A DNA stretch of 64,000 bases from Planobispora longispora. GTDB lineage: Bacteria; Actinomycetota; Actinomycetes; Streptosporangiales; Streptosporangiaceae. A model generated the notes under the pieces. The model saw nothing but the letters and a program-made list of their open reading frames with translations, ran no database searches and was not told where the DNA came from. The number at the start of each line of letters is the position of its first letter. Positions within the stretch are counted from its first letter, which is position 1. Of this stretch, positions 1 to 64,000 are shown in pieces. The DNA lies in assembly GCF_016863135.1 (NCBI RefSeq), contig NZ_BOOH01000039.1, positions 124,001-188,000 of the forward strand. Direction: 5' to 3'. A program made the position numbers and the translations under genes.

Positions 1-607
1 CCATGGTCTCGGCCTCTCCGGGGACGATCCCGAAGAAGTCGGCGTCGAATCCGGCCACGTCGCCGAGGAAGCCGCCGTGGCGGGTGGTCCTGGCCAGGGC
101 CTCGGCCGTGCGCGGGGAGCCGTCGTCGAAGGCCTCCCACCGCCCCTCGGGCACCTGCCCGACCCCGTCCCCGCCGGTCATGAGCAGCCGCCAGAACTCC
201 TCCGGGCCGTGAACGGGCCCGGGCAGGCGGCAGCCGACGCCGATGACCGCGATCGGCTCGTCGTGGCGGGCGGGCCGTACGGCCGGCGGGGCGGGCGCCG
301 TACCGGACGGCAGGTCCCCCCGGCCGCGGGCCGCGCCGGATCCCGTGCCCTCCGCGGCGCGGGCCGCCCCGGCCGCCAGACCGCGGGCGAGGCGGTTGAT
401 CGTCGGATACTCCCAGACCAGCGTCGGTCCCAGTTCCCGGCCCAGCAGCGCCTCCAGCTCCCCCGCCACGGCGACCGCGTCACGCGAGGACAGCCCGAAC
501 TCCTCCAGGGGGCGGTCCGGGTCGACGGCGGAAAGGGGGGTCCGGCACCGGGTGGCGATCCGGTCCGTGAGGAAGCGACGGATCTCGTCTTCGCCGAGCA
601 GATCCAC
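1..607 (-). CDS. Pks13-like polyketide synthase, N-terminal ACP-KS (partial)
   Basis: About 202 residues are visible; the gene continues past the left edge. A GTG start at 607 follows GGGAG by seven bases. Residues 1-75 form an acyl carrier protein with the motif EFGLSSRDAV; the second serine (about residue 41) is the expected phosphopantetheine site. An Ala/Pro/Arg linker leads to a ketosynthase N-terminus at about residue 110 (PIAVIGVGCRLPGP, then GRWEAF and GFDADFFGI). An ACP placed before the first KS, the exact LSSRDAV sequence and the KS insertions match mycobacterial Pks13, which condenses two fatty chains into mycolic acid precursors. The FadD32-like ligase at 10609-12363 is the expected loading partner. 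Later domains (AT, second ACP, thioesterase) cannot be seen, so another ACP-first type I PKS remains possible. Confidence 0.85.
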   Translation of the reverse strand, partial: MDLLGEDEIRRFLTDRIATRCRTPLSAVDPDRPLEEFGLSSRDAVAVAGELEALLGRELGPTLVWEYPTINRLARGLAAGAARAAEGTGSGAARGRGDLPSGTAPAPPAVRPARHDEPIAVIGVGCRLPGPVHGPEEFWRLLMTGGDGVGQVPEGRWEAFDDGSPRTAEALARTTRHGGFLGDVAGFDADFFGIVPGEAETM

Positions 608-701
608 GGGCGTCTCCCAACGACAGCCGAAGTGATCGGTCAAACTACCGAGACCGAAAGGCGTAAAGGAGACCTGACAACCCACAATCCACCAGGGCGT
701 T

Positions 702-719
702 TTGTCACGATTGTGATAA
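702..719. promoter_or_regulatory. Imperfect palindrome between PKS and esterase
   Basis: The halves TTGTCACGA and TTGTGATAA are inverted repeats with seven of nine positions matching. The site lies 95 bp upstream of the PKS start and 145 bp upstream of the divergent esterase, in the most AT-rich part of the intergenic region. A shared operator is plausible; no regulator can be assigned. Confidence 0.35.
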
Positions 720-863
720 CGGCCACACATGCGCAGTGATTTGTCCGCGAGGCTCAAGCGACCCCGGTTCTTTCGTTGCGGACACGCATAGCCACCTGCC
801 GATCACCGGTCTACCCTCGCCTGCCACGGCCTTCTGTCGTCAGGCCGGATGGAGGGGAAAAGC

Positions 864-2027
864 ATGCGATCTGTCCGGCATGGACTCCTGGCGCTCGCGA
901 CCGCGGGAGCCGTCGGCCTCCCCGCGACGGCGGCGCAGGCGACCCCGGTCCGGCCCATGGGCCCGGCGGGCACGACAGGCGCCGCCCAGCAGGCGCAGGA
1001 CCCGGTCCCCTCCACCGGGAAGAGTCCCTCGGGTCCCTGGCGGGCCGCGATGCCCGGCGGCGCGCGCGTGGTCGCCGAGAAGTGGCTCGGCCCGCGCACG
1101 CTGGACATCCTGATCTCCTCGCCGTCGGTCAACGCGATGTTGCCGGTCCGGCTGCTGCTGCCCCCGGGCTGGTCGAAGAAGGCCGAGCGCACCTGGCCGG
1201 TGCTCTATCTGCTCCACGGCGGTGCGGACAACTACACGTCGTGGACGAGGATGACCGGCGTCGAGGAGCTCACCGAGAACGTCGGCGCGATCGTCGTGAT
1301 GCCCGAGGCGGGTCGCGCCGGCAACTACAGCAACTGGTTCAACAAGGGTAAGGGCGGCCCTCCCGCCTGGGAGACCTTTCACACCTACGAGGTGCGCCGA
1401 CTGCTGGAGGTCGGCTACCGGGCCGGGACCCGCAGGGCCGTCGCGGGCCTGTCCATGGGGGCGTACGGATCCATCAAGTACGCCGCGCGCCACCCCGGCA
1501 TGTTCCGCTTCGCCGGCGCCTACAGCGGAGTCATGTCCACCCGCCTGCCCGGCATCCCCGACGTCATCATGAACGCCCAGGCGTCCGAGGGACAGGATCC
1601 CAAGGCCCTGTGGGGCGACCCGATCAGGAACGCCTCCGTCTGGCGGGCCAACGACCCCGCCCACCTGGCCAGGAACCTGCGCGGCGTGAGCATCTACATC
1701 TCCAGCGGCACCACCAGCCTGAACGGCGAACTCGACCCGCCCGGGACCCCCTGGCACCCGGCCCACCTGGGCGAGCCGGTCTCGGCCTACACCGCCAGGC
1801 ACCTGATCGCCAAGCTCCGGCTGTACGGCATCAAGCCGGTGGTGAACCTCTACAAGAACGGCACCCACAGCTGGCCGTACTGGGAGCGCGAGTTCAAGCG
1901 CTCCTTCCCCATGATCCTGAAGGCCCTCGGCGCGAAGCGCTCCTCCCCGGAGAGCGAGGCGCAGGACGAGCAGGATCCCCCGTCCTCGTCCGAGCCCGAG
2001 GGCCGGGAGTGGAGCCCGCTGGACTAG
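864..2027 (+). CDS. Secreted antigen-85-like esterase/acyltransferase
   Basis: A 387-residue alpha/beta hydrolase. The ATG at 864 follows GGAGGGG by six bases and is preferred to an in-frame ATG at 849. Residues 1 to about 26 are a Sec signal peptide (hydrophobic core, cleavage near TAAQA). The fold starts with LLLPPGW and VLYLLHGGADNYTSW (oxyanion region). The nucleophile elbow is GLSMGAYGS with Ser197, and the catalytic His is about residue 335 in GTHSWPYW. This layout is that of the esterase D/antigen 85 family, whose mycobacterial members transfer mycolates to trehalose and arabinogalactan. The C-terminal 40 residues are acidic and look disordered. Divergence from a Pks13-like gene suggests extracellular acyl transfer; a plain secreted esterase is the alternative. 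Confidence 0.8.
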   Translation: MRSVRHGLLALATAGAVGLPATAAQATPVRPMGPAGTTGAAQQAQDPVPSTGKSPSGPWRAAMPGGARVVAEKWLGPRTLDILISSPSVNAMLPVRLLLPPGWSKKAERTWPVLYLLHGGADNYTSWTRMTGVEELTENVGAIVVMPEAGRAGNYSNWFNKGKGGPPAWETFHTYEVRRLLEVGYRAGTRRAVAGLSMGAYGSIKYAARHPGMFRFAGAYSGVMSTRLPGIPDVIMNAQASEGQDPKALWGDPIRNASVWRANDPAHLARNLRGVSIYISSGTTSLNGELDPPGTPWHPAHLGEPVSAYTARHLIAKLRLYGIKPVVNLYKNGTHSWPYWEREFKRSFPMILKALGAKRSSPESEAQDEQDPPSSSEPEGREWSPLD

Positions 2028-2061
2028 GGCGCGCCTTCCGGGCCGCCCGGCCGGGACGCGT

Positions 2062-2094
2062 CGCCCCGAAGCGCCTCAGGCGGTCTTCGGGGCG
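2062..2094. terminator. Hairpin terminator between convergent genes
   Basis: Perfect 10-bp arms CGCCCCGAAG and CTTCGGGGCG enclose a further CGCC/GGCG stem. It sits between the stops of the esterase (2027) and the secreted protein (2102), so it can serve both. There is no T-tract, as is common in actinomycetes. Confidence 0.75.
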
Positions 2095-2101
2095 GCGGTC
2101 C

Positions 2102-3475
2102 TCAGGCCGTGGTGAGATACACGTGGCCGAAGACCTCGGCGAACTTCTTGAGGTCGGCGGCGGTGTCCGTCTCGGGCGTGGCCGGGTTGTAGACGGCGGC
2201 CATCCGGCGCTGGATCGGGCCGAGCTTCTTCAGGGCGTCCCAGGCGGTCAGGTGCTTGACGCCGCCCTGGGCGTCCTGGACCCGGGTCCAGAGGTTGACC
2301 TGCTGGGCCCCGCCGTCCATGACCGGGGCGGAGACTCCGGCGGCGACCTCGTCGGTGGCGACGTCGCCGACCAGGCCGGTCTCCTCGGCGGCGATCTGAG
2401 CCAGCACGTCCCAGGCGCGGGCGCGGACCTGGATCCACTGGTTGCGCTGGGCCGCCTCGGCGTCGATCTTCCAGGTCTCGTAGCCGCCGCGGAACAGGCC
2501 GCTGTCCAGGGAGATCTGGTCGACGCCCCCGCCGGCCAGGTAGAGCTCGATCTTCTCGGGGGCGAGCAGCGGGTACCGCTTGGCCATCTCTGCCTTGCAC
2601 GCCTCCTCGGCGCCGCACGCGAACTCGGGCACGACCGTGTGCACGCCCAGCTGCTTGCCGGGGGCCGCCTGGCGGAGCGCGCCGGACGCGCCCGCGACGA
2701 AGGCGGTTATCTCCTCCTGCGTCGTGAACGTCGTGTTGTAGCCGAGCTGCGCGGTGAACCGGATGCCGGCCACCTCGGGCCGCGCGGCCAGCGCGCCGAT
2801 CCGCTTGACGGCCGCGGCGAAGGCCGCCGGGCCCGCCTTCCAGTCGTCGGCCAGCTCGGTGTCGATCCAGACGCGCAGGCCGGTGGCCCGCGCGGCGGTG
2901 ACGGCCTGCCCCGCCGGGGTCTGCGCCGCGGCGGCGACCTCCTGCGCGGTGGGCGGCCGCGTCCCGGTCGCCACGGAGGGCTGGGTCACGGTGGAGGACC
3001 GGTTCGCCGTCGATCCCGGCCCGGTGAAGCTGCCGTCGTCGGGCACCGGGGACCCGCTCTCCCCGCCCTGGTCGTGCCCGTCGACCGAGCACCGCTGACC
3101 GGCCTCGCACTCGGGCGTGCCGCCGTCCTCGGCGCCCTCCGGCGCGGGAGAGCCGTCGTCCCCGACGGTCCCGTCGCCTCCCGGATCCTCGGGGCAGGAG
3201 ACCCCGGGGTCGGAGCAGTTGGAGAACAGCCCGGGGTACGGGGTCGACTCCTTCATGTTGGCGCCGTCGTCGGCCAGCCAGAACAGCGCGGTGCCGAGTG
3301 CCTCTTCGGGCCGGTGCATCCAGGTGCACTGGACGAAGGCCGGGGTGTCCGCACCCAGCAGATCACGGCAGTCGTCGGCGTTGTCCTGGGAGTAGGCCGC
3401 CCCGACGGGAGCCACGACGCCGATCAGCGCGAACACGGAGCCGACGGCGGCGACTCGCCGCAGATTCAGTCGCAT
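2102..3475 (-). CDS. Secreted protein of unknown function
   Basis: A 457-residue protein with a clear signal peptide (MRLNLRRVAAVGSVFALIGV, cleavage near AAYSQ). ATG at 3475 with GGGGAG seven bases upstream is preferred over the adjoining GTG at 3478. Mature residues 20 to about 150 are Gly/Asp/Ser-rich with six or more cysteines (CRDLL, CTW, CSDPGVSC, CEAGQRC), suggesting disulphides. Residues of about 165-457 look like an alternating alpha/beta barrel (GLRVWIDTEL, GIRFTAQLGYN, LGVHTVVPEFACG, DQISLDSG). I recognise no family motif or catalytic set with certainty; a glycoside-hydrolase-like barrel is a guess. It lies downstream of the glycosyltransferase on the same strand after a 95-bp gap, so it may belong to the lipid locus. 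Confidence 0.75.
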   Translation of the reverse strand: MRLNLRRVAAVGSVFALIGVVAPVGAAYSQDNADDCRDLLGADTPAFVQCTWMHRPEEALGTALFWLADDGANMKESTPYPGLFSNCSDPGVSCPEDPGGDGTVGDDGSPAPEGAEDGGTPECEAGQRCSVDGHDQGGESGSPVPDDGSFTGPGSTANRSSTVTQPSVATGTRPPTAQEVAAAAQTPAGQAVTAARATGLRVWIDTELADDWKAGPAAFAAAVKRIGALAARPEVAGIRFTAQLGYNTTFTTQEEITAFVAGASGALRQAAPGKQLGVHTVVPEFACGAEEACKAEMAKRYPLLAPEKIELYLAGGGVDQISLDSGLFRGGYETWKIDAEAAQRNQWIQVRARAWDVLAQIAAEETGLVGDVATDEVAAGVSAPVMDGGAQQVNLWTRVQDAQGGVKHLTAWDALKKLGPIQRRMAAVYNPATPETDTAADLKKFAEVFGHVYLTTA

Positions 3476-3570
3476 CACGGAACTCCCCGGTAAAGCCGGT
3501 CAAAATCCGACTCGACCTTACCCAGCGCACCACTGTCCGAACAGGTTCGGTAAGGAATTCGTCAAAAACG

Positions 3571-4788
3571 TCACGCCTCCAGGGCCTCGCACGCCCGGGC
3601 CACCCCGTCCTCGGCCCGCAGCCGCTCGCCCAGGCGCGCCGCCGTCGCCCGCATCCCCTCATCCCGCACGGCCCGCGCCACCCGCCAGGTCAGCGCCGCC
3701 GCCGTGAGCCTGCGCACCGGCAACGGCGCCGGCCCGGCTCCCAGCGCCGCCACCCGGGCGCCCCAGAACGGCTGATCGGAGAAGAACGGGCAGACCACTC
3801 CCGGCACCCCGGCCCGCAGCGCCGTCCCGGTCGTCCCGGCGCCCCCGTGGTGCACCACGGCCGCCGTCCTGGGGAACAGCCACGCGTGATCCGTGTCGCC
3901 GGCCGCGAACATGTCATCCGCCCCGCCGTACGGCAGGCCCTGGAGCACGCCGCGCACCCCGGCCGCGCGCAGGGCCGCCACCACGGTCCCGGCGGTCGCC
4001 GCCGGATCGCCCGGGACCATGCTGCCGAAGCCCACGTAGACCGGGGGCGGCCCGGCCGCGAGGAACGCCTCCAGCTCCGGCGGCGGACTCCACCCGCGCC
4101 GCAGGAACCAGTAGCCGGTCAGATGCACGTGCCCCGGCCAGTCCCCGGGACGGCCCACGACCGACGGGCTCACCCCGCACAACACCGGCACGCCGCCGGA
4201 CCGCGCCCGCCGGAAGGGGTCCCCCCGCATCGGGCCGAGCCCGAAGACCCGGCCCCGCAGGCGGTTCACCATCCGGCCCAGCAGCAGCCAGCTCAGCCGC
4301 TCGACGAGCGCGTAACTGCCCCGGTTGCCCCAGCCGCCGAGCGTGCGCAGGGGGACCAGCGGGTTGGGGAAGGCCCGGGTGGGCTCGCTGGGCTGGAAGT
4401 GCAGCAGCGCGTACGGCATGCCGTACCGCTCGGAGAGGTGATGCCCGAGCCCGCCCAGCGCCGGGGCGAGCACCAGGTCCGCATCGGCGCAGGCCGCGTC
4501 CACCTCGGTGACGAGCCGCTCGGCGAGCGGCTCCACGACTCTGCGGAAGCCCCGGACGAACCCGGCGGGCCCGCTCCGCAGCCACGCCTGCCCCTCCTCG
4601 GACTCCACGATCTTCAACGGGTCCACGCTGATCGGGGCGTGCTCCAGGCCCGCCTCCCCGACCAGTCCGCCGTACCGCCCGGCCGCGACGACCGTCACCC
4701 GATGACCGCGCGCCACGAGCCCGGCCCCCAGCGCCACGCACGGCTGGGTGTCGCCTCGCGAGCCGAACGCCAGGATCGCGATCCTCAT
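3571..4788 (-). CDS. GT1-family glycosyltransferase
   Basis: A 405-residue GT-B enzyme. The N-terminal acceptor domain opens with MRIAILAFGSRGDTQPCVALG, as in MGT/UGT and sterol or phenolic-glycolipid glycosyltransferases. The nucleotide-sugar signature is in the C-terminal half: VYVGFGSM near residue 250 and HHGGAGTTGTALRAGVP near residues 308-325. No signal peptide is seen; the cytoplasmic face of the membrane is the likely site. Its ATG overlaps the stop of the MFS gene by four bases (ATGA), so the two are translationally coupled. In context it probably adds a sugar to the lipid made or moved by the PKS/FAAL/MmpL system. Sugar and acceptor cannot be read from sequence; an antibiotic or macrolide glycosyltransferase is the alternative. 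Confidence 0.85.
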   Translation of the reverse strand: MRIAILAFGSRGDTQPCVALGAGLVARGHRVTVVAAGRYGGLVGEAGLEHAPISVDPLKIVESEEGQAWLRSGPAGFVRGFRRVVEPLAERLVTEVDAACADADLVLAPALGGLGHHLSERYGMPYALLHFQPSEPTRAFPNPLVPLRTLGGWGNRGSYALVERLSWLLLGRMVNRLRGRVFGLGPMRGDPFRRARSGGVPVLCGVSPSVVGRPGDWPGHVHLTGYWFLRRGWSPPPELEAFLAAGPPPVYVGFGSMVPGDPAATAGTVVAALRAAGVRGVLQGLPYGGADDMFAAGDTDHAWLFPRTAAVVHHGGAGTTGTALRAGVPGVVCPFFSDQPFWGARVAALGAGPAPLPVRRLTAAALTWRVARAVRDEGMRATAARLGERLRAEDGVARACEALEA

Positions 4789-6305
4789 CGGAGGCTCACC
4801 AGGCTGACGGCGGCTCCGGCCGCGACGAGCGCGGCGGCGGTGAGCAGGCCGGTGGAGTAACCGGCGGTGAAAGTCGCGGAGCCGCTGACGATCACCCCGA
4901 TGAGCGCGATGCCGAACAGCCCCGAGACCTCACGCGCGACGCTGAACACGCCGCCCGCGACGCCCGCCCGCGTCTCCGGCACCGCGCCCAGCACGGCCGA
5001 GCCCAGCGGCATGGTCAGCGCCGAGCCGATCCCGATCACGCACACGGCGGGAAGCAGCTCCGCCCAGCCGTCCCCCGGCCGCAGGAACGCCACCGCGACC
5101 ATGCCCGCCGCCACCAGGACCAGTCCCAGGGCGACCGTGCGGCTCGCGCCGAGACGGCCCTCCAGCGCCGGGACCAGCGGCGTGACCACGACGACGAGCA
5201 GGGCCAGCGGCACGAAGGCCAGGCCCGAGGCCGTCGGGCTGAAACCGAGGACCCCCTGGAGGAACAGTGCCGTGAAGAAGAACACGCCGTTGACGCCGAG
5301 ACCCCAGAGCACCTGGGCGACCACCCCGCCGGTGAACGCCCGCGCCCGGAACAGCTCCAGATCGACCATCGGATCGCGGCCGAGCCGCTCCACCGCGACG
5401 AAGACGACCGCCGTGACCGCGCTGACCGCCAGCGCGGCCAGGATCACCGGCGAGGTCCAGCCCAGCTCGGCCCCGAAGGTCAGCCCGAACGTCCCGGCCG
5501 AGAGCACGACGACCGAGGCCGCGACCCCGGGGACGTCCACGCGGGCGGCCGTGTCGTCACGGGATTCAGGTACGGCGACGGCCGCGAGGGCGATCACCGC
5601 GGCGCCGAGGGGAACGTTGAGCAGGAAGACCCAGCTCCAGTGGGCGTGCTGGGTGAGGTAGCCGCCGACCACCGGGCCGAGGGCGAGCGCGCCCGCGCCG
5701 GAGGCCATCCAGACGGCGACGCCGACCGACCGTCGCCGGTCGTCGTTGCCGACGGAGACGACGGCCAGCATCGCGGGCAGGATCAGCGCGGCCCCGCATC
5801 CCTGGACCAGACGCGCCGCGACCAGGGCGCCCGCCGAACCGGCCAGCCCCGCGGCGAGGGACGCCAGCGTGAAGACCACGAGCCCGGCGAGGAGCACCTT
5901 GCGGCGGCCGTACACGTCGGCCAGGCGGCCCCCGGCGAGCATCAGCCCGGCGAAGGTCAGGACGTACCCGGTGACGACCCATTCGAGGGTCGCCAGCGAC
6001 GCGCCCAGCTCGGTCTGGATGGTGGGCAGAGCGACCGTGACGACCGTGTTGTCCAGGGTCGTCACGAACCCCGCCAGCCCGACGACCAGCAACAACAACG
6101 CACGCCGGACCGGCGGCGGGCCCGCGCGGGTTCGCCCGGCGGGGACCTGCCCCGCGCCGTTCGGCTCGACGGGGACCTGCCCCGCGTGAGTTTGCTCGGT
6201 GGGGACCTGCCCCGTGTGGGTTCGCCCAGCGGGGACCTGTCCCACGCGATTCGGCTTGGCGGGAACCGATACCGGGTCGGCCGGTCCCGCGGCGAGGTCG
6301 CTCAC
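4785..6305 (-). CDS. MFS transporter, DHA2 (14-TM) type
   Basis: About 506 residues. The GTG at 6305 overlaps the MmpL stop (GTGA) and is preceded by GAGGTGG, so it is chosen over an upstream ATG at 6329. Residues 1 to about 62 are a hydrophilic tail built of a 10-residue repeat (GQVPAGRTHT, GQVPTEQTHA and so on). TM1 starts at ALLLLVVGLAGFVTTLDNTVV; motif C-type LDNTVVTVALPTI, motif A GGRLADVYGRRKVLLAG and RLVQGCGAALILPA are typical of DHA2 drug/H+ antiporters such as EmrB/LfrA relatives. Fourteen hydrophobic segments fit the length. It is coupled to MmpL upstream and the glycosyltransferase downstream, so it may export or flip a glycolipid intermediate; general drug efflux is the alternative. 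Confidence 0.85.
   Translation of the reverse strand: MSDLAAGPADPVSVPAKPNRVGQVPAGRTHTGQVPTEQTHAGQVPVEPNGAGQVPAGRTRAGPPPVRRALLLLVVGLAGFVTTLDNTVVTVALPTIQTELGASLATLEWVVTGYVLTFAGLMLAGGRLADVYGRRKVLLAGLVVFTLASLAAGLAGSAGALVAARLVQGCGAALILPAMLAVVSVGNDDRRRSVGVAVWMASGAGALALGPVVGGYLTQHAHWSWVFLLNVPLGAAVIALAAVAVPESRDDTAARVDVPGVAASVVVLSAGTFGLTFGAELGWTSPVILAALAVSAVTAVVFVAVERLGRDPMVDLELFRARAFTGGVVAQVLWGLGVNGVFFFTALFLQGVLGFSPTASGLAFVPLALLVVVVTPLVPALEGRLGASRTVALGLVLVAAGMVAVAFLRPGDGWAELLPAVCVIGIGSALTMPLGSAVLGAVPETRAGVAGGVFSVAREVSGLFGIALIGVIVSGSATFTAGYSTGLLTAAALVAAGAAVSLVSLR
6131..6270. repeat. 30-bp tandem repeat in the MFS gene
   Basis: The block GGGGACCTGCCCC recurs at 6141, 6171, 6201 and 6231, with a degenerate fifth copy at 6261, at exactly 30-bp spacing. 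It encodes the 10-residue GQVP repeat at the MFS N-terminus. The exact in-frame period suggests copy-number slippage without loss of frame. Confidence 0.85.
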
Positions 6306-9300
6306 TCGTCCACCTCGACCCACATCCATCCGGATCCATCCGGCTTGGGCCGTACGACCCGGGTGGTCCGCCGTTCCACGGCCGCCCAGCCACCGGCCCG
6401 CTCCGGTCGACGGGACGCGGGTTCGGGTTGCGGCGCGGGCCCCGGCCGGGCGGCGGGCGCGGGCGCCGGTACCGGTTGCGGAGCAGCCTGCGGTATGGCC
6501 GCGGGGTGCTCTTCGACCACCGGCGCGGCGACCGGCTGCGGGACGACCGCCGCGTCGGCCGAGGGCTGGAACACCGGCGGCGGCGCGACCGGGGGCTGAA
6601 CGACCGGGGGCCGGGTGGGCGGAGGTTGAGTGACCAACGGCGGGACGACCGGGGGCGGGACGACCGGAGGCTGAACGGGTGGGGGTGGCGCAGCCGGAAG
6701 CCGGGTGACCGGGGGCGGCACGACCGGAGGCGGGGCAGGTGGAGGTGGCGCAGCCGGAAGCTGGACGGGCTGCGCGTAGGCGACGGGCTGCGAGGCTTCC
6801 GGCTGAGCGACGACCGGGGGCAGCGCGATGGCCCGTACTTCTTCGACCGGTTCCGGATCGACTCCGGGGGGTCCGGTGATCGGAACGATCCGCTTGCCGC
6901 GCTGCGGCCGCACCGGCGGCTCCAGCTGGTCGATGAGGTGGTTGCTGATCCCCGGCCTGCTCCGCGCATGGCGTGCGTCCTCGGCATCCGCCTCGGAGCC
7001 GCTCGCGCGCGACACCGGAGCGGGAAGCGCGGGGCGCGCCTCGGGGGCGGGACGCGAAGGCGCCTCAGGGGCCGGGACCGGGGGCGGGGCGGGAAGCGGG
7101 TGGACCGCGGGCACATTCGGCGGTTGCGGCGGCGCCGCAGGCACAACAGGCGGCTGCGCGTGAACGACAGGCGCGGCTGGCGGTGGTGAGGGCGCAGCGG
7201 GCGGTTGCGGCGGCGCCGCAGGTGCTACAGGCGGCTGCGCGTGGATGACAGGTACGGCTGGCGGGGGCGCAGCGGGCGGGGCCGGTGGTCGTGGTTGGGC
7301 CGGGGGTGCAGTGGGGGGGTGGCCGTGTTCCCGCGGCGTCAGGTTCTGGGGGGCGGGGTGGGACGGTGGGACGGGGTCCTCCTCGTCCACCTCGGCCCAG
7401 TGCCAGCCGGGGGCGTTCACGTTCGGCTTGACGACCTTCTTCTTCCGGCCGCGCGCCGGACCGGCCGGAGCCGTCGGGGCGGCATGCTCCGCGGCCGTGG
7501 GACGGGGCTCGGGCTGGGGGGACGGAACCGGCGGCGTGGGTTCGGGACTGTAAGCCTGTGACATGAGCTCCGAGGCAGGGTGGAGGGAAGCCGAGGCGTC
7601 GGACGGCGCGACGGTGTAGGGGTCCGGCTGCTGCCGGGACGGAGGTCTGGGACCGGTGTAGGGCTGAAGCCCGTTGGCGGGCACGAGCCCCGCGGAGCCG
7701 TTGGCGGGAAACGGACCGGGAACGCCGTTGGAAAAACCGGGGTCGGCTGCCGCGGGAACACCGGTGGACGCGAGGTCGGACATGAGGTCGGACGCGGCAT
7801 CCGGTGCGGGACGGGGTGCGGCGCCGGGTTCGGGATCGATTCCGGGATCGGACGCGTGATCGGGCATCCCACTGGTCGCCGCCACGGGCACGCCGTTACG
7901 ACCGGGTCTGTACGGATCGTGATGAGCGGATCCGGACAGACCGCCGCGAGCGAGGCCGGGCAGATCATCGTGAACGAGTTCGGGCAGACCGCTGTGGGCG
8001 TGTCCTGGCAGATCATCGTGAACGAGGCCGGGCAGACCGCTGTGGGCGGGTCCAGGCAGACCGCCTTGAGCGGGAACGGGCAGGTCACCGGGGGCATGTC
8101 CGGGCGGACCGTCGTGAGCCGGGGTGGGCGGGTCACCCGGGGTGGGAGCGGGCTGACCGTCGGGGGTGTTGTGAACACCGTTGGAAGCGGCCGGGAGGGG
8201 GATGGCGGGGGTCCGGGGCGGCGGGAGGGACGCCTCCGGGCGGCGGGACCGGACGGCGCGGTGCGCGCCGGTTCCGGCGCCGATGCCGCGGCCGCGGCCC
8301 GTGCCGGCGGCGACCTCGCGCTCCACCGTCATGGAGGCCCCACCGGGAGGGAGCGCTCCAATGGGAAGGGCGTGCTCGCGGGGCTCACGGAGTTCGATCC
8401 GCCGGTGGAAGCTCCGCAGGCCGGCCGGCAGCCACCAGTTGGCGTTGCCCATCAGCCGCATCGTCGCGGGCACCAGCAGCGCCCGGACCAGCGTCGCGTC
8501 CACGACGATGGCCACGAACATGCCGACGCCGAGCATCTTCACCACGGTGATCCCGGCGGTGGAGAAGGCGGCGATGACCACCAGCAGCAGCAGGGCGGCG
8601 CTGGTGATCAGGCCGCCGGTCCGTTCCAGGCCGGCCGCCACGGCGGCGGTGTTGTCCCCGGTCCGCAGCCACTCCGCCCGCACCCTGCTGAGCAGGAACA
8701 GCTCGTAGTCCATCGACAGGCCGAACACCACCGCCAGGATCAGGACGGTGACGGTCGCCTCGATGGCTCCGGTCGGGGTGAACCCCAGCGGGCCCGCGAG
8801 GTTGCCGTCCTGGAACGCCCACACGATCACACCGAAGGACGCCCCCAGGGACAGGACGTTCATCAGGATCGCCTTGATCGGCAGCAGGATCGAGCCGAAC
8901 GCGGCGAACAGCAGCAGGCCGATCATCAGGCAGACGACCAGGGCGGTCCACGGCAGCGTGGCGGTCAGGCTGGCCTGGAGGTCGAGCTGCGCGGCGGTGG
9001 GCCCGCCGACGACCACGTCCCGGAAGTCGGGGTCGCGGGGCAGGTCGCGGATCTCTTCGACCAGCGCGCGGGCCTCGTCCGACATGGGGTCCTCGTCGTA
9101 GCGGACCGCGAGCCGTACCGCGCCGTTGTTCTGCGAGATGCCCGTGACGGCGACCCCGGTGACGTGGTCGAGCCCCTTGAGCCGGTCGGCGAAGGCCTTC
9201 ACGTCCAGCGGGCCGATCTCGGTGACGGGGCTGATCCCGGAGTTGCCGACCCCGACCGGGCCGACGCGCCCGCCCACCTCCGAGGGGAGCGCGCCCGGCG

Positions 9301-10609
9301 CGGCGGCGGTCATCGGCCCGACCAGGGTGCGTTCGACGAGCACGACGACCTCGATGGGCGACATCGCGTTCCTGGCGAAGTCCCGGTCGATCCGCTCGGC
9401 GACCTGGCGGCTCTCGAACCGCTCGGGCAGCACCCGGTGGTCCACGTTGCCGAAGCGCACGTGCAGGAACGGCGCGGCCAGCGCGAGCAGCACCACGCTG
9501 ACGCCGACCAGGTAGAGCACGGGCCGCTTCATCACGCTGGAGGCGATCGCGTGCCAGGTCCCCCCGCTCCGGCGCATGCCGAAGTCAGGCATGATCTTGA
9601 TGGCGTCGACCTTCGGACCGAGCACGGCCAGCAGCGCGGGCAGCACGATCAGCGCCGCCGCCATCGCGACCAGCACCACCGCCGCCGCGCCCAGCCCGAG
9701 CGAGCGCAGGAACATCTGCGGGAACAGCAGCAGCCCGCACAGCGAGGTCGCCACGGTCAGGCCGGAGAAGGCGACCGTCCGCCCGGCCGTCGCCATGGTC
9801 CGCACGACCGCCGTCTCCACCGGGGAGCCCCGGTGGACCTCCTCGCGGAAGGCGTTCAGGACGAACAGGGAGTAGTCGATGGCCAGGCCGAGGCCGAGCA
9901 TCGTGACGACGTTCAGCGAGAAGACCGAGACGTCGGTGATCTCGGTGAGCAGCCGGAGCAGCGCGAGCGCGCCGATCACCGAGAGCAGCCCGACGACGAG
10001 CGGGAGCCCGGCGGCGACCAGGCTGCCGAAGACGACGGCGAGCAGGACCAGCAGGACCGGCATCGAGATCGCCTCGGCCTGCTGCAGGTCGAGGCTGGTC
10101 TGCGTGTTGAGGTCCTTCAGCAGCGGGATCCGGCCGCCGACCTGGACGGTGTACCCGGCCGGGGCCGCCCGGAGCCGCTTCTCGATCGCGGTGTAGCCGT
10201 TCTGCTTGGTCAGTTCGCCGCCGCGCAGGCTGACCAGCGCGTAGGTGGAGTGCCTGTCGGTGGAGACGAGCTCCCCGGCCTTGCTCGTCCAGTAGGTGGT
10301 CAGCTTGGTGACGTGCCCGGCGGGAAGCCCCTTCAGGGCCGTGTGCACGGCCTCCTTGAACCGGTCGTCGTCGGCGTCGATCTCCGGGTTCGTGTAGAGC
10401 ACGACCACGTCGGGCGAGCTGCCGCCGAACCACTTCCCGCTCCACTGCGCGGCCATGGTGGACTCGGCCCCGGGGTCGTCGAACCCGCCGTCGGTCATCC
10501 GGCCGAACAGCCCCAGCCCGAGGTACCCGGCCACGACGGCGAACACCGTCCCCAGCGCCAGCAGGGACCAGCGCCCTCGGTAGACGGCCCGTCCAAGCGA
10601 CTCGAACAT
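6302..10609 (-). CDS. MmpL-family RND lipid exporter with long Pro-rich C-tail
   Basis: About 1,435 residues. The ATG at 10609 shares its A with the FAAL stop (TGATG), so the genes are coupled. Residues 1 to about 735 are the MmpL core: TM1 near LLALGTVFAVVAGYLGL, two large periplasmic loops and about twelve TM segments. Both proton-relay Asp-Tyr pairs are present, GLGLAIDYSLFVLNAFREE (about 243) and VFGLSMDYELFLLSRVRAE (about 631), as in MmpL3. The remaining 700 residues are a Pro/Ala-rich, probably disordered cytoplasmic tail, far longer than the MmpL3 C-domain. It holds a 16-residue repeat and two copies of a motif ending in GWHWAEVDE (near residue 1070) and GWMWVEVDE (the very C-terminus). 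MmpL proteins export bulky lipids such as trehalose monomycolate; here the cargo is probably the PKS/FAAL product. Confidence 0.9.
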   Translation of the reverse strand: MFESLGRAVYRGRWSLLALGTVFAVVAGYLGLGLFGRMTDGGFDDPGAESTMAAQWSGKWFGGSSPDVVVLYTNPEIDADDDRFKEAVHTALKGLPAGHVTKLTTYWTSKAGELVSTDRHSTYALVSLRGGELTKQNGYTAIEKRLRAAPAGYTVQVGGRIPLLKDLNTQTSLDLQQAEAISMPVLLVLLAVVFGSLVAAGLPLVVGLLSVIGALALLRLLTEITDVSVFSLNVVTMLGLGLAIDYSLFVLNAFREEVHRGSPVETAVVRTMATAGRTVAFSGLTVATSLCGLLLFPQMFLRSLGLGAAAVVLVAMAAALIVLPALLAVLGPKVDAIKIMPDFGMRRSGGTWHAIASSVMKRPVLYLVGVSVVLLALAAPFLHVRFGNVDHRVLPERFESRQVAERIDRDFARNAMSPIEVVVLVERTLVGPMTAAAPGALPSEVGGRVGPVGVGNSGISPVTEIGPLDVKAFADRLKGLDHVTGVAVTGISQNNGAVRLAVRYDEDPMSDEARALVEEIRDLPRDPDFRDVVVGGPTAAQLDLQASLTATLPWTALVVCLMIGLLLFAAFGSILLPIKAILMNVLSLGASFGVIVWAFQDGNLAGPLGFTPTGAIEATVTVLILAVVFGLSMDYELFLLSRVRAEWLRTGDNTAAVAAGLERTGGLITSAALLLLVVIAAFSTAGITVVKMLGVGMFVAIVVDATLVRALLVPATMRLMGNANWWLPAGLRSFHRRIELREPREHALPIGALPPGGASMTVEREVAAGTGRGRGIGAGTGAHRAVRSRRPEASLPPPRTPAIPLPAASNGVHNTPDGQPAPTPGDPPTPAHDGPPGHAPGDLPVPAQGGLPGPAHSGLPGLVHDDLPGHAHSGLPELVHDDLPGLARGGLSGSAHHDPYRPGRNGVPVAATSGMPDHASDPGIDPEPGAAPRPAPDAASDLMSDLASTGVPAAADPGFSNGVPGPFPANGSAGLVPANGLQPYTGPRPPSRQQPDPYTVAPSDASASLHPASELMSQAYSPEPTPPVPSPQPEPRPTAAEHAAPTAPAGPARGRKKKVVKPNVNAPGWHWAEVDEEDPVPPSHPAPQNLTPREHGHPPTAPPAQPRPPAPPAAPPPAVPVIHAQPPVAPAAPPQPPAAPSPPPAAPVVHAQPPVVPAAPPQPPNVPAVHPLPAPPPVPAPEAPSRPAPEARPALPAPVSRASGSEADAEDARHARSRPGISNHLIDQLEPPVRPQRGKRIVPITGPPGVDPEPVEEVRAIALPPVVAQPEASQPVAYAQPVQLPAAPPPPAPPPVVPPPVTRLPAAPPPPVQPPVVPPPVVPPLVTQPPPTRPPVVQPPVAPPPVFQPSADAAVVPQPVAAPVVEEHPAAIPQAAPQPVPAPAPAARPGPAPQPEPASRRPERAGGWAAVERRTTRVVRPKPDGSGWMWVEVDE
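7959..8054. repeat. 48-bp tandem duplication in the MmpL tail
   Basis: Two adjacent 48-bp units starting at 7959 and 8007 match at 44 of 48 positions. They encode the 16-residue unit seen as HSGLPGLVHDDLPGHA, with more diverged copies on both sides. Confidence 0.8.
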
Positions 10610-12363
10610 CAGGCTCCGGCATCCTCTGCGGCGGGGTCCGGGGCCGCTCCGAAGACGCCGTCGAGGTAAGCCCGCGCGCACGCGCGCCGGGCGATCTTCC
10701 CGCTCGACGTGCGCGGTACGGCGCCCGCCTCGACCAGCACGAAATCGTGCAGCCGCAGGTCGTGGTTGCGGGCGACGGCGGCCCGGATGGTGGCCGCGAT
10801 CTCGGCGGGGTCCCGGCCCTCGGCCTTGCGGGAGCGCTCGGCCACCACCACCAGCCGCTCGGTCTCCTCCCCCGGCACCGCGAACGCCGCCACGTGGTCC
10901 CGGCGGACGGCGGGGTCGGCCTCCTGCACGGTGACTTCCACATCCTGTGGATAGTGGTTGCGCCCGTCCACGATGATCAGGTCCTTGATCCGTCCGGTGA
11001 TGTAGAGCTCACCCTCGTGGATCACGCCCAGGTCCCCGGTCCGCAGCCAGGTCCCCTCCGCGCCCCCGAGCACGTTGCCGAAGGTCTCCGCGGTGCGCTC
11101 CTCGTCGCGCCAGTAGGCTCTCGCCACGTTCGGCCCGCGCACCCAGATCTCGCCGACCTCGCCGTCGGGCCCGGCCGTGCCGTCCTCGGCCACGATCACC
11201 ACGTCCTGGCCGGTCGGCACCCCGCAGGAGACCAGCTCGCTGACCCGCCCGGCGGGCGCCTGCCCGGATCCGCCGGACGGCGCCGCGACCGGCACGGCCC
11301 GCCCGGCGGTGAGCGCGTCCCGGTCGAACGCGGTCACCCGGACCGGCAGGCCCCGGTCCATCGCCGTGACGAACACGGTCGCCTCCGCCAGGCCGTACCC
11401 GGGGGTGTGCGCCTCGGGACGGAGCCCGCAGGCGGCGAACGCCTCGGAGAACCGGTGGATCGTGCTGCCCCGGAGCGGTTCGGCGCCGTTGAGCATGACC
11501 GCGACCCCGGACAGGTCGAGCGTGGCCTTCTCCGCCTCGGTGACCCGGCTCGCGGTGTACTCGTAGGCGAAGTTGGGGCCGCCGGTGAACACGTCGTCGT
11601 ACTCGCTGAGCAGGCGCAGCCACCGGACCGGGTGCATGATGAACGCCACCGGGTCCATGAAGACCGCCTGGTTCCCGCCGACGATCGGCGCGGCGATCGT
11701 CGCGATCAGGCCCATGTCGTGGAAGAGCGGCAGCCACAGCACCGCCGTGGACGTGCGGGGCGCGGCGCGGAACGCCTCCCAGAGCTGCTCGGCGTTGGCG
11801 GTGAAGTTGCCGTGGCTGATCTCGACCCCGGCCGGGACGCGCGTGGAGCCCGAGGTGTACTGCAGGTAGGCCAGGTCGCCCCGGGTGATCGGCTCCGGCT
11901 CCCACTCGTCGGCGAGCAGGTCGGAGACCGTGTCCATGGTGATGATCGCCTTGGGCCGGGGCGCGGCCTGCCCGTCGATGAAGGCCTTGACGCTCTCCGT
12001 GGCGGGGGTCGTGGTGAGCACGCAGACGGGGTCGGCGTCGGAGTAGGCCCGGACCAGACGGTCGGCGTGACCGGGCAGGTCGGGGGCGAACAGCGGTACC
12101 GCGATCACCCGCGCGTACATCGTGGCGAGCATCGCGACCACGTACTCCAGCCCCTGCGGCGCCAGGATCGCCGCCCGGTCCCCGGGGCTGGCCACCTCGC
12201 GCAGCCGTACGGCCAGCGCCCTCGCCCGCAGGTCCGCCTCGGCCCAGGAGAGCGTGTGCCGGGTCCCCTCGGCGGAGTCCGCGTAGTCCACGAAGGTGTA
12301 GGCCGGTGCGTCCGGGATCTCCCTCGCCCACCGCGCGACTCGGAGGATCAGCGGCTCGCTCAT
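10609..12363 (-). CDS. FadD32-like fatty acyl-AMP ligase (FAAL)
   Basis: A 584-residue adenylating enzyme. ATG at 12363 (MSEPLILRVARW) has GAGGGG upstream. The phosphate-binding P-loop is YLQYTSGSTRVPAGV (about residues 160-175); the Arg-x-Pro-Ala-Gly-Val wording is that of FadD32 rather than generic acyl-CoA synthetases. Other motifs are LPLFHDMGLI, GGPNFAYEY, PGYGLAEATVFV, the Asp of LRTGDLG, IVDGRNHYPQDVE and the catalytic Lys of PRTSSGKIARRA. FAALs make acyl-adenylates and load them on a PKS acyl carrier protein, in mycobacteria FadD32 onto the N-terminal ACP of Pks13, which is the domain present at 1-607. It is the first gene of the coupled set FAAL > MmpL > MFS > GT. Chain length cannot be predicted. 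Confidence 0.92.
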   Translation of the reverse strand: MSEPLILRVARWAREIPDAPAYTFVDYADSAEGTRHTLSWAEADLRARALAVRLREVASPGDRAAILAPQGLEYVVAMLATMYARVIAVPLFAPDLPGHADRLVRAYSDADPVCVLTTTPATESVKAFIDGQAAPRPKAIITMDTVSDLLADEWEPEPITRGDLAYLQYTSGSTRVPAGVEISHGNFTANAEQLWEAFRAAPRTSTAVLWLPLFHDMGLIATIAAPIVGGNQAVFMDPVAFIMHPVRWLRLLSEYDDVFTGGPNFAYEYTASRVTEAEKATLDLSGVAVMLNGAEPLRGSTIHRFSEAFAACGLRPEAHTPGYGLAEATVFVTAMDRGLPVRVTAFDRDALTAGRAVPVAAPSGGSGQAPAGRVSELVSCGVPTGQDVVIVAEDGTAGPDGEVGEIWVRGPNVARAYWRDEERTAETFGNVLGGAEGTWLRTGDLGVIHEGELYITGRIKDLIIVDGRNHYPQDVEVTVQEADPAVRRDHVAAFAVPGEETERLVVVAERSRKAEGRDPAEIAATIRAAVARNHDLRLHDFVLVEAGAVPRTSSGKIARRACARAYLDGVFGAAPDPAAEDAGA

Positions 12364-12563
12364 GCTCAGTCCCCTCGCCGGAGTACAGGGAGTTAGCAAC
12401 TTACGGCAGTGACCCACGCACTTCTTGCCAAAGCGCTGCACATTCCTCGTGGCCGCTTGTTACCGCCATGACAACCCGCGACCAACCGGGCGAACCACCG
12501 GCCGGGAGGCTCGTTTCCCGGGTTCGCCGCCCCTCTCCCCGGGCCCCGGATCCTCCCTTCCTC

Positions 12564-12569
12564 GATAAT
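12564..12569 (+). promoter_or_regulatory. -10 element for a leaderless transcript
   Basis: GATAAT lies exactly six bases before the ATG at 12576, the spacing expected if transcription starts at that A. No good -35 hexamer is visible. Confidence 0.5.
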
Positions 12570-12575
12570 CGGGAC

Positions 12576-12602
12576 ATGCACCGCACTTCGTGGACGCCCT
12601 GA
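12576..12602 (+). CDS. Leaderless upstream mini-ORF (8 residues)
   Basis: ATG at 12576 opens the peptide MHRTSWTP, and its TGA at 12600-12602 overlaps the ATG of the IclR gene (TGATG). With the -10 box six bases upstream it would be read from a leaderless mRNA. The IclR start has no ribosome binding site, so reinitiation after this mini-ORF is the simplest way to translate it. The call is inferential because the peptide is too short for codon statistics. Confidence 0.45.
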   Translation: MHRTSWTP

Positions 12603-13234
12603 TGGCGGCCGAGTCCTCGCAGACCCTCGACCGCGGCCTGCGCCTGCTCCGACTGCTCGCCGACGGCCACCGCGGTCGCACCCCCACCGAGCTCGCGACC
12701 GAGCTGGAGCTGAGCCGCCCGGCCGTCTACCGTCTGCTCACGACCCTGCAGAAGGAGGGCTTCGTCCGCCGCGACGGCGACGGCCGCGTCCACCTCGGCT
12801 TCGCCGTGCTCGTCCTGGCGCGCGCCGTGCAGCCCCTGCTGCGCGAGGGGGCCCTGCCCACCCTGCGCCGGCTGGCCGAGGAGGTCGGCGCCACCGCCCA
12901 CCTGACCGTGTCCGAGGGCGAGGACGGCCTGGCGGTGGCGGTCGTGGAGCCGTCCTGGACCGACATGCACGTCGCCTACCGCGAGGGTTCCCGCCATCCC
13001 CTGTCCCGGGGCGCGGCGGGCCTGGCCATCCTCGCCCTGCGCGGGGGCCGGACCGGTTACGTCGCCACCGAGGGCCAGCTCCAGGAGGGCGCCCACGGCG
13101 TCGCCGCCCCCGTCCCCGGCCTCCCCTGGCTGGAGGCCTCCGTCGGCGTCGTCTCCTTCACCTCCCTCGATCCCGCCGTCATCGGCCCCCGCGTCGCCAC
13201 CGCCGCCGAGTCCCTCTCCCGCTCCCTGGCCTGA
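12602..13234 (+). CDS. IclR-family transcriptional regulator
   Basis: A 210-residue protein. The N-terminal winged helix-turn-helix (about residues 5-65) includes SSQTLDRGLRLLRLLADG and LELSRPAVYRLLTTLQKEGF with the beta wing VRRDGDGRVHLG. The rest resembles the IclR ligand-binding domain (LRRLAEEVGATAHLTVSEG, HPLSRGAAGLAILA) but is about 40 residues shorter than usual. ATG at 12602 overlaps the stop of a leaderless mini-ORF; an in-frame GTG at 12590 is the alternative. It is divergent from the FAAL operon across a 226-bp gap and may control it, which is only an inference from position. Ligand unknown. Confidence 0.88.
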   Translation: MAAESSQTLDRGLRLLRLLADGHRGRTPTELATELELSRPAVYRLLTTLQKEGFVRRDGDGRVHLGFAVLVLARAVQPLLREGALPTLRRLAEEVGATAHLTVSEGEDGLAVAVVEPSWTDMHVAYREGSRHPLSRGAAGLAILALRGGRTGYVATEGQLQEGAHGVAAPVPGLPWLEASVGVVSFTSLDPAVIGPRVATAAESLSRSLA

Positions 13235-13301
13235 CCCGCTCCCCGGCCCGCCCCTCCCTCCGGCCCGGTCGCCGCGCCGCGCCCTCGCGCGCCGCGGCGG
13301 T

Positions 13302-14585
13302 TCAGCTCGTGGACAGGGCCGCGGTCGGGGACATGCGGGCGGCGCGCATGGCGGGGTAGATCCCGGCGACGGTGCCGATGAGCAGGGTGGCGCCGACCGC
13401 GCCGCCGACCGCCCACGGCGGCACGACGGGAGGCCAGTCGCGGGACACGGCGTAGCCGGCGGTGGCGAGGGCGCCCAGGGCCGTCCCGGCGACGCCGCCC
13501 AGGGCCGACAGCAGCAGCGACTCCGCCAGGAACTGGACGCGGACCTGGCCCCGGGTCGCGCCGAGCGAGCGGCGCAGGCCGATCTCCCGGCGGCGCTCCA
13601 GCACCGAGATCACCATGGTGTTCGCCACGCCCACCCCGCCGACCAGCAGCGCGACCGCGCCGAGCCCGAGCAGCAGGTTGGTGAAGGCGCCCGCCGCCGC
13701 GGCCCTGGCGGCCAGCGCGTCGGAGGGCCTGCTGACCTCGACCTCATTCGGGTTCTCCGGGTTGACCGTGCGGGGCAGCACCGCCCGTACGGCCTCCACC
13801 GCCTCCTCCGCCGAACGCTCGTAGATCGTCGTCGGGTGCCCGTCGAATCCCAGGAGCCTCTCGGCGACCGGGAACCCGACGAGGGCCGAGCGTTCGATCT
13901 CCGGGGCCAGCGGCATCGGCTCCAGGATGCCGATGACGGTGAACCACCGGTCGCCCATCCACACCCGGACGCCGGTCCTGGTGACGCCGAGCCGTTCGGC
14001 GGCCTTGGAGCCGAGGACGACGGCGGGCTGCCGTTCGGTCGCGGCGTTCAGCCAGGTCCCCTTCGCCACGCCGCCCTCCAGCGTGGTCAGCAACCCGCCG
14101 GTCGCGGCCTGGACGGAGATGCCGCCGGTCACGGCCTCGGGGATGCGGTCGGTGCGCCGGACGCTGGTGTCGACGTCGCCGGTGGCGGAGGCCGTGCGGA
14201 CGGGACCGATGCGTTCGACCATGTCCAGCGCGGTGGTGGGCAGCCGGGCCTCCTCGCCGAACACGGTCTGCCCCGGGGACACCGTGAGCAGGTTGGTGCC
14301 GAGCCTGTCGAGCTGGCGCAGGAGCTGCTCGCGCGAGGAGGACGAGATGCCGATCACCGCGATCATGGTGGCGATCCCGATCGCGATCCCCAGCGCCGAC
14401 AGGATCACCCGGGTCGGGCGGGCCCGCAGCCCGGACGCGCCCGCGCGCAGCACGTCGGAGGGGCTGAGCCGGGCGGGGGCCGGCCTCCGGGCCGGGGCCG
14501 GTCTCCGGGTGGGATCCGGTCGCCGGCCCGATCCCCGCCGCCGTCCGCGCGTCGTCTCCGGACCTCCCTTGTGACCTGCCGTCAT
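13302..14585 (-). CDS. MacB/FtsX-type ABC transporter permease
   Basis: A 427-residue permease. The ATG at 14585 overlaps the ATPase stop (ATGA). A basic Pro/Arg tail (residues 1-45) precedes TM1 ([22 protein letters not shown]). A MacB-PCD-like extracytoplasmic domain of about 200 residues follows, then three TM segments in the FtsX domain: [58 protein letters not shown] and [29 protein letters not shown]. Written in pieces, these are textbook FtsX motifs ([28 protein letters not shown]). Together with the ATPase and membrane-fusion protein it should form a MacAB-like exporter or mechanotransmission complex. Substrate unknown. Confidence 0.92.
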
Positions 14586-15343
14586 GTCCGGACCTCCTTC
14601 ATGGTCTCCGCGGGCCGGTCGGTGCCGTCGCCGTGGTCGCCGACGATCCGGCCGTCGCGGACGCGCACCCGGCGCGGGCACCATTCGGCGATCTCCATGT
14701 CGTGAGTGATGATCGCGATCGTCGTGCCCGCGGCGTGCAGGTCGCGGAGCACCCCCAGCACCTCGGTCCCGGCGGCGGAGTCCAGGTTCCCGGTGGGCTC
14801 GTCGGCCAGGAGCAGGGGCGGGTCGCCGGCCACCGCGCGGGCCACCGCGACGCGCTGCTGCTCCCCGCCCGACAGCTGGTTCGGCCGGTGTCCCAGCCGG
14901 TGGCCGAGCCCCACCCGCTCCAGTGCCGCGGCGGCCCGCTCTCTCCGCTCCCGCCGGGCGACACCGGTGTAGAGCAGGCCGTCGGCCACGTTGTCCAGGG
15001 CGTTCAGGCCGGGGTCCAGGTGGAACTGCTGGAAGACGAATCCGAGAGTGCGCCCGCGCAGGGCCGACAGCTCGCGGTCGGACAGGTCGGCGATGTCGTA
15101 CCCGCCGATGCGCACGGTGCCGCCGGTGGGCCGGTCCAGGGTCCCGATGACGTGGAGCATGGTGGACTTGCCGGAGCCGGACGGGCCGACGATGGCCAGC
15201 AGCTCGCCGCCGGCCACCGTCAGGTCCACCCCGCGCAGCGCGTGCACGCCGCCGGGGTAGACCTTCGTGACGTCGCGGAGGTCCACGACGTGCGGCGCAC
15301 CCGGGTCACGGGCGTCCCCGCCCCCGGTGTGAGGGACGCTCAT
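14582..15343 (-). CDS. ABC transporter ATP-binding protein (LolD/MacB type)
   Basis: A 253-residue ATPase with Walker [11 protein letters not shown] (near residue 50), Q-loop FVFQQFHL, signature [14 protein letters not shown], Walker [13 protein letters not shown] and switch His in IITHDME. The DEPTGNLD wording is typical of the MacB/LolD/FtsE class. The start at 15343 overlaps the membrane-fusion stop and its own stop overlaps the permease start, both ATGA, so the three proteins are translationally coupled. It powers the adjacent permease. Confidence 0.95.
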
Positions 15344-16404
15344 GTCGCGGGCACCCCGACCTCCATGCCCTCCGCCAGCCCGGTGCCGCTGACCTCCACC
15401 ATGCCGCCGCCGAACGCGCCGGTCTCCACCGCCACGACGCGGGTCGAGCCGCCCTCGACCACCTCGACGCCGAACCCGCCCTCGCGCAGCGCCAGCAGCG
15501 CCTCCACGGGTACGGCCAGCACGTTCTCGTGCCGCTCGCTCTCCATCTCCACCTCGACGGGAGCCTGGTCCAGCTTGGTCTTGGGCGTCTTGTCCAGCGC
15601 GATGTCGACGTCGATGGTGGTGGTGCCGTCCTCTCCCTGGCCGGAGGAGCCGCGCTCGGCCACCGCGCCCACCGAGATGATCTTCCCCGTGACGCGCTCG
15701 CCGCCGGGCAGCTCGACCGTCACCTCGGCGCCCTTGCGGGCCAGGGACTGGTCGGCGGTGTCGAGATCCACGTGCACCAGCCGGCGGACGCCGCTGACCG
15801 TGAAGGTCTCCCGTCCGGGGCCGATCCGGTCGCCGACCGCGACCTTGGCGTCGGTGACGCGGACCGCCGAGGGCAGGAACACCACCTGGGAGGCGTCCAC
15901 CCGGCCGGTCTCCGGCAGCCCCCGGTCGTCCTGCCATTCCTCGACGGCCAGGCGGGTGGCGTAGCTGAAGTGGTCGTCCACGGTCAGGTCGTCGCCGTAC
16001 CCGAGCGCCTTGAGGTTGCGCTCCAGCTGCTCCACGTCCGGCCCGTCCGAGACGCCCTGCCGCAGCTCCCGGTAGAGCGGGAGCTTGCCGTACATGAGCA
16101 CGACCGGCTCGCGGTCGGCCTTGAGCAGCGGGCGGCCGCGACGGATCACCGCGCCCTCCTCCGCCACCCAGGTCACCGTGCCGGAGGCGCCGGTGCTCAG
16201 GCGGCGCTCGTCGGAGTAGGTGAGCACGCCGTCGACGCTCTTGGTGTCCACCAGGTCCTGCCGGGTGATCGGCGCCGTGGCCGGGACGGGCGTCGTGGCG
16301 GGCGTCGCCGCGTCGGTGCCGCCGTCCCCGAGGACGGTGATCACCGCCCAGGCGGCGGCCACCGCGAGCAGGCCCCCGCCGGCGAGGGTGAGCCCCTTCC
16401 TCAT
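15340..16404 (-). CDS. Membrane-fusion (HlyD/MacA-like) protein with peptidoglycan-binding domain
   Basis: A 354-residue protein with one N-terminal TM anchor ([22 protein letters not shown]). A lipoyl-like beta stretch ([22 protein letters not shown]) is followed by a PG_binding_1 module at about residues 115-165 ([28 protein letters not shown]) and a C-terminal beta-barrel ending in [13 protein letters not shown]. This combination is common in actinobacterial periplasmic adaptors beside MacB-like permeases; the peptidoglycan module probably tethers the exporter to the wall. The ATG at 16404 overlaps the lipoprotein stop (ATGA). Confidence 0.9.
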
Positions 16405-16934
16405 GACGGGCCACCGCCGGGCTGGAACTCCTTGCACGCCTCCTGGGCTTCCTCGACCTTCTCCTCCGACGTCCCCTGCGGGATCTGGATCATCATCTTG
16501 CCGTCGGCGCCGGGATCCTTCATGGGGATGCCGTGCTCGCGCATGCACTGGGCGAACTTGATCCCCTGGTCCAGCGTCTTCTGGTCGGGCTTCCCCGCCC
16601 GGTCGCCGACCGCGGCGTCCATGAAGTGCTTGCACGCCTCCTGGGCCTCCTGGATCTTCTCGCCCTTCCCCTTCGCCTTGATCCTGATCGCGCCGTCGGC
16701 GCCGGGGTCCTCCATGTCGACGCCGTGCTCGCGCATGCACTGGGCGAACTTCAGCGCCGCCTCCCTCGGGTCGGTGGAGGCGGAGGCCGAGGCCGAGGCC
16801 GACGGTGACGCCGCGGACGTGGCCGTGCCGCCGTCCGCGCTGGCCACCCCGCTGCTCTCGGCCGGGGCCCCGCACCCGGCCAGGGGCAGCGCGAGGGCCA
16901 GAGGGACGGCGGCCATCAGTAGCCGAACTTTCAT
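16401..16934 (-). CDS. Lipoprotein with duplicated FAQCMREHG domain
   Basis: A 177-residue protein with signal peptide and lipobox LAGC (Cys21). A Ser/Ala linker leads to two tandem copies of a 45-residue unit: [20 protein letters not shown] ending EAQEACKHF, and [20 protein letters not shown] ending EAQEACKEF. Each unit has two Cys, a Met, a His and an acidic DPxADG loop, so a disulphide or metal site is possible. Such small lipoproteins often accompany this type of ABC exporter and two-component pair in actinomycetes; their role is not established. It is the first gene of the coupled set lipoprotein > fusion protein > ATPase > permease. Confidence 0.88.
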
Positions 16935-17006
16935 GACTGTCGCTCCTTGACGCCGCGGGTCGTTCGCCCCCGGCGCGAACTCACTTCAGCGACTCCGGTG
17001 CTAAAC

Positions 17007-17031
17007 GCGGATAAGCCAGTGCCTTATCTGC
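17007..17031. promoter_or_regulatory. Inverted repeat between lipoprotein and response regulator
   Basis: GCGGATAAG and CTTATCTGC form 9-bp arms with one mismatch and a 7-bp spacer, in the divergent gap between the exporter operon and the response regulator. It is a candidate binding site for that regulator; a promoter-embedded hairpin is the alternative. Confidence 0.45.
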
Positions 17032-17081
17032 GGTTAACACCTGATCCGTCACTCTCGGGGGGCGGAGGAAGGGGGCGCGGG

Positions 17082-17735
17082 ATGAGGGTGCTCGTCGTGG
17101 AGGACGAGGAGGAACTGGCCGACGCCATCGCGCGCGGCCTGCGGCTGCACGCGATCGCCGTCGACGTGGCCTACGACGGGCGGGAGGCGCTGGAGATGGC
17201 GGCCTACACGCCCTACGACGTCGTCGTCCTGGACCGGGACCTGCCCGAGGTGCACGGCGACGACGTCTGCCGCGAGCTGAGGGCCGGGAGCGCGGGCGGG
17301 CGGGTCCTCATGCTGACGGCGGCCGGGCAGGTCCGCGACCGGGTCGACGGCCTCTCCCTCGGCGCGGACGACTACCTGGTCAAGCCGTTCACGTTCGCCG
17401 AGCTGGTGGCCCGGGTCCGGGCGCTCTCCCGCCGCGCGTCGCGGGCGGCGCCGTCCACGCTGGAGCGGGCCGGGGTGAGGCTCGATCCCGCGCGCCGTAC
17501 GGTCACCCGCGACGGGCGGGACATCACGCTGAACCGCAAGGAGTTCGACGTGCTGCACGAGCTGATGCGCGCCTGCGGGCGCCTGGTCACCTCGACTGAG
17601 CTGCGCAAGAGCGTCTGGGACGAGTACGCCGACGCGGGCAGCGGGGTGCTGCGCGTCACGCTCACCTCGCTGCGCAGGAAGCTCGGCGCCCCCTCCATGA
17701 TCGAGAACGTGCCCGGCCGGGGGTACCGGCTGTGA
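17082..17735 (+). CDS. OmpR-family response regulator
   Basis: A 217-residue regulator. ATG at 17082 follows GGAGGAAGGGG. The receiver domain has the acidic pair in VVEDEEE, the phosphoacceptor Asp in VVVLDRDLPEVHG (about residue 51), the conserved Thr in MLTAAG and the Lys in DDYLVKPFTFAEL. A winged-helix output domain follows (LNRKEFDVLHELM, VTLTSLRRKLG, IENVPGRGYRL). It overlaps the kinase gene by GTGA and is divergent from the lipoprotein/ABC operon, which it probably controls. Confidence 0.95.
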   Translation: MRVLVVEDEEELADAIARGLRLHAIAVDVAYDGREALEMAAYTPYDVVVLDRDLPEVHGDDVCRELRAGSAGGRVLMLTAAGQVRDRVDGLSLGADDYLVKPFTFAELVARVRALSRRASRAAPSTLERAGVRLDPARRTVTRDGRDITLNRKEFDVLHELMRACGRLVTSTELRKSVWDEYADAGSGVLRVTLTSLRRKLGAPSMIENVPGRGYRL

Positions 17736-18988
17736 GGGCCGCGCGCCGCGTCCTCCCCCGGCCCCTCCCACGGCCCCTGCCGCGCGTCCGCCCGTGGCAC
17801 CGGCTGGGCCTGCGGATGCGGCTCACGCTCCTGTACGGCGGGCTGTTCTTCCTGGCCGGGTCGCTGCTGCTCTGGTCGACCTACCTGCTGACCGCCAGGG
17901 CTCTGGACCAGAAGTTCTCCCTGAAAATCATCGACCGGGGTCCGGCCGCTCCGACCGCGGAGCCCCTGCCCACGGAACCGGCCCCGAGTGACGTGCTCTT
18001 CCACCGAGTGGTGGGGGACGTCCAGCAGCGGGCCGGCGGCGTGCTCGACGAGCTGCTGCGCTCCTCGCTGGTCATCATGATCCTGATCGGGATCGTCGCG
18101 CTGGTCCTCGGCTACCTGGTGGCCGACCGGGCGCTGCGCCCGCTGGACCGGGTGACCGAGACCGCGCAGCGGCTCTCGGAGAGCACACTGCACGAGCGGA
18201 TCGCGCTACGCGGCCCGCACGACGAGGTCAAGCGGCTGGCCGACACGTTCGACGCGATGCTCGACCGCCTGCACCGGGTCTTCGACGGCCAGCGGCGGTT
18301 CATCGCCAACGCCTCCCACGAGCTGCGCACCCCCCTGGCGATCAACCGTACGGTCCTGGAGGTGTCGCTGGAGGAACCCGACGCCTCGCCCGACCTCAAG
18401 GCGCTGGCCCGCGCGCTGCTGGCCACCAACGCCCGCTACGAGCGGCTCATCGAGGGGCTGCTCCTGCTGGCCCAGTCGGAGCAGGAACTGACCGCGCGCA
18501 AGTCCCTCGGCCTCGACCAGGTCGTGCGCGCCGCCCTCGACCAGCTCGACCTGCACGCTCCGAGCTCCCGGAGACGGCCCGTCACCGTCCACCGGGACCT
18601 GAGCCCGGTGACGGTCGAGGGCGACCCCCTCTTCCTGGAACGCGCCGTCTTCAACCTGGTGGAGAACGCGATCAAGTACAACGTGCGGGACGGGCAGGTG
18701 TGGATCTCCTGCGGGGAGGACGGCCTGGTGGTGGAGAACACCGGGGCGCCCGTCCCGCCGTACGAGGTGGACGATCTCTTCGAGCCCTTCAGGCGGCTGC
18801 AGGGCGACCGGGTGCGCTCGGCCCGCGGATCGGGTCTCGGGTTGTCGATCGTCCGCGCCATCGTGGACGCCCACGGCGGCACGGTCACCGCCGCCGCGCG
18901 CCCCGAGGGGGGCCTGCGCGTCGTCGTCGGCCTGCCCTCCTCCCCCGCCGTGACGGCCGGGGAGGAGGACACGCGCCGAGCCCCGTAG
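17732..18988 (+). CDS. Membrane sensor histidine kinase
   Basis: A 418-residue kinase whose GTG start overlaps the regulator stop (GTGA). TM1 lies at about residues 30-52 and TM2 at about 110-132, enclosing a short extracytoplasmic sensor of some 55 residues. A HAMP domain (RPLDRVTETAQRLSESTL) precedes the dimerisation box ASHELRTPLAINRT (His near residue 197) and the ATPase domain with N-box NLVENAIKYN and G-box GSGLGLSIVRAIVDAHGG. It is the cognate kinase of the adjacent regulator. The small sensor suggests detection of membrane or envelope stress rather than a large ligand. Confidence 0.95.
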   Translation: MRAARRVLPRPLPRPLPRVRPWHRLGLRMRLTLLYGGLFFLAGSLLLWSTYLLTARALDQKFSLKIIDRGPAAPTAEPLPTEPAPSDVLFHRVVGDVQQRAGGVLDELLRSSLVIMILIGIVALVLGYLVADRALRPLDRVTETAQRLSESTLHERIALRGPHDEVKRLADTFDAMLDRLHRVFDGQRRFIANASHELRTPLAINRTVLEVSLEEPDASPDLKALARALLATNARYERLIEGLLLLAQSEQELTARKSLGLDQVVRAALDQLDLHAPSSRRRPVTVHRDLSPVTVEGDPLFLERAVFNLVENAIKYNVRDGQVWISCGEDGLVVENTGAPVPPYEVDDLFEPFRRLQGDRVRSARGSGLGLSIVRAIVDAHGGTVTAAARPEGGLRVVVGLPSSPAVTAGEEDTRRAP

Positions 18989-19003
18989 CCCTTTCACCGC
19001 GGG

Positions 19004-19180
19004 TCACCGGTTGCCGCCGGGCTTCGGCAGGGGCCTGGGCCGCGGGACGGAGCGCGGCCGCGGGGCCTGCCGCCGGGGCGCCGGCTTGGCCTGGGGGAAG
19101 GGGCGGGAGTGCGGCGCCGCGGCCCGCGACGTGACGGGCGGCAGCGCGAAGGTGATCTGGACGTTGAGCTGGTCTCGCAT
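19004..19180 (-). CDS. Small basic Pro/Arg-rich protein, unknown
   Basis: A 58-residue ORF. The ATG at 19180 follows GAGAGGG by five bases. Residues 1-18 (MRDQLNVQITFALPPV) could form a beta strand; the rest is Pro/Arg/Lys-rich with the repeated tract PRPRPLPKP and is probably disordered. It is divergent from the TetR gene and shares with it a gap holding tandem operator-like repeats, so it may be a target of that regulator. No homologous family is recognised, and chance coding cannot be excluded. Confidence 0.5.
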   Translation of the reverse strand: MRDQLNVQITFALPPVTSRAAAPHSRPFPQAKPAPRRQAPRPRSVPRPRPLPKPGGNR

Positions 19181-19205
19181 CGTTGCCCTCTCTGGCACTC
19201 TATTT

Positions 19206-19255
19206 GTAGTACTCCGGTTGGAGTGGTTAAAACGTAGTACTACGCTTAGAGTGGT
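19206..19255. promoter_or_regulatory. Tandem 22-bp operator-like repeats
   Basis: Two direct copies start at 19206 and 19234 (28-bp period), identical at 19 of 22 positions; each runs from GTAGTACT to GAGTGGT. The second contains the perfect palindrome GTAGTACTAC. They sit between the small ORF and the TetR gene, as expected for TetR autoregulation. Confidence 0.65.
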
Positions 19256-19282
19256 GTCAACACCGACTCAGGAGAGATTGCG

Positions 19283-19870
19283 ATGCGGCAGAATCCGGCA
19301 CGACGGGCGGCGCTCCTCGACGCGGCCATCGAGGTCCTCGCCCGCGAAGGGGCACGCGGACTGACCTTCCGCGCCGTCGACGTCGAGGCCCAGGTGCCCA
19401 ACGGCACCGCCTCCAACTACTTCAGCAACCGCGACGACCTGCTCACCCAGGTCGGCCACCGCTTCTACGAGCGGGTGGTGCCCGACCCCGGCGTGATGGC
19501 CGCCGGACTGGAAGGCCCCCGCGACCGCGCCAAGGTCACCGAGCTGATGCACGAGCTGGTGGACCGCGTCAGCCACTTCCGCTCCGGATACCTGGCCCTG
19601 CTGGAGCTGCGACTGGAGGCCACCCGCCGCCCGGAGTTGCGCCGCCTGCTCACCGAGCGCATCCGCGCCGACGTCGACGCCAACATCGACTACCACCTGA
19701 AGTCGGGCCTGCCCGGCGACGCGACCACCGTGGTCCTGCTCTACCTGGCGCTGAACTGGCTGATCGTGGAGCGGCTCACGCTGCCCGACGTCTTCCCCGA
19801 AGAGCAGATCCACGCCCTGGTCACCGACGTGGTCGAACGCGTCCTCCCCGACCCCGCCCGCTCATCCTGA
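19283..19870 (+). CDS. TetR-family regulator
   Basis: A 195-residue protein. ATG at 19283 follows AGGAGAG. The N-terminal HTH domain (RRAALLDAAIEVLAREGARGLTFRAV, then PNGTASNYFSNRDDLL) is typical of TetR; in this subfamily the helix-turn-helix ends in TASNYFSNRDDL rather than the commoner YYHFxSKxxL. The C-terminal half is helical with no recognisable ligand motif. Tandem palindromic repeats 28-77 bp upstream suggest autorepression and control of the divergent small gene. Its 3' end overlaps the tail of the convergent VOC frame by 50 bp. Confidence 0.9.
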   Translation: MRQNPARRAALLDAAIEVLAREGARGLTFRAVDVEAQVPNGTASNYFSNRDDLLTQVGHRFYERVVPDPGVMAAGLEGPRDRAKVTELMHELVDRVSHFRSGYLALLELRLEATRRPELRRLLTERIRADVDANIDYHLKSGLPGDATTVVLLYLALNWLIVERLTLPDVFPEEQIHALVTDVVERVLPDPARSS

Positions 19871-20450
19871 CGCCTGCCACGACCAGAAGTCCTCCGTCCG
19901 ATCTCCTGACTTCCCCGGGCAGCAGGCGCGATTGTTCACGGATCGTGTTCGAAGGCCGACTCGCGGAATCCTCCGACGCCCCGCACAGAAAGGAGGACCT
20001 CGACGACGGTCTGGGACAGCCGCCCCCGCAGGCGCTTGCGCCGATCGAGGAGAACCTGTTCGCCTGCTCGGGTCTCTCCGACTGACCTACGACCTCCGCG
20101 GGGAGCGGCTCGAGGAACTCCAGGCGGTTGCCGTGGCAGTCCTCGCTGTGGAAGCGGCGCATGCCGGGGAAGTCATCGTCGTAGGTGACGGGATATCCGG
20201 CCTCGGAGAGGCGGCGGGCCCAGGCGTCGAGATCCTGGACCAGGAGGGCGGGGTGGGCCTTGCGGGCGGGACGGAAGTCGGCCTCGACTCCGAGATGCAG
20301 CTCGACGCCGTACCCCCGGAACCAGCACCCGCCCCGCGCGGCGAGCACCGGGGGCTTGGGGATCTCGGCCAGGCCGAGCACACCCGCATAGAACTCTCGG
20401 AGTGCGGCCTCACTCCCGGCCGGACAGGACAGTTGGACGTGGTGCAACAT
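19821..20450 (-). CDS. VOC (glyoxalase-fold) protein with abnormal C-terminal extension
   Basis: The ATG at 20450 follows GGAGG by five bases. Residues 1 to about 117 form a complete VOC domain (MLHHVQLSCPAGSE, FYAGVLGLAE, HPALLVQDLDAWARRL, FHSEDCHGNRLEFLEPL), where such proteins normally stop. Here the frame continues about 90 residues through low-complexity sequence of poor codon quality into the 3' end of the convergent TetR gene. The simplest reading is that the native stop was lost at a recombination junction near 20,085-20,095, giving a readthrough tail. The VOC domain itself may still work, but its substrate is unknown. Confidence 0.7.
   Translation of the reverse strand: MLHHVQLSCPAGSEAALREFYAGVLGLAEIPKPPVLAARGGCWFRGYGVELHLGVEADFRPARKAHPALLVQDLDAWARRLSEAGYPVTYDDDFPGMRRFHSEDCHGNRLEFLEPLPAEVVGQSERPEQANRFSSIGASACGGGCPRPSSRSSFLCGASEDSASRPSNTIREQSRLLPGEVRRSDGGLLVVAGVRMSGRGRGGRVRPRR
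19945..20085 (+). pseudogene. Possible 3' remnant of a lost gene
   Basis: The plus-strand frame ending at TGA 20083-20085 reads VFEGRLAESSDAPHRKEDL and ends LAPIEENLFACSGLSD with strongly GC-rich third positions, better than the antisense VOC tail. No domain, start or ribosome site is evident. It looks like the C-terminal stub of a gene whose 5' part is gone; a chance frame is the alternative. Confidence 0.3.
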
Positions 20451-20609
20451 CGCAACCTCCGAAGATATCTCCACACCAAGATTCTTTAAGTCAAAGTATC
20501 AAGGAATCAGGCGCCAAGCCTGGGCACGACTGGGCTACCACATAGCACGGCGACCACTAGGCGATCTTGAAAGAGCGGCCGGGCACGTCGACAGGGCACT
20601 CATCCACCT

Positions 20610-20697
20610 CGGCAGATTGCATATTGATCTTCGGCAGATTGCAACTCATCGTCCGGCAGATTGCACATAAATCTTCGGCAGATTGCACATATCAGTA
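20610..20697. repeat. Four 22-bp iterons upstream of the AAA ATPase
   Basis: CGGCAGATTGCA occurs at 20610, 20632, 20654 and 20676, exactly 22 bp apart (two helical turns), with variable AT-rich spacers. The last unit overlaps a TAGGAT -10-like hexamer at 20696-20701 that is six bases before the ATG at 20708. The array therefore covers the promoter and is probably an operator. It is too short and regular to be a CRISPR array. Confidence 0.85.
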
Positions 20698-20707
20698 GGA
20701 TGAGACG

Positions 20708-21952
20708 ATGCGGAAAGCCGTCGACTATCGTCCTCGCCGGGCCTTCGACCTCGTCTCAGAGGCACTCCTCGATACCCGTGTCGTCGTCATCAACGGCGCC
20801 CGTCAGGTAGGGAAGAGCACCCTCGCAGAGCGCGTCGTGCATGAGCATGCCGACGGTATCTCGCGGTTCCTGGACCACCCACTGACGCGCAGTGCCGCAG
20901 AGGAGGATCCGATCCGGTTCATCGACCACGACGGGTTGATGCTCATCGATGAGGTTCAGCGGGTTCCAGACCTCTGGCTCGCCATCAAATACCTGGTAGA
21001 TCGAGAACCTCGCCCAGGGCGGTTCCTTCTGACGGGATCAGCACGACTACTCAGCTTGAGCAGTCTTCCGGACAGCCTCCCAGGAAGATCCGAGACGATC
21101 GAACTCTGGCCGCTCTCTCAAGGGGAGATCGACGACGAGCCGGATGGTTTCATCGACGCGGTGTTCACGTACGGTGCCGCTCTCCAAACCGGACCGCGAG
21201 ATCTACGCCGGAAGGACTACCTCGAGCGCGCGATCCGCGGGGGCTTTCCCGAAGCGGTCAAGCGAGAGACATCCCGGCGGCGTCAGCGGTTCTTCCAGAG
21301 CTACGTCGATGATCTGATCTCACGTGACGTCAAGCAGGTGGCGGACATCCAGAAGGCAGGAGACATGCGGCGTCTGATCTCCCTGCTCGCCGCACAGACC
21401 GGAGGACTGTTGAACGTCAACAGACTCGCCAGTGAGCTTGGCGTCTCCCGTCCGACCGTCCAGAGATATGTGGAAATCCTGGAGACCGTCTACCTGATCC
21501 GTCTCATCCCCGCGTGGTCGGCCAACACCACAACCCGCGCAGTGGCGACTCCGAAGGTGACCTTCGTGGACGCAGGACTCGCCGCATACCTCATGGGGCC
21601 GTTGACGGATCTCTCCGTCGGAGGGCTGATGGAGAACTTCGTCCTGGCCGAGATCGCCCGGCAGCTGTCCTGGTCCGATACGGACGCGAGAATCCACCAC
21701 TACCGCGACCGTGACCAGAACGAAGTCGACGGCGTCATCGAGGACAACGCCGGCCGGGTCGTCGGCATCGAGGTGAAAGCAGCGGAGACCGTACGGTCGG
21801 CGGATTTCAAGGGATTGCGCCTACTCCAGGAGCGGCTCGGCCCACGGTTCCTCGCGGGGTTCGTCCTGTACTGCGGGTCACAATCGCTGAGCTTCGGGGA
21901 CGGCCTCGCCTGCCTTCCCGTCTCCGCTCTCTGGACCACTCCCTCTCCGTAG
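20708..21952 (+). CDS. AAA (AAA_14) ATPase with DUF4143 domain
   Basis: A 414-residue COG1373-type protein. The ATPase half has Walker A INGARQVGKST (near residue 30), Walker B LMLIDEVQRVPD and sensor LLTGSARLL. A winged-helix-like stretch (LNVNRLASELGVSRPTVQRYVEIL, about 235-260) leads into DUF4143. That domain carries the nuclease-like NEVDGVI and GIEVKAAE, matching PD-(D/E)xK spacing. Such proteins are widespread, often horizontally moved and still poorly understood. Codon use is visibly less GC-biased than that of the neighbours. The four iterons upstream could be bound by its own HTH. Translation may be leaderless or may use AGGATGAG. Confidence 0.9.
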   Translation: MRKAVDYRPRRAFDLVSEALLDTRVVVINGARQVGKSTLAERVVHEHADGISRFLDHPLTRSAAEEDPIRFIDHDGLMLIDEVQRVPDLWLAIKYLVDREPRPGRFLLTGSARLLSLSSLPDSLPGRSETIELWPLSQGEIDDEPDGFIDAVFTYGAALQTGPRDLRRKDYLERAIRGGFPEAVKRETSRRRQRFFQSYVDDLISRDVKQVADIQKAGDMRRLISLLAAQTGGLLNVNRLASELGVSRPTVQRYVEILETVYLIRLIPAWSANTTTRAVATPKVTFVDAGLAAYLMGPLTDLSVGGLMENFVLAEIARQLSWSDTDARIHHYRDRDQNEVDGVIEDNAGRVVGIEVKAAETVRSADFKGLRLLQERLGPRFLAGFVLYCGSQSLSFGDGLACLPVSALWTTPSP

Positions 21953-21953
21953 C

Positions 21954-21998
21954 CCACTCGGCGGGGGACCGCGGGGGGGGCGGTCCCCCGCCGAGTGG
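21954..21998. terminator. Strong bidirectional terminator
   Basis: Perfect 18-bp arms (CCACTCGGCGGGGGACCG and its complement) with a 9-nt G-rich loop fill the gap between the stop of the AAA gene (21952) and the stop of the convergent erm gene (21999). Confidence 0.9.
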
Positions 21999-22835
21999 TC
22001 AGCCGGCGGGGTGGAGGTGGTCGAAGATGATCCGCCACCGGTCGGGGTGGACGTACGCGACGACCGTCCCGGCATCGACCCCCGCCTCGGCGAAGGCGGC
22101 GTCGACACGCGCCTGCGGATAGCGCGGCAGCAGGGTCGCGTGCAGCGAGCCGCCCAGGCCGGTGAAGCCGTGGGCCACGAACTCCTCGTAGCCGGGCAGG
22201 TCGGGCCCGTGCGGGAGGCGGTCGATCCGCAGGATGGCGGAGTCGACCGCGGGCACGGGCCGGAACGCCTCGGCGTCGATGCGGTCCAGCAGCCGCCAGC
22301 CGTACCAGGGCCACGTCTGCACGGTCAGCATGCTCCAGCGGCCGAAGTCGCCGGTGCGCTTGCGGGCGTATTCCAGCTGGGTGAGCAGCGTGGCCGAGGT
22401 GAGGGACGGCGCCCGCAGGCACCAGTCGACGATCTTCGAGGTGATCCCGTACGGGATGTTCCCGGCGACCGCGAACGGCTCGCGCGGCGCGCGGGCGGCC
22501 AGGAAGTCGCCCCGGACGACGCGGATGCGAGGGTCGGTCCGGGTGCGGGAGGCCAGTTTCCCGGCCAGCAGCGGATCGACCTCGTAACCGACGACCTGCC
22601 CGCAGATCTCGGCGAGCGCCCGGGTCAGGACGCCCTCTCCGGCACCCGGTTCCAGGACCAGGTCATGCGGGCCGGCGGCCTTGACGAGCCGGGCGACGGC
22701 GTCCGGGTCGACGAGGAAGTTCTGCGACAGGACGCGCCGGGTCCGGTCACGATCGGTCCGGCCGGAGCCGGCACGGGCCTTCTGGGTGCGCTTCTGCGTG
22801 TGGGAGTAGTTGCCATGAGCGAAGGACTGCGCCAT
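21999..22835 (-). CDS. erm: Erm-type 23S rRNA (A2058) adenine-N6 methyltransferase
   Basis: A 278-residue Rossmann methyltransferase. The N-terminal tail is basic (TQKRTQKARAG). Then come RVLSQNFLVDPDAVARLV, SAM motif I LVLEPGAGEGVLTRAL, acidic motif II VVGYEVDP, motif III VVRGDFL and the catalytic motif IV NIPYGITSKIVDW. The N-terminal QNFLVD and NIPYGITS separate Erm from most KsgA-type enzymes (NLPY). Erm modifies A2058 of 23S rRNA and confers macrolide-lincosamide-streptogramin B resistance. ATG at 22835 has AAAGGG nine bases upstream. A 215-nt leader with a short peptide ending in an RLR motif and several hairpins precedes it, suggesting drug-inducible expression. It may protect a producer or be intrinsic resistance; no macrolide cluster is visible here. 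Confidence 0.93.
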   Translation of the reverse strand: MAQSFAHGNYSHTQKRTQKARAGSGRTDRDRTRRVLSQNFLVDPDAVARLVKAAGPHDLVLEPGAGEGVLTRALAEICGQVVGYEVDPLLAGKLASRTRTDPRIRVVRGDFLAARAPREPFAVAGNIPYGITSKIVDWCLRAPSLTSATLLTQLEYARKRTGDFGRWSMLTVQTWPWYGWRLLDRIDAEAFRPVPAVDSAILRIDRLPHGPDLPGYEEFVAHGFTGLGGSLHATLLPRYPQARVDAAFAEAGVDAGTVVAYVHPDRWRIIFDHLHPAG

Positions 22836-22854
22836 GGGTGTCGCCCTTTCGGGT

Positions 22855-22967
22855 CCGAGAGGAAGTGGTCTCGGAAGGCCCGGGGCACGTGTGGAGAAGG
22901 GGTGGATTCCCCGATGGGCACGGGTTCCCGTGGGGCGGGTTCCCGGACGGGGCGGATTCGCTCCGCC
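22855..22967 (-). promoter_or_regulatory. erm leader hairpins (attenuator candidates)
   Basis: Between the leader-peptide stop and the erm start are at least two perfect hairpins: 22951-22967 (GGCGGA/TCCGCC, 5-nt loop) and 22855-22874 (CCGAGA/TCTCGG, 8-nt loop). Repeated CGGGAACCCG-like segments between them could pair in alternative ways. The hairpin nearest to the gene ends about 20 nt before its start, where it could hide the ribosome site. Confidence 0.5.
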
Positions 22968-22977
22968 GATTCCCTCT

Positions 22978-23049
22978 CTACCGGCCCAGGACCGGGCCGC
23001 GACGGAGGCGGATCGAGAAGAAATGAGGCGCGTGGCACATCGTGGACAT
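22978..23049 (-). CDS. Putative erm leader peptide with RLR arrest motif
   Basis: A 23-residue ORF, ATG at 23049 with a second in-frame ATG at 23040, stop TAG at 22980-22978, ending 142 nt before erm. Residues 12-20 read SIRLRRGPV. Arg-x-Arg (the +x+ motif, as in MRLR of ErmDL) is a known macrolide-dependent stalling signal. No strong ribosome site is visible, so translation is inferred from position and motif. Confidence 0.55.
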   Translation of the reverse strand: MSTMCHAPHFFSIRLRRGPVLGR

Positions 23050-23094
23050 GCGGCTCAGGCCAGGAAACGCCGCATCCGGGGCACAACAGGTTTT

Positions 23095-23126
23095 CCCGCC
23101 GGGAGCGAACGTTCACTCCCGGCGGG
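23095..23126. promoter_or_regulatory. 32-bp near-perfect palindrome between erm leader and hydrolase
   Basis: Arms CCCGCCGGGAG and CTCCCGGCGGG are perfect complements, and the 10-nt centre contains the palindrome GAACGTTC, so 30 of 32 positions are symmetric. It lies 25 bp before the hydrolase ATG and 45 bp before the leader-peptide ATG, over the probable -35 regions of both divergent promoters. An operator is the most likely role. Confidence 0.65.
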
Positions 23127-23150
23127 GACGCCCCGGCGTAGGTTGCGAAC

Positions 23151-24014
23151 ATGACCATGATCGACTGCAACGGGGCACGGCTGGCGTACGACGAGGCCGG
23201 GCGGGGATCCGCCGAGACGCCCGCCGTGGTGTTCGTGCACGCGGGGATCGCCGACCGGCGGATGTGGGAGCACCAGTTCCGGGCGCTGTCCGCGAACCAC
23301 CGGGTGATCCGCTACGACTGGCGCGGGTACGGCGAGTCCGGCGACGCCGAGGGCGAGTTCGCCCACCACGAGGACCTGCTGGCGCTGCTCGACGCGCTGG
23401 AGGTGGCGCGGGCCGTGCTGGTGGGCTGCTCGATGGGCGGGTCGTACGCCGTGGAGGCCGCCCTGACCGCCCCGGAGCGGGTGACCGGTCTGGTGCCGAT
23501 CTGCTCCGGACTGGGCGGCCACGAGTGGCCGCCGGAGATGGTCGCGCAGGCCCGCGAGCGGGTGCACGGCTCCGTCCCGGCCGACCGGCTGGGCGCCTAC
23601 CGCGCCCGGAGCGGCCCGGTCGATCCCGCCGACGTGGAGGCGATGGCCAGGGCCCAGGTGCTCTGGCAGGTCGCCGGTCCCGACCGGGGGCGGGAGGATC
23701 TCGCACCCGAGGTGTGGGAGGCGGCGGTGGAGATGTGCCGGGGCGTCTTCGCCCGGCTCTGGAGCGGCCCGGCCTCCGCCGAGCGGCATCTCGACCCGCC
23801 CGCCGGGGACCGCCTGGGCGAGGTCCGGCAGCCGACGCTGGTGATCAACGGGCTGGCCGACGTGCCGGGCATCCAGGAGGTGTCGGACCTGCTGTCGGCG
23901 GGCATCCCGGGGGCCCGCCGGATCGACCTGCCGGAGACCGGCCACCTGCCGCCCCTGGAGCGCCCGGCCGAGGTCACCGCCGCCCTGACCGGTTTCCTCT
24001 CCGCCCTCCGCTGA
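23151..24014 (+). CDS. Alpha/beta hydrolase
   Basis: A 287-residue hydrolase. HAGIADRRMWEHQFRAL gives the oxyanion region and YDWRGYGESG the usual second motif. The nucleophile elbow is LVGCSMGGSYAVEAAL (Ser near residue 97), the acid Asp is probably in VINGLADVPG, and the His is in ETGHLPPLERP. TAGGTT at 23139-23144 is a -10-like element six bases before the ATG, so the mRNA may be leaderless. It is divergent from erm with a large palindrome between them. The substrate is unknown; macrolide esterase activity has been reported for some family members, but nothing here proves it. Confidence 0.85.
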   Translation: MTMIDCNGARLAYDEAGRGSAETPAVVFVHAGIADRRMWEHQFRALSANHRVIRYDWRGYGESGDAEGEFAHHEDLLALLDALEVARAVLVGCSMGGSYAVEAALTAPERVTGLVPICSGLGGHEWPPEMVAQARERVHGSVPADRLGAYRARSGPVDPADVEAMARAQVLWQVAGPDRGREDLAPEVWEAAVEMCRGVFARLWSGPASAERHLDPPAGDRLGEVRQPTLVINGLADVPGIQEVSDLLSAGIPGARRIDLPETGHLPPLERPAEVTAALTGFLSALR

Positions 24015-24158
24015 CCTCCGCTGACCTCCGCCGGCCGGGACGCCGGGCGCACCGGCTCATCCGCCCGGAATGGATTGCTCGATCCCCTGGTGGGCAGACC
24101 GACAGGGCGGCCGGTCTCACGGGGGAGATCAGGGGGAGATCAGGGGGGAGCTGGGGCC

Positions 24159-26717
24159 GTGACGGCGGTGAATTCCGTGCGTGGCTCGCAATGGCTGGGG
24201 ACGTTGCACGCCACCGGCCTGCTGGGCGCTCCCGAGACGCCCTCGCTGGACCGGCTGGTCCGGCTCGCGGCCCGGCTGCTGGACGCTGCCGTCGTGTCGG
24301 TCTCCCTGATCGACCACGACCACTGGCTGCTGATCAGCGCGGCGGGGCGCGCCGGACGGCCGGTTCTCCGGCGGCAGGACTTCCCGCCGTCCCCCCTCTG
24401 TCAGCACCTCGTCACCACAGGCGTCCCGCTGATCATCGCCGATGCGCGCGGCGACCGGCGCTGGAAGGGCGATCCCGCCGCCCAGGCGGTGGACCGGGAA
24501 GCGGAGGTGACGGCCTACGCCGCCTTCCCGCTCCGTACGGCCGACGGCGAGATGCTGGGCGCCATGTCCGTGATCGACACAGCGGCCGGCGCACCCGGCG
24601 GGTGGGACCGGGAGCGGACCGAGACCGCCGAGGGCTTCGCCGCGGCGGCGGAGTCACAGGCCACCCTCTGGCTGGCACACGCGGAGGCCCTGCTGGCCGG
24701 GGCGCGGCTGCAGATGATCCTCGAACGCACCCCCTACGCCTTCGTCTCGATCGACGCCACCGGCACGGTGACGGCGTGGAACGCCGCCGCCGAGCGGTTG
24801 TTCGGCTGGTCGTCGGAGGAGGCCGTCGGGCAGGACGTGGCCGATCTGATCATTCCCCCGTCGCTCCGGCAGGCGCACTACGAGGGCCTGCGCCGGGTGC
24901 GGGAGAGCGGCAGGTCGATCCTCGCGGGCCAGCGGCTGGAGCTGACCGCCGTCGACCGGAAGGGCCGGGAGTTCCCCATCGAGATGGTCCTGCAGGTCAA
25001 CACCGAGCACGGCGAGTCGGTCTTCCACGCGTTCCTGAACGACATCAGCATGCGGCGCCGGGCGGAGACGCTGCGCGAGGCCCAGCACGCCGTGGCCCGG
25101 GTCCTGGCCGACGCCGCCTCCACCGCCCAGGCCGCCGTCGGCACGGTCACCGCGGTCACCGGGGCGCTCGGCTGGGCGTGCGGCGAATACTGGCGGGTCG
25201 AGCCCGACGAGACCGGCATCACCCGTGTCTGCTCCTGGACGAGGCCCGGCCTGGACCTGTCGGGCTTCACCGGCGATCAGCCGGTGTCGCTGCCGCCGGG
25301 ACAGGGTCTTCCCGGGCTGGTCTGGGTCACCGGCCGCGACGCCTGGATCCGTGACCTGCCGACCGACCCCAAGAACTTCACCCGCAGGCACTCCGCCCTC
25401 CAGGCCGGTCTGCACACGGCCATCGGGCTGCCCGTGCACAGCGGCCGCCAGGTCGTGGGAGTGCTGACCTTCTTCGCGGAGACGGTCGAGGAGCCCGACG
25501 AGGACCTCGTGGCCACGCTCGACGGCATCTCCGCGCATCTCGGGCGTTACAAGGAACGCCGCCGCGCCGAGGAGCTCACCCTGGCCCTGACCGCCAGCCG
25601 CCGCCATCTCGACCGGGTCATCGGCCAGCTCAGCGACTTCGTCTGGACCATCGAGGTGACCGCCGAGCACCGGATCCTGCCGGTCTACACCAGCCCGGAC
25701 AGCACCGGGGTGTTCGGCGGGGCGATCCCCCGCGGCGCCGACATACTCCAGCTCATCGGCGAGCACATCCACCCCGACGACATCCCGGCCTTCGAGACCT
25801 ACCGGGCCACGCTCGCGGCCGGGGAACCGGCGGAGGTCGAGTTCCGCATCACCGGCGCCGACGGGATCGTGCGCTGGATCTGGACGAGGGCGATGCCCCG
25901 CCGTGAGGACGAGCGGCTGTTCATCGACGGCATCAGCACCAACGTCACCGAGCGCCACCAGCTCCTCGAAGAGCGCGAGCGCCTGCTCGCCCAGGAGCAG
26001 GAGCAGGTGCGCCGGCTGCGGGAACTCGACCGGATGAAGGACGAGCTCGTCGCCATGGTCAGCCACGAGCTGCGCAGCCCCATCGGCGCCATCCGCGGTT
26101 ACGCCGAGATGCTCTTGGACGAGCCCGGCCTCCCGGACGAGCACCGCATGTTCGTCGACGTCATCGACCGCAAGAGCGCCCACCTGCAGCGCCTCGTCGA
26201 CGACCTGCTGGACCTCGCGCGTTTCGACGCCGGACACATCAACCTCGACTCCCGGCCGATGTCCCTGAGCGAGCTGGCCTGCCAGGCCGCCGACGACCAC
26301 CGGCCCTCGGCCGAGGCCAAAAACCTCGTCCTCGACACCGACCTGGTCGCCGGGGTGACCCTGCGCGCCGATCCGGTACGGCTGCGCCAGGTGCTCGACA
26401 ACCTGCTGTCCAACGCGATCAGATACACGCCCCCCGGAGGCACCGTCTTCCTGACCGTCGGGTGCGACGACGAGGCGGTCGTCACCGTCGCGGACACCGG
26501 CATCGGCGTCCCCGCCGAGCAGTATCCGCAGTTGTTCGACCGCTTCTTCCGCGCCTCCACCGCCCTGGCGTCCGGGGTCAAGGGCACCGGGCTCGGCCTG
26601 GCGATCACCCGTGCGATCGTCGAGGCGCACGGCGGCACCGTCACGGCCCAGCCCCGGGAGGGGGGCGGCACCGTCTTCACGGTCCGCCTGCCGGCCGCCT
26701 CTCCGGAGGAGACGTAG
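24159..26717 (+). CDS. Soluble multi-sensor histidine kinase (GAF-PAS-GAF-PAS)
   Basis: An 852-residue kinase without TM segments. GTG at 24159 follows GGGGGGAG; upstream frames are G-rich repeats. In order: GAF (about 15-165; SLIDHDHWLL, SPLCQHLV), PAS (about 185-305; TPYAFVSIDATGTVTAWN), GAF (about 315-470; ASTAQAAVGTVTAVTGAL, GLHTAIGLPV), PAS (about 485-610; WTIEVTAEHRILPVY, RWIWTRAM), a coiled linker, dimerisation box MVSHELRSPIGAIRGYAE (His near 635), N-box DNLLSNAIRYTP and G-box GTGLGLAITRAIVEAHGG. No response regulator is adjacent. It faces a diguanylate cyclase across 62 bp. The signal is probably a small cytosolic molecule, redox state or light, none of which can be read from sequence. 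Confidence 0.93.
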   Translation: MTAVNSVRGSQWLGTLHATGLLGAPETPSLDRLVRLAARLLDAAVVSVSLIDHDHWLLISAAGRAGRPVLRRQDFPPSPLCQHLVTTGVPLIIADARGDRRWKGDPAAQAVDREAEVTAYAAFPLRTADGEMLGAMSVIDTAAGAPGGWDRERTETAEGFAAAAESQATLWLAHAEALLAGARLQMILERTPYAFVSIDATGTVTAWNAAAERLFGWSSEEAVGQDVADLIIPPSLRQAHYEGLRRVRESGRSILAGQRLELTAVDRKGREFPIEMVLQVNTEHGESVFHAFLNDISMRRRAETLREAQHAVARVLADAASTAQAAVGTVTAVTGALGWACGEYWRVEPDETGITRVCSWTRPGLDLSGFTGDQPVSLPPGQGLPGLVWVTGRDAWIRDLPTDPKNFTRRHSALQAGLHTAIGLPVHSGRQVVGVLTFFAETVEEPDEDLVATLDGISAHLGRYKERRRAEELTLALTASRRHLDRVIGQLSDFVWTIEVTAEHRILPVYTSPDSTGVFGGAIPRGADILQLIGEHIHPDDIPAFETYRATLAAGEPAEVEFRITGADGIVRWIWTRAMPRREDERLFIDGISTNVTERHQLLEERERLLAQEQEQVRRLRELDRMKDELVAMVSHELRSPIGAIRGYAEMLLDEPGLPDEHRMFVDVIDRKSAHLQRLVDDLLDLARFDAGHINLDSRPMSLSELACQAADDHRPSAEAKNLVLDTDLVAGVTLRADPVRLRQVLDNLLSNAIRYTPPGGTVFLTVGCDDEAVVTVADTGIGVPAEQYPQLFDRFFRASTALASGVKGTGLGLAITRAIVEAHGGTVTAQPREGGGTVFTVRLPAASPEET

Positions 26718-26779
26718 GCGATCCCCGGAGCGGGCCGGGCCGGGTCAGGTCAGGCCGGGTCAGGTCGGATCGGAGCGGG

Positions 26780-28411
26780 TCAGGCCGCCGCCCCGGATCC
26801 GGCTCCGGCGGCTCCCGGCGGCCGGGGCACGCCCCGTTCGACGCGGTCCCGGCCCAGCCGCTTGGCCTCGTACAGCGCCTCGTCGGCGATCCGCAGCAGG
26901 TCGGCGGGGCTCCACGCCTCCAGGGAGAGGGTGGCCACACCGGCGCTGAACGTCACCGACAGCAGACCGCCCTCGACGCTGACCGGGGTCTCCTTGATGC
27001 GTTCGCGCAGCGCGTCGACCCGTTCCCAGGCGGCCTCCGCCGTGGCGCCGGGCAGGACGAGCACGAACTCCTCCCCGCCGTAGCGGGCCACCACGTCGTC
27101 GTGACGGACCTCGCCGACCAGCATCCTCGCGATCTGGACCAGGACGGTGTCGCCGTCGCCGTGCCCGTAGGTGTCGTTGATCTGCTTGAAGTGGTCGACG
27201 TCGATGAGCGCGAGGCTGAGCGGCGTGTACGCCTCCGTGGCCCGCCGGGTCTCCTCGGTCAGCACCTCCATGAGGCGCCGGCGGTTGTACAGCCCGGTCA
27301 GCGGGTCCCGTACGGCCTGCTCGGCCAGGCCCGCGCGGAGCGCCTCGATCGTCTCCAGCTGCTCGCGGAGCCGTACGTTGGCCTCCTCCGCCTCGTCCCG
27401 CCGCCGCCTGGCCTCGGTGACGTCGCGGGCCACGAGCACCCAGCCGATGCACTCGTCCCGACGGTCACGGAGGACGTTGGTGCGCACGTGCAGGTCGACG
27501 CCCCGGCCCATCACGTCGGTCACCTCCTGCTCGGTGCCGGCGTCCTCCGCCAGGAAGAAGCCGAAGCCCGGGATCTCGGCCAGCGACATCCCCTGGACCT
27601 GGTCGGGCAGCCCCGCCCTGCGCAGCAGGGTGCGGGCGGAGGCGTTGACGTTGAGGATCCGGCCGGACCGGTCGACCACGCCGACCGCGTCGCTGATCGT
27701 GTCGAACACCTGCTCAAGCGCCACCTGGATCTGCTGCTGCGGCAGCGAGCGGGTCAGCGCCCCGTAGGCGATGACCATGGTGACGGCGAGCCCGACCGAG
27801 GTCAGGTCCACAGTGGGGTCGGGCAGGGCCAGGGCCGCGATGTTGGCCGCGATCGGCGGGGCGAAGGCCGCGATCGTCCAGTCGTGGATCTCCCGCCGGT
27901 CCGGGGGCGCCTGCCGCCGGGCGCGCACCACCAGGACGAAACTGACCGTGAGAAGGCTGTAGATGTAGGCGCTGTGCAGCCAGAAGGCCCAGCCCAGGAC
28001 GGGGAGGAGCCCTCCCTCCGGCCCTGCCGGGTGGAACCCGGTGAAGAAGTGGTGGTGCCACGGGTTGGTCAGCATCGCGACCGCCGTCGCGGCGGGTTCG
28101 ATCGACAGCAGCGCGAGGGCCCGGGGGGTCACCCGCCAGGCGCGGTCCGCCACGGTGCGGGACAGGCAGAAGACCGAGGCCGTGACGGCGGTCGACGCCA
28201 GGCCGCCGGCGGTCGCGACCAGCCAGGCCGTCACCGGGTCGGACAGCAGGAGCTGGACCGTGTTCAGCAGGGCCAGCACGGCGGTGCCCGCCCCCATGAA
28301 CGTGTTCACGCCGGAGAGCGGGGACTGCCACCGCCGGAGCCGGTGGACGACCGTCACCGCACCCGCCACGGCAGCCGACATCGCGAACGCGATGACGAGG
28401 AACACCGCCAT
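26780..28411 (-). CDS. Membrane diguanylate cyclase (7TM-PAS-GGDEF)
   Basis: A 543-residue protein. ATG at 28411 follows AAGGGGAG. Residues 1 to about 225 hold some seven TM segments resembling the histidine-kinase 7TM sensor module. A PAS domain follows (EQVFDTISDAVGVVDRSGRILNV), then a short coiled coil (EEANVRLREQLETIEALRAGL). The GGDEF domain spans about 370-525: DPLTGLYNRRRLMEV, DVDHFKQINDTYGHGDGD and active site RYGGEEFVLVLPG. The GGEEF variant is catalytically competent in this family. It should make c-di-GMP at the membrane. No RxxD inhibitory site is obvious. No EAL domain is present. Confidence 0.93.
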   Translation of the reverse strand: MAVFLVIAFAMSAAVAGAVTVVHRLRRWQSPLSGVNTFMGAGTAVLALLNTVQLLLSDPVTAWLVATAGGLASTAVTASVFCLSRTVADRAWRVTPRALALLSIEPAATAVAMLTNPWHHHFFTGFHPAGPEGGLLPVLGWAFWLHSAYIYSLLTVSFVLVVRARRQAPPDRREIHDWTIAAFAPPIAANIAALALPDPTVDLTSVGLAVTMVIAYGALTRSLPQQQIQVALEQVFDTISDAVGVVDRSGRILNVNASARTLLRRAGLPDQVQGMSLAEIPGFGFFLAEDAGTEQEVTDVMGRGVDLHVRTNVLRDRRDECIGWVLVARDVTEARRRRDEAEEANVRLREQLETIEALRAGLAEQAVRDPLTGLYNRRRLMEVLTEETRRATEAYTPLSLALIDVDHFKQINDTYGHGDGDTVLVQIARMLVGEVRHDDVVARYGGEEFVLVLPGATAEAAWERVDALRERIKETPVSVEGGLLSVTFSAGVATLSLEAWSPADLLRIADEALYEAKRLGRDRVERGVPRPPGAAGAGSGAAA

Positions 28412-28583
28412 GGACTCCCCTTCTTCTTTCCGTGACCGGTCCGGTGCGTATCGTGGTCCCCCATCGGCACGGACCCCTCCCGGATGAGCAGAAGCCGGGA
28501 GGAGTCCGCGCAGGTCCGGGCGGGCAGGCGGGCGGCGGGCCCGCCTCCGGTCCCGCGCGGGCGCCGGAGTTACGATCGTGCTC

Positions 28584-29561
28584 GTGAAACAGCACACATT
28601 GGGCAAAACGGGCAAGAAGATCGGTGTCGTGGGACTCGGCGCCTGGCAGCTGGGCGCCGACTGGGGCGAGGTCGGCGAGGACGAGGCGCTGTCCGTCCTC
28701 GCCGCCGCCGTGGACGCGGGCACGACGTTCATCGACACCGCCGACGTGTACGGCGACGGCCGCAGCGAGCGGATCATCGGGCAGTTCGCCAAGGACAGGC
28801 CCGGCCTGACCGTGGCCACGAAGATGGGCCGCCGGGTGGCCCAGGAGCCGTCGGCGTACACCCTCGACAACTTCCGCGCCTGGACCGACCGGTCCCGCGC
28901 CAACCTCGGCGTGGACACCCTCGACCTGGTGCAGCTGCACTGCCCGCCCACCCCGGTCTACTCCGCCGGCGCCGTCTTCGACGCCCTGGACACCCTCGTC
29001 CAGGAGCGGCGCGTGGCCGCCTACGGGGTGAGCGTGGAGACCTGCGAGGAGGCGCTGACCGCCATCGCCCGGCCGGGCGTGGCCACCGTGCAGATCATCC
29101 TCAACGCCTTCCGGCTCAAGCCGCTGGAGAGGGTGCTCCCGGCGGCGGCCGAGGCCGGGGTGGGCGTCATCGCCCGCGTCCCGCTGGCCAGCGGCCTGCT
29201 GTCGGGCAAGTACAACGAGTCCACCGTCTTCGCCGAGGACGACCACCGCACCTACAACCGGCACGGCGAGGCCTTCGACGTGGGCGAGACCTTCTCCGGC
29301 GTCGACTACGCCACCGGCCTGGCCGCGGTGCGCCGCCTGGCCCCGCTGGTGCCCGAGGGCCTGACCATGGCGCAGTTCGCGCTGCGCTGGATCCTCGACC
29401 AGCCGGGCGTGTCGGTGGTCATCCCCGGCGCCCGCAACGCCGCCCAGGCCCGCGCCAACGCGGCGGCGGACGCGGCGGCGCCCCTGCCGGAGGAGTCGCT
29501 GCGCGCCGTGCGGGAAATCTACGACGAGCTGATCCGGCCGCAGGTGCACGACCGCTGGTGA
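28584..29561 (+). CDS. Aldo/keto reductase
   Basis: A 325-residue TIM-barrel oxidoreductase with tetrad residues Asp (FIDTADVYGDGRSE), Tyr in DVYG, Lys (VATKMGRR) and His (DLVQLHCPP). The C-terminal NADP site reads FALRWILDQPGVSVVIPGARN. TACGAT at 28571-28576 is a plausible -10 box seven bases before this GTG, so the mRNA is probably leaderless; an in-frame GTG at 28578 is the alternative. Substrate unknown. It is divergent from the diguanylate cyclase and probably functionally independent. Confidence 0.9.
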   Translation: MKQHTLGKTGKKIGVVGLGAWQLGADWGEVGEDEALSVLAAAVDAGTTFIDTADVYGDGRSERIIGQFAKDRPGLTVATKMGRRVAQEPSAYTLDNFRAWTDRSRANLGVDTLDLVQLHCPPTPVYSAGAVFDALDTLVQERRVAAYGVSVETCEEALTAIARPGVATVQIILNAFRLKPLERVLPAAAEAGVGVIARVPLASGLLSGKYNESTVFAEDDHRTYNRHGEAFDVGETFSGVDYATGLAAVRRLAPLVPEGLTMAQFALRWILDQPGVSVVIPGARNAAQARANAAADAAAPLPEESLRAVREIYDELIRPQVHDRW

Positions 29562-29699
29562 CGGGAGGGAGGCGGCGGGCGCTCCGGGGGAAGGGGCGGT
29601 CCCGGCGGGCGGCGACGTCCCCGCGGACCGGCGGATCCGGCTCGATGTTTGACATCTCCCCCCGACGTGACGGATGGTTGTTCGTATAGAGGACGCTAT

Positions 29700-29716
29700 T
29701 GTCCGATAAACGGACA
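29700..29716. promoter_or_regulatory. Inverted repeat upstream of hmgA
   Basis: TGTCCG-ATAAA-CGGACA is a perfect 6-bp inverted repeat 32 bp before the hmgA start, downstream of a TTGACA hexamer at 29649-29654. It is a candidate operator for tyrosine or homogentisate-responsive control; the regulator is not identified. Confidence 0.45.
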
Positions 29717-29747
29717 CCCTCAGGTGAACAGGGCGGGAGAGAAGCAG

Positions 29748-30917
29748 ATGCCGTACTACCGCGTCGTGGGTGACGTACCCCGCAAGCGACACGTTCAGTT
29801 CCGGCGACCGGACGGCGGGCTGTACGCCGAGGAGCTGATGGGCGAGGAGGGCTTCTCCAGCGACTCCTCCCTCCTCTACCACCGCCACCTGCCCACCGCG
29901 ATCATCAAGGCCGAGCCGGTCGAACCCTTCGCCGGCTCGGTCCTGACCCCCAACCTGCCGCTCTCCCCCCGCCACTTCCGCACCCAGGACCTCCCCTCGG
30001 GCGGTGACCTGGTCACCGGGCGCGGCCTGCTGGCGGGCAACGCCGACGTCCGCATGTCGTACGTCGCGACCGAGGCGCCCAGCGAGCTCTACCGCAACTC
30101 CATGGGCGACGAGTGCGTCTACATCGCGAGCGGCCGCGTCGTCTTCGAGTCCACCTACGGCGCCATGGAAGCCGCCGAGGGCGACTACGTCGTCGTCCCG
30201 ACCGGCACGATCCACCGCTGGGTGCCCGACGGCCGGGTGACGGCCTTCGTCATCGAGGCCGCCGGGCACATCCGCCCGCCCAAGCGCTACCTGTCGAAGT
30301 ACGGCCAGTTCCTGGAGCACGCCCCCTACTGCGAGCGCGACCTGCGCAGCCCGCAGGAGACGCTGGTCGTCGAGGGCGAGGAGGTGCCGGTGCTGGTCCG
30401 CACCCGCGGCGGCCTGACCCGGCTGGTCTACCGCAACCACCCCTTCGACGTGGTCGGCTGGGACGGCTGCCTGTACCCCTACGCGTTCAACATCAACGAC
30501 TTCGAGCCCATCGTGAAGGGCATCCACGCCCCGCCCCCGGTCCACCAGACCTTCGAGGGCCCGAACTTCGTGATCTGCTCCTTCTGCCCCCGGCCGCTGG
30601 ACTTCCACCCGGAGGCCGTGCCGATCCCGTACAACCACCACAACGTCGACTCCGACGAGCTGATGTTCTACGCCGGCGGCGACTACAGCGCGCGCAAGGG
30701 TTCCGGCATCGACGTCGGCTCGATCTCGCTGCACCCGGCCGGGTTCACCCACGGCCCGCAGCCCGGCGCGGTCGAGGCGGTCATCGAGGCGGTGCGGCAG
30801 GGGCACACCCGCACCAACGAGCTGGCCGTCATGGTCGACACCTTCCGCCCGCTGGACCTGGGCCCCGCCGCGCTGTCGGTGGAGGATCCCGCCTACGCGT
30901 GGACCTGGGCGCGGTGA
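29748..30917 (+). CDS. hmgA: Homogentisate 1,2-dioxygenase
   Basis: A 389-residue cupin enzyme that opens the ring of homogentisate to maleylacetoacetate in tyrosine/phenylalanine catabolism. ATG at 29748 follows GGGAGAG. Motifs include SSLLYHRHLPTA, SMGDECVYIASG, GDYVVVPTGTIHRW and the metal-site His/Glu region PYNHHNVDSDELMFY plus SLHPAGFTHGPQPG. Its length is slightly below the 430-440 residues of Pseudomonas HmgA, as is usual for actinobacterial forms. It is the first gene of a coupled operon with the unknown gene and fahA; its stop is adjacent to, or overlaps, the next start. Confidence 0.94.
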   Translation: MPYYRVVGDVPRKRHVQFRRPDGGLYAEELMGEEGFSSDSSLLYHRHLPTAIIKAEPVEPFAGSVLTPNLPLSPRHFRTQDLPSGGDLVTGRGLLAGNADVRMSYVATEAPSELYRNSMGDECVYIASGRVVFESTYGAMEAAEGDYVVVPTGTIHRWVPDGRVTAFVIEAAGHIRPPKRYLSKYGQFLEHAPYCERDLRSPQETLVVEGEEVPVLVRTRGGLTRLVYRNHPFDVVGWDGCLYPYAFNINDFEPIVKGIHAPPPVHQTFEGPNFVICSFCPRPLDFHPEAVPIPYNHHNVDSDELMFYAGGDYSARKGSGIDVGSISLHPAGFTHGPQPGAVEAVIEAVRQGHTRTNELAVMVDTFRPLDLGPAALSVEDPAYAWTWAR

Positions 30918-30928
30918 CGAGGCCGACG

Positions 30929-31708
30929 ATGAGGCTCTTCCACGATCTCGTCGACGACGCGGGCCTGTTCCCGCCCACCGCCCTGCCGATGGACGAGGCG
31001 CTGGCCCGGCACCGCGGCGACCTGGAGGCGGGCCACCCGGTGCTCACCCACCGCTTCCTGTGCCCGGCGAGCCGCCTGCCCGCGCTCCGCGCCGGGCTGT
31101 CCTTCCCGATCCGGCTCGGGCTGATCCTCGACACCCCGGACCTGCCCCCGCTCGACGGCCTGGACGTCGAGCTCGTCGAGATCCCCGGCGCCCGGTTCAC
31201 CACCCCGTCCGGGCGGGTCGAGCTCCCCGCCGGCCTGGGACTGCCCGAGACGAAGGCGCGCCGCTTCGTCGAGGTCACCGCGGCCCAGCTGCCGGTCCGC
31301 CTCCCCGCCGGCGCCGGCCTGAAGATCCGGTGCGGCGGGCTCTCCGCGGAGGCCTTCCCCAGCCCGCACGACCTGGGCGCCTTCATCTCCCACTGCGCGG
31401 AGCACGGCATCCCCTTCAAGGCCACCGCCGGGCTGCACCACGCCGTCCGGCACTTCGACCCGGCGCTCGGCGCCGACCGGCACGGCTTCCTCAACCTGGT
31501 CCTGGCGGTCTGCGCGGCCGCGGGGGGAGGCGACCCGGTGCCGGTGTTGAAGCTGACCGACGTGGGCGAGCTGGTGCGGCTGGCGCGGGCCGTACCGGAC
31601 GAGACCGTGCGGCGGGCCAGGGAGCTGCTGGTGTCGTACGGCTCGTGCAGCACGGGCACCCCGATAGAAGACCTGCGCGCCCTCGGGCTGACAGAGGAGG
31701 ACGACTGA
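30929..31708 (+). CDS. Unknown protein between hmgA and fahA
   Basis: A 259-residue protein without signal peptide. ATG at 30929 follows GAGG; a GTG at 30914 overlapping the hmgA stop (GTGA) is an alternative. Its stop overlaps fahA (TGATG). Alternating beta/alpha segments suggest a barrel: DAGLFPPTALPMDEALARH, IRLGLILDTPDLPPLDGLDV, GLKIRCGGLSAEAFP, IPFKATAGLHHAVRHFDP, then VPVLKLTDVGEL. The Lys-Ala-Thr-Ala-Gly-Leu-His-His stretch is the most motif-like. The expected middle step is isomerisation of maleylacetoacetate, done elsewhere by a glutathione-dependent zeta-GST; this protein is not GST-like. It is thus a candidate for an unrelated isomerase or accessory enzyme, on context alone. Confidence 0.8.
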   Translation: MRLFHDLVDDAGLFPPTALPMDEALARHRGDLEAGHPVLTHRFLCPASRLPALRAGLSFPIRLGLILDTPDLPPLDGLDVELVEIPGARFTTPSGRVELPAGLGLPETKARRFVEVTAAQLPVRLPAGAGLKIRCGGLSAEAFPSPHDLGAFISHCAEHGIPFKATAGLHHAVRHFDPALGADRHGFLNLVLAVCAAAGGGDPVPVLKLTDVGELVRLARAVPDETVRRARELLVSYGSCSTGTPIEDLRALGLTEEDD

Positions 31709-32853
31709 TGACCGCGAGCCCCTGGGGTCTCGACAACCTGCCCTACGGGGTGTTCTCCCGCGTCGGCGGCGAGACCCCCCGGGTCGGCGTCCGGTACGGC
31801 GACCACGTGCTCGACCTGGCCGGCGCGCTGCACGACGAGGTGTTCGCCACCGGCTCGCTCAACGCCTTCATGGCCCGGGGCTCCGCCGCCTGGCGCGACA
31901 CCCGCGCGCTGATCCGCAACAAGCTGGCCACCGACCGGGCCGCCGTCGAGCCGCACCTGATCCCGCTGGACCAGGTCAGGCTGCACCTGCCCGTCGAGGT
32001 GGGCGACTACGTCGACTTCTACTGCTCGCTGGAGCACGCCTCCAACCTCGGCCGGATGTTCCGCCCCGACGAGGAGCCGCTGAAGCCCAACTGGCGGCAC
32101 CTCCCGGTCGGCTACCACGGCAGGTCCGGGACCGTCGTGGTCTCCGGCACCCCGGTCGTCCGCCCGTCCGGGCAGCGCGGCGCCGGGGTCTTCGGGCCCT
32201 CCGCGAAGCTGGACATCGAGGCGGAGCTGGGCTTCGTCGTGGGCGGGCCGACCGCGCTGGGCGGGCGACCGGGCCGGTTCGAGGACCACGTGTTCGGTGT
32301 GACGCTGGTCAACGACTGGAGCGCGCGGGACATCCAGGCGTGGGAGTACGTTCCGCTCGGGCCCTTTCTCGGTAAATCCTTCGCGACCTCGATCTCCCCG
32401 TGGATCACCCCGCTGGAGGCGCTCGCCTCCGCCCGCGTCCCGGGGCGCGCGCAGGACCCCGAGCCCCTGGACTACCTGCGCCGCGCCGAGCCGTGGGGGC
32501 TCGACCTGGTCATGGAGGTCAGGTTGAACGGCGAGGTGGTCTCGCGCCCGCCGTACCGGGAGATGTACTGGACGCCCGACCAGATGCTCGCCCACATGAC
32601 CGTCAACGGCGCCTCCCTGAGGGTCGGCGACCTGTACGCCAGCGGCACGGTCTCCGGCTCCGAGGCGGGTCAGCGGGGCTCGTTCATCGAGCTGACCTGG
32701 AACGGGAGCGAACCGATCAAGCTGTCCGACGGGTCGGTGCGGACCTTCCTGGAGGACGGCGACACCGTCACGATCACCGCGACCGCGCCGGGACCGGACG
32801 GGAGCGCGATCACGCTGGGGGAGGTGTCGGGAACCGTCCAGCCTGCGAGGTAA
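31708..32853 (+). CDS. fahA: Fumarylacetoacetase
   Basis: A 381-residue enzyme of the FAH family. It hydrolyses fumarylacetoacetate to fumarate and acetoacetate, the last step of tyrosine catabolism. Motifs are VGDYVDFYCSLEHASNLG, PVGYHGRSGTVVVSGT, metal and active-site residues in KLDIEAELGFVVG, VTLVNDWSARDIQAWEY, GPFLGKSFATSISPW and ASGTVSGSE. The ATG at 31708 shares its A with the preceding stop and has GAGGAGG seven bases upstream. The C-terminal FAH domain is complete. Confidence 0.95.
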   Translation: MTASPWGLDNLPYGVFSRVGGETPRVGVRYGDHVLDLAGALHDEVFATGSLNAFMARGSAAWRDTRALIRNKLATDRAAVEPHLIPLDQVRLHLPVEVGDYVDFYCSLEHASNLGRMFRPDEEPLKPNWRHLPVGYHGRSGTVVVSGTPVVRPSGQRGAGVFGPSAKLDIEAELGFVVGGPTALGGRPGRFEDHVFGVTLVNDWSARDIQAWEYVPLGPFLGKSFATSISPWITPLEALASARVPGRAQDPEPLDYLRRAEPWGLDLVMEVRLNGEVVSRPPYREMYWTPDQMLAHMTVNGASLRVGDLYASGTVSGSEAGQRGSFIELTWNGSEPIKLSDGSVRTFLEDGDTVTITATAPGPDGSAITLGEVSGTVQPAR

Positions 32854-32941
32854 GTCCACGATGTGACTCGGCGTGCTTAAGAGCTCACGGAGCGCTAGCC
32901 TTGGCGCCGACTGTTCGTGAACTCCCCGAAGGCAGGAATCG

Positions 32942-34108
32942 ATGCGGCGCGCCGCCGGCCCTCTCCCGATCCTTCTCCTCCTGCTCGCCCTGGCAGGCTG
33001 CTCCCCGACCGCCGACGGCGGCGGGGAACAGGGAGGGAGGGCGGCCGCGCCCGCGGTGCGGATCTATCCGAGCCCGGGTTCGGAGCGCGCCCCGACCGGC
33101 CGGGGCCTGACCGTCCAGGCCAGCGAGGGCACGCTGACCGGGGTGGTCGTCTACGCGGGCGGCGTGCCGGTGCCGGGCAGCTTCGACGCCACCCGGACCG
33201 TCTGGCGCTCCGACCGGCCGCTGGCCCCCGGCCAGGACTACGCGGTGAGCGCGATCGCGGCGGCCCCCGACGGCACCTCCTCGAGCGCCACGGGCAGGTT
33301 CCGCACCCTCGTCCCCGAAGAGACCTTCCGCATCGTGTCCGTCATCCCCTCACCCGGCGAGACCGTGGGCGTCGGCATGCCGATCATCGTCGACTTCGAC
33401 GTGCCCATCCAGAACAAGGCCGCCGTCGAGAAGGCCCTGACGGTGCGCTCCGCCACGCCGGTCGAGGGCGCCTGGCGCTGGGCCGGGGACACCCGGGCGA
33501 TCTACCGTCCCCGCCACTACTGGCCGGCCGGGCAGGAGGTCGGCTTCACCGCCCACCTGACCGGCGTCCGCGCCGGCAAGGGGATGTACGGCACCGCCGA
33601 CCACGTCACCCGCTTCACCGTCGGACGCGCGCAGATCAGCACCATCGACACCCGGACCCACCAGATGGTGGTCCGGCGCGACGGCGACGTCGTCCAGCGC
33701 ATGGCCATCAGCGCGGGCATGGCCACCACCGTGGAATACACCACGACCAGCGGCGCGCACCTGACCATGGACAAGAGCAACCCGGTCCGGATGGTCTCCC
33801 CCAACCGGAGCAAGGGCGACCCCGGCTACTACGACGTCATGATCAGTCATGCCGTGCGCATCTCCAACAGCGGCGAGTACGTGCACGCCAAGGGGAACGT
33901 CTGGGCCCAGGGCCGGGTCAACGTCAGCCACGGCTGCATCAACGCCCGACCCGACCAGGCCGCCTGGTTCTACACCACCTCCCTGCGCGGCGACCCCGTG
34001 ATCATCCGCGGCACCGACCGCGAGCTCGAGTGGGACAACGGCTGGGGCTACTGGCAGCTCTCCTGGCCCGAATGGCTGCAGGGAAGCGCTCTGCGCCCCG
34101 GCTCCTGA
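32942..34108 (+). CDS. L,D-transpeptidase lipoprotein
   Basis: A 388-residue protein, ATG at 32942 after AGGA. Signal peptide and lipobox LAGC (Cys20). Residues of about 40-125 and 125-235 look like two immunoglobulin-like beta domains (FRIVSVIPSPGETVGVGMPIIVDFD in the second, given in part). A YkuD catalytic domain follows at about 240-370 with the His of VMISHAVRI and SHGCINARPD, whose Cys is near residue 332. This is the layout of LdtMt2-type enzymes that make 3-3 cross-links in peptidoglycan and resist most penicillins. It probably stands alone; promoter sequences were not clear. Confidence 0.93.
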   Translation: MRRAAGPLPILLLLLALAGCSPTADGGGEQGGRAAAPAVRIYPSPGSERAPTGRGLTVQASEGTLTGVVVYAGGVPVPGSFDATRTVWRSDRPLAPGQDYAVSAIAAAPDGTSSSATGRFRTLVPEETFRIVSVIPSPGETVGVGMPIIVDFDVPIQNKAAVEKALTVRSATPVEGAWRWAGDTRAIYRPRHYWPAGQEVGFTAHLTGVRAGKGMYGTADHVTRFTVGRAQISTIDTRTHQMVVRRDGDVVQRMAISAGMATTVEYTTTSGAHLTMDKSNPVRMVSPNRSKGDPGYYDVMISHAVRISNSGEYVHAKGNVWAQGRVNVSHGCINARPDQAAWFYTTSLRGDPVIIRGTDRELEWDNGWGYWQLSWPEWLQGSALRPGS

Positions 34109-34297
34109 CCAGCCGCCTCCCGGGGATCCCCGGCTCCTGAGCGGCGAGGCGTCGCACCGGCGTGCCCGGCTCCGCCGTACGGCGAGAGCCGGTCCGTCGC
34201 CCCCCTGACAGCCGCGTCGATGGCGACATACCGTGGGAACAGGAGACATCGGAACCTTCCGGACGCCGGACCCGTTGCACTGGTAGGAGGGCGGAGC

Positions 34298-34732
34298 ATG
34301 GATGACTGGATCATCTGGTTGATCCTCGCGGTGATTCTCGGCGTCGCCGAGATCTTCACGTTGACCACCGCACTCGGCCTGCTCGGCGGCGCGGCCCTGA
34401 TCGCCTCTCTCGGCGCTCTCATCGGCCTCCCGGTCCCGCTCCAGCTCGTCGTCTTCGTCGGCTCCCTCGCCGCGGGGGTCGTCGTCGTCCGTCCCATCGC
34501 CAAGCGGCACCTCAAGCAGCCCCCTCTCGGCCAGCGCTTCGGCGTCCAGGCGCTCGTCGGGAAGACCGCCTACGTGACCAGCGAGGTGACGGGGCGGGAG
34601 GGCCGGGTGAAGATCGGCGGCGAGGAGTGGTCGGCCAGGGCCTACGACGAGACGCTGGTGATCCCGGCCGGGGCGACCGTCGACGTCATCGAGATCGAGG
34701 GCGCGACCGCCCTCGTCTACCCCAGGGAGTAG
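34298..34732 (+). CDS. NfeD-like membrane protein
   Basis: A 144-residue protein. ATG at 34298 has TAGGAGGGCGG upstream. Two hydrophobic segments (WIIWLILAVILGVAEIF and LGLLGGAALIASLGALIGL with the following VVFVGSLAAGVVVV) are followed by a small OB-fold (LVGKTAYVTSEVTGREGRVKIGGEEWSAR). This is the short NfeD1b form, almost always beside an SPFH protein, as here six bases downstream. The pair is thought to organise membrane microdomains. Confidence 0.9.
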   Translation: MDDWIIWLILAVILGVAEIFTLTTALGLLGGAALIASLGALIGLPVPLQLVVFVGSLAAGVVVVRPIAKRHLKQPPLGQRFGVQALVGKTAYVTSEVTGREGRVKIGGEEWSARAYDETLVIPAGATVDVIEIEGATALVYPRE

Positions 34733-34738
34733 TGACCC

Positions 34739-35848
34739 ATGGATCCGTTGCTGATCGTCGGGGTGCTCATCGTCCTGTTCGCCGTGTTCACGGTCATGAA
34801 ATCGGTGCGGATCGTGCCCCAGGCGAGAGCCAGGAACGTCGAGCGGCTCGGCCGCTACCACAGCACGCTCAAGCCCGGCCTCAACTTCGTGATCCCCTAC
34901 ATCGACCGGGTCTACCCGATGATCGACCTGCGCGAGCAGGTCGTCTCCTTCCGGCCGCAGCCGGTCATCACCGAGGACAACCTCGTCGTCGAGATCGACA
35001 CCGTGCTCTACTTCCAGGTCACCGACCCGCGCGCGGCGGCCTACGAGATCGCCAACTACATCCAGGCGATCGAGCAGCTGACGGTCACCACGCTGCGCAA
35101 CGTCATCGGCTCCATGGACCTGGAGATGACGCTCACCTCGCGCGACACCATCAACAGCCAGCTCCGGGGCGTGCTCGACGAGGCGACCGGCAAGTGGGGC
35201 ATCCGGGTCAACCGGGTCGAGATCAAGGCCATCGACCCGCCGAAGACCATCAAGGACGCGATGGAGAAGCAGATGCGCGCCGAGCGGGACAAGCGCGCCG
35301 CCATCCTCAACGCCGAGGGCCAGCGCCAGTCGCAGATCCTCACCGCCGAGGGCGACAAGCAGAGCGCCATCCTGCGCGCCGAGGGCGAGCGCAGCGCGGC
35401 CATCCTCAAGGCCCAGGGCCAGGCCCAGGCCATCGACGAGGTCTTCCAGTCCGTGCACCGCAACGACCCCGACCCCAAGCTCCTGGCCTACCAGTACCTC
35501 CAGGTGCTCCCCGAGCTCGCCAAGGGTCAGGGCAACACCTTCTGGGTCATCCCGAGCGAGGTCACCTCCGCCCTCCAGGGTGTCTCCCGGGCCTTCACCG
35601 AGTCCCTCCCCCAGTCCCCGGCCACCCGTGAGCTCTCGGGCGAGGACCGCTCCACCGCCGCGAAGGAGGCCGCCCAGGCTCAGCAGGCCGCCGCCGAGGC
35701 GGTGGCGGAGGCCGGCGAGGCCGAGACGGCCGCCGGCCCCCGTCAGCTCGGACCCGCCGCGGCCGCCCCCGGCGACCCCCTCGCCGACCTCGCCGGCCTC
35801 CAGGGACAGAGCGACCGGATCCAGGAGCGGCGCGACCGCACCCCCTGA
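34739..35848 (+). CDS. SPFH/Band 7 (stomatin/QmcA-like) protein
   Basis: A 369-residue protein with an N-terminal TM anchor (LLIVGVLIVLFAVFTVM) and a Band 7 domain at about 25-190 (VERLGRYHSTLKPGLNFVIPYIDRV, DLREQVVSFRPQPV, ITEDNLVVEIDTVLYFQV). A long charged coiled coil of AEG/AEGE repeats spans about 180-225, followed by FWVIPSEV and an Ala/Pro-rich tail. SPFH proteins oligomerise into membrane scaffolds linked to protein quality control. It is coupled with the NfeD-like gene and followed by a strong terminator. Confidence 0.93.
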   Translation: MDPLLIVGVLIVLFAVFTVMKSVRIVPQARARNVERLGRYHSTLKPGLNFVIPYIDRVYPMIDLREQVVSFRPQPVITEDNLVVEIDTVLYFQVTDPRAAAYEIANYIQAIEQLTVTTLRNVIGSMDLEMTLTSRDTINSQLRGVLDEATGKWGIRVNRVEIKAIDPPKTIKDAMEKQMRAERDKRAAILNAEGQRQSQILTAEGDKQSAILRAEGERSAAILKAQGQAQAIDEVFQSVHRNDPDPKLLAYQYLQVLPELAKGQGNTFWVIPSEVTSALQGVSRAFTESLPQSPATRELSGEDRSTAAKEAAQAQQAAAEAVAEAGEAETAAGPRQLGPAAAAPGDPLADLAGLQGQSDRIQERRDRTP

Positions 35849-35859
35849 CCCGGGACCGC

Positions 35860-35896
35860 ACCGCCCGCCCATGCCTCCCCGGCATGGGCGGGCGGT
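35860..35896 (+). terminator. Hairpin terminator after the SPFH gene
   Basis: Perfect 16-bp arms (ACCGCCCGCCCATGCC and its complement) with a 5-nt TCCCC loop begin 11 bp after the SPFH stop. Confidence 0.92.
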
Positions 35897-36018
35897 TGCG
35901 GGGCAGGACCGCAGCGAGTGTGAAGCCGAGCTGTGGGCGGGGTTAAGAAAACCGCGATGGACACCTCCGGAGCCGACCCGGCACAGTGCGTAAGGTCTGT
36001 ACCGAGGGGGGATTCGCG

Positions 36019-37047
36019 ATGAAGGCACTGGTCAAGGAGCGGGCCGAACCCGGTCTGTGGCTGACGGACGTACCCGAGCCGGCCATGGGACCCGGAGAGG
36101 TGCTGATCAAGGTGCTGCGCACCGGGATCTGCGGCACCGACCTGCACATCCGGAGCTTCGACGCCTGGGCTCGGCAGACCTTGAAGCTCCCGCTCGTCGT
36201 GGGGCACGAGTTCTGCGGCGAGGTCGTCGAGGTGGCCCCCGGCGTGGAGGACATCGCGGTCGGCGACCTGGTCAGCGGCGAGGGGCACATCGTCTGCGGC
36301 AAGTGCCGCAACTGCATGGCCGGGCGGCGGCATCTGTGCCGCAACACGATCGGGCTCGGGGTGAACCGTGACGGCGCCTTCGCCGAGTACGTGACGCTGC
36401 CGGCCTCCAACGTGTGGGTGCACCGGATCCCGGTGGACCCCGACGTGGCCGCGATCTTCGACCCGTTCGGCAACGCCGTGCACACCGCGCTGTCGTTCCC
36501 GATGGTCGGCGAGGACGTCCTCATCACCGGGGCCGGGCCGATCGGGCTGATGGCCGCGGCGGTCGCCACCCACGTCGGCGCGCGCAACGTGGTCATCACC
36601 GACGTCAGCCCCGAGCGCCTGGCCATCGCCGGCAAGCTCGGGGTCGGTCTCGCGCTGAACGTGGCCGAGACGTCCATCGCCGACGGCATGGAGCGGCTCG
36701 GCATGCGCGAGGGCTTCGACGTGGGCCTGGAGATGTCCGGGCACCCGCAGGCGCTCCGCGACATGATCGCGAACATGACCCACGGCGGGAAGATCGCCAT
36801 GCTGGGCCTGCCCGCCGAGGAGTTCGCGGTCGACTTCGCGACGGTCGTGACCTCGATGATCACGATCAAGGGCATCTACGGGCGCGAGATGTTCGAGACG
36901 TGGTACGCCATGTCGGTGCTCCTGGAGAAGGGGCTCGACCTGTCCCCCGTCATCACCGACCGCTTCTCCTACCGCGACTTCGACGCGGCCTTCGACACCG
37001 CCGCGAGCGGCACGACCGGCAAGATCATTCTGGATTGGACGGCCTGA
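36019..37047 (+). CDS. tdh: L-threonine 3-dehydrogenase
   Basis: A 342-residue zinc-dependent medium-chain dehydrogenase, ATG at 36019. Catalytic zinc ligands are in GICGTDLH and VGHEFCGEV. The structural zinc site is [15 protein letters not shown]. The NAD fold is [21 protein letters not shown]. Length and motifs match E. coli Tdh (341 residues), which oxidises threonine to 2-amino-3-ketobutyrate. Its stop overlaps the kbl start (TGATG), so the two pathway enzymes are coupled. Confidence 0.95.
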
Positions 37048-38228
37048 TGTTCGACGACATCCGCGGCGACGTGCGCGCCACCCTCGACGAGATCGCCTCG
37101 GCTGGACTGCTCAAGCCGGAGCGGATCATCACCACCCCGCAGCGGGCCGGCATCGCCGTCTCCGCCGCGGGCGGGTCCCGCGAGGTGCTGAACTTCTGCG
37201 CCAACAACTACCTGGGCCTGGCCGACCACCCCGAGCTGGTGGCCGCCGCCAAGGAGGCGCTGGACCGCTGGGGCTTCGGCATGGCCTCGGTCCGCTTCAT
37301 CTGCGGCACCCAGGAGGTGCACAAGGAGCTGGAGGCGCGGCTCGCGGAGTTCCTCGGCCAGGAGGACTCCGTCCTGTACAGCTCGTGCTTCGACGCCAAC
37401 GGCGGGGTGTTCGAGACGCTGCTCGACGACCGCGACGCGGTGATCTCCGACGCGCTCAACCACGCGAGCATCATCGACGGCATCCGGCTGTGCAAGGCCC
37501 GCCGCCTGCGCTACGCCAACCGCGACATGTCCGAGCTGGAGGCCCGGCTCAAGGAGGCCGCCGACGCCCGGCGCAAGCTGATCGTCACCGACGGCGTGTT
37601 CTCCATGGACGGCTACTTCGCCCCGCTGGACGAGATCTGCGACCTGGCCGAGCGCTACGGCGCCATGGTCATGGTCGACGACTCGCACGCGGTCGGCTTC
37701 ATCGGCGCGGGCGGCGCGGGCACCCCCGAGCTGTACGGCGTGCGCGACCGGGTCGACATCATCACCGGCACGCTCGGCAAGGCCCTCGGCGGGGCGAGCG
37801 GCGGCTACACGGCGGCCCGCAAGGAGATCTGCGAGCTGCTGCGCCAGCGCTCCCGCCCCTACCTGTTCTCCAACTCCCTCGCCCCGGTGATCGCCGCCAC
37901 CTCGCTGCGCGTCCTGGACATGATCAGCGGCTCCAGCGAGGCCCGCGAGCGGCTGCGCGCCAACACCGAGCGGTTCCGCACCAGGATGACCGAGGCGGGC
38001 TTCGACCTCCTGCCGGGCCACCACCCCATCGTCCCCGTGATGATCGGCGACGCGGCCGAGGCCGGCGCGATGGCCGAGCGCCTGCTCGAACAGGGGATCT
38101 ACGTGATCGGCTTCTCCTACCCGGTGGTCCCGCACGGCCAGGCCCGGATCCGGGTCCAGCTCTCGGCGGCCCACTCCACCGAGGACGTCGACCGGGCCGT
38201 GGAGGCGTTCATCGCCGCCCGGGGATAG
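37047..38228 (+). CDS. kbl: 2-amino-3-ketobutyrate CoA ligase (glycine C-acetyltransferase)
   Basis: A 393-residue PLP enzyme of the alpha-oxoamine synthase family. Motifs are [55 protein letters not shown] and the PLP lysine of [14 protein letters not shown] (near residue 245). It cleaves the Tdh product with CoA to glycine and acetyl-CoA. tdh-kbl coupling and near-identical length to E. coli Kbl (398) make the call firm over serine palmitoyltransferase or AONS. Confidence 0.95.
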
Positions 38229-38267
38229 CCGCGCCTCTGGACGGCGGAAGCCCCCCGGACGCCGAAG

Positions 38268-38316
38268 CCCCGGGCTCCGGAAGCCCGAAAGAGTCTCCCC
38301 GGGCTCCGGAAGCCCG
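38268..38316. repeat. Two 20-bp direct repeats, each a hairpin
   Basis: The same 20-bp sequence starts at 38268 and 38297. Each copy contains CGGGCT-CCGGA-AGCCCG, a 6-bp stem with 5-nt loop. They lie between the kbl stop and the LysR start and may act as a weak tandem terminator. Confidence 0.6.
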
Positions 38317-38350
38317 GAGAGCACCGGCCGCCCTGACCGACAATGGAAGC

Positions 38351-39373
38351 GTGATTGACACGCGGCGGCTGCGGACCCTGCGCGCGGTGGCCGACCACGG
38401 GACGGTCACCGCCGCGGCGGCGGCGCTCCATCTCACCCCCTCCGCCGTCTCCCAGCAGCTGGTCGCCCTGGAACACGAGGTCGGCCACCGGCTGCTGGAG
38501 CGCGACGGCCGGGGCGTCCGGCTCACCGCCGTGGGCCGCATCCTGCTCGGCCACGCCAACGAGGTCCTCGCCCAGCTGGAGCGGGCCGGGGCCGACATCG
38601 CCGCCTACACGACCGGCACGGCGGGCGAGGTGAAGGTCGCCTCCTTCGCCACCGCGATCGGCCTGGTGGTCGCCCCGGCGGTGAGCGCGCTCCGGGAGAA
38701 GGAGCCGGGCATCCAGGTGCGGGTCCTCGACGCCGAGGGCGACCAGAGCCTCACCATGGTGCTGGACGGCGAGGTGGACGTGGCCGTCGCCGTCGAGTAC
38801 CGCGGGGCCCCGGCCGAGGACGACCGCCGCCTGTCCCGCATCCCGCTGTACGCCGAGCCGTTCGACGTCGTCCTCCCGCGCGGCCACCGCCTCGCCGGTG
38901 CGCCGCTCCGCGCCGGGGGAGCGGCGGATCCGGTGGACGCCGGAGCCGTACGGGATCGGGGGGACGACCGCCCCGTCCCGGGACCGGCGGGCGCGCCCCC
39001 TCATGAGGAGCCGGTCACCGTCGCGGACCTGGCGGGCGAGACGTGGATCGGCCCCTACCCGGGCAACCCCTGCCACGACGTGATCGCCCTGGCCTGCGAG
39101 CACGCGGGCTTCGCCCCGGAGTTCGCCCACTCCTCCGACGACTTCAGCGCGGTGGTCGCGCTGGCCGGGGCGGGAGCGGGCGTGGCGATGGTGCCGCGCC
39201 TGGCGCTGCGCGGCACGGACCTGTCCGGCGTGGTGATCCGCCCGGTCGAGGGCCCGCAGCGCCGGGTCTTCGCCGCGGTACGGCGCGGCGCGGAGCGCCA
39301 CCCGCTGCTCGTCCCCCTCCTGGACGCCCTGCACCTCGCCGCGGCGGCCCTGCGCCACGCTCCCTCGTCATGA
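38351..39373 (+). CDS. LysR-family regulator
   Basis: A 340-residue regulator. GTG at 38351 begins VIDTRRLRTLRAVADHGTVTAAA; GACAAT at 38339-38344 sits six bases upstream and could be the -10 of a leaderless mRNA. The HTH spans about 3-60 (LHLTPSAVSQQLVALEHEVG). The co-inducer domain starts at EVKVASFATAIGLVVAPAV, and a roughly 40-residue Pro/Gly/Arg-rich insertion (near 195-225) separates its lobes, longer than usual. It may regulate tdh-kbl upstream, but that is position only. Confidence 0.9.
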   Translation: MIDTRRLRTLRAVADHGTVTAAAAALHLTPSAVSQQLVALEHEVGHRLLERDGRGVRLTAVGRILLGHANEVLAQLERAGADIAAYTTGTAGEVKVASFATAIGLVVAPAVSALREKEPGIQVRVLDAEGDQSLTMVLDGEVDVAVAVEYRGAPAEDDRRLSRIPLYAEPFDVVLPRGHRLAGAPLRAGGAADPVDAGAVRDRGDDRPVPGPAGAPPHEEPVTVADLAGETWIGPYPGNPCHDVIALACEHAGFAPEFAHSSDDFSAVVALAGAGAGVAMVPRLALRGTDLSGVVIRPVEGPQRRVFAAVRRGAERHPLLVPLLDALHLAAAALRHAPSS

Positions 39374-39496
39374 CGGCGCCCGCGAGGGGCGCCGCTCGCG
39401 GTTCCGGGCGGCCCCGCGGAATTCAGCGCCGCGAGATTCAACACTTCCGCCCCCGAATCCGTCTGGGAGGTGACGGACTCAGGAAGGCAGAGGTAA

Positions 39497-40045
39497 GTGG
39501 ACGACGATTCCCGCTTTGAGGCCTTCGTCGCCGAGCGGGCCGACGCGCTGCTGCGCTACGGCTACGTCCTCAGCGGCAACCCTCACGACGCGGCGGACCT
39601 CACCCAGGAGGCGCTGATCCGGCTGCACCGCGCCTGGCCGCGGGTGCGCCGCAAGCACGAACCGGAGAGCTACGTCCGGACGACCATGGCCCGGCTGCAC
39701 GTCAGCACCTGGCGGCTGCACCGCCGTGAGCGGCTTGTCTGGGACCCGCCGGAGGGCTCCCACCTGGACGCGCTCCCCTCCGGCGTCGAACAGGAGCTGT
39801 GGCAGGCCCTCGCGACCCTGCCCCGCAAGCAGCGGGCCGTACTCGTCCTGCGCTACTACGAGCAACTGACCGACGAGGAGATCGCCGGGGTTCTCGGCGT
39901 CTCCCGGGGGACCGTCCGCAGCCACGCGTCCCTCGGCCTGAACCGGCTCCGCTCGGCCGTACCGGAACCGGCCGGTCCCGGCCCGGCGGGCTCGGCCGGC
40001 CCCAGCGCACCGAACCCGACAGCCACCGGCGGGAGGACCCGATGA
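39497..40045 (+). CDS. ECF sigma factor, SigE family
   Basis: A 182-residue sigma factor. GTG at 39497 follows AGGAAGGCAGAGG. Region 2 is ERADALLRYGYVLSGNPHDAADLTQEALIRLHRAW, given here as its ends ADALLRYGYVL and DLTQEALIRLH. Region 4 is LPRKQRAVLVLRYYEQLTDEE with HTH GVLGVSRGTVRSHASLGLNRLR. The C-terminal 25 residues are Pro/Gly-rich. The next gene overlaps by ATGA and carries one TM segment, the usual layout for a sigma factor and its membrane partner in actinomycetes. Confidence 0.93.
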   Translation: MDDDSRFEAFVAERADALLRYGYVLSGNPHDAADLTQEALIRLHRAWPRVRRKHEPESYVRTTMARLHVSTWRLHRRERLVWDPPEGSHLDALPSGVEQELWQALATLPRKQRAVLVLRYYEQLTDEEIAGVLGVSRGTVRSHASLGLNRLRSAVPEPAGPGPAGSAGPSAPNPTATGGRTR

Positions 40046-41295
40046 GCGACCACCTGGAAGACAGCCTCCGTACGGCCCTCGGCCACGCCGCCGAACACGC
40101 TCCACGGGCCCCGGGCGCCCTGTCGGCGCACGTCGCGGCCCGCTCCCGGCGGCGCAGGGCGCGCGCGCAGACTCTGCTCGCGGCCGCCGCCGTCGTGCTG
40201 GTGGCGGGCGGGGCCGGGATCGCCGTGCGCGGGATCGGGGACGGCCCCGTGACTCCCGCGACAGGCCCGTTCCCGGCGCCGAGCACCGGGAGCGCCTCCG
40301 GGACGCCGTCCCCCTCGGGCGAACCGGTGATGCCCGATCCGGTGGAGAAGGTCTGGCCGGAGGCGGTCTGGAAGATCCCGGCCGAGCTGCCCGGCGGGCG
40401 CGAATTCCATCCGCAGGCGTTCATCGACGACCGCACGCTGCTCCTGGAGACCTCGGAGAGCTTCGAGAAGGCCGACGCGATCTACTCCTACGATCTCGCC
40501 GAGCGCCGGATCCGCAAGATCGCCGACATCAGCACCCCGAAGGGGGTGTTCGCCTCCGGATACACGGTGGGCAACGGGCTGATCGTCTGGCAGACGATCG
40601 ACGAGGCCGACGGAGACGAGAGCACCGCGCCCAGGACCACGGAGTTCTGGTCCGTCCCGGTCGAGGGGGGGCGTCCCACGGCCATCCGCACGGACCGCCC
40701 GCTGAAGGGAGGGGCCGGCAAGCTCACCGTGATCGGGGACAAGCTCGCCTTCTCCCTCGAACGGGGCGGGGTCTTCACGGTTCCTCTCGGGGGCGGGACC
40801 GTGGAGCCGGTGCCCGGGGCCGACCGCCACCACATCCTGCGCTGGCCCTGGGTGGGCACGCCGGGCAGGCATCCGCAGGACGGGGAGACCGCGTTCGGAG
40901 AGCTGTTCAACGTCGAGACCGGCGCCGTGGACGAGGCGGTCGTCCGGCCCGGCGAGCGGAATGTGAAGTGCGACGTGACGGCGTGCGTCGGCTCGAAGCC
41001 CGACGGCAGGTCCGCCTTCTTCCGCCTCCGCGACGGTTCCCGGGAACGCGACATCCCCGGAGAGTCGTTCGCGGGACTCGCCTCCGACCGCTTCCGCATC
41101 GTGCACCTGCCCGTGCCGCGGGGCGGTCAGTACCTTCACGACCCGATCACCGGCAAGTCCGGCGACCTGGGGATCCGCGCCGACGCCGACGGCTCGTCGA
41201 TCGCCGTGCACGCCGCTCTGGGCGACGACCGCCTGGTCGCCTATCCGATCGAGGACGAGTACGTGATCATCGATCTCTCGAAGATCGGCGAGTGA
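40042..41295 (+). CDS. Membrane-anchored partner of the ECF sigma factor
   Basis: A 417-residue protein coupled to the sigma gene (ATGA). Residues 1-46 are cytoplasmic (MSDHLEDSLRTALGHAAEHA) and end in an Arg-rich stretch. A TM segment (TLLAAAAVVLVAGGAGIAV) follows. The exterior part (about 90-417) shows repeated beta units such as IYSYDLAERRIRKI and TEFWSVPVEGGRPTAI, resembling a beta-propeller. No zinc anti-sigma HxxxCxxC motif is present, so anti-sigma function is inferred from gene order. The short cytoplasmic domain is the likely sigma contact. Confidence 0.8.
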   Translation: MSDHLEDSLRTALGHAAEHAPRAPGALSAHVAARSRRRRARAQTLLAAAAVVLVAGGAGIAVRGIGDGPVTPATGPFPAPSTGSASGTPSPSGEPVMPDPVEKVWPEAVWKIPAELPGGREFHPQAFIDDRTLLLETSESFEKADAIYSYDLAERRIRKIADISTPKGVFASGYTVGNGLIVWQTIDEADGDESTAPRTTEFWSVPVEGGRPTAIRTDRPLKGGAGKLTVIGDKLAFSLERGGVFTVPLGGGTVEPVPGADRHHILRWPWVGTPGRHPQDGETAFGELFNVETGAVDEAVVRPGERNVKCDVTACVGSKPDGRSAFFRLRDGSRERDIPGESFAGLASDRFRIVHLPVPRGGQYLHDPITGKSGDLGIRADADGSSIAVHAALGDDRLVAYPIEDEYVIIDLSKIGE

Positions 41296-41310
41296 CGCTC
41301 CGCGGAAGGG

Positions 41311-41344
41311 CTCTTTACGCACGGCGGGCGGCGTGAAATATCGG
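41311..41344 (+). promoter_or_regulatory. Promoter/operator element shared with the TetR gene
   Basis: CTTTACGCACGGCG, seven variable bases, then TGAAATATCGG: 27 of 34 positions match 44485-44518 upstream of the TetR gene. TTTACG and AAATAT could be -35 and -10 hexamers with a 16-17-bp spacer. It starts 16 bp after the preceding stop and about 70 bp before the P450 ATG. Confidence 0.55.
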
Positions 41345-41414
41345 AGAGTACGTCCACAGGAACTCCGACACGCCGCCCGGCCGCCGGGGCGCGCACCGGA
41401 AGGGGGCCGTCGGC

Positions 41415-42620
41415 ATGCAGATCGACCTGCTTGAGGACACCTGGGAGCGCGGCGTCCCGCACGGGCAGTTCGCCCGCCTCCGCAAGGAGGCGCCGGTCTT
41501 CTGGCACGAGGTGCCGGACGACACGGGCTTCTGGGCCGTCACCCGCTATCACGACGTCAAGGCGATCAGCCGCGACCACCAGACCTGGTCCAGCGAGGCC
41601 GGCGGCACCTTCATCCGCACGCTGTCATCGCAGGAGATGGCGGTCGCGCGGCTGATGCTGCTCAACATGGACCCGCCCAAGCAGAGCCGCTACCGCAGGC
41701 TGGTCAGCGCCGGGTTCACCCCGCGGACGGTCGGGAAGCTGGCGGAGGCGATCCGGGCGCGCGCCGCGCGGATCGCCGACACGGTGGCGGACAAGGACGG
41801 GGAGGTCGAGTTCGTCGCCGACGTGGCCCAGCACCTCCCGCTCCAGACGATCTGCGACATGGTCGGGGTACCCGAATCGGACCACCAGATGATCTTCGAC
41901 TGGTCCAACCGGCTGAGCGGCTCCCAGGATCCCGACTTCCAGAGCGGCCCGGACGACGGCGACGACGCCGGGGCGGAGATGTTCGTCTACTGCGACGGGC
42001 TGGTCGAGGAGCGGCGCGCGAACCCCCGCGACGACATCCTCACCGCGCTGATCAACGCCGAGATCGACGGCGACAAGCTCAGCCGCGACGAGATCGACGC
42101 CTTCTTCGTCATGTTGACCGTGGCCGGGAACGAGACCACCCGCAACCTGATCTCGCATGCCGTTCTGGCGCTGATCGAACGCCCCGACGTCTACCGCGAG
42201 CTGGCCGGGAGCCTGGAGGACGAGGAGCTGTGGCGCTCGGCCACCGAGGAGTTCCTGCGCTGGGGCTCCTCCATCCACAACTTCCGCCGCACCGCCCTGC
42301 GCGACACCGAACTGCACGGCCAGAAGATCACCGAAGGCGAGAAGGTCGTCACCTTCTACGCCTCGGCCAACTACGACGAGGAAATCTTCACCGACCCGCT
42401 CACCCTCGACATCCGCCGCATCCCCAACGACCACGTCACCTTCGGCGGCGGCGGCCCCCACTTCTGCCTCGGCGCGGGCCTGGCACGCGCCCAGATCACC
42501 GCGATGCTCCGCGAACTGCTCCGCCGCTTCCCCGCCGCCGAGTTCACCGCCCCGCCCCGGCGCATGCGCTCGGACTTCATCAACGGCATCAAGCACATGC
42601 CGGTCCGCTTCCATCTCTGA
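41415..42620 (+). CDS. Cytochrome P450 (first of two paralogues)
   Basis: A 401-residue P450, ATG at 41415 after GGAAGGGGG. I-helix LTVAGNETTRN, ExxR-type EEFLRW, and the haem loop FGGGGPHFCLGAG with Cys351. N-terminal wording (FWAVTRYHDVKAISRD, LLNMDPPKQSRYRRLVSAGFTPR) resembles the CYP124/125/142 clade that hydroxylates methyl-branched lipids or sterol side chains. No redox partner gene is adjacent. It is a close paralogue of the P450 at 45258-46463; parts of the two genes are identical at DNA level. A soluble class I enzyme is expected; the substrate is not established. Confidence 0.93.
   Translation: MQIDLLEDTWERGVPHGQFARLRKEAPVFWHEVPDDTGFWAVTRYHDVKAISRDHQTWSSEAGGTFIRTLSSQEMAVARLMLLNMDPPKQSRYRRLVSAGFTPRTVGKLAEAIRARAARIADTVADKDGEVEFVADVAQHLPLQTICDMVGVPESDHQMIFDWSNRLSGSQDPDFQSGPDDGDDAGAEMFVYCDGLVEERRANPRDDILTALINAEIDGDKLSRDEIDAFFVMLTVAGNETTRNLISHAVLALIERPDVYRELAGSLEDEELWRSATEEFLRWGSSIHNFRRTALRDTELHGQKITEGEKVVTFYASANYDEEIFTDPLTLDIRRIPNDHVTFGGGGPHFCLGAGLARAQITAMLRELLRRFPAAEFTAPPRRMRSDFINGIKHMPVRFHL
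42228..42612. repeat. 385-bp tract identical to 46071-46455
   Basis: From CTGTGGCGCTCGG to just before the last codons, the 3' part of this P450 gene matches the second P450 base for base over 385 bp, third codon positions included. Middle segments of the same genes differ at many positions. This is the signature of recent gene conversion. Confidence 0.92.
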
Positions 42621-42688
42621 CCCGGAACCGGCCCGGACTCCGACCCGGAGGACCCGCGCCCGCGCGCGGCCGGGCCGCCCGGGACGGC

Positions 42689-43255
42689 TCAGCCGGCGTC
42701 GTCCGCCGTGAAGGTCACCTCCGCCGTGCCGACGGTCCCCCCGCGGCGCCCGGGCGCGCTCTGCCACTTCCAGTAGAGATTGGTGTGCGCGATCACCTGC
42801 TCCGGGGGCGGCGCGCCGTACACGCTGAGGTCCTCGGTCGTGTGCGCGTCGCCGACCAGCGTCACGTCGTAGCCGCGGGTGAAGGCCCCGTGCATGGTCG
42901 AGCGGATGCACGCGTCGGTCTGGGCCCCGGTGACGACGAGCCGGCCCACCCCGCGCTCGGCCAGCAGCTCCTCCAGCTCGGTGGCCTCGAACGAGTCGCC
43001 GTAGTTCTTGTGGACGATCGGCTCGGAATCGCGGCGGACCAGTTCCGGGACGTACCGCCACTCGTTGCTGCCGCGCTTGAGGTCGTCGTCGGAGTGCTGC
43101 ACCCAGACCACGGGCACGCCCTCCGCGCGGGCCTTGTCGAGCAGGACGTTGATGTTCGCGATCACGCTGTCGCGGTTGTGGGCGCCGCCCACCACCCCGT
43201 TCTGGACGTCGATGACGAGCAGCGCGGTGTTCGTCCGGTCGGGCAGGGTCGTCAT
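42689..43255 (-). CDS. Isochorismatase-family cysteine hydrolase
   Basis: A 188-residue hydrolase, ATG at 43255 after GGGAGG. Catalytic triad residues are visible: Asp in LLVIDVQNGVVGG, Lys in VHKNYGDSFEAT and Cys in VVTGAQTDACIRST. The cis-peptide region VTGAQTD is typical. Members include nicotinamidases, N-carbamoyl hydrolases and isochorismatases; the substrate here cannot be told. It converges on the first P450 gene and is divergent from the membrane protein at 43419. Confidence 0.9.
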   Translation of the reverse strand: MTTLPDRTNTALLVIDVQNGVVGGAHNRDSVIANINVLLDKARAEGVPVVWVQHSDDDLKRGSNEWRYVPELVRRDSEPIVHKNYGDSFEATELEELLAERGVGRLVVTGAQTDACIRSTMHGAFTRGYDVTLVGDAHTTEDLSVYGAPPPEQVIAHTNLYWKWQSAPGRRGGTVGTAEVTFTADDAG

Positions 43256-43418
43256 GGGGGCCTCCCGGTTCCCGTCGAGGTCATGCCTGACCCCCACAGT
43301 AGGCCGGGCCGCCGACAGAAACCGGTCGCGGCCGCCCGGGCCCGGAGCTCCCGGGCTCACCGGCGTCTCGCCACCGCCCTTTACCGGCGTCTTATCACCG
43401 TGCTGCGAGATTCCGACC

Positions 43419-44510
43419 ATGGGCGAGGACACCTCCGCGGCCCTGCCGGGCCGGCGCTGGGCGATCGTGATCCTGGGTCAGCCCGTGGTCTTCGGCCTCG
43501 CCGTCTGGCTGCTGGATCGCGCCGGGACCGCGGCTGCCGTGGAGAGCGTCCGGAAGCGGCTGAGCAATCTTCCGGCCGCGGACACCGGCACCTGGATCGG
43601 GTTCACCCAGTACGAGGAGGCCGCCGCCAGGATCCCCTTCCTGACCGCGGCCTTCTTCATGATGGCGGCGGTCCTCTTCGTCAACGTGGCCGCCCCGCTG
43701 TGGCACGGCTCGCCCCGGGCCGTCGCCGCCGCGCTCCTCTTCCTCGGGCTGACCGGCCCGCTGTACCTGACGGTCCTGGCAGGCATGGTGGTGACGGACG
43801 TGGAGGGGGATCTCCGCAACGGCCTCTGGTCGCCGACCGGGGACATCCCGGCGCCGGCCCCCGGCTGGTACGCCCCCGGCCGCGCCGCGACGCTGGGCGC
43901 CGCGGCCATGGCGTACCTGATGAGCGTGGTCCTGCTGACCAGGGCCGTGGCATGGCGGCCGGCGCCGGCCCCTCGCATGGCGCCTCTGATCCTGAGCCAG
44001 CTGCCGCTGCTCGGCCTGACCATACCCGTCCTGGATTTCGTGGCGATCGGTCAGGCGGGCCCACTCGCCGACGGGGAGGTGCGGGCCGCCCCCGATTACT
44101 ACGCCGACGGGAAGTTCTACCTGGAGAACGCCGCCGGGTTCGCCTGGACCCACACCGCGCTGTTCGCCGTGGCCGGGGTGGTCGCGCTGATGCTGGCCCT
44201 GCTCATCCGGCGCTTCGGCGTCTCACCCGCGCTGCTGGCCGTCCAGGGAGCGGCCGGGTTCCTCTTCCTGCTCCTGCTGCTGGCGGTCTCGGTGGCCACG
44301 CCCTTCTCGCTCAGCGGCGCCGCCGACGAACCCGTCTCCCCGGTGCTGGGCTCCGGGCCGGACTGGTACCTCCCCGCCGTCCTCACCCAGACGGTCCTCT
44401 GCGCCGTCGCCTACACCACGACCGTGGTGTGGCAGATCACGTTCCTGAGGCGGGGCCCGGCAGGTGGAAGCCGGTCCGCCCGGCCTCTTGACGTACGGCG
44501 CACATCATGA
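43419..44510 (+). CDS. Polytopic membrane protein, unknown
   Basis: A 363-residue protein with about seven hydrophobic segments (WAIVILGQPVVFGLAVWLL, IPFLTAAFFMMAAVLFVNVA, AALLFLGLTGPLYLTVLAGM, LGAAAMAYLMSVVLL, ILSQLPLLGLTIPVL, TALFAVAGVVALMLALLI, GFLFLLLLLAVSV and a final TVLCAVAYTTTVVWQ). Loops contain conserved-looking acidic and Tyr-rich stretches (APDYYADGKFYLENA). I do not recognise the family. The ATG at 43419 has no ribosome site; GAGATT at 43407-43412, six bases upstream, may be the -10 of a leaderless mRNA. Confidence 0.75.
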   Translation: MGEDTSAALPGRRWAIVILGQPVVFGLAVWLLDRAGTAAAVESVRKRLSNLPAADTGTWIGFTQYEEAAARIPFLTAAFFMMAAVLFVNVAAPLWHGSPRAVAAALLFLGLTGPLYLTVLAGMVVTDVEGDLRNGLWSPTGDIPAPAPGWYAPGRAATLGAAAMAYLMSVVLLTRAVAWRPAPAPRMAPLILSQLPLLGLTIPVLDFVAIGQAGPLADGEVRAAPDYYADGKFYLENAAGFAWTHTALFAVAGVVALMLALLIRRFGVSPALLAVQGAAGFLFLLLLLAVSVATPFSLSGAADEPVSPVLGSGPDWYLPAVLTQTVLCAVAYTTTVVWQITFLRRGPAGGSRSARPLDVRRTS

Positions 44511-44550
44511 AATATCGGGAAGTGAAGATATGTAGGAATCCTGATATTTC
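44485..44550 (+). promoter_or_regulatory. Shared promoter element and inverted repeat before TetR
   Basis: 44485-44518 repeats the element seen before the first P450 (CTTGACGTACGGCG, seven bases, TGAAATATCGG). Its GAAATATC (44509-44516) is mirrored by GATATTTC at 44543-44550, 12 bp before the TetR start. Centre-to-centre distance is 34 bp, about three helical turns, fitting a TetR dimer pair or loop. Confidence 0.6.
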
Positions 44551-44561
44551 CTGAGGCGGAT

Positions 44562-45149
44562 GTGGCGAGGACGCAGGAGCAGCGCAGGGCCGAGACCCGT
44601 GCCCGGCTGATCGAGGCGGCCTCCGACCTGTTCGCCGTCAAGGGGTTCCACGCCGTGTCGGCCGAGGCCGTGGCGGATGCCGCGGGCCGTACGACCGGAG
44701 CCCTCTACGACCATTTCGGCGGCAAGGAGGGCCTGCTGCTGGCCCTGCTGGAGGTGTGGAAGGACCAGGTCGCGGACGAGCTGCTCACCGCGTTCGGGGA
44801 CAGTCCCGGGCTCGACGACCGGCTGTCCGCGGTGCACCAAGCGATCACCGACGGGAATCGCGGTGCGTCATGGCTCCTGCTGGAGATGGAGCTGTGGCTG
44901 CACGGCGCGCGCGACTCCCACATCGGCGACCTCCTCGCCAGGCGGTACGCCGAGATCCGGACCCTGCTGGCGGACGGCCTGAGCCAATGGGCCGAGCTGG
45001 CCGGGACGTCCCTACGAAGATCACCGGAGCACACCGCGGTCGCGGTGCTGGGTGTGCTCATCGGCTGCGCGATCCAGCACCGGCTGGATCCCCCCGCGGT
45101 CGAGACGCGGGCCGTCGTGGAGAGCCTGCGCGACCTGCTCGGTTTCTGA
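44562..45149 (+). CDS. TetR-family regulator between the P450 genes
   Basis: A 195-residue regulator, GTG at 44562 after GAGG. HTH: ARLIEAASDLFAVKGFHAVS and VADAAGRTTGALYDHFGGKEGLLLAL. The C-terminal domain is helical with no ligand motif recognised. It is followed 108 bp later by the second P450 on the same strand, and its own promoter shares an element with that of the first P450. The likely role is control of both P450s and of itself. Confidence 0.93.
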   Translation: MARTQEQRRAETRARLIEAASDLFAVKGFHAVSAEAVADAAGRTTGALYDHFGGKEGLLLALLEVWKDQVADELLTAFGDSPGLDDRLSAVHQAITDGNRGASWLLLEMELWLHGARDSHIGDLLARRYAEIRTLLADGLSQWAELAGTSLRRSPEHTAVAVLGVLIGCAIQHRLDPPAVETRAVVESLRDLLGF

Positions 45150-45257
45150 GCCCCCGATTCCGGCCGGAGCCGACGCTCCGGGTCCGGGGGTGCGGCGGCC
45201 GGGCTCCAGCCGTACTCGGACAACTCCTGGAAAACGCGCCGGAAGGGAGCCGTCGGC

Positions 45258-46463
45258 ATGCAGATCGACCTGCTTGAGGACACCTGGGAGCGAGAGGTCC
45301 CGCACGGGCAGTTCGCCCGCCTCCGCAAGGAGGCGCCGGTCTTCTGGCACGAGGTGCCGGACGACACGGGCTTCTGGGCCGTCACCCGCTATCACGACGT
45401 CAAGGCGATCAGCCGCGACCACCAGACCTGGTCCACCGAGGCGGGAAGCACCTTCATCCGCACGCAGAAGCCGGAGGAACTGGAGGTCATGCGGCTGATG
45501 CTGCTCAACATGGACCCGCCCCGGCAGAGCCGCTATCGCAAGCTGGTCAGCGCGGGGTTCACCCCCCGCATGATCCGCAGGCTCACGGAGACCATCCAGG
45601 CGCGCGCCGCGCGGATCGCCGACAGGGTGACCGAGAAGGACGGGGACGTCGAGTTCGTCGCCGACGTGGCCCAGCACCTCCCGCTCCAGATGATCTGCGA
45701 CATGGTCGGCGTGCCGGAGCCGGACCAGCCGATGATCTTCGACTGGTCCAACCGGATGGTGGGCTTCCAGGACTCCGACTTCCGCACCACCCCCGAGGAC
45801 GGGGAGATCGCCGCGGCGGAGATGTACGCCTACTGCGACGGGCTGGTCGAGGAGCGGCGCGCCAACCCCCGCGACGACATCCTCACCGCGCTGATCAACG
45901 CCGAGATCGACGGCGACAAGCTCAGCCGCGACGAGATCGACGCCTTCTTCGTGCTGCTCTCCGTGGCCGGGAACGAGACCACCCGCAACCTGATCGCCCA
46001 CGCCATGCGAGCGCTGATCGAACGCCCCGACGTCTACCGCGAGCTCGCCGACGGCATCGGCGATGACGACCTGTGGCGCTCGGCCACCGAGGAGTTCCTG
46101 CGCTGGGGCTCCTCCATCCACAACTTCCGCCGCACCGCCCTGCGCGACACCGAACTGCACGGCCAGAAGATCACCGAAGGCGAGAAGGTCGTCACCTTCT
46201 ACGCCTCGGCCAACTACGACGAGGAAATCTTCACCGACCCGCTCACCCTCGACATCCGCCGCATCCCCAACGACCACGTCACCTTCGGCGGCGGCGGCCC
46301 CCACTTCTGCCTCGGCGCGGGCCTGGCACGCGCCCAGATCACCGCGATGCTCCGCGAACTGCTCCGCCGCTTCCCCGCCGCCGAGTTCACCGCCCCGCCC
46401 CGGCGCATGCGCTCGGACTTCATCAACGGCATCAAGCACATGCCGGTCCGCTTCCGGCGGTGA
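45258..46463 (+). CDS. Cytochrome P450 (second paralogue)
   Basis: A 401-residue P450, ATG at 45258 preceded by the same GGAAGGG-GCCGTCGGC context as its paralogue. I-helix LSVAGNETTRN, haem loop FGGGGPHFCLGAG (Cys351). It differs from the first copy mainly in the B-C and F-G regions (residues of about 65-180), which usually shape substrate access, while the N-terminal 60 and C-terminal 130 residues are almost the same. Different substrates with a shared redox partner surface is a reasonable inference. Confidence 0.93.
   Translation: MQIDLLEDTWEREVPHGQFARLRKEAPVFWHEVPDDTGFWAVTRYHDVKAISRDHQTWSTEAGSTFIRTQKPEELEVMRLMLLNMDPPRQSRYRKLVSAGFTPRMIRRLTETIQARAARIADRVTEKDGDVEFVADVAQHLPLQMICDMVGVPEPDQPMIFDWSNRMVGFQDSDFRTTPEDGEIAAAEMYAYCDGLVEERRANPRDDILTALINAEIDGDKLSRDEIDAFFVLLSVAGNETTRNLIAHAMRALIERPDVYRELADGIGDDDLWRSATEEFLRWGSSIHNFRRTALRDTELHGQKITEGEKVVTFYASANYDEEIFTDPLTLDIRRIPNDHVTFGGGGPHFCLGAGLARAQITAMLRELLRRFPAAEFTAPPRRMRSDFINGIKHMPVRFRR
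46071..46455. repeat. 385-bp tract identical to 42228-42612
   Basis: Second copy of the gene-conversion tract in the paralogous P450 gene. Shorter identical blocks also occur at the 5' ends of both genes and around the TACTGCGACGGGCTGGTCGA region. Confidence 0.92.
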
Positions 46464-46471
46464 CGGGCGCG

Positions 46472-47071
46472 TCAGAGTGAGTGGCCGGGACCCGCGGGCT
46501 CACGGGTGAAACACGCCACCAGGAGAGCGAGCCTGCGGTCCTGGTGCTCGCGCGGAAGCCTGCCGCCGCGCATCAGCGTCACCAGACCGTGCAGGGCGGC
46601 CCAGAAGGTCTCGGTCAGCAGACCCAGATCGGCGCCGCCCGCGTGCGGGCCGACGGCCTCGGCGAGTTCGTCGAACCCGGCGTGCAGAGCGGCCGGAGCC
46701 TGGGGGGTGGCGAAGGGCAGATCGACGTTCTGCCGGAACATGGCGTCGTAGAGGGCCGGTCTCCGGTCGGCGAACGCCAGGTAGGCGGCGCCGATCCGGG
46801 CGAGGGCGCCGGCGGGATCCGGCGCCGCGGTGCGGGCCGCGCGGAGCTCGGCGGCCAGGTCGGCGAAGCCCTCCAGGGCGACGGCCGTCATGATCGCGTC
46901 CTTGCCCTTGAAGTGGCTGTAGAGGACCGGCTGGCTGTACTCGACCCGCTCGGCCAGCCGCCGCACGGTCACCGCCTCCCAGCCCTCGGCCTCGGCCAGC
47001 TCCCGGGCCGCCGTGATGATGAGCTCTTCCCGCTGTGCGCGTTCGCGCTCCCTGCGCGCCTGAATCGACAT
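46472..47071 (-). CDS. TetR-family regulator
   Basis: A 199-residue regulator. HTH: ELIITAARELAEAEGWEAVT and VEYSQPVLYSHFKGKDAIMTAV. The C-terminal domain (ALARIGAAYLAFADRRPALYDAMF) is of the WHG/TetR_C_13 kind. It is divergent from a small DUF4267 membrane protein, with two CTAGC-type palindromes between them that are probably its operators. Its stop is 8 bp from the convergent P450 stop. Confidence 0.93.
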   Translation of the reverse strand: MSIQARRERERAQREELIITAARELAEAEGWEAVTVRRLAERVEYSQPVLYSHFKGKDAIMTAVALEGFADLAAELRAARTAAPDPAGALARIGAAYLAFADRRPALYDAMFRQNVDLPFATPQAPAALHAGFDELAEAVGPHAGGADLGLLTETFWAALHGLVTLMRGGRLPREHQDRRLALLVACFTREPAGPGHSL

Positions 47072-47081
47072 GCTCCGAAAT

Positions 47082-47144
47082 CTAGCATTGCTAGCACTTC
47101 TATCTATGCTCTGCTAGCGTCGTTCCCGTTCCTAGCAACGCTAG
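47082..47144. promoter_or_regulatory. Paired CTAGC palindromes, TetR operator candidates
   Basis: CTAGCATTGCTAG (47082-47094) and CTAGCAACGCTAG (47132-47144) are palindromes flanked by mirrored AAAT and ATTT, centres 50 bp apart. A half-site TGCTAGC lies between. TATGCT at 47105-47110 could be the -10 of the rightward gene, so both promoters would be covered. Confidence 0.75.
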
Positions 47145-47161
47145 ATTTATGGAGTCACACC

Positions 47162-47527
47162 ATGCTCGTCACCGTCGCGTACGGCCTCGCCATCGCCGTC
47201 AACCTGCTGTGCCTGCTCATCGGAGCCCGCTTCCTGCTCGTGCCGTACGCCGCCGCGGCGGGCTACGGCGTTCCCGCCACGACCGACCGCGCCTACCTGA
47301 CGATCAAGGGCCTGCGTGACGGCGCCTACGGTCTGATCGGCCTGGCTCTGCTGGCCTTCGCCGGCGCCCACGCCGAGGCCTGGTTCATGCTCCTCGCCGC
47401 CCTGCTCCCGCTCGGCGACACCCTGATCGTGCTGCGCAACGGCGGGACCAAGGCGGTCGCGTTCGGCGTCCACTTCGCCACCGCCGTGATCATGCTGCTC
47501 ACCGCCGCCCTGCTCTTCGCCGTCTGA
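47162..47527 (+). CDS. DUF4267-type small membrane protein
   Basis: A 121-residue protein with four hydrophobic segments (VAYGLAIAVNLLCLLIGARFLL, LRDGAYGLIGLALLAFAG, WFMLLAALLPLGDTLIVL, FGVHFATAVIMLLTAALLF). GGAG lies eight bases upstream. This small family is often paired with a TetR repressor, as here. Function unknown. Confidence 0.8.
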   Translation: MLVTVAYGLAIAVNLLCLLIGARFLLVPYAAAAGYGVPATTDRAYLTIKGLRDGAYGLIGLALLAFAGAHAEAWFMLLAALLPLGDTLIVLRNGGTKAVAFGVHFATAVIMLLTAALLFAV

Positions 47528-47586
47528 TCCCCGCCCGGTCACCCACTCGATCGAGCACGAACGCGGGCCCACCGGCCGGGGAGGCC

Positions 47587-48330
47587 CTACGCGACCTTGG
47601 CGGAGGACGCCGTCCAGGTGTTGCACGCGCCGGGCCCGCCCGCCTTGTAACCCCGGGTGAACCAACTGACCTCGTTGGCGGTGGGCTTGTGCGTGAAGAA
47701 CTTGCTGAACCCCTTGTCCTTGGGCTCGGGATCCTCGGCGTGCAGCAGGGGCTTCCAGTTCCTGGCCGTACGGCCCAGGCTCTTCACCGCCGCGCCGGAC
47801 AGGCAGTACTGCTGCAGGTCGAAGCGGCGGTTCAGCTCCTTCTCCTCCTCCTCGATGTCGGTGCCCAGCGCCCACCAGGCCTCGCCGATCCCGGTCTGCC
47901 CCTGGACGACCCCGCCGAACGCCGCGGTGACCTGGAGGAAGACGGGGAGGTCGTCCTTGGCCTTGATCCAATCCGCGCCGAGCTGCACTCTGATGAAGGT
48001 TCCGCAGACGACGGCGTAGGAGTTGACCATCTCCGTCCCGCCGGTACACCGGTCGTCCTGCTTGCGCTTGATGTCCACGGAGACCGGCTGGTAGTCGTCG
48101 ACGATCGGCTTCCAGGCGTCGTTCAGGCACCCGACCAGCTTCCTCAGATACTTCTCCGTGGAGGCCTCGGTCGTGCCCTTGCTCAGCTTGCAGGAGATCT
48201 TGGGAAGCTTGCCCTTCTTGTACAGGGGGTTGTGGGTGAGCTCGGGGACGCCCTTGACGGGATAGGCGGCGGCCGGAGCGGCGAGAAGCGCGACGCCCAA
48301 CGTTGCCGCGGCGAACACTCTGATAATCAT
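47587..48330 (-). CDS. Secreted homologue of neutral zinc metallopeptidases, active site lost
   Basis: A 247-residue protein with a signal peptide (cleavage near APAAAYP). The core aligns with YpfJ/putative neutral zinc metallopeptidases: VVCGTFIRVQLGADW, then TAAFGGVVQGQTGIGEAWW where the family has AHEYGHHVQ, and RRFDLQQYCLSG where the family has the third ligand in LQADCLAG. The HEYGH residues read AAFGG and the later Asp is Tyr, so both zinc His, the catalytic Glu and the third ligand are gone. Cysteines are kept (eight or so), and it ends with GYKAGGPGACNTW, as active relatives do. It is probably a folded non-catalytic binder. TATAGT at 48368-48363 is a likely -10; no ribosome site is seen. 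Confidence 0.75.
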   Translation of the reverse strand: MIIRVFAAATLGVALLAAPAAAYPVKGVPELTHNPLYKKGKLPKISCKLSKGTTEASTEKYLRKLVGCLNDAWKPIVDDYQPVSVDIKRKQDDRCTGGTEMVNSYAVVCGTFIRVQLGADWIKAKDDLPVFLQVTAAFGGVVQGQTGIGEAWWALGTDIEEEEKELNRRFDLQQYCLSGAAVKSLGRTARNWKPLLHAEDPEPKDKGFSKFFTHKPTANEVSWFTRGYKAGGPGACNTWTASSAKVA

Positions 48331-48422
48331 GAAAACGGATGTTAGGGGAGTGATACGAGAAAACTATAGGTTTCTTCTCTTGTCCGGCATCCGGTCAGCC
48401 GCGCCTCCGGAAGTACCGCCGA

Positions 48423-50264
48423 TCAGCGCCGGGCGGTCGTGACCGCCTCGGTGAAGCGGTGATAGCGGGACAGTTCCTCCTCCACCGGTTCCAGCACGAG
48501 CGCGTGGCCGACCTCCGCCACGCTCGCACGCAGCGCCCTGGCCGCCTTCCGCGCCCGGCGGCGGCCGCCGAGCCAGGCGACGGCCCGGGAGAGCAGGGCG
48601 AGCACGAGGCCGAGCAGGATGCCGCCGAGCAGCAGCAGGGTGGGCCACGGGGCCTCGCCCGCGGTCGGCACCGGTGGTTCGGGCAGGCGGAGGTAGTCCA
48701 TGGCGAACAGGCCGAGCAGCCAGAGCGCGCCCGCCAGCGCCGCCGTGAGCACCAGCCACTGGACCGTCCCCATCACCCGCCACCACGCCGGCCGCCGGGA
48801 CGCCCCGAGCGAGGTGGTGGCCACCGCCCGGTCGAGCCGGTCCTCCAGCTCGTTCATCCGCGACCGGGCCGCGTGCCGTACGGCCGCCGCCCACGGTCCG
48901 GGGAGCCCCGCCGAGGCGGCGGCGGCCGTGTCGCGGATCGCGAGGTCCATCTGGGAGCGCTGGACGGTGGTGGCCGCCGGGATCGAGGTCCGCCCGACCA
49001 CCGTTCCCGCCGTGTCCCCCGAGACGCTTGCGGACCCGGTTCCCGCCTCCGGCTCGGCCCGGGACCCGCCCGCGCCCGGGGGCGCGCCCAGACGGAGCCT
49101 GCGGAGGGGGTCCGGCCGGAAGCGGCGGATCCACCGGGTGACCGGCCAGCCGGTGGCGGCGATCGAGCGGTGCCGGTGCGCCCTGGCCACCGCGGCGATG
49201 ACCAGGGGGACCCCGGCGGCCTGCGACAGCGCGGAGGTCAGCGGTCCCGCCAGGGCGTCCACGGACGCCTCCCGGGCCTTCACGAGGTCGGCCGCCTTCG
49301 GCCGCCCGGTCCCCGCCCGGCCGTCCTCGGGCCCGGCGGCCCGCCCGTCCCGTGTCCGCCGGTCGGCGCCGTCCCCTTCGGCCCCGTGCGCCGCGCCGGC
49401 CAGGACGTCGGCGGCGGCGCCCACGTCGGCGGCCAGGCGGGCGGCCCAGGAGCGCCGGTCGGCGACCCGGGAGGCCAGCAGGGAGCGCAGCTCCGGAACC
49501 CCGGTCCCGGTGCGCGCCGAGACGCCGATCACCGGCACCCCGGCCAGCCCGTCCTCGGCGAGCAGCCGCCGCAGGTCCGCCAGGCACCGTTCGGCCGCGG
49601 CCGGGGTGAGCCGGTCGATCTGGTTGAGGACGACCACCATGACGTCCCGGTGCCGGGCCAGGGGCCTGAGATAGCGGTCGTGCACGGCCGCGTCGGCGTA
49701 CTTCTGCGGGTCCAGGACCCACACCAGCAGGTCCACGAGCTGGGCCAGCCGGTCCACCTCCAGCCGGTGCGCCAGCTCGATCGAGTCGTGGTCGGGCAGG
49801 TCGAGCAGGATCAGTCCGGCGGTCTCCCCCGCGTCGTCCTCACCGGATCCCCGGCCGTCACCACCGCGTCCCCCGGCGTCACCGCTCGCCGTACCGGATC
49901 CCGACCCGTCCACCTCGTGCCGGTTGGGGATCTGCAGCCAGTCGAGCAGCGGCCCCGATCCGGCTCCCCGCCACAGCGCGGCCTGCGCGGTGGAGGTGGT
50001 CGGCCGGGTCACGCCGACCGCGGCGAGCGTGGTGCCCGACAGCAGGTTGAACAGCGACGACTTCCCGCTCCCGGTGGCTCCGGCCAGCGCCGCCACCGTG
50101 TGGTCCACCGACAGGCTCCGCCGCGTCCCGGCCCGGGAGACCACGGTCCGGGCCTGTGCCACCGCCTCGGCGTCCAGCCGCCCGTCGGCCAGGTCCGCCG
50201 CCTCCGCCAGGGCCGCCAGCCGGTCGTCCAGGGAGATCGTGCTCTCGCGCCGCAGCAGCTTCAC
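48423..50264 (-). CDS. Dynamin-like GTPase with C-terminal membrane segments
   Basis: A 613-residue GTPase. G1 LAGATGSGKSSLFN (near residue 65), G2 Thr in TRPTTSTAQAALW, G3 LLDLPDHDS and G4 VVLNQIDRL are intact. Acidic Gly/Asp-rich insertions lie between G2 and G3 and after about residue 290. Two TM segments (WLVLTAALAGALWLLGLF and TLLLLGGILLGLVLALLS) are near 510-580. The GTG start overlaps the stop of the upstream GTPase (GTGA). Paired, membrane-attached GTPases in one operon resemble Streptomyces DynA/DynB, which stabilise FtsZ rings during sporulation septation. That role is inferred from the arrangement. Confidence 0.85.
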   Translation of the reverse strand: MKLLRRESTISLDDRLAALAEAADLADGRLDAEAVAQARTVVSRAGTRRSLSVDHTVAALAGATGSGKSSLFNLLSGTTLAAVGVTRPTTSTAQAALWRGAGSGPLLDWLQIPNRHEVDGSGSGTASGDAGGRGGDGRGSGEDDAGETAGLILLDLPDHDSIELAHRLEVDRLAQLVDLLVWVLDPQKYADAAVHDRYLRPLARHRDVMVVVLNQIDRLTPAAAERCLADLRRLLAEDGLAGVPVIGVSARTGTGVPELRSLLASRVADRRSWAARLAADVGAAADVLAGAAHGAEGDGADRRTRDGRAAGPEDGRAGTGRPKAADLVKAREASVDALAGPLTSALSQAAGVPLVIAAVARAHRHRSIAATGWPVTRWIRRFRPDPLRRLRLGAPPGAGGSRAEPEAGTGSASVSGDTAGTVVGRTSIPAATTVQRSQMDLAIRDTAAAASAGLPGPWAAAVRHAARSRMNELEDRLDRAVATTSLGASRRPAWWRVMGTVQWLVLTAALAGALWLLGLFAMDYLRLPEPPVPTAGEAPWPTLLLLGGILLGLVLALLSRAVAWLGGRRRARKAARALRASVAEVGHALVLEPVEEELSRYHRFTEAVTTARR

Positions 50265-52114
50265 CGGTCGCCCGCCTCCCGGCCCGGCACGCCCTCCGCC
50301 GGAACACCCTCCGCCGGAATCGCGTCCCGGCCGTCCGGAGCAGCCTCCACCGCGGGCGCACTCCCGCCCTCGGGTACGGCCCCCGCCGGGATGCCGCCGC
50401 GGATCCCGCCGCCGTCCCGTACGGCCGACACGGCGGCGCGCAGGGCCCGGGCCGCTCCCTCCGGAGGCTCGACGGCGTCGAGGAGCCCGGTGAAGCGGGC
50501 CGCCTCGTCCCCCAGGATCTCCTCCACGCGCAGGCGCAGGTCCTCACGGGCCTTGGTGGTCAGGGTACGGACGGCCTGATCGCCGAAGACGGCCTCCAGC
50601 AGCTTCTGGCTCAGCACGCTGGTCCCCCCGGCGATGCCGACCTCGATCCCGGTCAGGCCGCCGGTGGAGGCGAAGACCGCGATCATGAGCAGCAGGCCGA
50701 TCCCGTTGACGCCGAACGAGGCGACCCTGGCGGTGGTGCGCCGCTCCGCGCCTTCCTCCCTGACCAGGTCCAGCACGTACCCCTGCCAGCCCCGGACCGC
50801 CTCCTCCGCCGCCTGGCGCAGTCCCGCCGAGGCCCGGCCCAGCCGTCCGGCCGCCACCGCCCCGGTCCGCTCCAGCAACGCCCGCCCGGCGGGCAGGGAC
50901 GACCATGACTCCAGCGCGCGCTCGGCCGCACCGTCGGCGGCCGCCCTGACCAGCGCCTCCACCCCGTGCTCCAGCGCCACCCGCAGCTCGCTCTCCGGCG
51001 CGGGCCGTCCGGTGAACAACGAGACGAGTCGGTCCCGCAACCGGCCCACCCGGCTCTCCAGCGAGCGCATCAGGTCACCGGTGCCGATGAAGTCCTGCCA
51101 GCGGGCCAGCACTTCGCCGCGGAGCAGCGAGCCGTCCAGCATGCCCTCGTCGAAGGTCGCCAGCCCGGCGGCGTAGGCGGCGTCGACCGCCGCGCGGAGC
51201 TCCCCGGCCCCGGCGCGCTGGCGGTCCACCGCGTCGGCGAGCGCGGGCACCCGCGTGGCGAGGCTGTCCAGCGCGCCCGACAGAGTCTGCCGGACCACGT
51301 CGGCCCGGGCCTGGGCGTCGGCCGCGATGCCGGTCAGCCAGTCGGCGACCGGCTGGACGGCGGCGCGGGGCAGCCGGGCGTTCTCCCGGGGGAGCTGCAG
51401 CTCCGGCACCTCGAACAGCCGCGTCCCGCCCAGCCCGTTGACCTCCAGCAGCCGGTTCAGGTCCCCGGCGACCAGGCCCAGGGCCTCCGGCGGGACGCGG
51501 GAGAGGATCACCGCCAGCGCCGTGCTCCGCTCGCGTGCCGCGCGCAGGAACCCCCAGGGCACCTCGTCGGCGTAGCGGGAGGCGGTCGTGGTGAACAGCC
51601 ACAGGTCGGCGGCGGCGAGCAGCTGGGCGGCCAGCTCGCGGTTGGCGGCGACGACCGAGTCGATGTCCGGCGCGTCGAGCAGGGCCAGGCCGGGCGGGAG
51701 CGCCTCGGCGACCACCACCCGGAGCGTGCCCGGCTCGCCCTGGCCGCCCCCGGTGACGCGGGGAAGGCCGGGCAGGACGTGCGGGGAGACGAACCAGTCG
51801 CGGTCGGCGGGGCTGGTCACCAGCGTGGGGGCCAGGGTGGTCGGGCGCAGCACGCCGGGCTCGGTGACGTCGGCGTCGACCAGGGAGTTCACCAGGGTGG
51901 ACTTGCCCGCCCCGGTGGAGCCGCCGACGACGGCCAGCAGCGGGGCGTCGATCGCGCTCAGCCGCGGGATCAGGTAGTCGTCGAGCTGGCCGGTCAGCTC
52001 CCGCAGCGCCCGGCGGTCGGCCTCCGCGTCGCCGACGGCGAGAGGGAAGAGGTCATGGTCGAGATGGCGCCGCAGTTCCCGCAGCGCCTCCAGCGTTCCG
52101 TCGTTCCCGCCCAC
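50261..52114 (-). CDS. Dynamin-like GTPase, first of the pair
   Basis: A 617-residue GTPase, GTG at 52114 (no strong ribosome site). G1 VVGGSTGAGKSTLVNSLV (near residue 65), G2 Thr in RPTTLAPTL, G3 LLDAPDIDSV and a degenerate G4 region (AVILSRVPPEA, with Ser-Arg where NKxD is usual). A long helical middle follows, with one hydrophobic hairpin (GIGLLLMIAVFASTGGLTG) and paddle-like GIAGGTSVLSQKLL. The C-terminus is Pro/Ala/Glu-rich. It is translationally coupled to the second GTPase. The weak G4 suggests altered nucleotide affinity, as in other dynamin-like proteins. Confidence 0.85.
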   Translation of the reverse strand: MGGNDGTLEALRELRRHLDHDLFPLAVGDAEADRRALRELTGQLDDYLIPRLSAIDAPLLAVVGGSTGAGKSTLVNSLVDADVTEPGVLRPTTLAPTLVTSPADRDWFVSPHVLPGLPRVTGGGQGEPGTLRVVVAEALPPGLALLDAPDIDSVVAANRELAAQLLAAADLWLFTTTASRYADEVPWGFLRAARERSTALAVILSRVPPEALGLVAGDLNRLLEVNGLGGTRLFEVPELQLPRENARLPRAAVQPVADWLTGIAADAQARADVVRQTLSGALDSLATRVPALADAVDRQRAGAGELRAAVDAAYAAGLATFDEGMLDGSLLRGEVLARWQDFIGTGDLMRSLESRVGRLRDRLVSLFTGRPAPESELRVALEHGVEALVRAAADGAAERALESWSSLPAGRALLERTGAVAAGRLGRASAGLRQAAEEAVRGWQGYVLDLVREEGAERRTTARVASFGVNGIGLLLMIAVFASTGGLTGIEVGIAGGTSVLSQKLLEAVFGDQAVRTLTTKAREDLRLRVEEILGDEAARFTGLLDAVEPPEGAARALRAAVSAVRDGGGIRGGIPAGAVPEGGSAPAVEAAPDGRDAIPAEGVPAEGVPGREAGDR

Positions 52115-52440
52115 GGGACCGATCGTTCCCGGCAGGACGGTCCCTAGACATGTCAGCGCAAAGGAGGCTGGTCATTCCATGAAACGGCGGGTGCCGGCGA
52201 GCACGCGCCGGACATGATTGTGCCCCACCGCTCAACCGGGTCACGGGGGCGAACTCGGTGAAGCGATGGGGCCTGTCCCCGGAGTCGGCGGCGGGCCGTT
52301 GCCGGACTCGCCTCCCCCGCAGCTGGAGGCGAATCCCGGATCCGCCGTGTCTTCCAGGGCGTTCTGGGGGTCATGCGTGCTCCATTGCACCCCATGAAGC
52401 TCAGGGTCAGATCCGGCGGACCTGAATATCAGCTGAAAGT
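52115..52440. other. Gap without a recognisable gene
   Basis: This 326-bp stretch separates the GTPase operon start from the stop of the orphan response regulator. Short frames exist on both strands, one (ATG 52179) with AAAGGAGG upstream but only 12 codons. None has a domain or convincing codon use. It presumably holds the GTPase promoter; no clear hexamers were found. Confidence 0.5.
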
Positions 52441-53145
52441 TCAATCACCTTGCGGCGGCCGCAGAACGTATCCGACCCCGCGCAGAGTGTGGATCAGCCT
52501 CGGCTCGGCCGTGTCCACCTTCCTCCGCAGGTAGGAGACGTAGGACTCCACGACCCCCGCGTCACCGCCGAAGTCGTAGTTCCACACGTGGTCGAGGATC
52601 TGCGCCTTCGACAGCACCCTGCCGGTGTTGACCATGAAGTAGTGCAGCAGCTTGAACTCGGTCGGCGAGAGCCGCACCGCCTGGCCCGCCTTCCAGACCT
52701 GGTGCGCCTCCTCGTCCAGCTCCAGGTCGCCGACCTGCAGGCGGACGGGGATGTCGAGGTCCCCTCTGGTACGGCGCAGCACGGCCCGGATCCTGGCCAG
52801 GACCTCCTCCAGGCTGAACGGCTTGGTCACGTAGTCGTCGGCCACCTTCAGCCCCGTGACCTTGTCGTCGACGGCGTCCCGGGCGGTGAGGAAGACCACG
52901 GGCATCTGCCCGCCCATCTCCCGCAACCGCCCCGCCACCGCGAATCCATCCATGTCGGGCAGCATCACGTCGAGCAGCACGAGGTCGGGGCGGATCCGCT
53001 CGGCGAAGTGCACCGCCTCGCGACCGTCCCCCGCCGTCACGACCTCGAACCCGGACATGCGCAAGCTGGCGGAGAGGAGCTCCCGGATGTTCGGCTCGTC
53101 GTCCACCACCAGCAGGCGGGCCTCAACTCTGTCCAGCACAGACAC
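52441..53145 (-). CDS. Orphan OmpR-family response regulator
   Basis: A 234-residue regulator. GTG at 53145 is chosen by comparison with its paralogue at 57016-57738; a GTG at 53184 is possible. Acidic pair LLVVDDEPN, phosphoacceptor VLLDVMLPDMDGF, Thr in VFLTARDAV and Lys in DDYVTKPFSLEEV are all present. The loop before DDY reads GLKVADDY, one residue shorter than GLTLGGDDY in the paralogue. Output domain: LSPTEFKLLHYFMVN and LIHTLRGVGYVLRPP. No kinase gene adjoins it. It lies downstream of a DUF5666 gene and a truncated exporter gene, so its partner may have been lost. Confidence 0.9.
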   Translation of the reverse strand: MSVLDRVEARLLVVDDEPNIRELLSASLRMSGFEVVTAGDGREAVHFAERIRPDLVLLDVMLPDMDGFAVAGRLREMGGQMPVVFLTARDAVDDKVTGLKVADDYVTKPFSLEEVLARIRAVLRRTRGDLDIPVRLQVGDLELDEEAHQVWKAGQAVRLSPTEFKLLHYFMVNTGRVLSKAQILDHVWNYDFGGDAGVVESYVSYLRRKVDTAEPRLIHTLRGVGYVLRPPQGD

Positions 53146-53206
53146 GAGGTTTTCCCATCTCTCTGGGACGCGGCTCAACGTCACCTGAGTGTTTGCTGTA
53201 AGACGA

Positions 53207-53437
53207 TCAGCGCTGACGGCCGGCGCCCTCGCTGATCGACGTGGCGGTCAGGGAGCCGTCCTCGCCCCGCGTCCCCTGGACGACGACCGTCCCGCCGGCC
53301 CGCAGATCGGCGACCTTCCCCTCCCGGGAGACCCGCACGGTCGTCTCGCCGGTGGTGTTCACCGTCACCACGGAGCCGTCCATGGTCTGGACGTAGACCT
53401 TGCCGTCCTCCACCCTCTGCACGGTGCCGACGGTCAT
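53207..53437 (-). CDS. Small DUF5666-like protein
   Basis: A 76-residue protein, ATG at 53437 after GGGAGG. The whole length looks like one DUF5666-type OB/beta domain: TVGTVQRVEDGKVYVQTMDG, TVNTTGETTVRVSREGKV, DLRAGGTVVVQGTRGEDGSL. Usual family members have an N-terminal membrane anchor or signal peptide and two or more domains; here nothing precedes it. It may be a cut-down remnant that still has a good ribosome site. It is 61 bp upstream of the orphan regulator start and on the same strand. Confidence 0.6.
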   Translation of the reverse strand: MTVGTVQRVEDGKVYVQTMDGSVVTVNTTGETTVRVSREGKVADLRAGGTVVVQGTRGEDGSLTATSISEGAGRQR

Positions 53438-53449
53438 ACCGCCTCCCGA

Positions 53450-53788
53450 ACCGCCCGGCCGCAGACCTCACCGAGCCCCTCCCGGCAGGCGGGCTGCCTC
53501 CCCACCGGCACGCCCGCGCCCACGGGCGGCCCGACCGGTCCGGCGCCCTCGGGCCGTCCCACCACGCCGGCCCCGTCCTCCCACCCCGGTGAGGTCGCCC
53601 CCGCGGGCGGCGGCATGGACGGTTCCGGCGGCGGGCAGCGGAGCGTGAAGACGGGCGTCCGGGGCGACCAGTACGTGGAGATCGTCGAGGGCCTCTCCGA
53701 GAACGAGCGGGTCGCCCTCCCGGACGGCGCGTCCGTCGGCGGGTTCCCCGACGGCAGCTGGCCCGGCGCCGCCCTCGGCGCCTCCTGA
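53450..53788 (+). pseudogene. 3' remnant of a MacA/HlyD-like membrane-fusion gene
   Basis: The plus frame ends in RSVKTGVRGDQYVEIVEGLSENERVAL-type sequence (seen as KTGVRGDQYVEIVEGLSEN and ERVALPDGAS), the hallmark C-terminal beta-barrel of RND/MacA adaptors, preceded by a Pro/Thr/Gly linker. There is no N-terminal half: upstream of about 53450 the sequence is the antisense of the DUF5666 gene. It is a truncated fragment at a recombination junction. Confidence 0.65.
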
Positions 53789-53831
53789 GGGCTCCGGCCG
53801 CACCGGACGATCAGGAACCCTCTCCCGACGA

Positions 53832-54716
53832 TCAGCCGGACCCCTCTCTCCCGACCCGGGCGGCGGCTCCCCCGGTCCGGGCGGCGGCGCGGACGGTGTG
53901 CCGGAGCAGCAGCGCGGTGGTCACCGGGCCGACCCCGCCGGGCACCGGGGTCAGCGCCCCGGCGCGGCCCCGGACGGAGCCGGCGTCCACGTCGCCGACC
54001 AGGCCGCCCTCGGCGGTGGGGTTGGTCCCCACGTCCACCACGACCGCTCCCGGCCGGACGTGCTCGGCCGTGATCAGTCCGGCCCGGCCCACCGCCGCCA
54101 CCACGATGTCGGCGGCGGAGGTGACGGCGGCCAGGTCGGCGGTGCGCGAGTGGCAGACCGTGACGGTGGCGTTCCGGTCCAGCAGCAGGTGGGCGGCGGG
54201 TTTGCCGACGACCGTCGAGCGCCCGACCACGGCGGCGTGCCGGCCGCTCAGCTCGATCGCGTGGTGGTCCAGGAGCGCCACCACGGCCTCCGCCGTGGCC
54301 GGGGCGAACGCCGGGAGCCCGGCGGCGAGCCGGCCGAGGGAGAGCGGGCTGGCGCCGTCCACGTCCTTCTCGAAGGCGATGGCCGAGGCGAGGTCCTCCA
54401 GCGCCGCACCGCCCGGCAGCGGCGTCTGCAGGATGACGCCGTGCACCACCGGGTCGCCGCTGAGCTCGGCGAGCGTCTCCCGGATCGTCCCGGCAGCGGC
54501 GTCGGGCCCCAGGTCGACGAGGTCGCAGACGATTCCCGCCTTCTCCGCGGCCCTGGCGATGGAACGGACGTACCAGGCGCTGGACTCGTCGGCGGTGGCG
54601 ATCACCACGGCGAGCCGCGGGGGGATTCCCGCCGCGGCGAGCTCGGCGGCCTCGCTGGCGGTCTCGGCGCGGATCGCCTCCGAGAGTTCCTTTCCGGACA
54701 GGACGGCGGCGCTCAT
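53832..54716 (-). CDS. folD: FolD-like methylenetetrahydrofolate dehydrogenase, cyclohydrolase Lys replaced
   Basis: A 294-residue FolD homologue, ATG at 54716 after AAGGAG. Motifs: LAVVIATADESSAWYVRSI, ILQTPLPGG, KDVDGASPLSLG, VVGRSTVVGKPAAHLLL, ADIVVAAVG, VVVDVGTNP and TPVPGGVGPVTTALLL. In characterised FolD enzymes the tyrosine is followed four residues on by the essential lysine (YVASK in E. coli); here it is YVRSI, so Lys is Ile. That lysine is required for cyclohydrolase activity, so this protein may be dehydrogenase-only. The downstream gene on the same strand encodes an FchA-type cyclodeaminase/cyclohydrolase that could supply the missing step. Confidence 0.88.
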   Translation of the reverse strand: MSAAVLSGKELSEAIRAETASEAAELAAAGIPPRLAVVIATADESSAWYVRSIARAAEKAGIVCDLVDLGPDAAAGTIRETLAELSGDPVVHGVILQTPLPGGAALEDLASAIAFEKDVDGASPLSLGRLAAGLPAFAPATAEAVVALLDHHAIELSGRHAAVVGRSTVVGKPAAHLLLDRNATVTVCHSRTADLAAVTSAADIVVAAVGRAGLITAEHVRPGAVVVDVGTNPTAEGGLVGDVDAGSVRGRAGALTPVPGGVGPVTTALLLRHTVRAAARTGGAAARVGREGSG

Positions 54717-54898
54717 CGAACTCCTTCTGCGGTCGGATTCCCCGCCGGGCCGCTGGAAGGACCGGGCGGGGAGGTCGAGCGGGGATCTCCGGTCCGGGGG
54801 CGACGCGGACCGGACGCGGACCGGACGCGGGCACCGGCTCTCCGGGAGGCCGGAGTCCTCCGGGCGGGTTGCTCGGAACGAACGGCCTCAGAGCGGGA

Positions 54899-55519
54899 TC
54901 AACCGGCGATCTCCGAGCGGACGGCGGCGGTGACCCGCTCGGCGCGAGCCTCGATCTCGTCGACCTGCGCGGTCTGGGTGGTCAGCTCCGCCCGGATTCC
55001 CTCGTCCCGGACACCGCCCATGTTGACCTCGACGTTCACGCGGGCGGTGGTCGCCGCCGCGCGGGCGGCCTCGGCCGCGGCGGCGACGTCCGTGATGACG
55101 TTGCGGTTGCCGATCGGCAGGAGCTCCTCGGCCAGCCCGATCACGCTCGACGCGACGCCGATGACCGCGGCCGGGGGCCTGCTCGCCTCGGTCAGCGCCG
55201 CGGCGATGGCGGCCGAGCGGTCGGCCTTCTCCTCCTCCGTCGTCTTGGGCAGCCGGTAGGCGTCGGTGACGGTGGTGAACGCCACCGCGTCCTGCTCGGC
55301 CAGGAGCAGCGCGGCGTATCTCAGCCCGTCCGTCTCCGCGATGACCCGCTCGACCGTCTTGCGGTGCTCGGCGTACTTCTCCCCGACGCTGTAGCGGGCC
55401 ACCATGCCCAGCAGCGCGGCGGCCTGGGCCGCGTGCAGCGCCGCCGACGCTCCCCCGCCGGGGGCGGGAACCCGGTCGGCGAGGCTGTCCAGGAAGTCGC
55501 CGATCTTCTCTTCGCGCAT
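54899..55519 (-). CDS. Cyclodeaminase/cyclohydrolase family protein (FchA/FTCD C-terminal type)
   Basis: A 206-residue all-helical protein, ATG at 55519 after GGGAGG. Family signatures are FLDSLADRVPAPGGGASAAL, LLAEQDAVAFTTVTDAYRLP, the following charged stretch, PIGNRNVITDVAAAAEAARAA and VNVEVNMGG. Such proteins release ammonia from formimino-THF or act as methenyl-THF cyclohydrolase (FchA). It lies 182 bp upstream of the FolD variant on the same strand, so the two are probably linked in one-carbon metabolism. No formiminotransferase domain is present. Confidence 0.9.
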   Translation of the reverse strand: MREEKIGDFLDSLADRVPAPGGGASAALHAAQAAALLGMVARYSVGEKYAEHRKTVERVIAETDGLRYAALLLAEQDAVAFTTVTDAYRLPKTTEEEKADRSAAIAAALTEASRPPAAVIGVASSVIGLAEELLPIGNRNVITDVAAAAEAARAAATTARVNVEVNMGGVRDEGIRAELTTQTAQVDEIEARAERVTAAVRSEIAG

Positions 55520-55624
55520 GAACGCCTGTCCTCCCGATCGGGTGAGGTCACGTCACGCCGGAAATCCTTTCATGCGCCCTCCCCCCGACCCGGGAACGGG
55601 TCCGTATCGGGCCCGCCCGGCGGT

Positions 55625-57016
55625 CTAGCCGGCCTCGGCGGCGAGGGGGAGGCGGACGCGGAAGACGGCGCCCGCGCCGGGGGCGGAGTCGACCTCCACC
55701 GTGCCCCCGTGGGCGTCGACCATGGCCGCGACGATGGCCAGGCCGAGGCCGCTGCCGCCGCCGTTGGAGGAGTCGGGGCGGCCGCGGGCGGAGTCGGCGC
55801 GGTAGAACCGCTCGAAGACGCGCTCGCGCTGCTCGGCGGTGAGGCCCGGCCCCTCGTCGGCCACCTCGATGACGGCCGCCCCTCCCCTGCCGCGCAACGA
55901 GATCCGGACGGACGTGCCCTCCGGGGTGTGGGTGAGGGCGTTGGACATCAGATTGCCCACGACCTGGCGGAGCCGTACCTCGTCGCCCGAGACGATCAGC
56001 GCGGCGCCGTCGACCGAGAGCGTGATCTCCCGCTCGGGGGCCAGGATGCGGGCGTCGTGCACGGAGTCCGCGGCGATGGCGAGCAGGTCCACCGGGCGCA
56101 TGGCCATCGGGCGCTGCTGGTCCAGCCGGGCGAGCATCAGCAGGTCGTCGACGAGCAGGCCCATCCGTACCGCCTCCGACTCCACCCGGCGCATCAGCGG
56201 CGCCGGATCGATGTCGGACGCCTGGCGGTAGAACTCGGCGAAGCCGCGGATCGACGTCAGCGGCGTGCGCAGTTCGTGGGAGGCGTCGGCGACGAACCTG
56301 CGCATCCGCTCCTCCGACCTGCGGGCCGCGCTCTCCGACTCCGACCTGGCCCGGAACGCGGCCTCGACCTGGGCGAGCATGAGGTTCAGGGACCGGCCCA
56401 GGCGCCCCACCTCGGTGTTCGGGTCGGCGTCCGGGACCCGGCGGCCCAGGTCTCCGGCGGCGATGGCCTCGGCGGTGCGCTCGATCTCCTCCAGCGGGCG
56501 CAGGCTCCGCCGGATGACCGCCACCCCCACCCCGGCGAGCGCCAGCATCAGCCCGCCGCCGCCGAGGACCTCCACCAGCGCGAGCTGCCCGATGATCTGC
56601 CGGACCTCGGCCAGGTCGACGGCCACGACGAGGCTTCCCCCGGTGTCCAGCGGGGTGACGCGGACCCGCCACTCACCGTTGTGGTACGGCTCCGGCCCCA
56701 CGCCCGGGGGCACCGCCGGGCCCGGCCTGCCCTCCACGTCCGTCCCGTTGAGCAAGGTGATCATCCGGCCGTGCGGACCGCGGAGCTCCGCTCTCATGTC
56801 CGGCGGCAGGGTCTTGACCGCCGTGTCGAAGGGGACGGGGCGGCTCAGGCGGCGCAGGAGGTTGCCGGTGGTGATGTCGATCTGGGTGTCCACCCGGTCG
56901 ACCAGGTAGCCCCGCATGATCGAGACGCTGCCGATCCCGATCAGGGTCAGCGCGATGCTCAACAGGACCAGGATGACCGCGATCAGCTTGACCCGCAGGG
57001 GGAGCCGGGTGAGCAT
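55625..57016 (-). CDS. Membrane sensor histidine kinase
   Basis: A 463-residue kinase. ATG at 57016 shares its A with the regulator stop (TGATG). TM1 (VKLIAVILVLLSIALTLIGI) and TM2 near 150-172 (GGGGLMLALAGVGVAVI) enclose a roughly 115-residue extracytoplasmic sensor. HAMP (RRSLRPLEEIERTAEAIA), dimerisation box ADASHELRTPLTSIRGFAE (His near 246), N-box GNLMSNALTHTP, G1 VADEGPGL and G2 GSGLGLAIVAAMVDAHGG follow. It resembles actinobacterial TcrY/TrcS-like kinases. It pairs with the upstream regulator. Confidence 0.95.
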   Translation of the reverse strand: MLTRLPLRVKLIAVILVLLSIALTLIGIGSVSIMRGYLVDRVDTQIDITTGNLLRRLSRPVPFDTAVKTLPPDMRAELRGPHGRMITLLNGTDVEGRPGPAVPPGVGPEPYHNGEWRVRVTPLDTGGSLVVAVDLAEVRQIIGQLALVEVLGGGGLMLALAGVGVAVIRRSLRPLEEIERTAEAIAAGDLGRRVPDADPNTEVGRLGRSLNLMLAQVEAAFRARSESESAARRSEERMRRFVADASHELRTPLTSIRGFAEFYRQASDIDPAPLMRRVESEAVRMGLLVDDLLMLARLDQQRPMAMRPVDLLAIAADSVHDARILAPEREITLSVDGAALIVSGDEVRLRQVVGNLMSNALTHTPEGTSVRISLRGRGGAAVIEVADEGPGLTAEQRERVFERFYRADSARGRPDSSNGGGSGLGLAIVAAMVDAHGGTVEVDSAPGAGAVFRVRLPLAAEAG

Positions 57017-57738
57017 CACGGGTCCGGCGGGAGGCGGAGCACGTAGCCGACCCCGCGCAGGGTGTGGATCAGCCTGGGGTCGGCGTTGTCGATCTTCCGG
57101 CGGAGCACGGACACGTAGGACTCCACGATCCCGGCGTCGCCGCGGAAGTCGTAGTCCCACACGTGATCGAGGATCTGGGCCTTGGACAGCACCCGCCCGG
57201 CGTTGGCCATGAAGTAGCGCAGCAGCTTGAACTCCGTCGGCGACAGCGCCACCACCCTGCCGTTGCGCCAGACCTCGTGGCTCTCCTCGTCGAGCTCGAT
57301 GTCGGCGAAGGTCAGCCGGGGCGGCCGGGCCGGGGACTCTCCCCCGCCGGTACGGCGCAGCACGGCCCGGATCCGGGCCACGACCTCCTCCAGGCTGAAC
57401 GGCTTGGTCACGTAGTCGTCGCCGCCGAGGGTCAGCCCGCGGATCCTGTCCTCGACCGCGTCCCGGGCGGTGAGGAAGAGCACGGGCGTGTGGGTGCCCC
57501 CGCCGCGCAGTCGCCGTACGACGTCGAAGCCGTCCATGTCGGGCAGCATCACGTCGAGCACGATGAGGTCGGGACGGTGCCGCTGGACGGCGGCGACGGC
57601 GTCGGTGCCGGTGCCCGCCGTGTTCACCCCGAATCCGGCGAACCGCAGGCTCGCGGCCAGCAGTTCGAGGATGTTGGGCTCGTCTTCGACGACCAGCAGG
57701 CGGGCTTCGGGTGATTCGCTCAGGGGAATTATCCTCAC
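57016..57738 (-). CDS. OmpR-family response regulator
   Basis: A 240-residue regulator with GTG start at 57738. Receiver: LLVVEDEPN, VLDVMLPDMDGF, FLTARDAVEDR, LGGDDYVTKPFSLEEV. Output: LSPTEFKLLRYFMAN and LIHTLRGVGYVLRLP. It is coupled to the kinase by TGATG. It is a close paralogue of the orphan regulator at 52441-53145, which suggests a local duplication followed by loss of one kinase. No ribosome site is visible before the GTG. Confidence 0.95.
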   Translation of the reverse strand: MRIIPLSESPEARLLVVEDEPNILELLAASLRFAGFGVNTAGTGTDAVAAVQRHRPDLIVLDVMLPDMDGFDVVRRLRGGGTHTPVLFLTARDAVEDRIRGLTLGGDDYVTKPFSLEEVVARIRAVLRRTGGGESPARPPRLTFADIELDEESHEVWRNGRVVALSPTEFKLLRYFMANAGRVLSKAQILDHVWDYDFRGDAGIVESYVSVLRRKIDNADPRLIHTLRGVGYVLRLPPDP

Positions 57739-57758
57739 CCGCCTATATGAGAAAGCCG

Positions 57759-58961
57759 TTAAGAGTTCAGAACAGAGGTTATCCCTACAAGGTGCCTGGC
57801 TATTGCCAAGCTTGACGTCGCCGCAGGAGACGGGGCGTTACGGATCAAAGCGATCCGACCGTGCGTGTCGATCACGAAGTCGTCCACCATGCTCCCGTCC
57901 CGGGCCACGGCCTGCGCCCGGACGCCGCCGGCGGTCCTGACGAGATCGCCCCCGGTGAGGGCGGGCACGTAGCGGCGCGCGGCCTTCAGGAAGGACTGCT
58001 TGGCGAGGGAGCCGAGCACCTCCCTGACCCCGGTCCGCCAGTGCTGGGCGGCCAGCCTCCGGGTGCCCCGCCAGGCCGCGACCCGGCGCAGGTCGGTGAG
58101 ATCGATATCACGCCAGGAGTAGCCCTCCAGGGCCAGGGCCATCACCGCGTTGGGGCCGACGAGCACCCCGCCGTCGATCCTCCGGGTCAGGTGCACGCCG
58201 AGGAACGGGTAGCGGGGGTCGGGGACCGGATAGATCAGCCCGCGGACCAGGTCTCTGGCGTCCCCGGCCAGGGCGTAGTACTCCCCGCGGAAGGGGACGA
58301 TCCGCACGTCCCCGGCGACTCCCGCCATCCGGGCGACGGTGTCCGTGCCGAGCCCGGCGCAGACGACCAGCCCGTCGAAGCGCAGCTTGCGCAGACCGTC
58401 CGGCCCGTCGGTCAGCACCTCGACCCCGGCCGGGGTCTCCCGCAGCGCGCGGACCGGGTGCGAGAGCCGTACCGAACCGCCGGCCTCCGCCACGTCCCGG
58501 GCCAGGCGGCGGGCGACCGCCGGGAAGTCGACGATCGCGGTGTGCGGGGAGTGGAGGGCGGCCACCCCGACGGCGTGCGGCTCGATCTCGCGCAGGGCCA
58601 GCGCGTCCAGCTCGGCGAGACCGGGGACGCCGTTCTCCCGGGCGCGCCCGGCGATGGCCCGCAGGCCTGAGCGCTCGGCGGGGGTGGAGGCGATGACGAG
58701 CTTGCCGACCTCGTCGTAGGGGATGGCGTGCTCGGCGCAGTACTCCCGGAGCAGGGCAACGCCGTCCCGGCAGAGCTTCGCCTTCAGCGAGCCCGGCCGG
58801 TAGTAGAGGCCCGCGTGCACGACCCCGCTGTTGTGCCCGGTCTGGTGGGCCCCGACGCGGTCCTCCTTGTCGAGCACGGTCACCCGCGCGCCCCGGGTCA
58901 GCGCGAGTTCCCGGGCCACCGCCAGCCCGACGATGCCCGCACCCACAATCCCGATGTCCAT
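57759..58961 (-). CDS. lhgO: L-2-hydroxyglutarate oxidase
   Basis: A 400-residue FAD enzyme of the DAO family, ATG at 58961. N-terminal FAD fold IGIVGAGIVGLAVARELA, then VTVLDKEDRVGAHQTGHNSGVVHAGLYYRPGS (shown by its core GHNSGVVHAGLYY), VVCAGLGTD, PFRGEYYAL, GVHLTRRIDG and C-terminal NAPSPAATSSLAIA. These match LhgO, which oxidises L-2-hydroxyglutarate to 2-oxoglutarate and feeds electrons to the membrane. It ends 20 bp before the regulator/kinase pair on the same strand. Confidence 0.92.
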   Translation of the reverse strand: MDIGIVGAGIVGLAVARELALTRGARVTVLDKEDRVGAHQTGHNSGVVHAGLYYRPGSLKAKLCRDGVALLREYCAEHAIPYDEVGKLVIASTPAERSGLRAIAGRARENGVPGLAELDALALREIEPHAVGVAALHSPHTAIVDFPAVARRLARDVAEAGGSVRLSHPVRALRETPAGVEVLTDGPDGLRKLRFDGLVVCAGLGTDTVARMAGVAGDVRIVPFRGEYYALAGDARDLVRGLIYPVPDPRYPFLGVHLTRRIDGGVLVGPNAVMALALEGYSWRDIDLTDLRRVAAWRGTRRLAAQHWRTGVREVLGSLAKQSFLKAARRYVPALTGGDLVRTAGGVRAQAVARDGSMVDDFVIDTHGRIALIRNAPSPAATSSLAIARHLVGITSVLNS

Positions 58962-59082
58962 GGAGTGACCTGTGACCTTCCGAGAGCTCCTCGTGACGCG
59001 ACCCGGCCCGCGGACGCGCATCCCCGAAAGCTAGCGGCAACCCGCCCTCAGGAGAAGAGGGGCGTCTCCACAGCGGCGGGAA

Positions 59083-59127
59083 ACGGATCAGGGCCCGCAC
59101 CCTGTGGGGGTGCGGGCCCTGATCCGT
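59083..59127 (-). terminator. Strong terminator after the cold-shock gene
   Basis: Perfect 20-bp arms (ACGGATCAGGGCCCGCACCC and its complement) around a 5-nt loop start 12 bp after the cold-shock stop. It is one of the strongest hairpins in the window. Confidence 0.93.
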
Positions 59128-59139
59128 GGCACTGCTTCG

Positions 59140-59346
59140 TCAGGCGGCGACAATGTTTTCGGCCTGCGGGCCCTTCTGGCCCTGCGTGATGTCGAAGGAC
59201 ACCCGCTGGCCATCGCGCAGCTCGCGGTAACCGCCCTGAGAGACGATGTTGGAGTAGTGCGCGAAGACGTCGGCGCCGCCGCCGTCCTGCTCGATGAAGC
59301 CGAAGCCCTTTTCCGCGTTGAACCACTTCACGGTGCCAGAAGCCAT
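59140..59346 (-). CDS. cspA: Cold-shock domain protein
   Basis: A 68-residue OB-fold protein. RNP1 is KGFGFIEQD and RNP2 is DVFAHYSNI, with [11 protein letters not shown] at the start and [10 protein letters not shown] at the end. ATG at 59346 follows GAGGAGA. It binds single-stranded RNA/DNA and melts secondary structure. A long 5' leader of roughly 130 nt and a strong terminator bracket it as a single-gene transcript. The [12 protein letters not shown] stretch is typical of actinobacterial CspA-like proteins. Confidence 0.96.
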
Positions 59347-59492
59347 GTCGATCTCCTCTTGATTAGGTGCAAAGCCGGAATCTGCACTGCGCGGATTCCG
59401 CGTCGCCGAGATAGGCCCACACCCGGAGAAGACCGGAAAACAAAAAATGCACCTGAGGCTACATACCGTCAGGCGCACACAAGTTCATTATG
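59347..59492 (-). promoter_or_regulatory. cspA promoter and long 5' leader
   Basis: CATAAT (59492-59487 on the minus strand) is a good -10, giving a leader of about 134 nt before the ATG. The leader contains a U-rich tract (TTTTTTGTTTTCC) and small stems such as GCGGAATCCGC. Long structured leaders are characteristic of cold-shock mRNAs; thermosensing here is inferred. Confidence 0.5.
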
Positions 59493-59667
59493 GGTACCAC
59501 AACTGCAACTGCTTCCCAGGCTAGCACATGTGCAGCTGAGGTTGAAAAGCGGGTGTTACGGCGGTTCGAGGACGAGGCCGCTCACGTTCGGCGCGCTGCC
59601 CGGCGGTCAGTACACCGCCTTCGGCCGCGACATCGTCCTCACCTCACCGGACGGGCGTCCCCCCGGG

Positions 59668-62535
59668 TCACCGCATCCGGCCGATGGTCTCCCGGAGACG
59701 GCGTATCTCCCGCAGGCGGGCCTCGTAGGTGGCGCCGACCACCACGAGGAGGAGCCCGCCCAGCGCCATCGGCGCCCATCGGGGCACCGCCACGACGATC
59801 TGCGCGATCCAGGGCGCCAGCTCGTGCAGGGCGACGGCGGCCAGGGTCAGGCCGCCGAGAACCGCCGGGGCCTGGAGCCGGAGGCGAGTCCCGATCAGGA
59901 GCACCGCGAGCGAGACCGTTCCCAGCAGCAGGGGGCGGACCCAGCCGGAGCCGGTGACCATCGCGATCGCGCTGGGCAGGAGGCTGGAGGCGAGCGCGGG
60001 GCCGTACGCGGTCCAGGAGGAGGTCGTCCCGGCCCTCGCCGTCCACCAGCCGAACCCCAGAAGGACCAGGGAGAACGGGACCGTATACGCCTCGATCACG
60101 GTGATGTCGGAGGCGAACAGGCGTGTCCAGGCCGCGAGCAGGAGGAATCCGGTTCCCGCGTAGGCCGCCTGCCGCCGGTCGGGGCGGAGCGCCGTCCCGG
60201 TCAGCATGAGGCCGACGACGGCGCAGGCCAGGCTGATCGTCGGCAGGTCGGGGCCGCCGGACGGCAGGCCGGAGCCGACGGGCGGCGCGCCGGAGGCGGC
60301 CAGCGCCAGCCCGCAGGCCGCGAGGACGTAACCCGCCGCCTCCAGCCCGGCCGCGGCGTCCGCCGCCCGCGATCGCCACGCACCCGTCATGACGTCGGTC
60401 ATCCGTGATCGCCATGTGCTCGCGGCCGCGTCCGCCGCCTGGGACTGCCGTGCGTCCGCCGCGGCGTCCGCCGCCCGCGGCCGCCACAGGCCCGCCGCCG
60501 CCGTCGCCGCCAGGCAGGCCACGGCCAGCACGGCGAACGCCGCCTGCCGGGGCGGCAGGCCCAGCGACGCTCCGATCGCCAGGGCCTCCCCTCCCACGAG
60601 CAGCGCCGCGACCCCGGCGGCGACGGAGCGGAGATCACGGGTCCCGGCGACCGGGGCAGCGCCTCCCCAGGCGAGCGCGAGGACCGCGAGCGCGGCGTGG
60701 GTGGCGGTCCGCTCGGCCAGCGCCGTGGCGACGGCCAGAACGGTGACGGTCCCGGTCGCGCAGACGAGGACCCCCGCCCACCGGCGCCGGCGGGCCGCGG
60801 CCGCACCGGCCACGAGGACGGCCGCCAGGGTGAGCAGGACCGACAGATCCGCCGGATGGCTCCAGCCGAAGGCCTCCGGCACGAGGATCACCGCCAGCGT
60901 GCCGGACGACAGCGCGGCGACTCCCAGGAGCTCCCGGTGTCCTTGCGCGATCCTCGCCGCCGCAGCGGAGGCCGCGGTCAGCAGCGCGAGGACGACCAGC
61001 AGCGAGGTGGGCGCCGAGGGCCATTCCTCTGCGTGACCGCGGGCTCCCGACCAGATCCCGTCCAGGTGGGCGAACGGCTCGGCGAGGGTGTGGGTGATGT
61101 CGTAGTTGAACGGGACCACGGTCAGCGCCGCCAGGACGCCGCCGATGACCGCCATCGCGGAGCGCGTCCGCCCGCCCAGGCCCGGGAGGCGCAGCGCCGC
61201 GGCGGCGGCGACGGCCAATCCCGCGACCGTGTAGACGACCGCCGACCACGCCGGGCGGACGAGCGGGAGCCAGGGGGCCGCGAGCCCGGCGACCAGCGCG
61301 AACGTCGACGCGACAGTGAGCGCCGTGAACCGTCCCGCCGCGTCCCGCGACGCCACGGCCATCCCCGTCAGGGCCAGTACGGCCAGCAGCGCGCCCTTCA
61401 CCGAGGAACCCGGCCAGTCCGCAGGAGAGAACCCCGTCATCAGCCCCAGTGCGGAGTCGAGGAACCCGCATCCCACGCCGAGCACCCACACGATCCCGAA
61501 CGCGACCGCCACGGTCCCCCGGACCCCGCGCGCGGCTCCCGTGAGCTCGGACGCGGTTCCCGTGGGTTCGGCGTCCGCCGCTTCCCCATCCGGTGTCCCG
61601 GCGTCTTCCCGGACCTCCGCGGACCGGTTCCGCGCCGCGACGAGCAGCAGCAGGAGGGCGTCGGCCACGGCCGTCACCGTGAGCGCGGCGGTGAACCACG
61701 TCGCCGTCCGGTCCGCCGCGAGCAGGGGCAGCGGGAACTGGGCGAGGACGATCGCCGTCGGCAGCGGCAGCCTCAGCGGGAGCATCCTCGAATATCCCGC
61801 CAGGATGAGCGCCACCACGGCGAACACCCCGGCCGTGTAGTCGTTCCCGGCGAGGGCGTCGGCTCCGGCCAGACCGGTCCGCCGGGCGGCGTAGCCGTCC
61901 AGGAAGAGCAGGGCCACGCCGAGCATCGCGACGGTCTCCGCGGTGGCGTTCAGGCCGCGTGCCACCAGGACCTTCGGCACGGCCAGGGTCACCGCGGTGA
62001 ACCCGGCCAGGACCGCCGCCCGCCCGCCGATGCCGAGGTTCCCCCAGCTCACGACCGTGAAGACGATGGCCGCGACGACCAGCAGCAACCCGCCGAGGGA
62101 GAGCAGCAGGTTCTGCACCGCCTTCGGCGAGATGTCCCCCCGCGACACTCCGGGGGTCTCGGGCTCCCGCAGGCCGCCCCCGGCCCGCTCCTGCGACCCT
62201 GTCCCCGTGCCGGGCTCCCCTTCCGGCCCCGCGCCGGACTCTCCGTCCGGTCCCGTCCCGGACCTCGCCCCGGCGGAGGTCCGTCCCGGGCGGTCACGCT
62301 CCTCCCGGAGGATGCCGAGCAACTCCCCGCGGCGGGCGAGCAGCCCGGCCTGCCTCGCCCGGACCTCGGCGAGCGCCCGGTCCAGCCGCCAGAGCTCAGC
62401 CGCCGCGGGTCCTTCGAGCGGCAGGGCGCAGCGCGGGCAACGGTCCCGGCGCTCGGTGAGGAGCAGATCGCAATCCGGACACCTCACCTCTCCCCGGGAA
62501 AGGGATGAACCCGGGTGCATGCTGTTGAACGGCAT
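59668..62535 (-). CDS. Giant zinc-ribbon multi-TM protein (SCO7613-type)
   Basis: About 955 residues. N-terminal zinc ribbon CPDCDLLLTERRDRCPRC, a short coiled coil (ELWRLDRALAEVRARQAGLL), a Gly/Glu-rich linker, then more than twenty hydrophobic segments from LLLSLGGLLLVVAAIVFTVVSWGNLG to the C-terminus. The opening GGLLLVVAAIVF-WGNLG signature is that of SCO7613-like membrane proteins, common in actinomycetes and of unknown function. The start is uncertain: ATG at 62535 is used; GTG 62541 and ATG 62520 are alternatives. A 33-residue AAD-repeat loop (SRAADAAA, SQAADAAA) interrupts the TM region near 700. Confidence 0.85.
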   Translation of the reverse strand: MPFNSMHPGSSLSRGEVRCPDCDLLLTERRDRCPRCALPLEGPAAAELWRLDRALAEVRARQAGLLARRGELLGILREERDRPGRTSAGARSGTGPDGESGAGPEGEPGTGTGSQERAGGGLREPETPGVSRGDISPKAVQNLLLSLGGLLLVVAAIVFTVVSWGNLGIGGRAAVLAGFTAVTLAVPKVLVARGLNATAETVAMLGVALLFLDGYAARRTGLAGADALAGNDYTAGVFAVVALILAGYSRMLPLRLPLPTAIVLAQFPLPLLAADRTATWFTAALTVTAVADALLLLLVAARNRSAEVREDAGTPDGEAADAEPTGTASELTGAARGVRGTVAVAFGIVWVLGVGCGFLDSALGLMTGFSPADWPGSSVKGALLAVLALTGMAVASRDAAGRFTALTVASTFALVAGLAAPWLPLVRPAWSAVVYTVAGLAVAAAAALRLPGLGGRTRSAMAVIGGVLAALTVVPFNYDITHTLAEPFAHLDGIWSGARGHAEEWPSAPTSLLVVLALLTAASAAAARIAQGHRELLGVAALSSGTLAVILVPEAFGWSHPADLSVLLTLAAVLVAGAAAARRRRWAGVLVCATGTVTVLAVATALAERTATHAALAVLALAWGGAAPVAGTRDLRSVAAGVAALLVGGEALAIGASLGLPPRQAAFAVLAVACLAATAAAGLWRPRAADAAADARQSQAADAAASTWRSRMTDVMTGAWRSRAADAAAGLEAAGYVLAACGLALAASGAPPVGSGLPSGGPDLPTISLACAVVGLMLTGTALRPDRRQAAYAGTGFLLLAAWTRLFASDITVIEAYTVPFSLVLLGFGWWTARAGTTSSWTAYGPALASSLLPSAIAMVTGSGWVRPLLLGTVSLAVLLIGTRLRLQAPAVLGGLTLAAVALHELAPWIAQIVVAVPRWAPMALGGLLLVVVGATYEARLREIRRLRETIGRMR

Positions 62536-62664
62536 GTCCACAGGATTCCCCAACGGCTCTCCGGATCGCTTGCGGTGGAGTACTCAATCCGGCCTGAGTA
62601 TCCGCGCCTCCCCAGGTCGCGCCCGCATCACCCGCCGTACGGCGGCGCGGGCCCGGGGGCGATG

Positions 62665-62800
62665 GAGGACCAGCGGATCCGGCGGGCTCCCGGGGGACCA
62701 GCGGATCCGATGGACGTCGGAGGATCAGTGGATCCGGCAGGCCCCCGGAGGACCAGCGGATTCGGCGGGCGACTGAGGATCAGCGGGTCCGGCGGGCGAT
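62665..62800. repeat. Five tandem 27-28-bp repeats
   Basis: Units resembling GAGGACCAGCGGATCCGGCG start at 62665, 62693, 62720, 62748 and 62775, with variable copies (GATCAG, GATTCG). The last overlaps the final codons and stop of the leftward gene ending at 62780; the rest fill the gap to the giant membrane protein. BamHI-like GGATCC cores recur. Function unknown; minisatellite-like. Confidence 0.8.
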
Positions 62801-64000
62801 GAGGGCGATGGCGCCGGTGGCTCCGACCGCCACGGCCAGCCAGAGGGCGATGGCCGAGAACGGGACCCCCGCATCCTCCTGGGGGTCCGCGGTCTCCGTA
62901 CCGCCCCCCGCGGCCTCCCGGCCGGTCTCCGTCCCGGCGCCCGGCTCCGACGTGGGAGTGGGCGTGGGCGTGGGGGCCATCGCCTCCAGCACCCGCTCGG
63001 GCAGCGGCACCCGGTAGACGGGGCTGCCGGTCCCCTCGGTGCCGGTCAGCAGCGCCGTGCCGTCCGCGGTGTAGGCGATCGACTCGGCCTGCTCCAGCGG
63101 CGGCATCGTCACCTTGGACAGCTGCTCGCCGGGCGCGCTGTAGACCGTGGCGGAGAAGTACGTGCGGATCACGAAACTCGACCCGTCGGGGGCGTAGGCG
63201 GCGTCGGTCGCCATGACGGGGGCGGGGCCGACCCGGCGCAGGACGTTGACCTTGCCGGTGCGCAGCTGCTTCGGAGCCTGGTAGATCGAGCCGGAGAACT
63301 CCTTGCTCACGATGTACAGCCGCCCGGTGCGGGGGTGCACCATGATCCCCTCGGCGTTGTGCCCGCCGTCCTCGTAGCGGAAGCGGTAGCGCACGGCGGG
63401 CAGGGTGGCGTCCCGCAGCGAGGACGGCTCCTGCACCCGGTAGACGGAGATGTCGGGCCAGGCCCCGTCGAAGTTGTCGCCGATGTCGGCGAACCAGAGC
63501 ACGCCGCGCCCGGTCCGCGGGTCCCGGGAGGCCGCCATGCCCTCCCAGTCGCGGGAGGCCGCGCCGCGCAGGGTGAACGTCGCGCGGGTCCGCCCGTCGC
63601 TCCCGGCCGCGAAGAAGACCGGCCCGGCCGAGCTGTCGTTGTGGGTGTAGTAGACGTCCTCGTGCGTGGGCGAGAGCGCCAGCCCGCTCGACTCGGTGAT
63701 CCGCTCGTCCCGGAACCGGAAGAGGACCTCTCCCCCTTCCTCCCCCGGCAGGGTCGGCTCACCGCTCTCGCGCGCCTCACCGGTCGGCACGGCCTCCGCC
63801 CGGCTCCCGGACTCCGCACGGCTCCCGACCTCCGCATCCGCGAGGGTCCCGCCTCCCGCGCCCGCCCGCACCGCGGGCCCGCTGCTCGCCCACGCCCCGG
63901 CCCCGGACCCGGCGACACCGGTGAGACCCGTGAAAGCCGTCACCGCGACCACTCCGGCCAGGGCGCCCCCCCGAATGGCGAATCTCCGAATCAGGACATC
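62780..64000 (-). CDS. Secreted membrane-anchored beta-propeller-like protein (partial)
   Basis: About 407 codons are visible; the 5' end lies beyond the right edge, since the frame is open through IRRFAIRGGALAGVVAV without a convincing start. A signal peptide runs through GVVAVTAFTGLTGVAG. After a low-complexity Gly/Ala/Glu stretch come propeller-type repeats: ITESSGLALSPTHEDVYYTHND, DWEGMAASRDPRTGRGVLWFADIGDN, HNAEGIMVHPRTGRLYIVSKE, ATDAAYAPDGSSFVIRTY, AESIAYTADGTALLTGTEG (each quoted in part). A Thr/Pro tail and a C-terminal TM (IALWLAVAVGATGAIALIARR) anchor it. The family resembles secreted esterase-like/phytase-like propellers, but catalytic residues are not evident. Confidence 0.8.
   Translation of the reverse strand, partial: DVLIRRFAIRGGALAGVVAVTAFTGLTGVAGSGAGAWASSGPAVRAGAGGGTLADAEVGSRAESGSRAEAVPTGEARESGEPTLPGEEGGEVLFRFRDERITESSGLALSPTHEDVYYTHNDSSAGPVFFAAGSDGRTRATFTLRGAASRDWEGMAASRDPRTGRGVLWFADIGDNFDGAWPDISVYRVQEPSSLRDATLPAVRYRFRYEDGGHNAEGIMVHPRTGRLYIVSKEFSGSIYQAPKQLRTGKVNVLRRVGPAPVMATDAAYAPDGSSFVIRTYFSATVYSAPGEQLSKVTMPPLEQAESIAYTADGTALLTGTEGTGSPVYRVPLPERVLEAMAPTPTPTPTSEPGAGTETGREAAGGGTETADPQEDAGVPFSAIALWLAVAVGATGAIALIARRTR

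Follow-up and report, generated by a model that had tools for sequence, protein, structure and literature searches.

Mycolates are made, exported and attached by FadD32, Pks13, MmpL3 and Ag85. The thioesterase (TE) of Pks13 releases its chain onto polyols, with trehalose as the preferred acceptor (PMC9210659). According to a review, mycolic acids occur exclusively in Corynebacteriales, and it is a mystery how the mycomembrane originated, arabinogalactan being thought to have come first (PMC6194230). The Streptosporangiaceae, with Planobispora named among them, are described by the statement 'Mycolic acids are absent' (PMC6113628), and a Nonomuraea species is likewise described without mycolic acids (PMC10694255). 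In other polyketide synthase (PKS) pathways, alkylmalonyl extender units are supplied by a dedicated enzyme of the crotonyl-CoA carboxylase/reductase (CCR) type. The octenoyl-CoA enzyme CinF feeds the cinnabaramide PKS in this way (PMC5719088), and AntE, with AntD, supplies the extender for antimycin (PMC6117356).

A locus of Planobispora longispora is compared here with these systems. It was found at one end of a 64,000-nucleotide stretch (the window; positions 124001-188000 of contig NZ_BOOH01000039.1), in a genome of 8.84 Mb in 120 contigs. We lean towards reading it as an operon-like gene set for a mycolate-type lipid, with a CCR providing the branch, and as a functional counterpart of the mycolic condensation system.

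Organization of the locus

As in the fadD32-pks13-accD4 locus, a fatty acyl-AMP ligase (FAAL) goes together with an ACP-first PKS that has a Pks13-type AT motif and TE, and a carboxylation gene lies directly behind the PKS (Table 1). An MmpL3-group transporter and a PS1-like secreted enzyme are shared with the MmpL3 and Ag85/PS1 systems of the mycolata. There are several differences, however. The PKS contains a KR domain; the position behind it is taken by a CCR gene instead of accD4; a glycosyltransferase (GT), an MFS exporter and a 457-aa secreted protein are additional; and the genome has no Emb arabinosyltransferase. Moreover, none of the model cut-offs for Pks13, FadD32 and MmpL3 is reached.

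Table 1. Genes of the locus. Positions are those of the window; negative numbers lie before its first nucleotide.
Feature	Position	Strand	Length	Evidence or remark
PKS, N-terminal part (ACP and start of KS)	1-607	-		GLSSRDAV in first ACP; Pfam domains
PKS, whole	to -6121, outside the window (L010:7879-14607)	-	2242 aa	
CCR	-7428 to -6118, outside the window (L010:6572-7882)		436 aa	TIGR01751; behind the PKS
Secreted PS1/Ag85-like hydrolase	849-2027	+	392 aa	PF00756; GLSMGAYGS; divergent from the PKS
Secreted protein, family without match	2102-3475	-	457 aa	
GT1-type glycosyltransferase	3571-4788	-	405 aa	PF06722, PF03033, PF00201
DHA2-type MFS exporter	4785-6305	-	506 aa	TIGR00711, 257.9 bits (cut-off 230.2)
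MmpL transporter, MmpL3 group	6302-10609	-	1435 aa	PF03176; long Pro-rich tail
FAAL	10609-12363	-	584 aa	GSTRVPAGV
IclR-type regulator	12590-13234	+		Next to the FAAL gene

An earlier note on this DNA had named most of these genes from the sequence alone. Everything it named is present, including the motifs GLSSRDAV, GSTRVPAGV and GLSMGAYGS, both MmpL Asp-Tyr pairs, the GT and the MFS pump. The translational coupling that it reported for four genes is also confirmed by the coordinates, as the FAAL, MmpL, MFS and GT genes overlap by 1, 4 and 4 nt. A 4-nt overlap also joins the PKS stop and the CCR start. The GTG start of the PKS at position 607 is the choice of the gene caller and is in line with the homologues. 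The remainder of the PKS and the CCR lie outside the window, and the 457-aa secreted protein was not on the earlier list.

The polyketide synthase and the probable supply of its branch

By its Pfam matches, the PKS is a single module with the order ACP-KS-AT-(N-terminal DH remnant)-KR-ACP-TE. Pks13 has the order ACP-KS-AT-ACP-TE without reductive domains, and the KR and DH remnant set the two proteins apart. On the Pks13 model (NF040607) the PKS scores 1166 bits, below the cut-off of 2100, which was passed in 24 of the 296 genomes of the class, all in the mycolata family (f4). Architecture and cut-off both place the PKS outside the Pks13 family. A multi-module or unrelated PKS is ruled out, since the one module ends in a TE and its KS and AT are close to those of Pks13 and PpsA.

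All 41 rows of the alignment keep the KR catalytic residues (Lys, Ser, Tyr and Asn). At the cofactor loop, the five Streptomyces rows have GGLTGLG, and that of one further locus (L148) has a gap. Because the PKS carries a KR with intact catalytic residues, a 2-alkyl-3-hydroxy product is expected rather than a 2-alkyl-3-keto one, and the intact residues rule out a beta-keto product. An LDD-type loop Asp marks B-type KRs, which produce a (3R) hydroxyl. Such an Asp in the cluster KR suggests the (3R) configuration, as in mycolates. The DH domain has a Pfam match to its N-terminal half only, and its motif His is replaced by Asp or Asn in 5 of 21 rows. With this half-length match and variable His, an active dehydratase appears unlikely, but a PpsA-type protein has a similar remnant.

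These results bear on several expectations of the earlier note. The order KS-AT-ACP-TE that it anticipated for the rest of the PKS is not found in the whole gene, where a KR is added, and the keto product gives way to the hydroxy acid. The features that it took as evidence against its own reading, a PKS with many modules or reductive domains, are present in part, as one KR in one module. Its claim of a mycolate-type toolkit in a non-mycolate lineage stands as far as the toolkit and the description of the family are concerned, but not for the PKS order and the keto product.

Trees were calculated from subsets of the cluster, Pks13 and other sequences, thinned and without long or duplicate rows. 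In the KS tree, the cluster joins Pks13 at 82/90 and these join PpsA at 94/92, inside a wider FAAL-loaded group at 98/99. The FAAL has scores of 596 with PRK12476, 575 with FadD32 and 569 with PRK05850, which place it between FadD32 and other FAALs; the 575 bits on the FadD32 model (NF038339) are below its cut-off of 975. It is the sister of FadD32 in its tree (87/79). FAALs at E<=1e-115, counted whether or not they belong to a cluster, were found in 67 of 394 genomes of the class, 34 in the mycolata family and 33 elsewhere. AU tests did not reject a grouping of the cluster with PpsA for the KS (p 0.39) or with FadD26-type proteins for the FAAL (p 0.33), and this support is too weak for the two phylogenies to serve as proof of descent from Pks13 and FadD32. 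Kinship with PpsA/FadD26 as close as that with Pks13/FadD32 is compatible with the tests. An origin of the PKS in an unrelated polyketide family is contradicted by the KS tree, the AT tree and the TE match.

Taken by itself, the TE aligns along its length with the Pks13 TE (2.4e-35), and the next solved family follows at 1e-19 over about half. For the AT, distinct sequences were compared, leaving out a second copy of the window's AT (L001). The specificity motif is GAGH in all 30 Streptosporangiaceae-type cluster ATs and in the three from Nocardiopsaceae and two other genomes (G072 and G103). The five Streptomyces cluster ATs have GAGH (three) or AAGH (two), and the four of family f17 have GAGH (one), GAAH (one) or GGAH (two). 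All 24 Pks13 ATs have GASH (18) or GAGH (6), and GA-x-H was found in none of the 31 other ATs readable at the motif (32 in the set). HAFH is the malonyl and YASH the methylmalonyl motif of ATs (PMC6164871). GA-x-H may mark a larger extender. The branch is probably alkyl, judging from the motif, the AT tree, and the type, uniqueness and position of the CCR. The carboxylate-binding Arg at Ser+25 is present in all 108 ATs with a readable serine motif; being universal, it does not discriminate between extenders, but the AT site is intact. Cluster and Pks13 ATs group together in the tree (95/94), apart from the Pps ATs, although an arrangement with the cluster held among the Pps ATs was not rejected (p 0.18).

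The CCR scores 540.5 bits on TIGR01751, over the cut-off of 378.6, and its nearest solved protein is CinF (4a0s, 3.8e-168). It has Ala and Gly at the positions of CinF Ala163 and Gly362 (numbering counted from the printed alignment); Ile and Phe stand there in the three crotonyl-type proteins of the alignments. Ala and Gly are kept in each of the 37 distinct cluster CCRs, and the two positions are presumably determinants of chain length. It is the only CCR of the genome over the cut-off, the next match having 84 bits; with the gene located in the cluster, a housekeeping CCR is unlikely. The dedicated CCR making an alkylmalonyl extender would be common to the cinnabaramide and antimycin PKSs, but the PKS here is FAAL-loaded, has a Pks13-type TE, and is accompanied by an MmpL3-like transporter and a PS1-like enzyme.

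Among the 40 distinct loci in which 1.3 kb or more follows the TE, 35 have a CCR within 300 nt of the PKS (45 PKS loci were counted, five of them second fetches of the same genomes). The five loci without an adjacent CCR are one of Streptomyces (L113) and four of family f17. A CCR is present in four of the five Streptomyces loci, on the other strand. Among the four f17 loci, L144 and L148 have directly after the PKS an AccD4-like gene with 47-52% identity to the genes found behind eight Pks13 loci; next to the PKS in the other two (L145 and L146), neither a CCR nor an AccD4-like gene was seen.

An improbable alternative is a one-step elongation of the PpsA/PDIM type, in which the FAAL-loaded chain would be extended with malonyl-CoA and reduced by the KR to an unbranched 3-hydroxy acid, the CCR having some other use. 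The PKS of locus L235, which from its place we take to be of the PpsA type, has the same order ACP-KS-AT-DH remnant-KR-ACP, as well as FAAL loading and a place in the wider KS clade, and the AU tests for KS, FAAL and AT are all compatible with such kinship. It scores 1036 on the Pks13 model, against 1166 for the cluster PKS. However, no TE match was found in L235, so that only the cluster PKS has a TE, and this is of the Pks13 type. Furthermore, the PpsA/Pps-type AT motif is VAPH and not GAGH, the AT tree prefers Pks13, and the genome's sole CCR adjoins the PKS with its 4-nt overlap. To our knowledge, a CCR is not expected in the PpsA/PDIM pathway.

Transporter, secreted hydrolase and envelope genes

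The MmpL protein of the window falls inside the MmpL3 group of its tree (97/96), together with L196, an MmpL3 over the model cut-off, and with two MmpLs from outside the cluster (L181 of G411 and L183 of G103). Both of its Asp-Tyr pairs are kept (AIDYSL and SMDYEL). On the MmpL3 model (NF052608) it has 405 bits, below the cut-off of 1400. This score was dropped as evidence because L177, an MmpL outside the group, scores as high (410 bits).

The hydrolase matches PS1 at 1.4e-50 and Cmt1 and Ag85A-C more weakly. Ser202, Glu309 and His340 are invariant in 10 sequences and form a candidate triad. Like Ag85 and PS1, it is a secreted alpha/beta hydrolase with Ser-Glu-His, as seen from the PS1 alignment and the invariant columns; its signal peptide was recognized by eye. 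The 13 mycolata rows group on a side of their own (99) in a quick tree.

The hydrolase gene is transcribed divergently from the PKS, has other genes around it in two loci (L041 and L047), and esterases of this kind occur without the cluster in 20 loci, mostly of Actinomadura. It could accordingly be an unrelated secreted esterase that came to lie beside a lipid PKS cluster by chance, but we consider this very improbable: even where the set is rearranged or only distantly related, it adjoins the PKS or CCR, as in Bailinhaonella, in Streptomyces and in three of the four f17 loci, and it stays within the cluster in G072 and in Nocardiopsaceae.

In the genome, two OtsA-type genes score over the cut-off and no Emb arabinosyltransferase was found; among 14 control genomes, only Corynebacterium glutamicum was positive for Emb.

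Conservation of the gene set and a possible pathway

Scanning named genomes with an alignment of the hydrolase yielded 59 loci. The cluster or pieces of it are found in 33 of these (L057-L089), from the six Streptosporangiaceae-type genera Planobispora, Planomonospora, Streptosporangium, Nonomuraea (with [Actinomadura] parvosata), Thermoactinospora and Bailinhaonella. All eight genes are in the fetched stretch in 13 of the 33, and the arrangement is therefore beyond chance. The other 20 show contig or stretch ends, insertions, rearrangement, or a gene absent from the stretch. Looser forms occur in Nocardiopsaceae (L094) and in five Streptomyces loci (L101 and L112-L115). In a further 20 loci, 18 of them from Actinomadura, the stretch contains the hydrolase but not the cluster; among these, two have a weak PKS match (L093, 39%; L095, 33%) and one a weak MmpL match (L099).

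The Streptomyces versions keep the FAAL, PKS, hydrolase and GT, and the CCR in the four loci mentioned above. Neither the five Streptomyces loci nor the four f17 loci show an MmpL in the fetched stretch, and a GT is likewise unseen in those of L050 and L094.

From the observed genes, domains, catalytic residues, motifs, relationships and co-conservation, we infer the following pathway, with its substrates and their chain lengths, its product and acceptor, the order of export, and the location. The FAAL would activate a fatty acid and load it on the first ACP. The CCR would make an alkylmalonyl-CoA by reductive carboxylation of a 2-enoyl-CoA of medium or long chain, and the AT would transfer this unit to the second ACP. 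A Claisen-type condensation by the KS would then give a 2-alkyl-3-keto chain, which the KR of the PKS would convert by reduction into the mycolic motif, a 2-alkyl-3-hydroxy acyl chain. The Pks13-type TE would hand this chain to a polyol or sugar, and the GT would possibly add a sugar. Finally, the MmpL3-like transporter would export the product, and the secreted PS1/Ag85-like enzyme would pass its acyl group on to an acceptor outside. Against this reading stand the description of the family as free of mycolic acids, the lack of Emb in the genome, the missed model cut-offs, the likeness to a PpsA-type PKS, and the loci without an MmpL or GT in the stretch.

The same branched hydroxy acid could instead become part of a secreted natural-product glycolipid, a surfactant or antibiotic, with a sugar from the GT, export by the MFS and MmpL proteins, and a maturation or resistance role for the hydrolase, and with no role in the envelope. 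The coupling of the GT and the DHA2-type exporter to the FAAL-MmpL run, the regulators that adjoin the gene set, and the Streptomyces versions, with their GT and with no MmpL in the stretch, are in keeping with such a product. Glucolipsin and cycloviracin are glycosylated 3-hydroxy fatty acid glycolipids that would fit a FAAL, a PKS and a GT, a likeness in product chemistry. Nevertheless, we regard a glycolipid of this kind as rather unlikely. The conservation looks vertical across many species of Nonomuraea, Planobispora, Planomonospora and Streptosporangium, the transporter is in the MmpL3 group and the hydrolase is nearest PS1, and the GT is unseen in L050 and L094 although the core remains.

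If the mycolate-type reading holds, reductive carboxylation would be a second chemistry for the mycolate branch. A wider proposal, which we put forward tentatively and with some doubt, is that the Streptosporangiaceae and other non-mycolata have a true mycolate-type envelope lipid, made by the CCR route and attached without arabinogalactan. The toolkit behind the mycomembrane (condensation, export and transfer) would then have been present in other lineages as well, or would have evolved there in parallel, and AccD4 and CCR could replace each other as the source of the branch. Co-inheritance of a FAAL, a Pks13-like PKS, an MmpL3-like transporter and a PS1-like transferase without Emb would make the arabinogalactan-first order testable, and in soil bacteria that are harmless. 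Routine mycolate tests may miss short 2-alkyl-3-hydroxy acids. A literature search, covering titles and the openings of abstracts with few subscription journals, gave no description of the cluster or its product among the matches listed. In the main text of a review on FAALs (PMC11837247), a term search found no mention of crotonyl, MmpL, Nonomuraea or Pks13.

The 457-aa secreted protein has no Pfam or NCBIfam match, and its predicted fold (mean pLDDT 59.6) has no Foldseek match at E<=0.001. It is kept in most Streptosporangiaceae-type loci. The IclR-type regulator stays adjacent to the FAAL gene in four further loci (L042-L045), and from its position we infer that it is a member of the system. 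A PucR-type regulator lies beyond the CCR, with weak matches to the CdaR family.

MmpL tail and the secreted protein

The C-terminal tail of the MmpL transporter, of about 645 residues, contains 181 prolines. The MmpL proteins of Planobispora and Planomonospora span roughly 1290–1440 residues, and two from Nonomuraea are shorter, at 816 and 906 residues. The secreted protein of the cluster has no match in either Pfam or NCBIfam, and an alignment of 17 sequences was made for it. A low-confidence predicted model hints that the C-terminal half of this protein may be TIM-barrel-like.

Features in the window
Feature	Position	Strand	Remark
MmpL C-terminal tail	6302-8239	minus	
Secreted protein	2102-3475	minus	
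401-aa gene	41415-42620		N-terminus nearly identical to that of the other 401-aa gene
401-aa gene	45258-46463		

The two 401-aa genes, which we take to be cytochrome P450-like, are separated by 2.6 kb.

Variant loci in other genomes

In genome G103 (fetched loci L055 and L154), FAAL and MmpL genes occur with two tandem PS1-like hydrolases, followed by the GT, MFS, PKS and CCR genes. In another actinomycete family (L144 of genome G411 and L148 of G202), an AccD4-like gene comes after a FAAL-PKS pair of this type, overlapping the stop of the PKS gene.

PS1-like esterases outside the cluster

PS1-like esterases without the surrounding cluster are found in Actinomadura, Spirillospora and one Streptosporangiaceae MAG (20 loci, L090-L093, L095-L100 and L102-L111), four of which carry a second such esterase.
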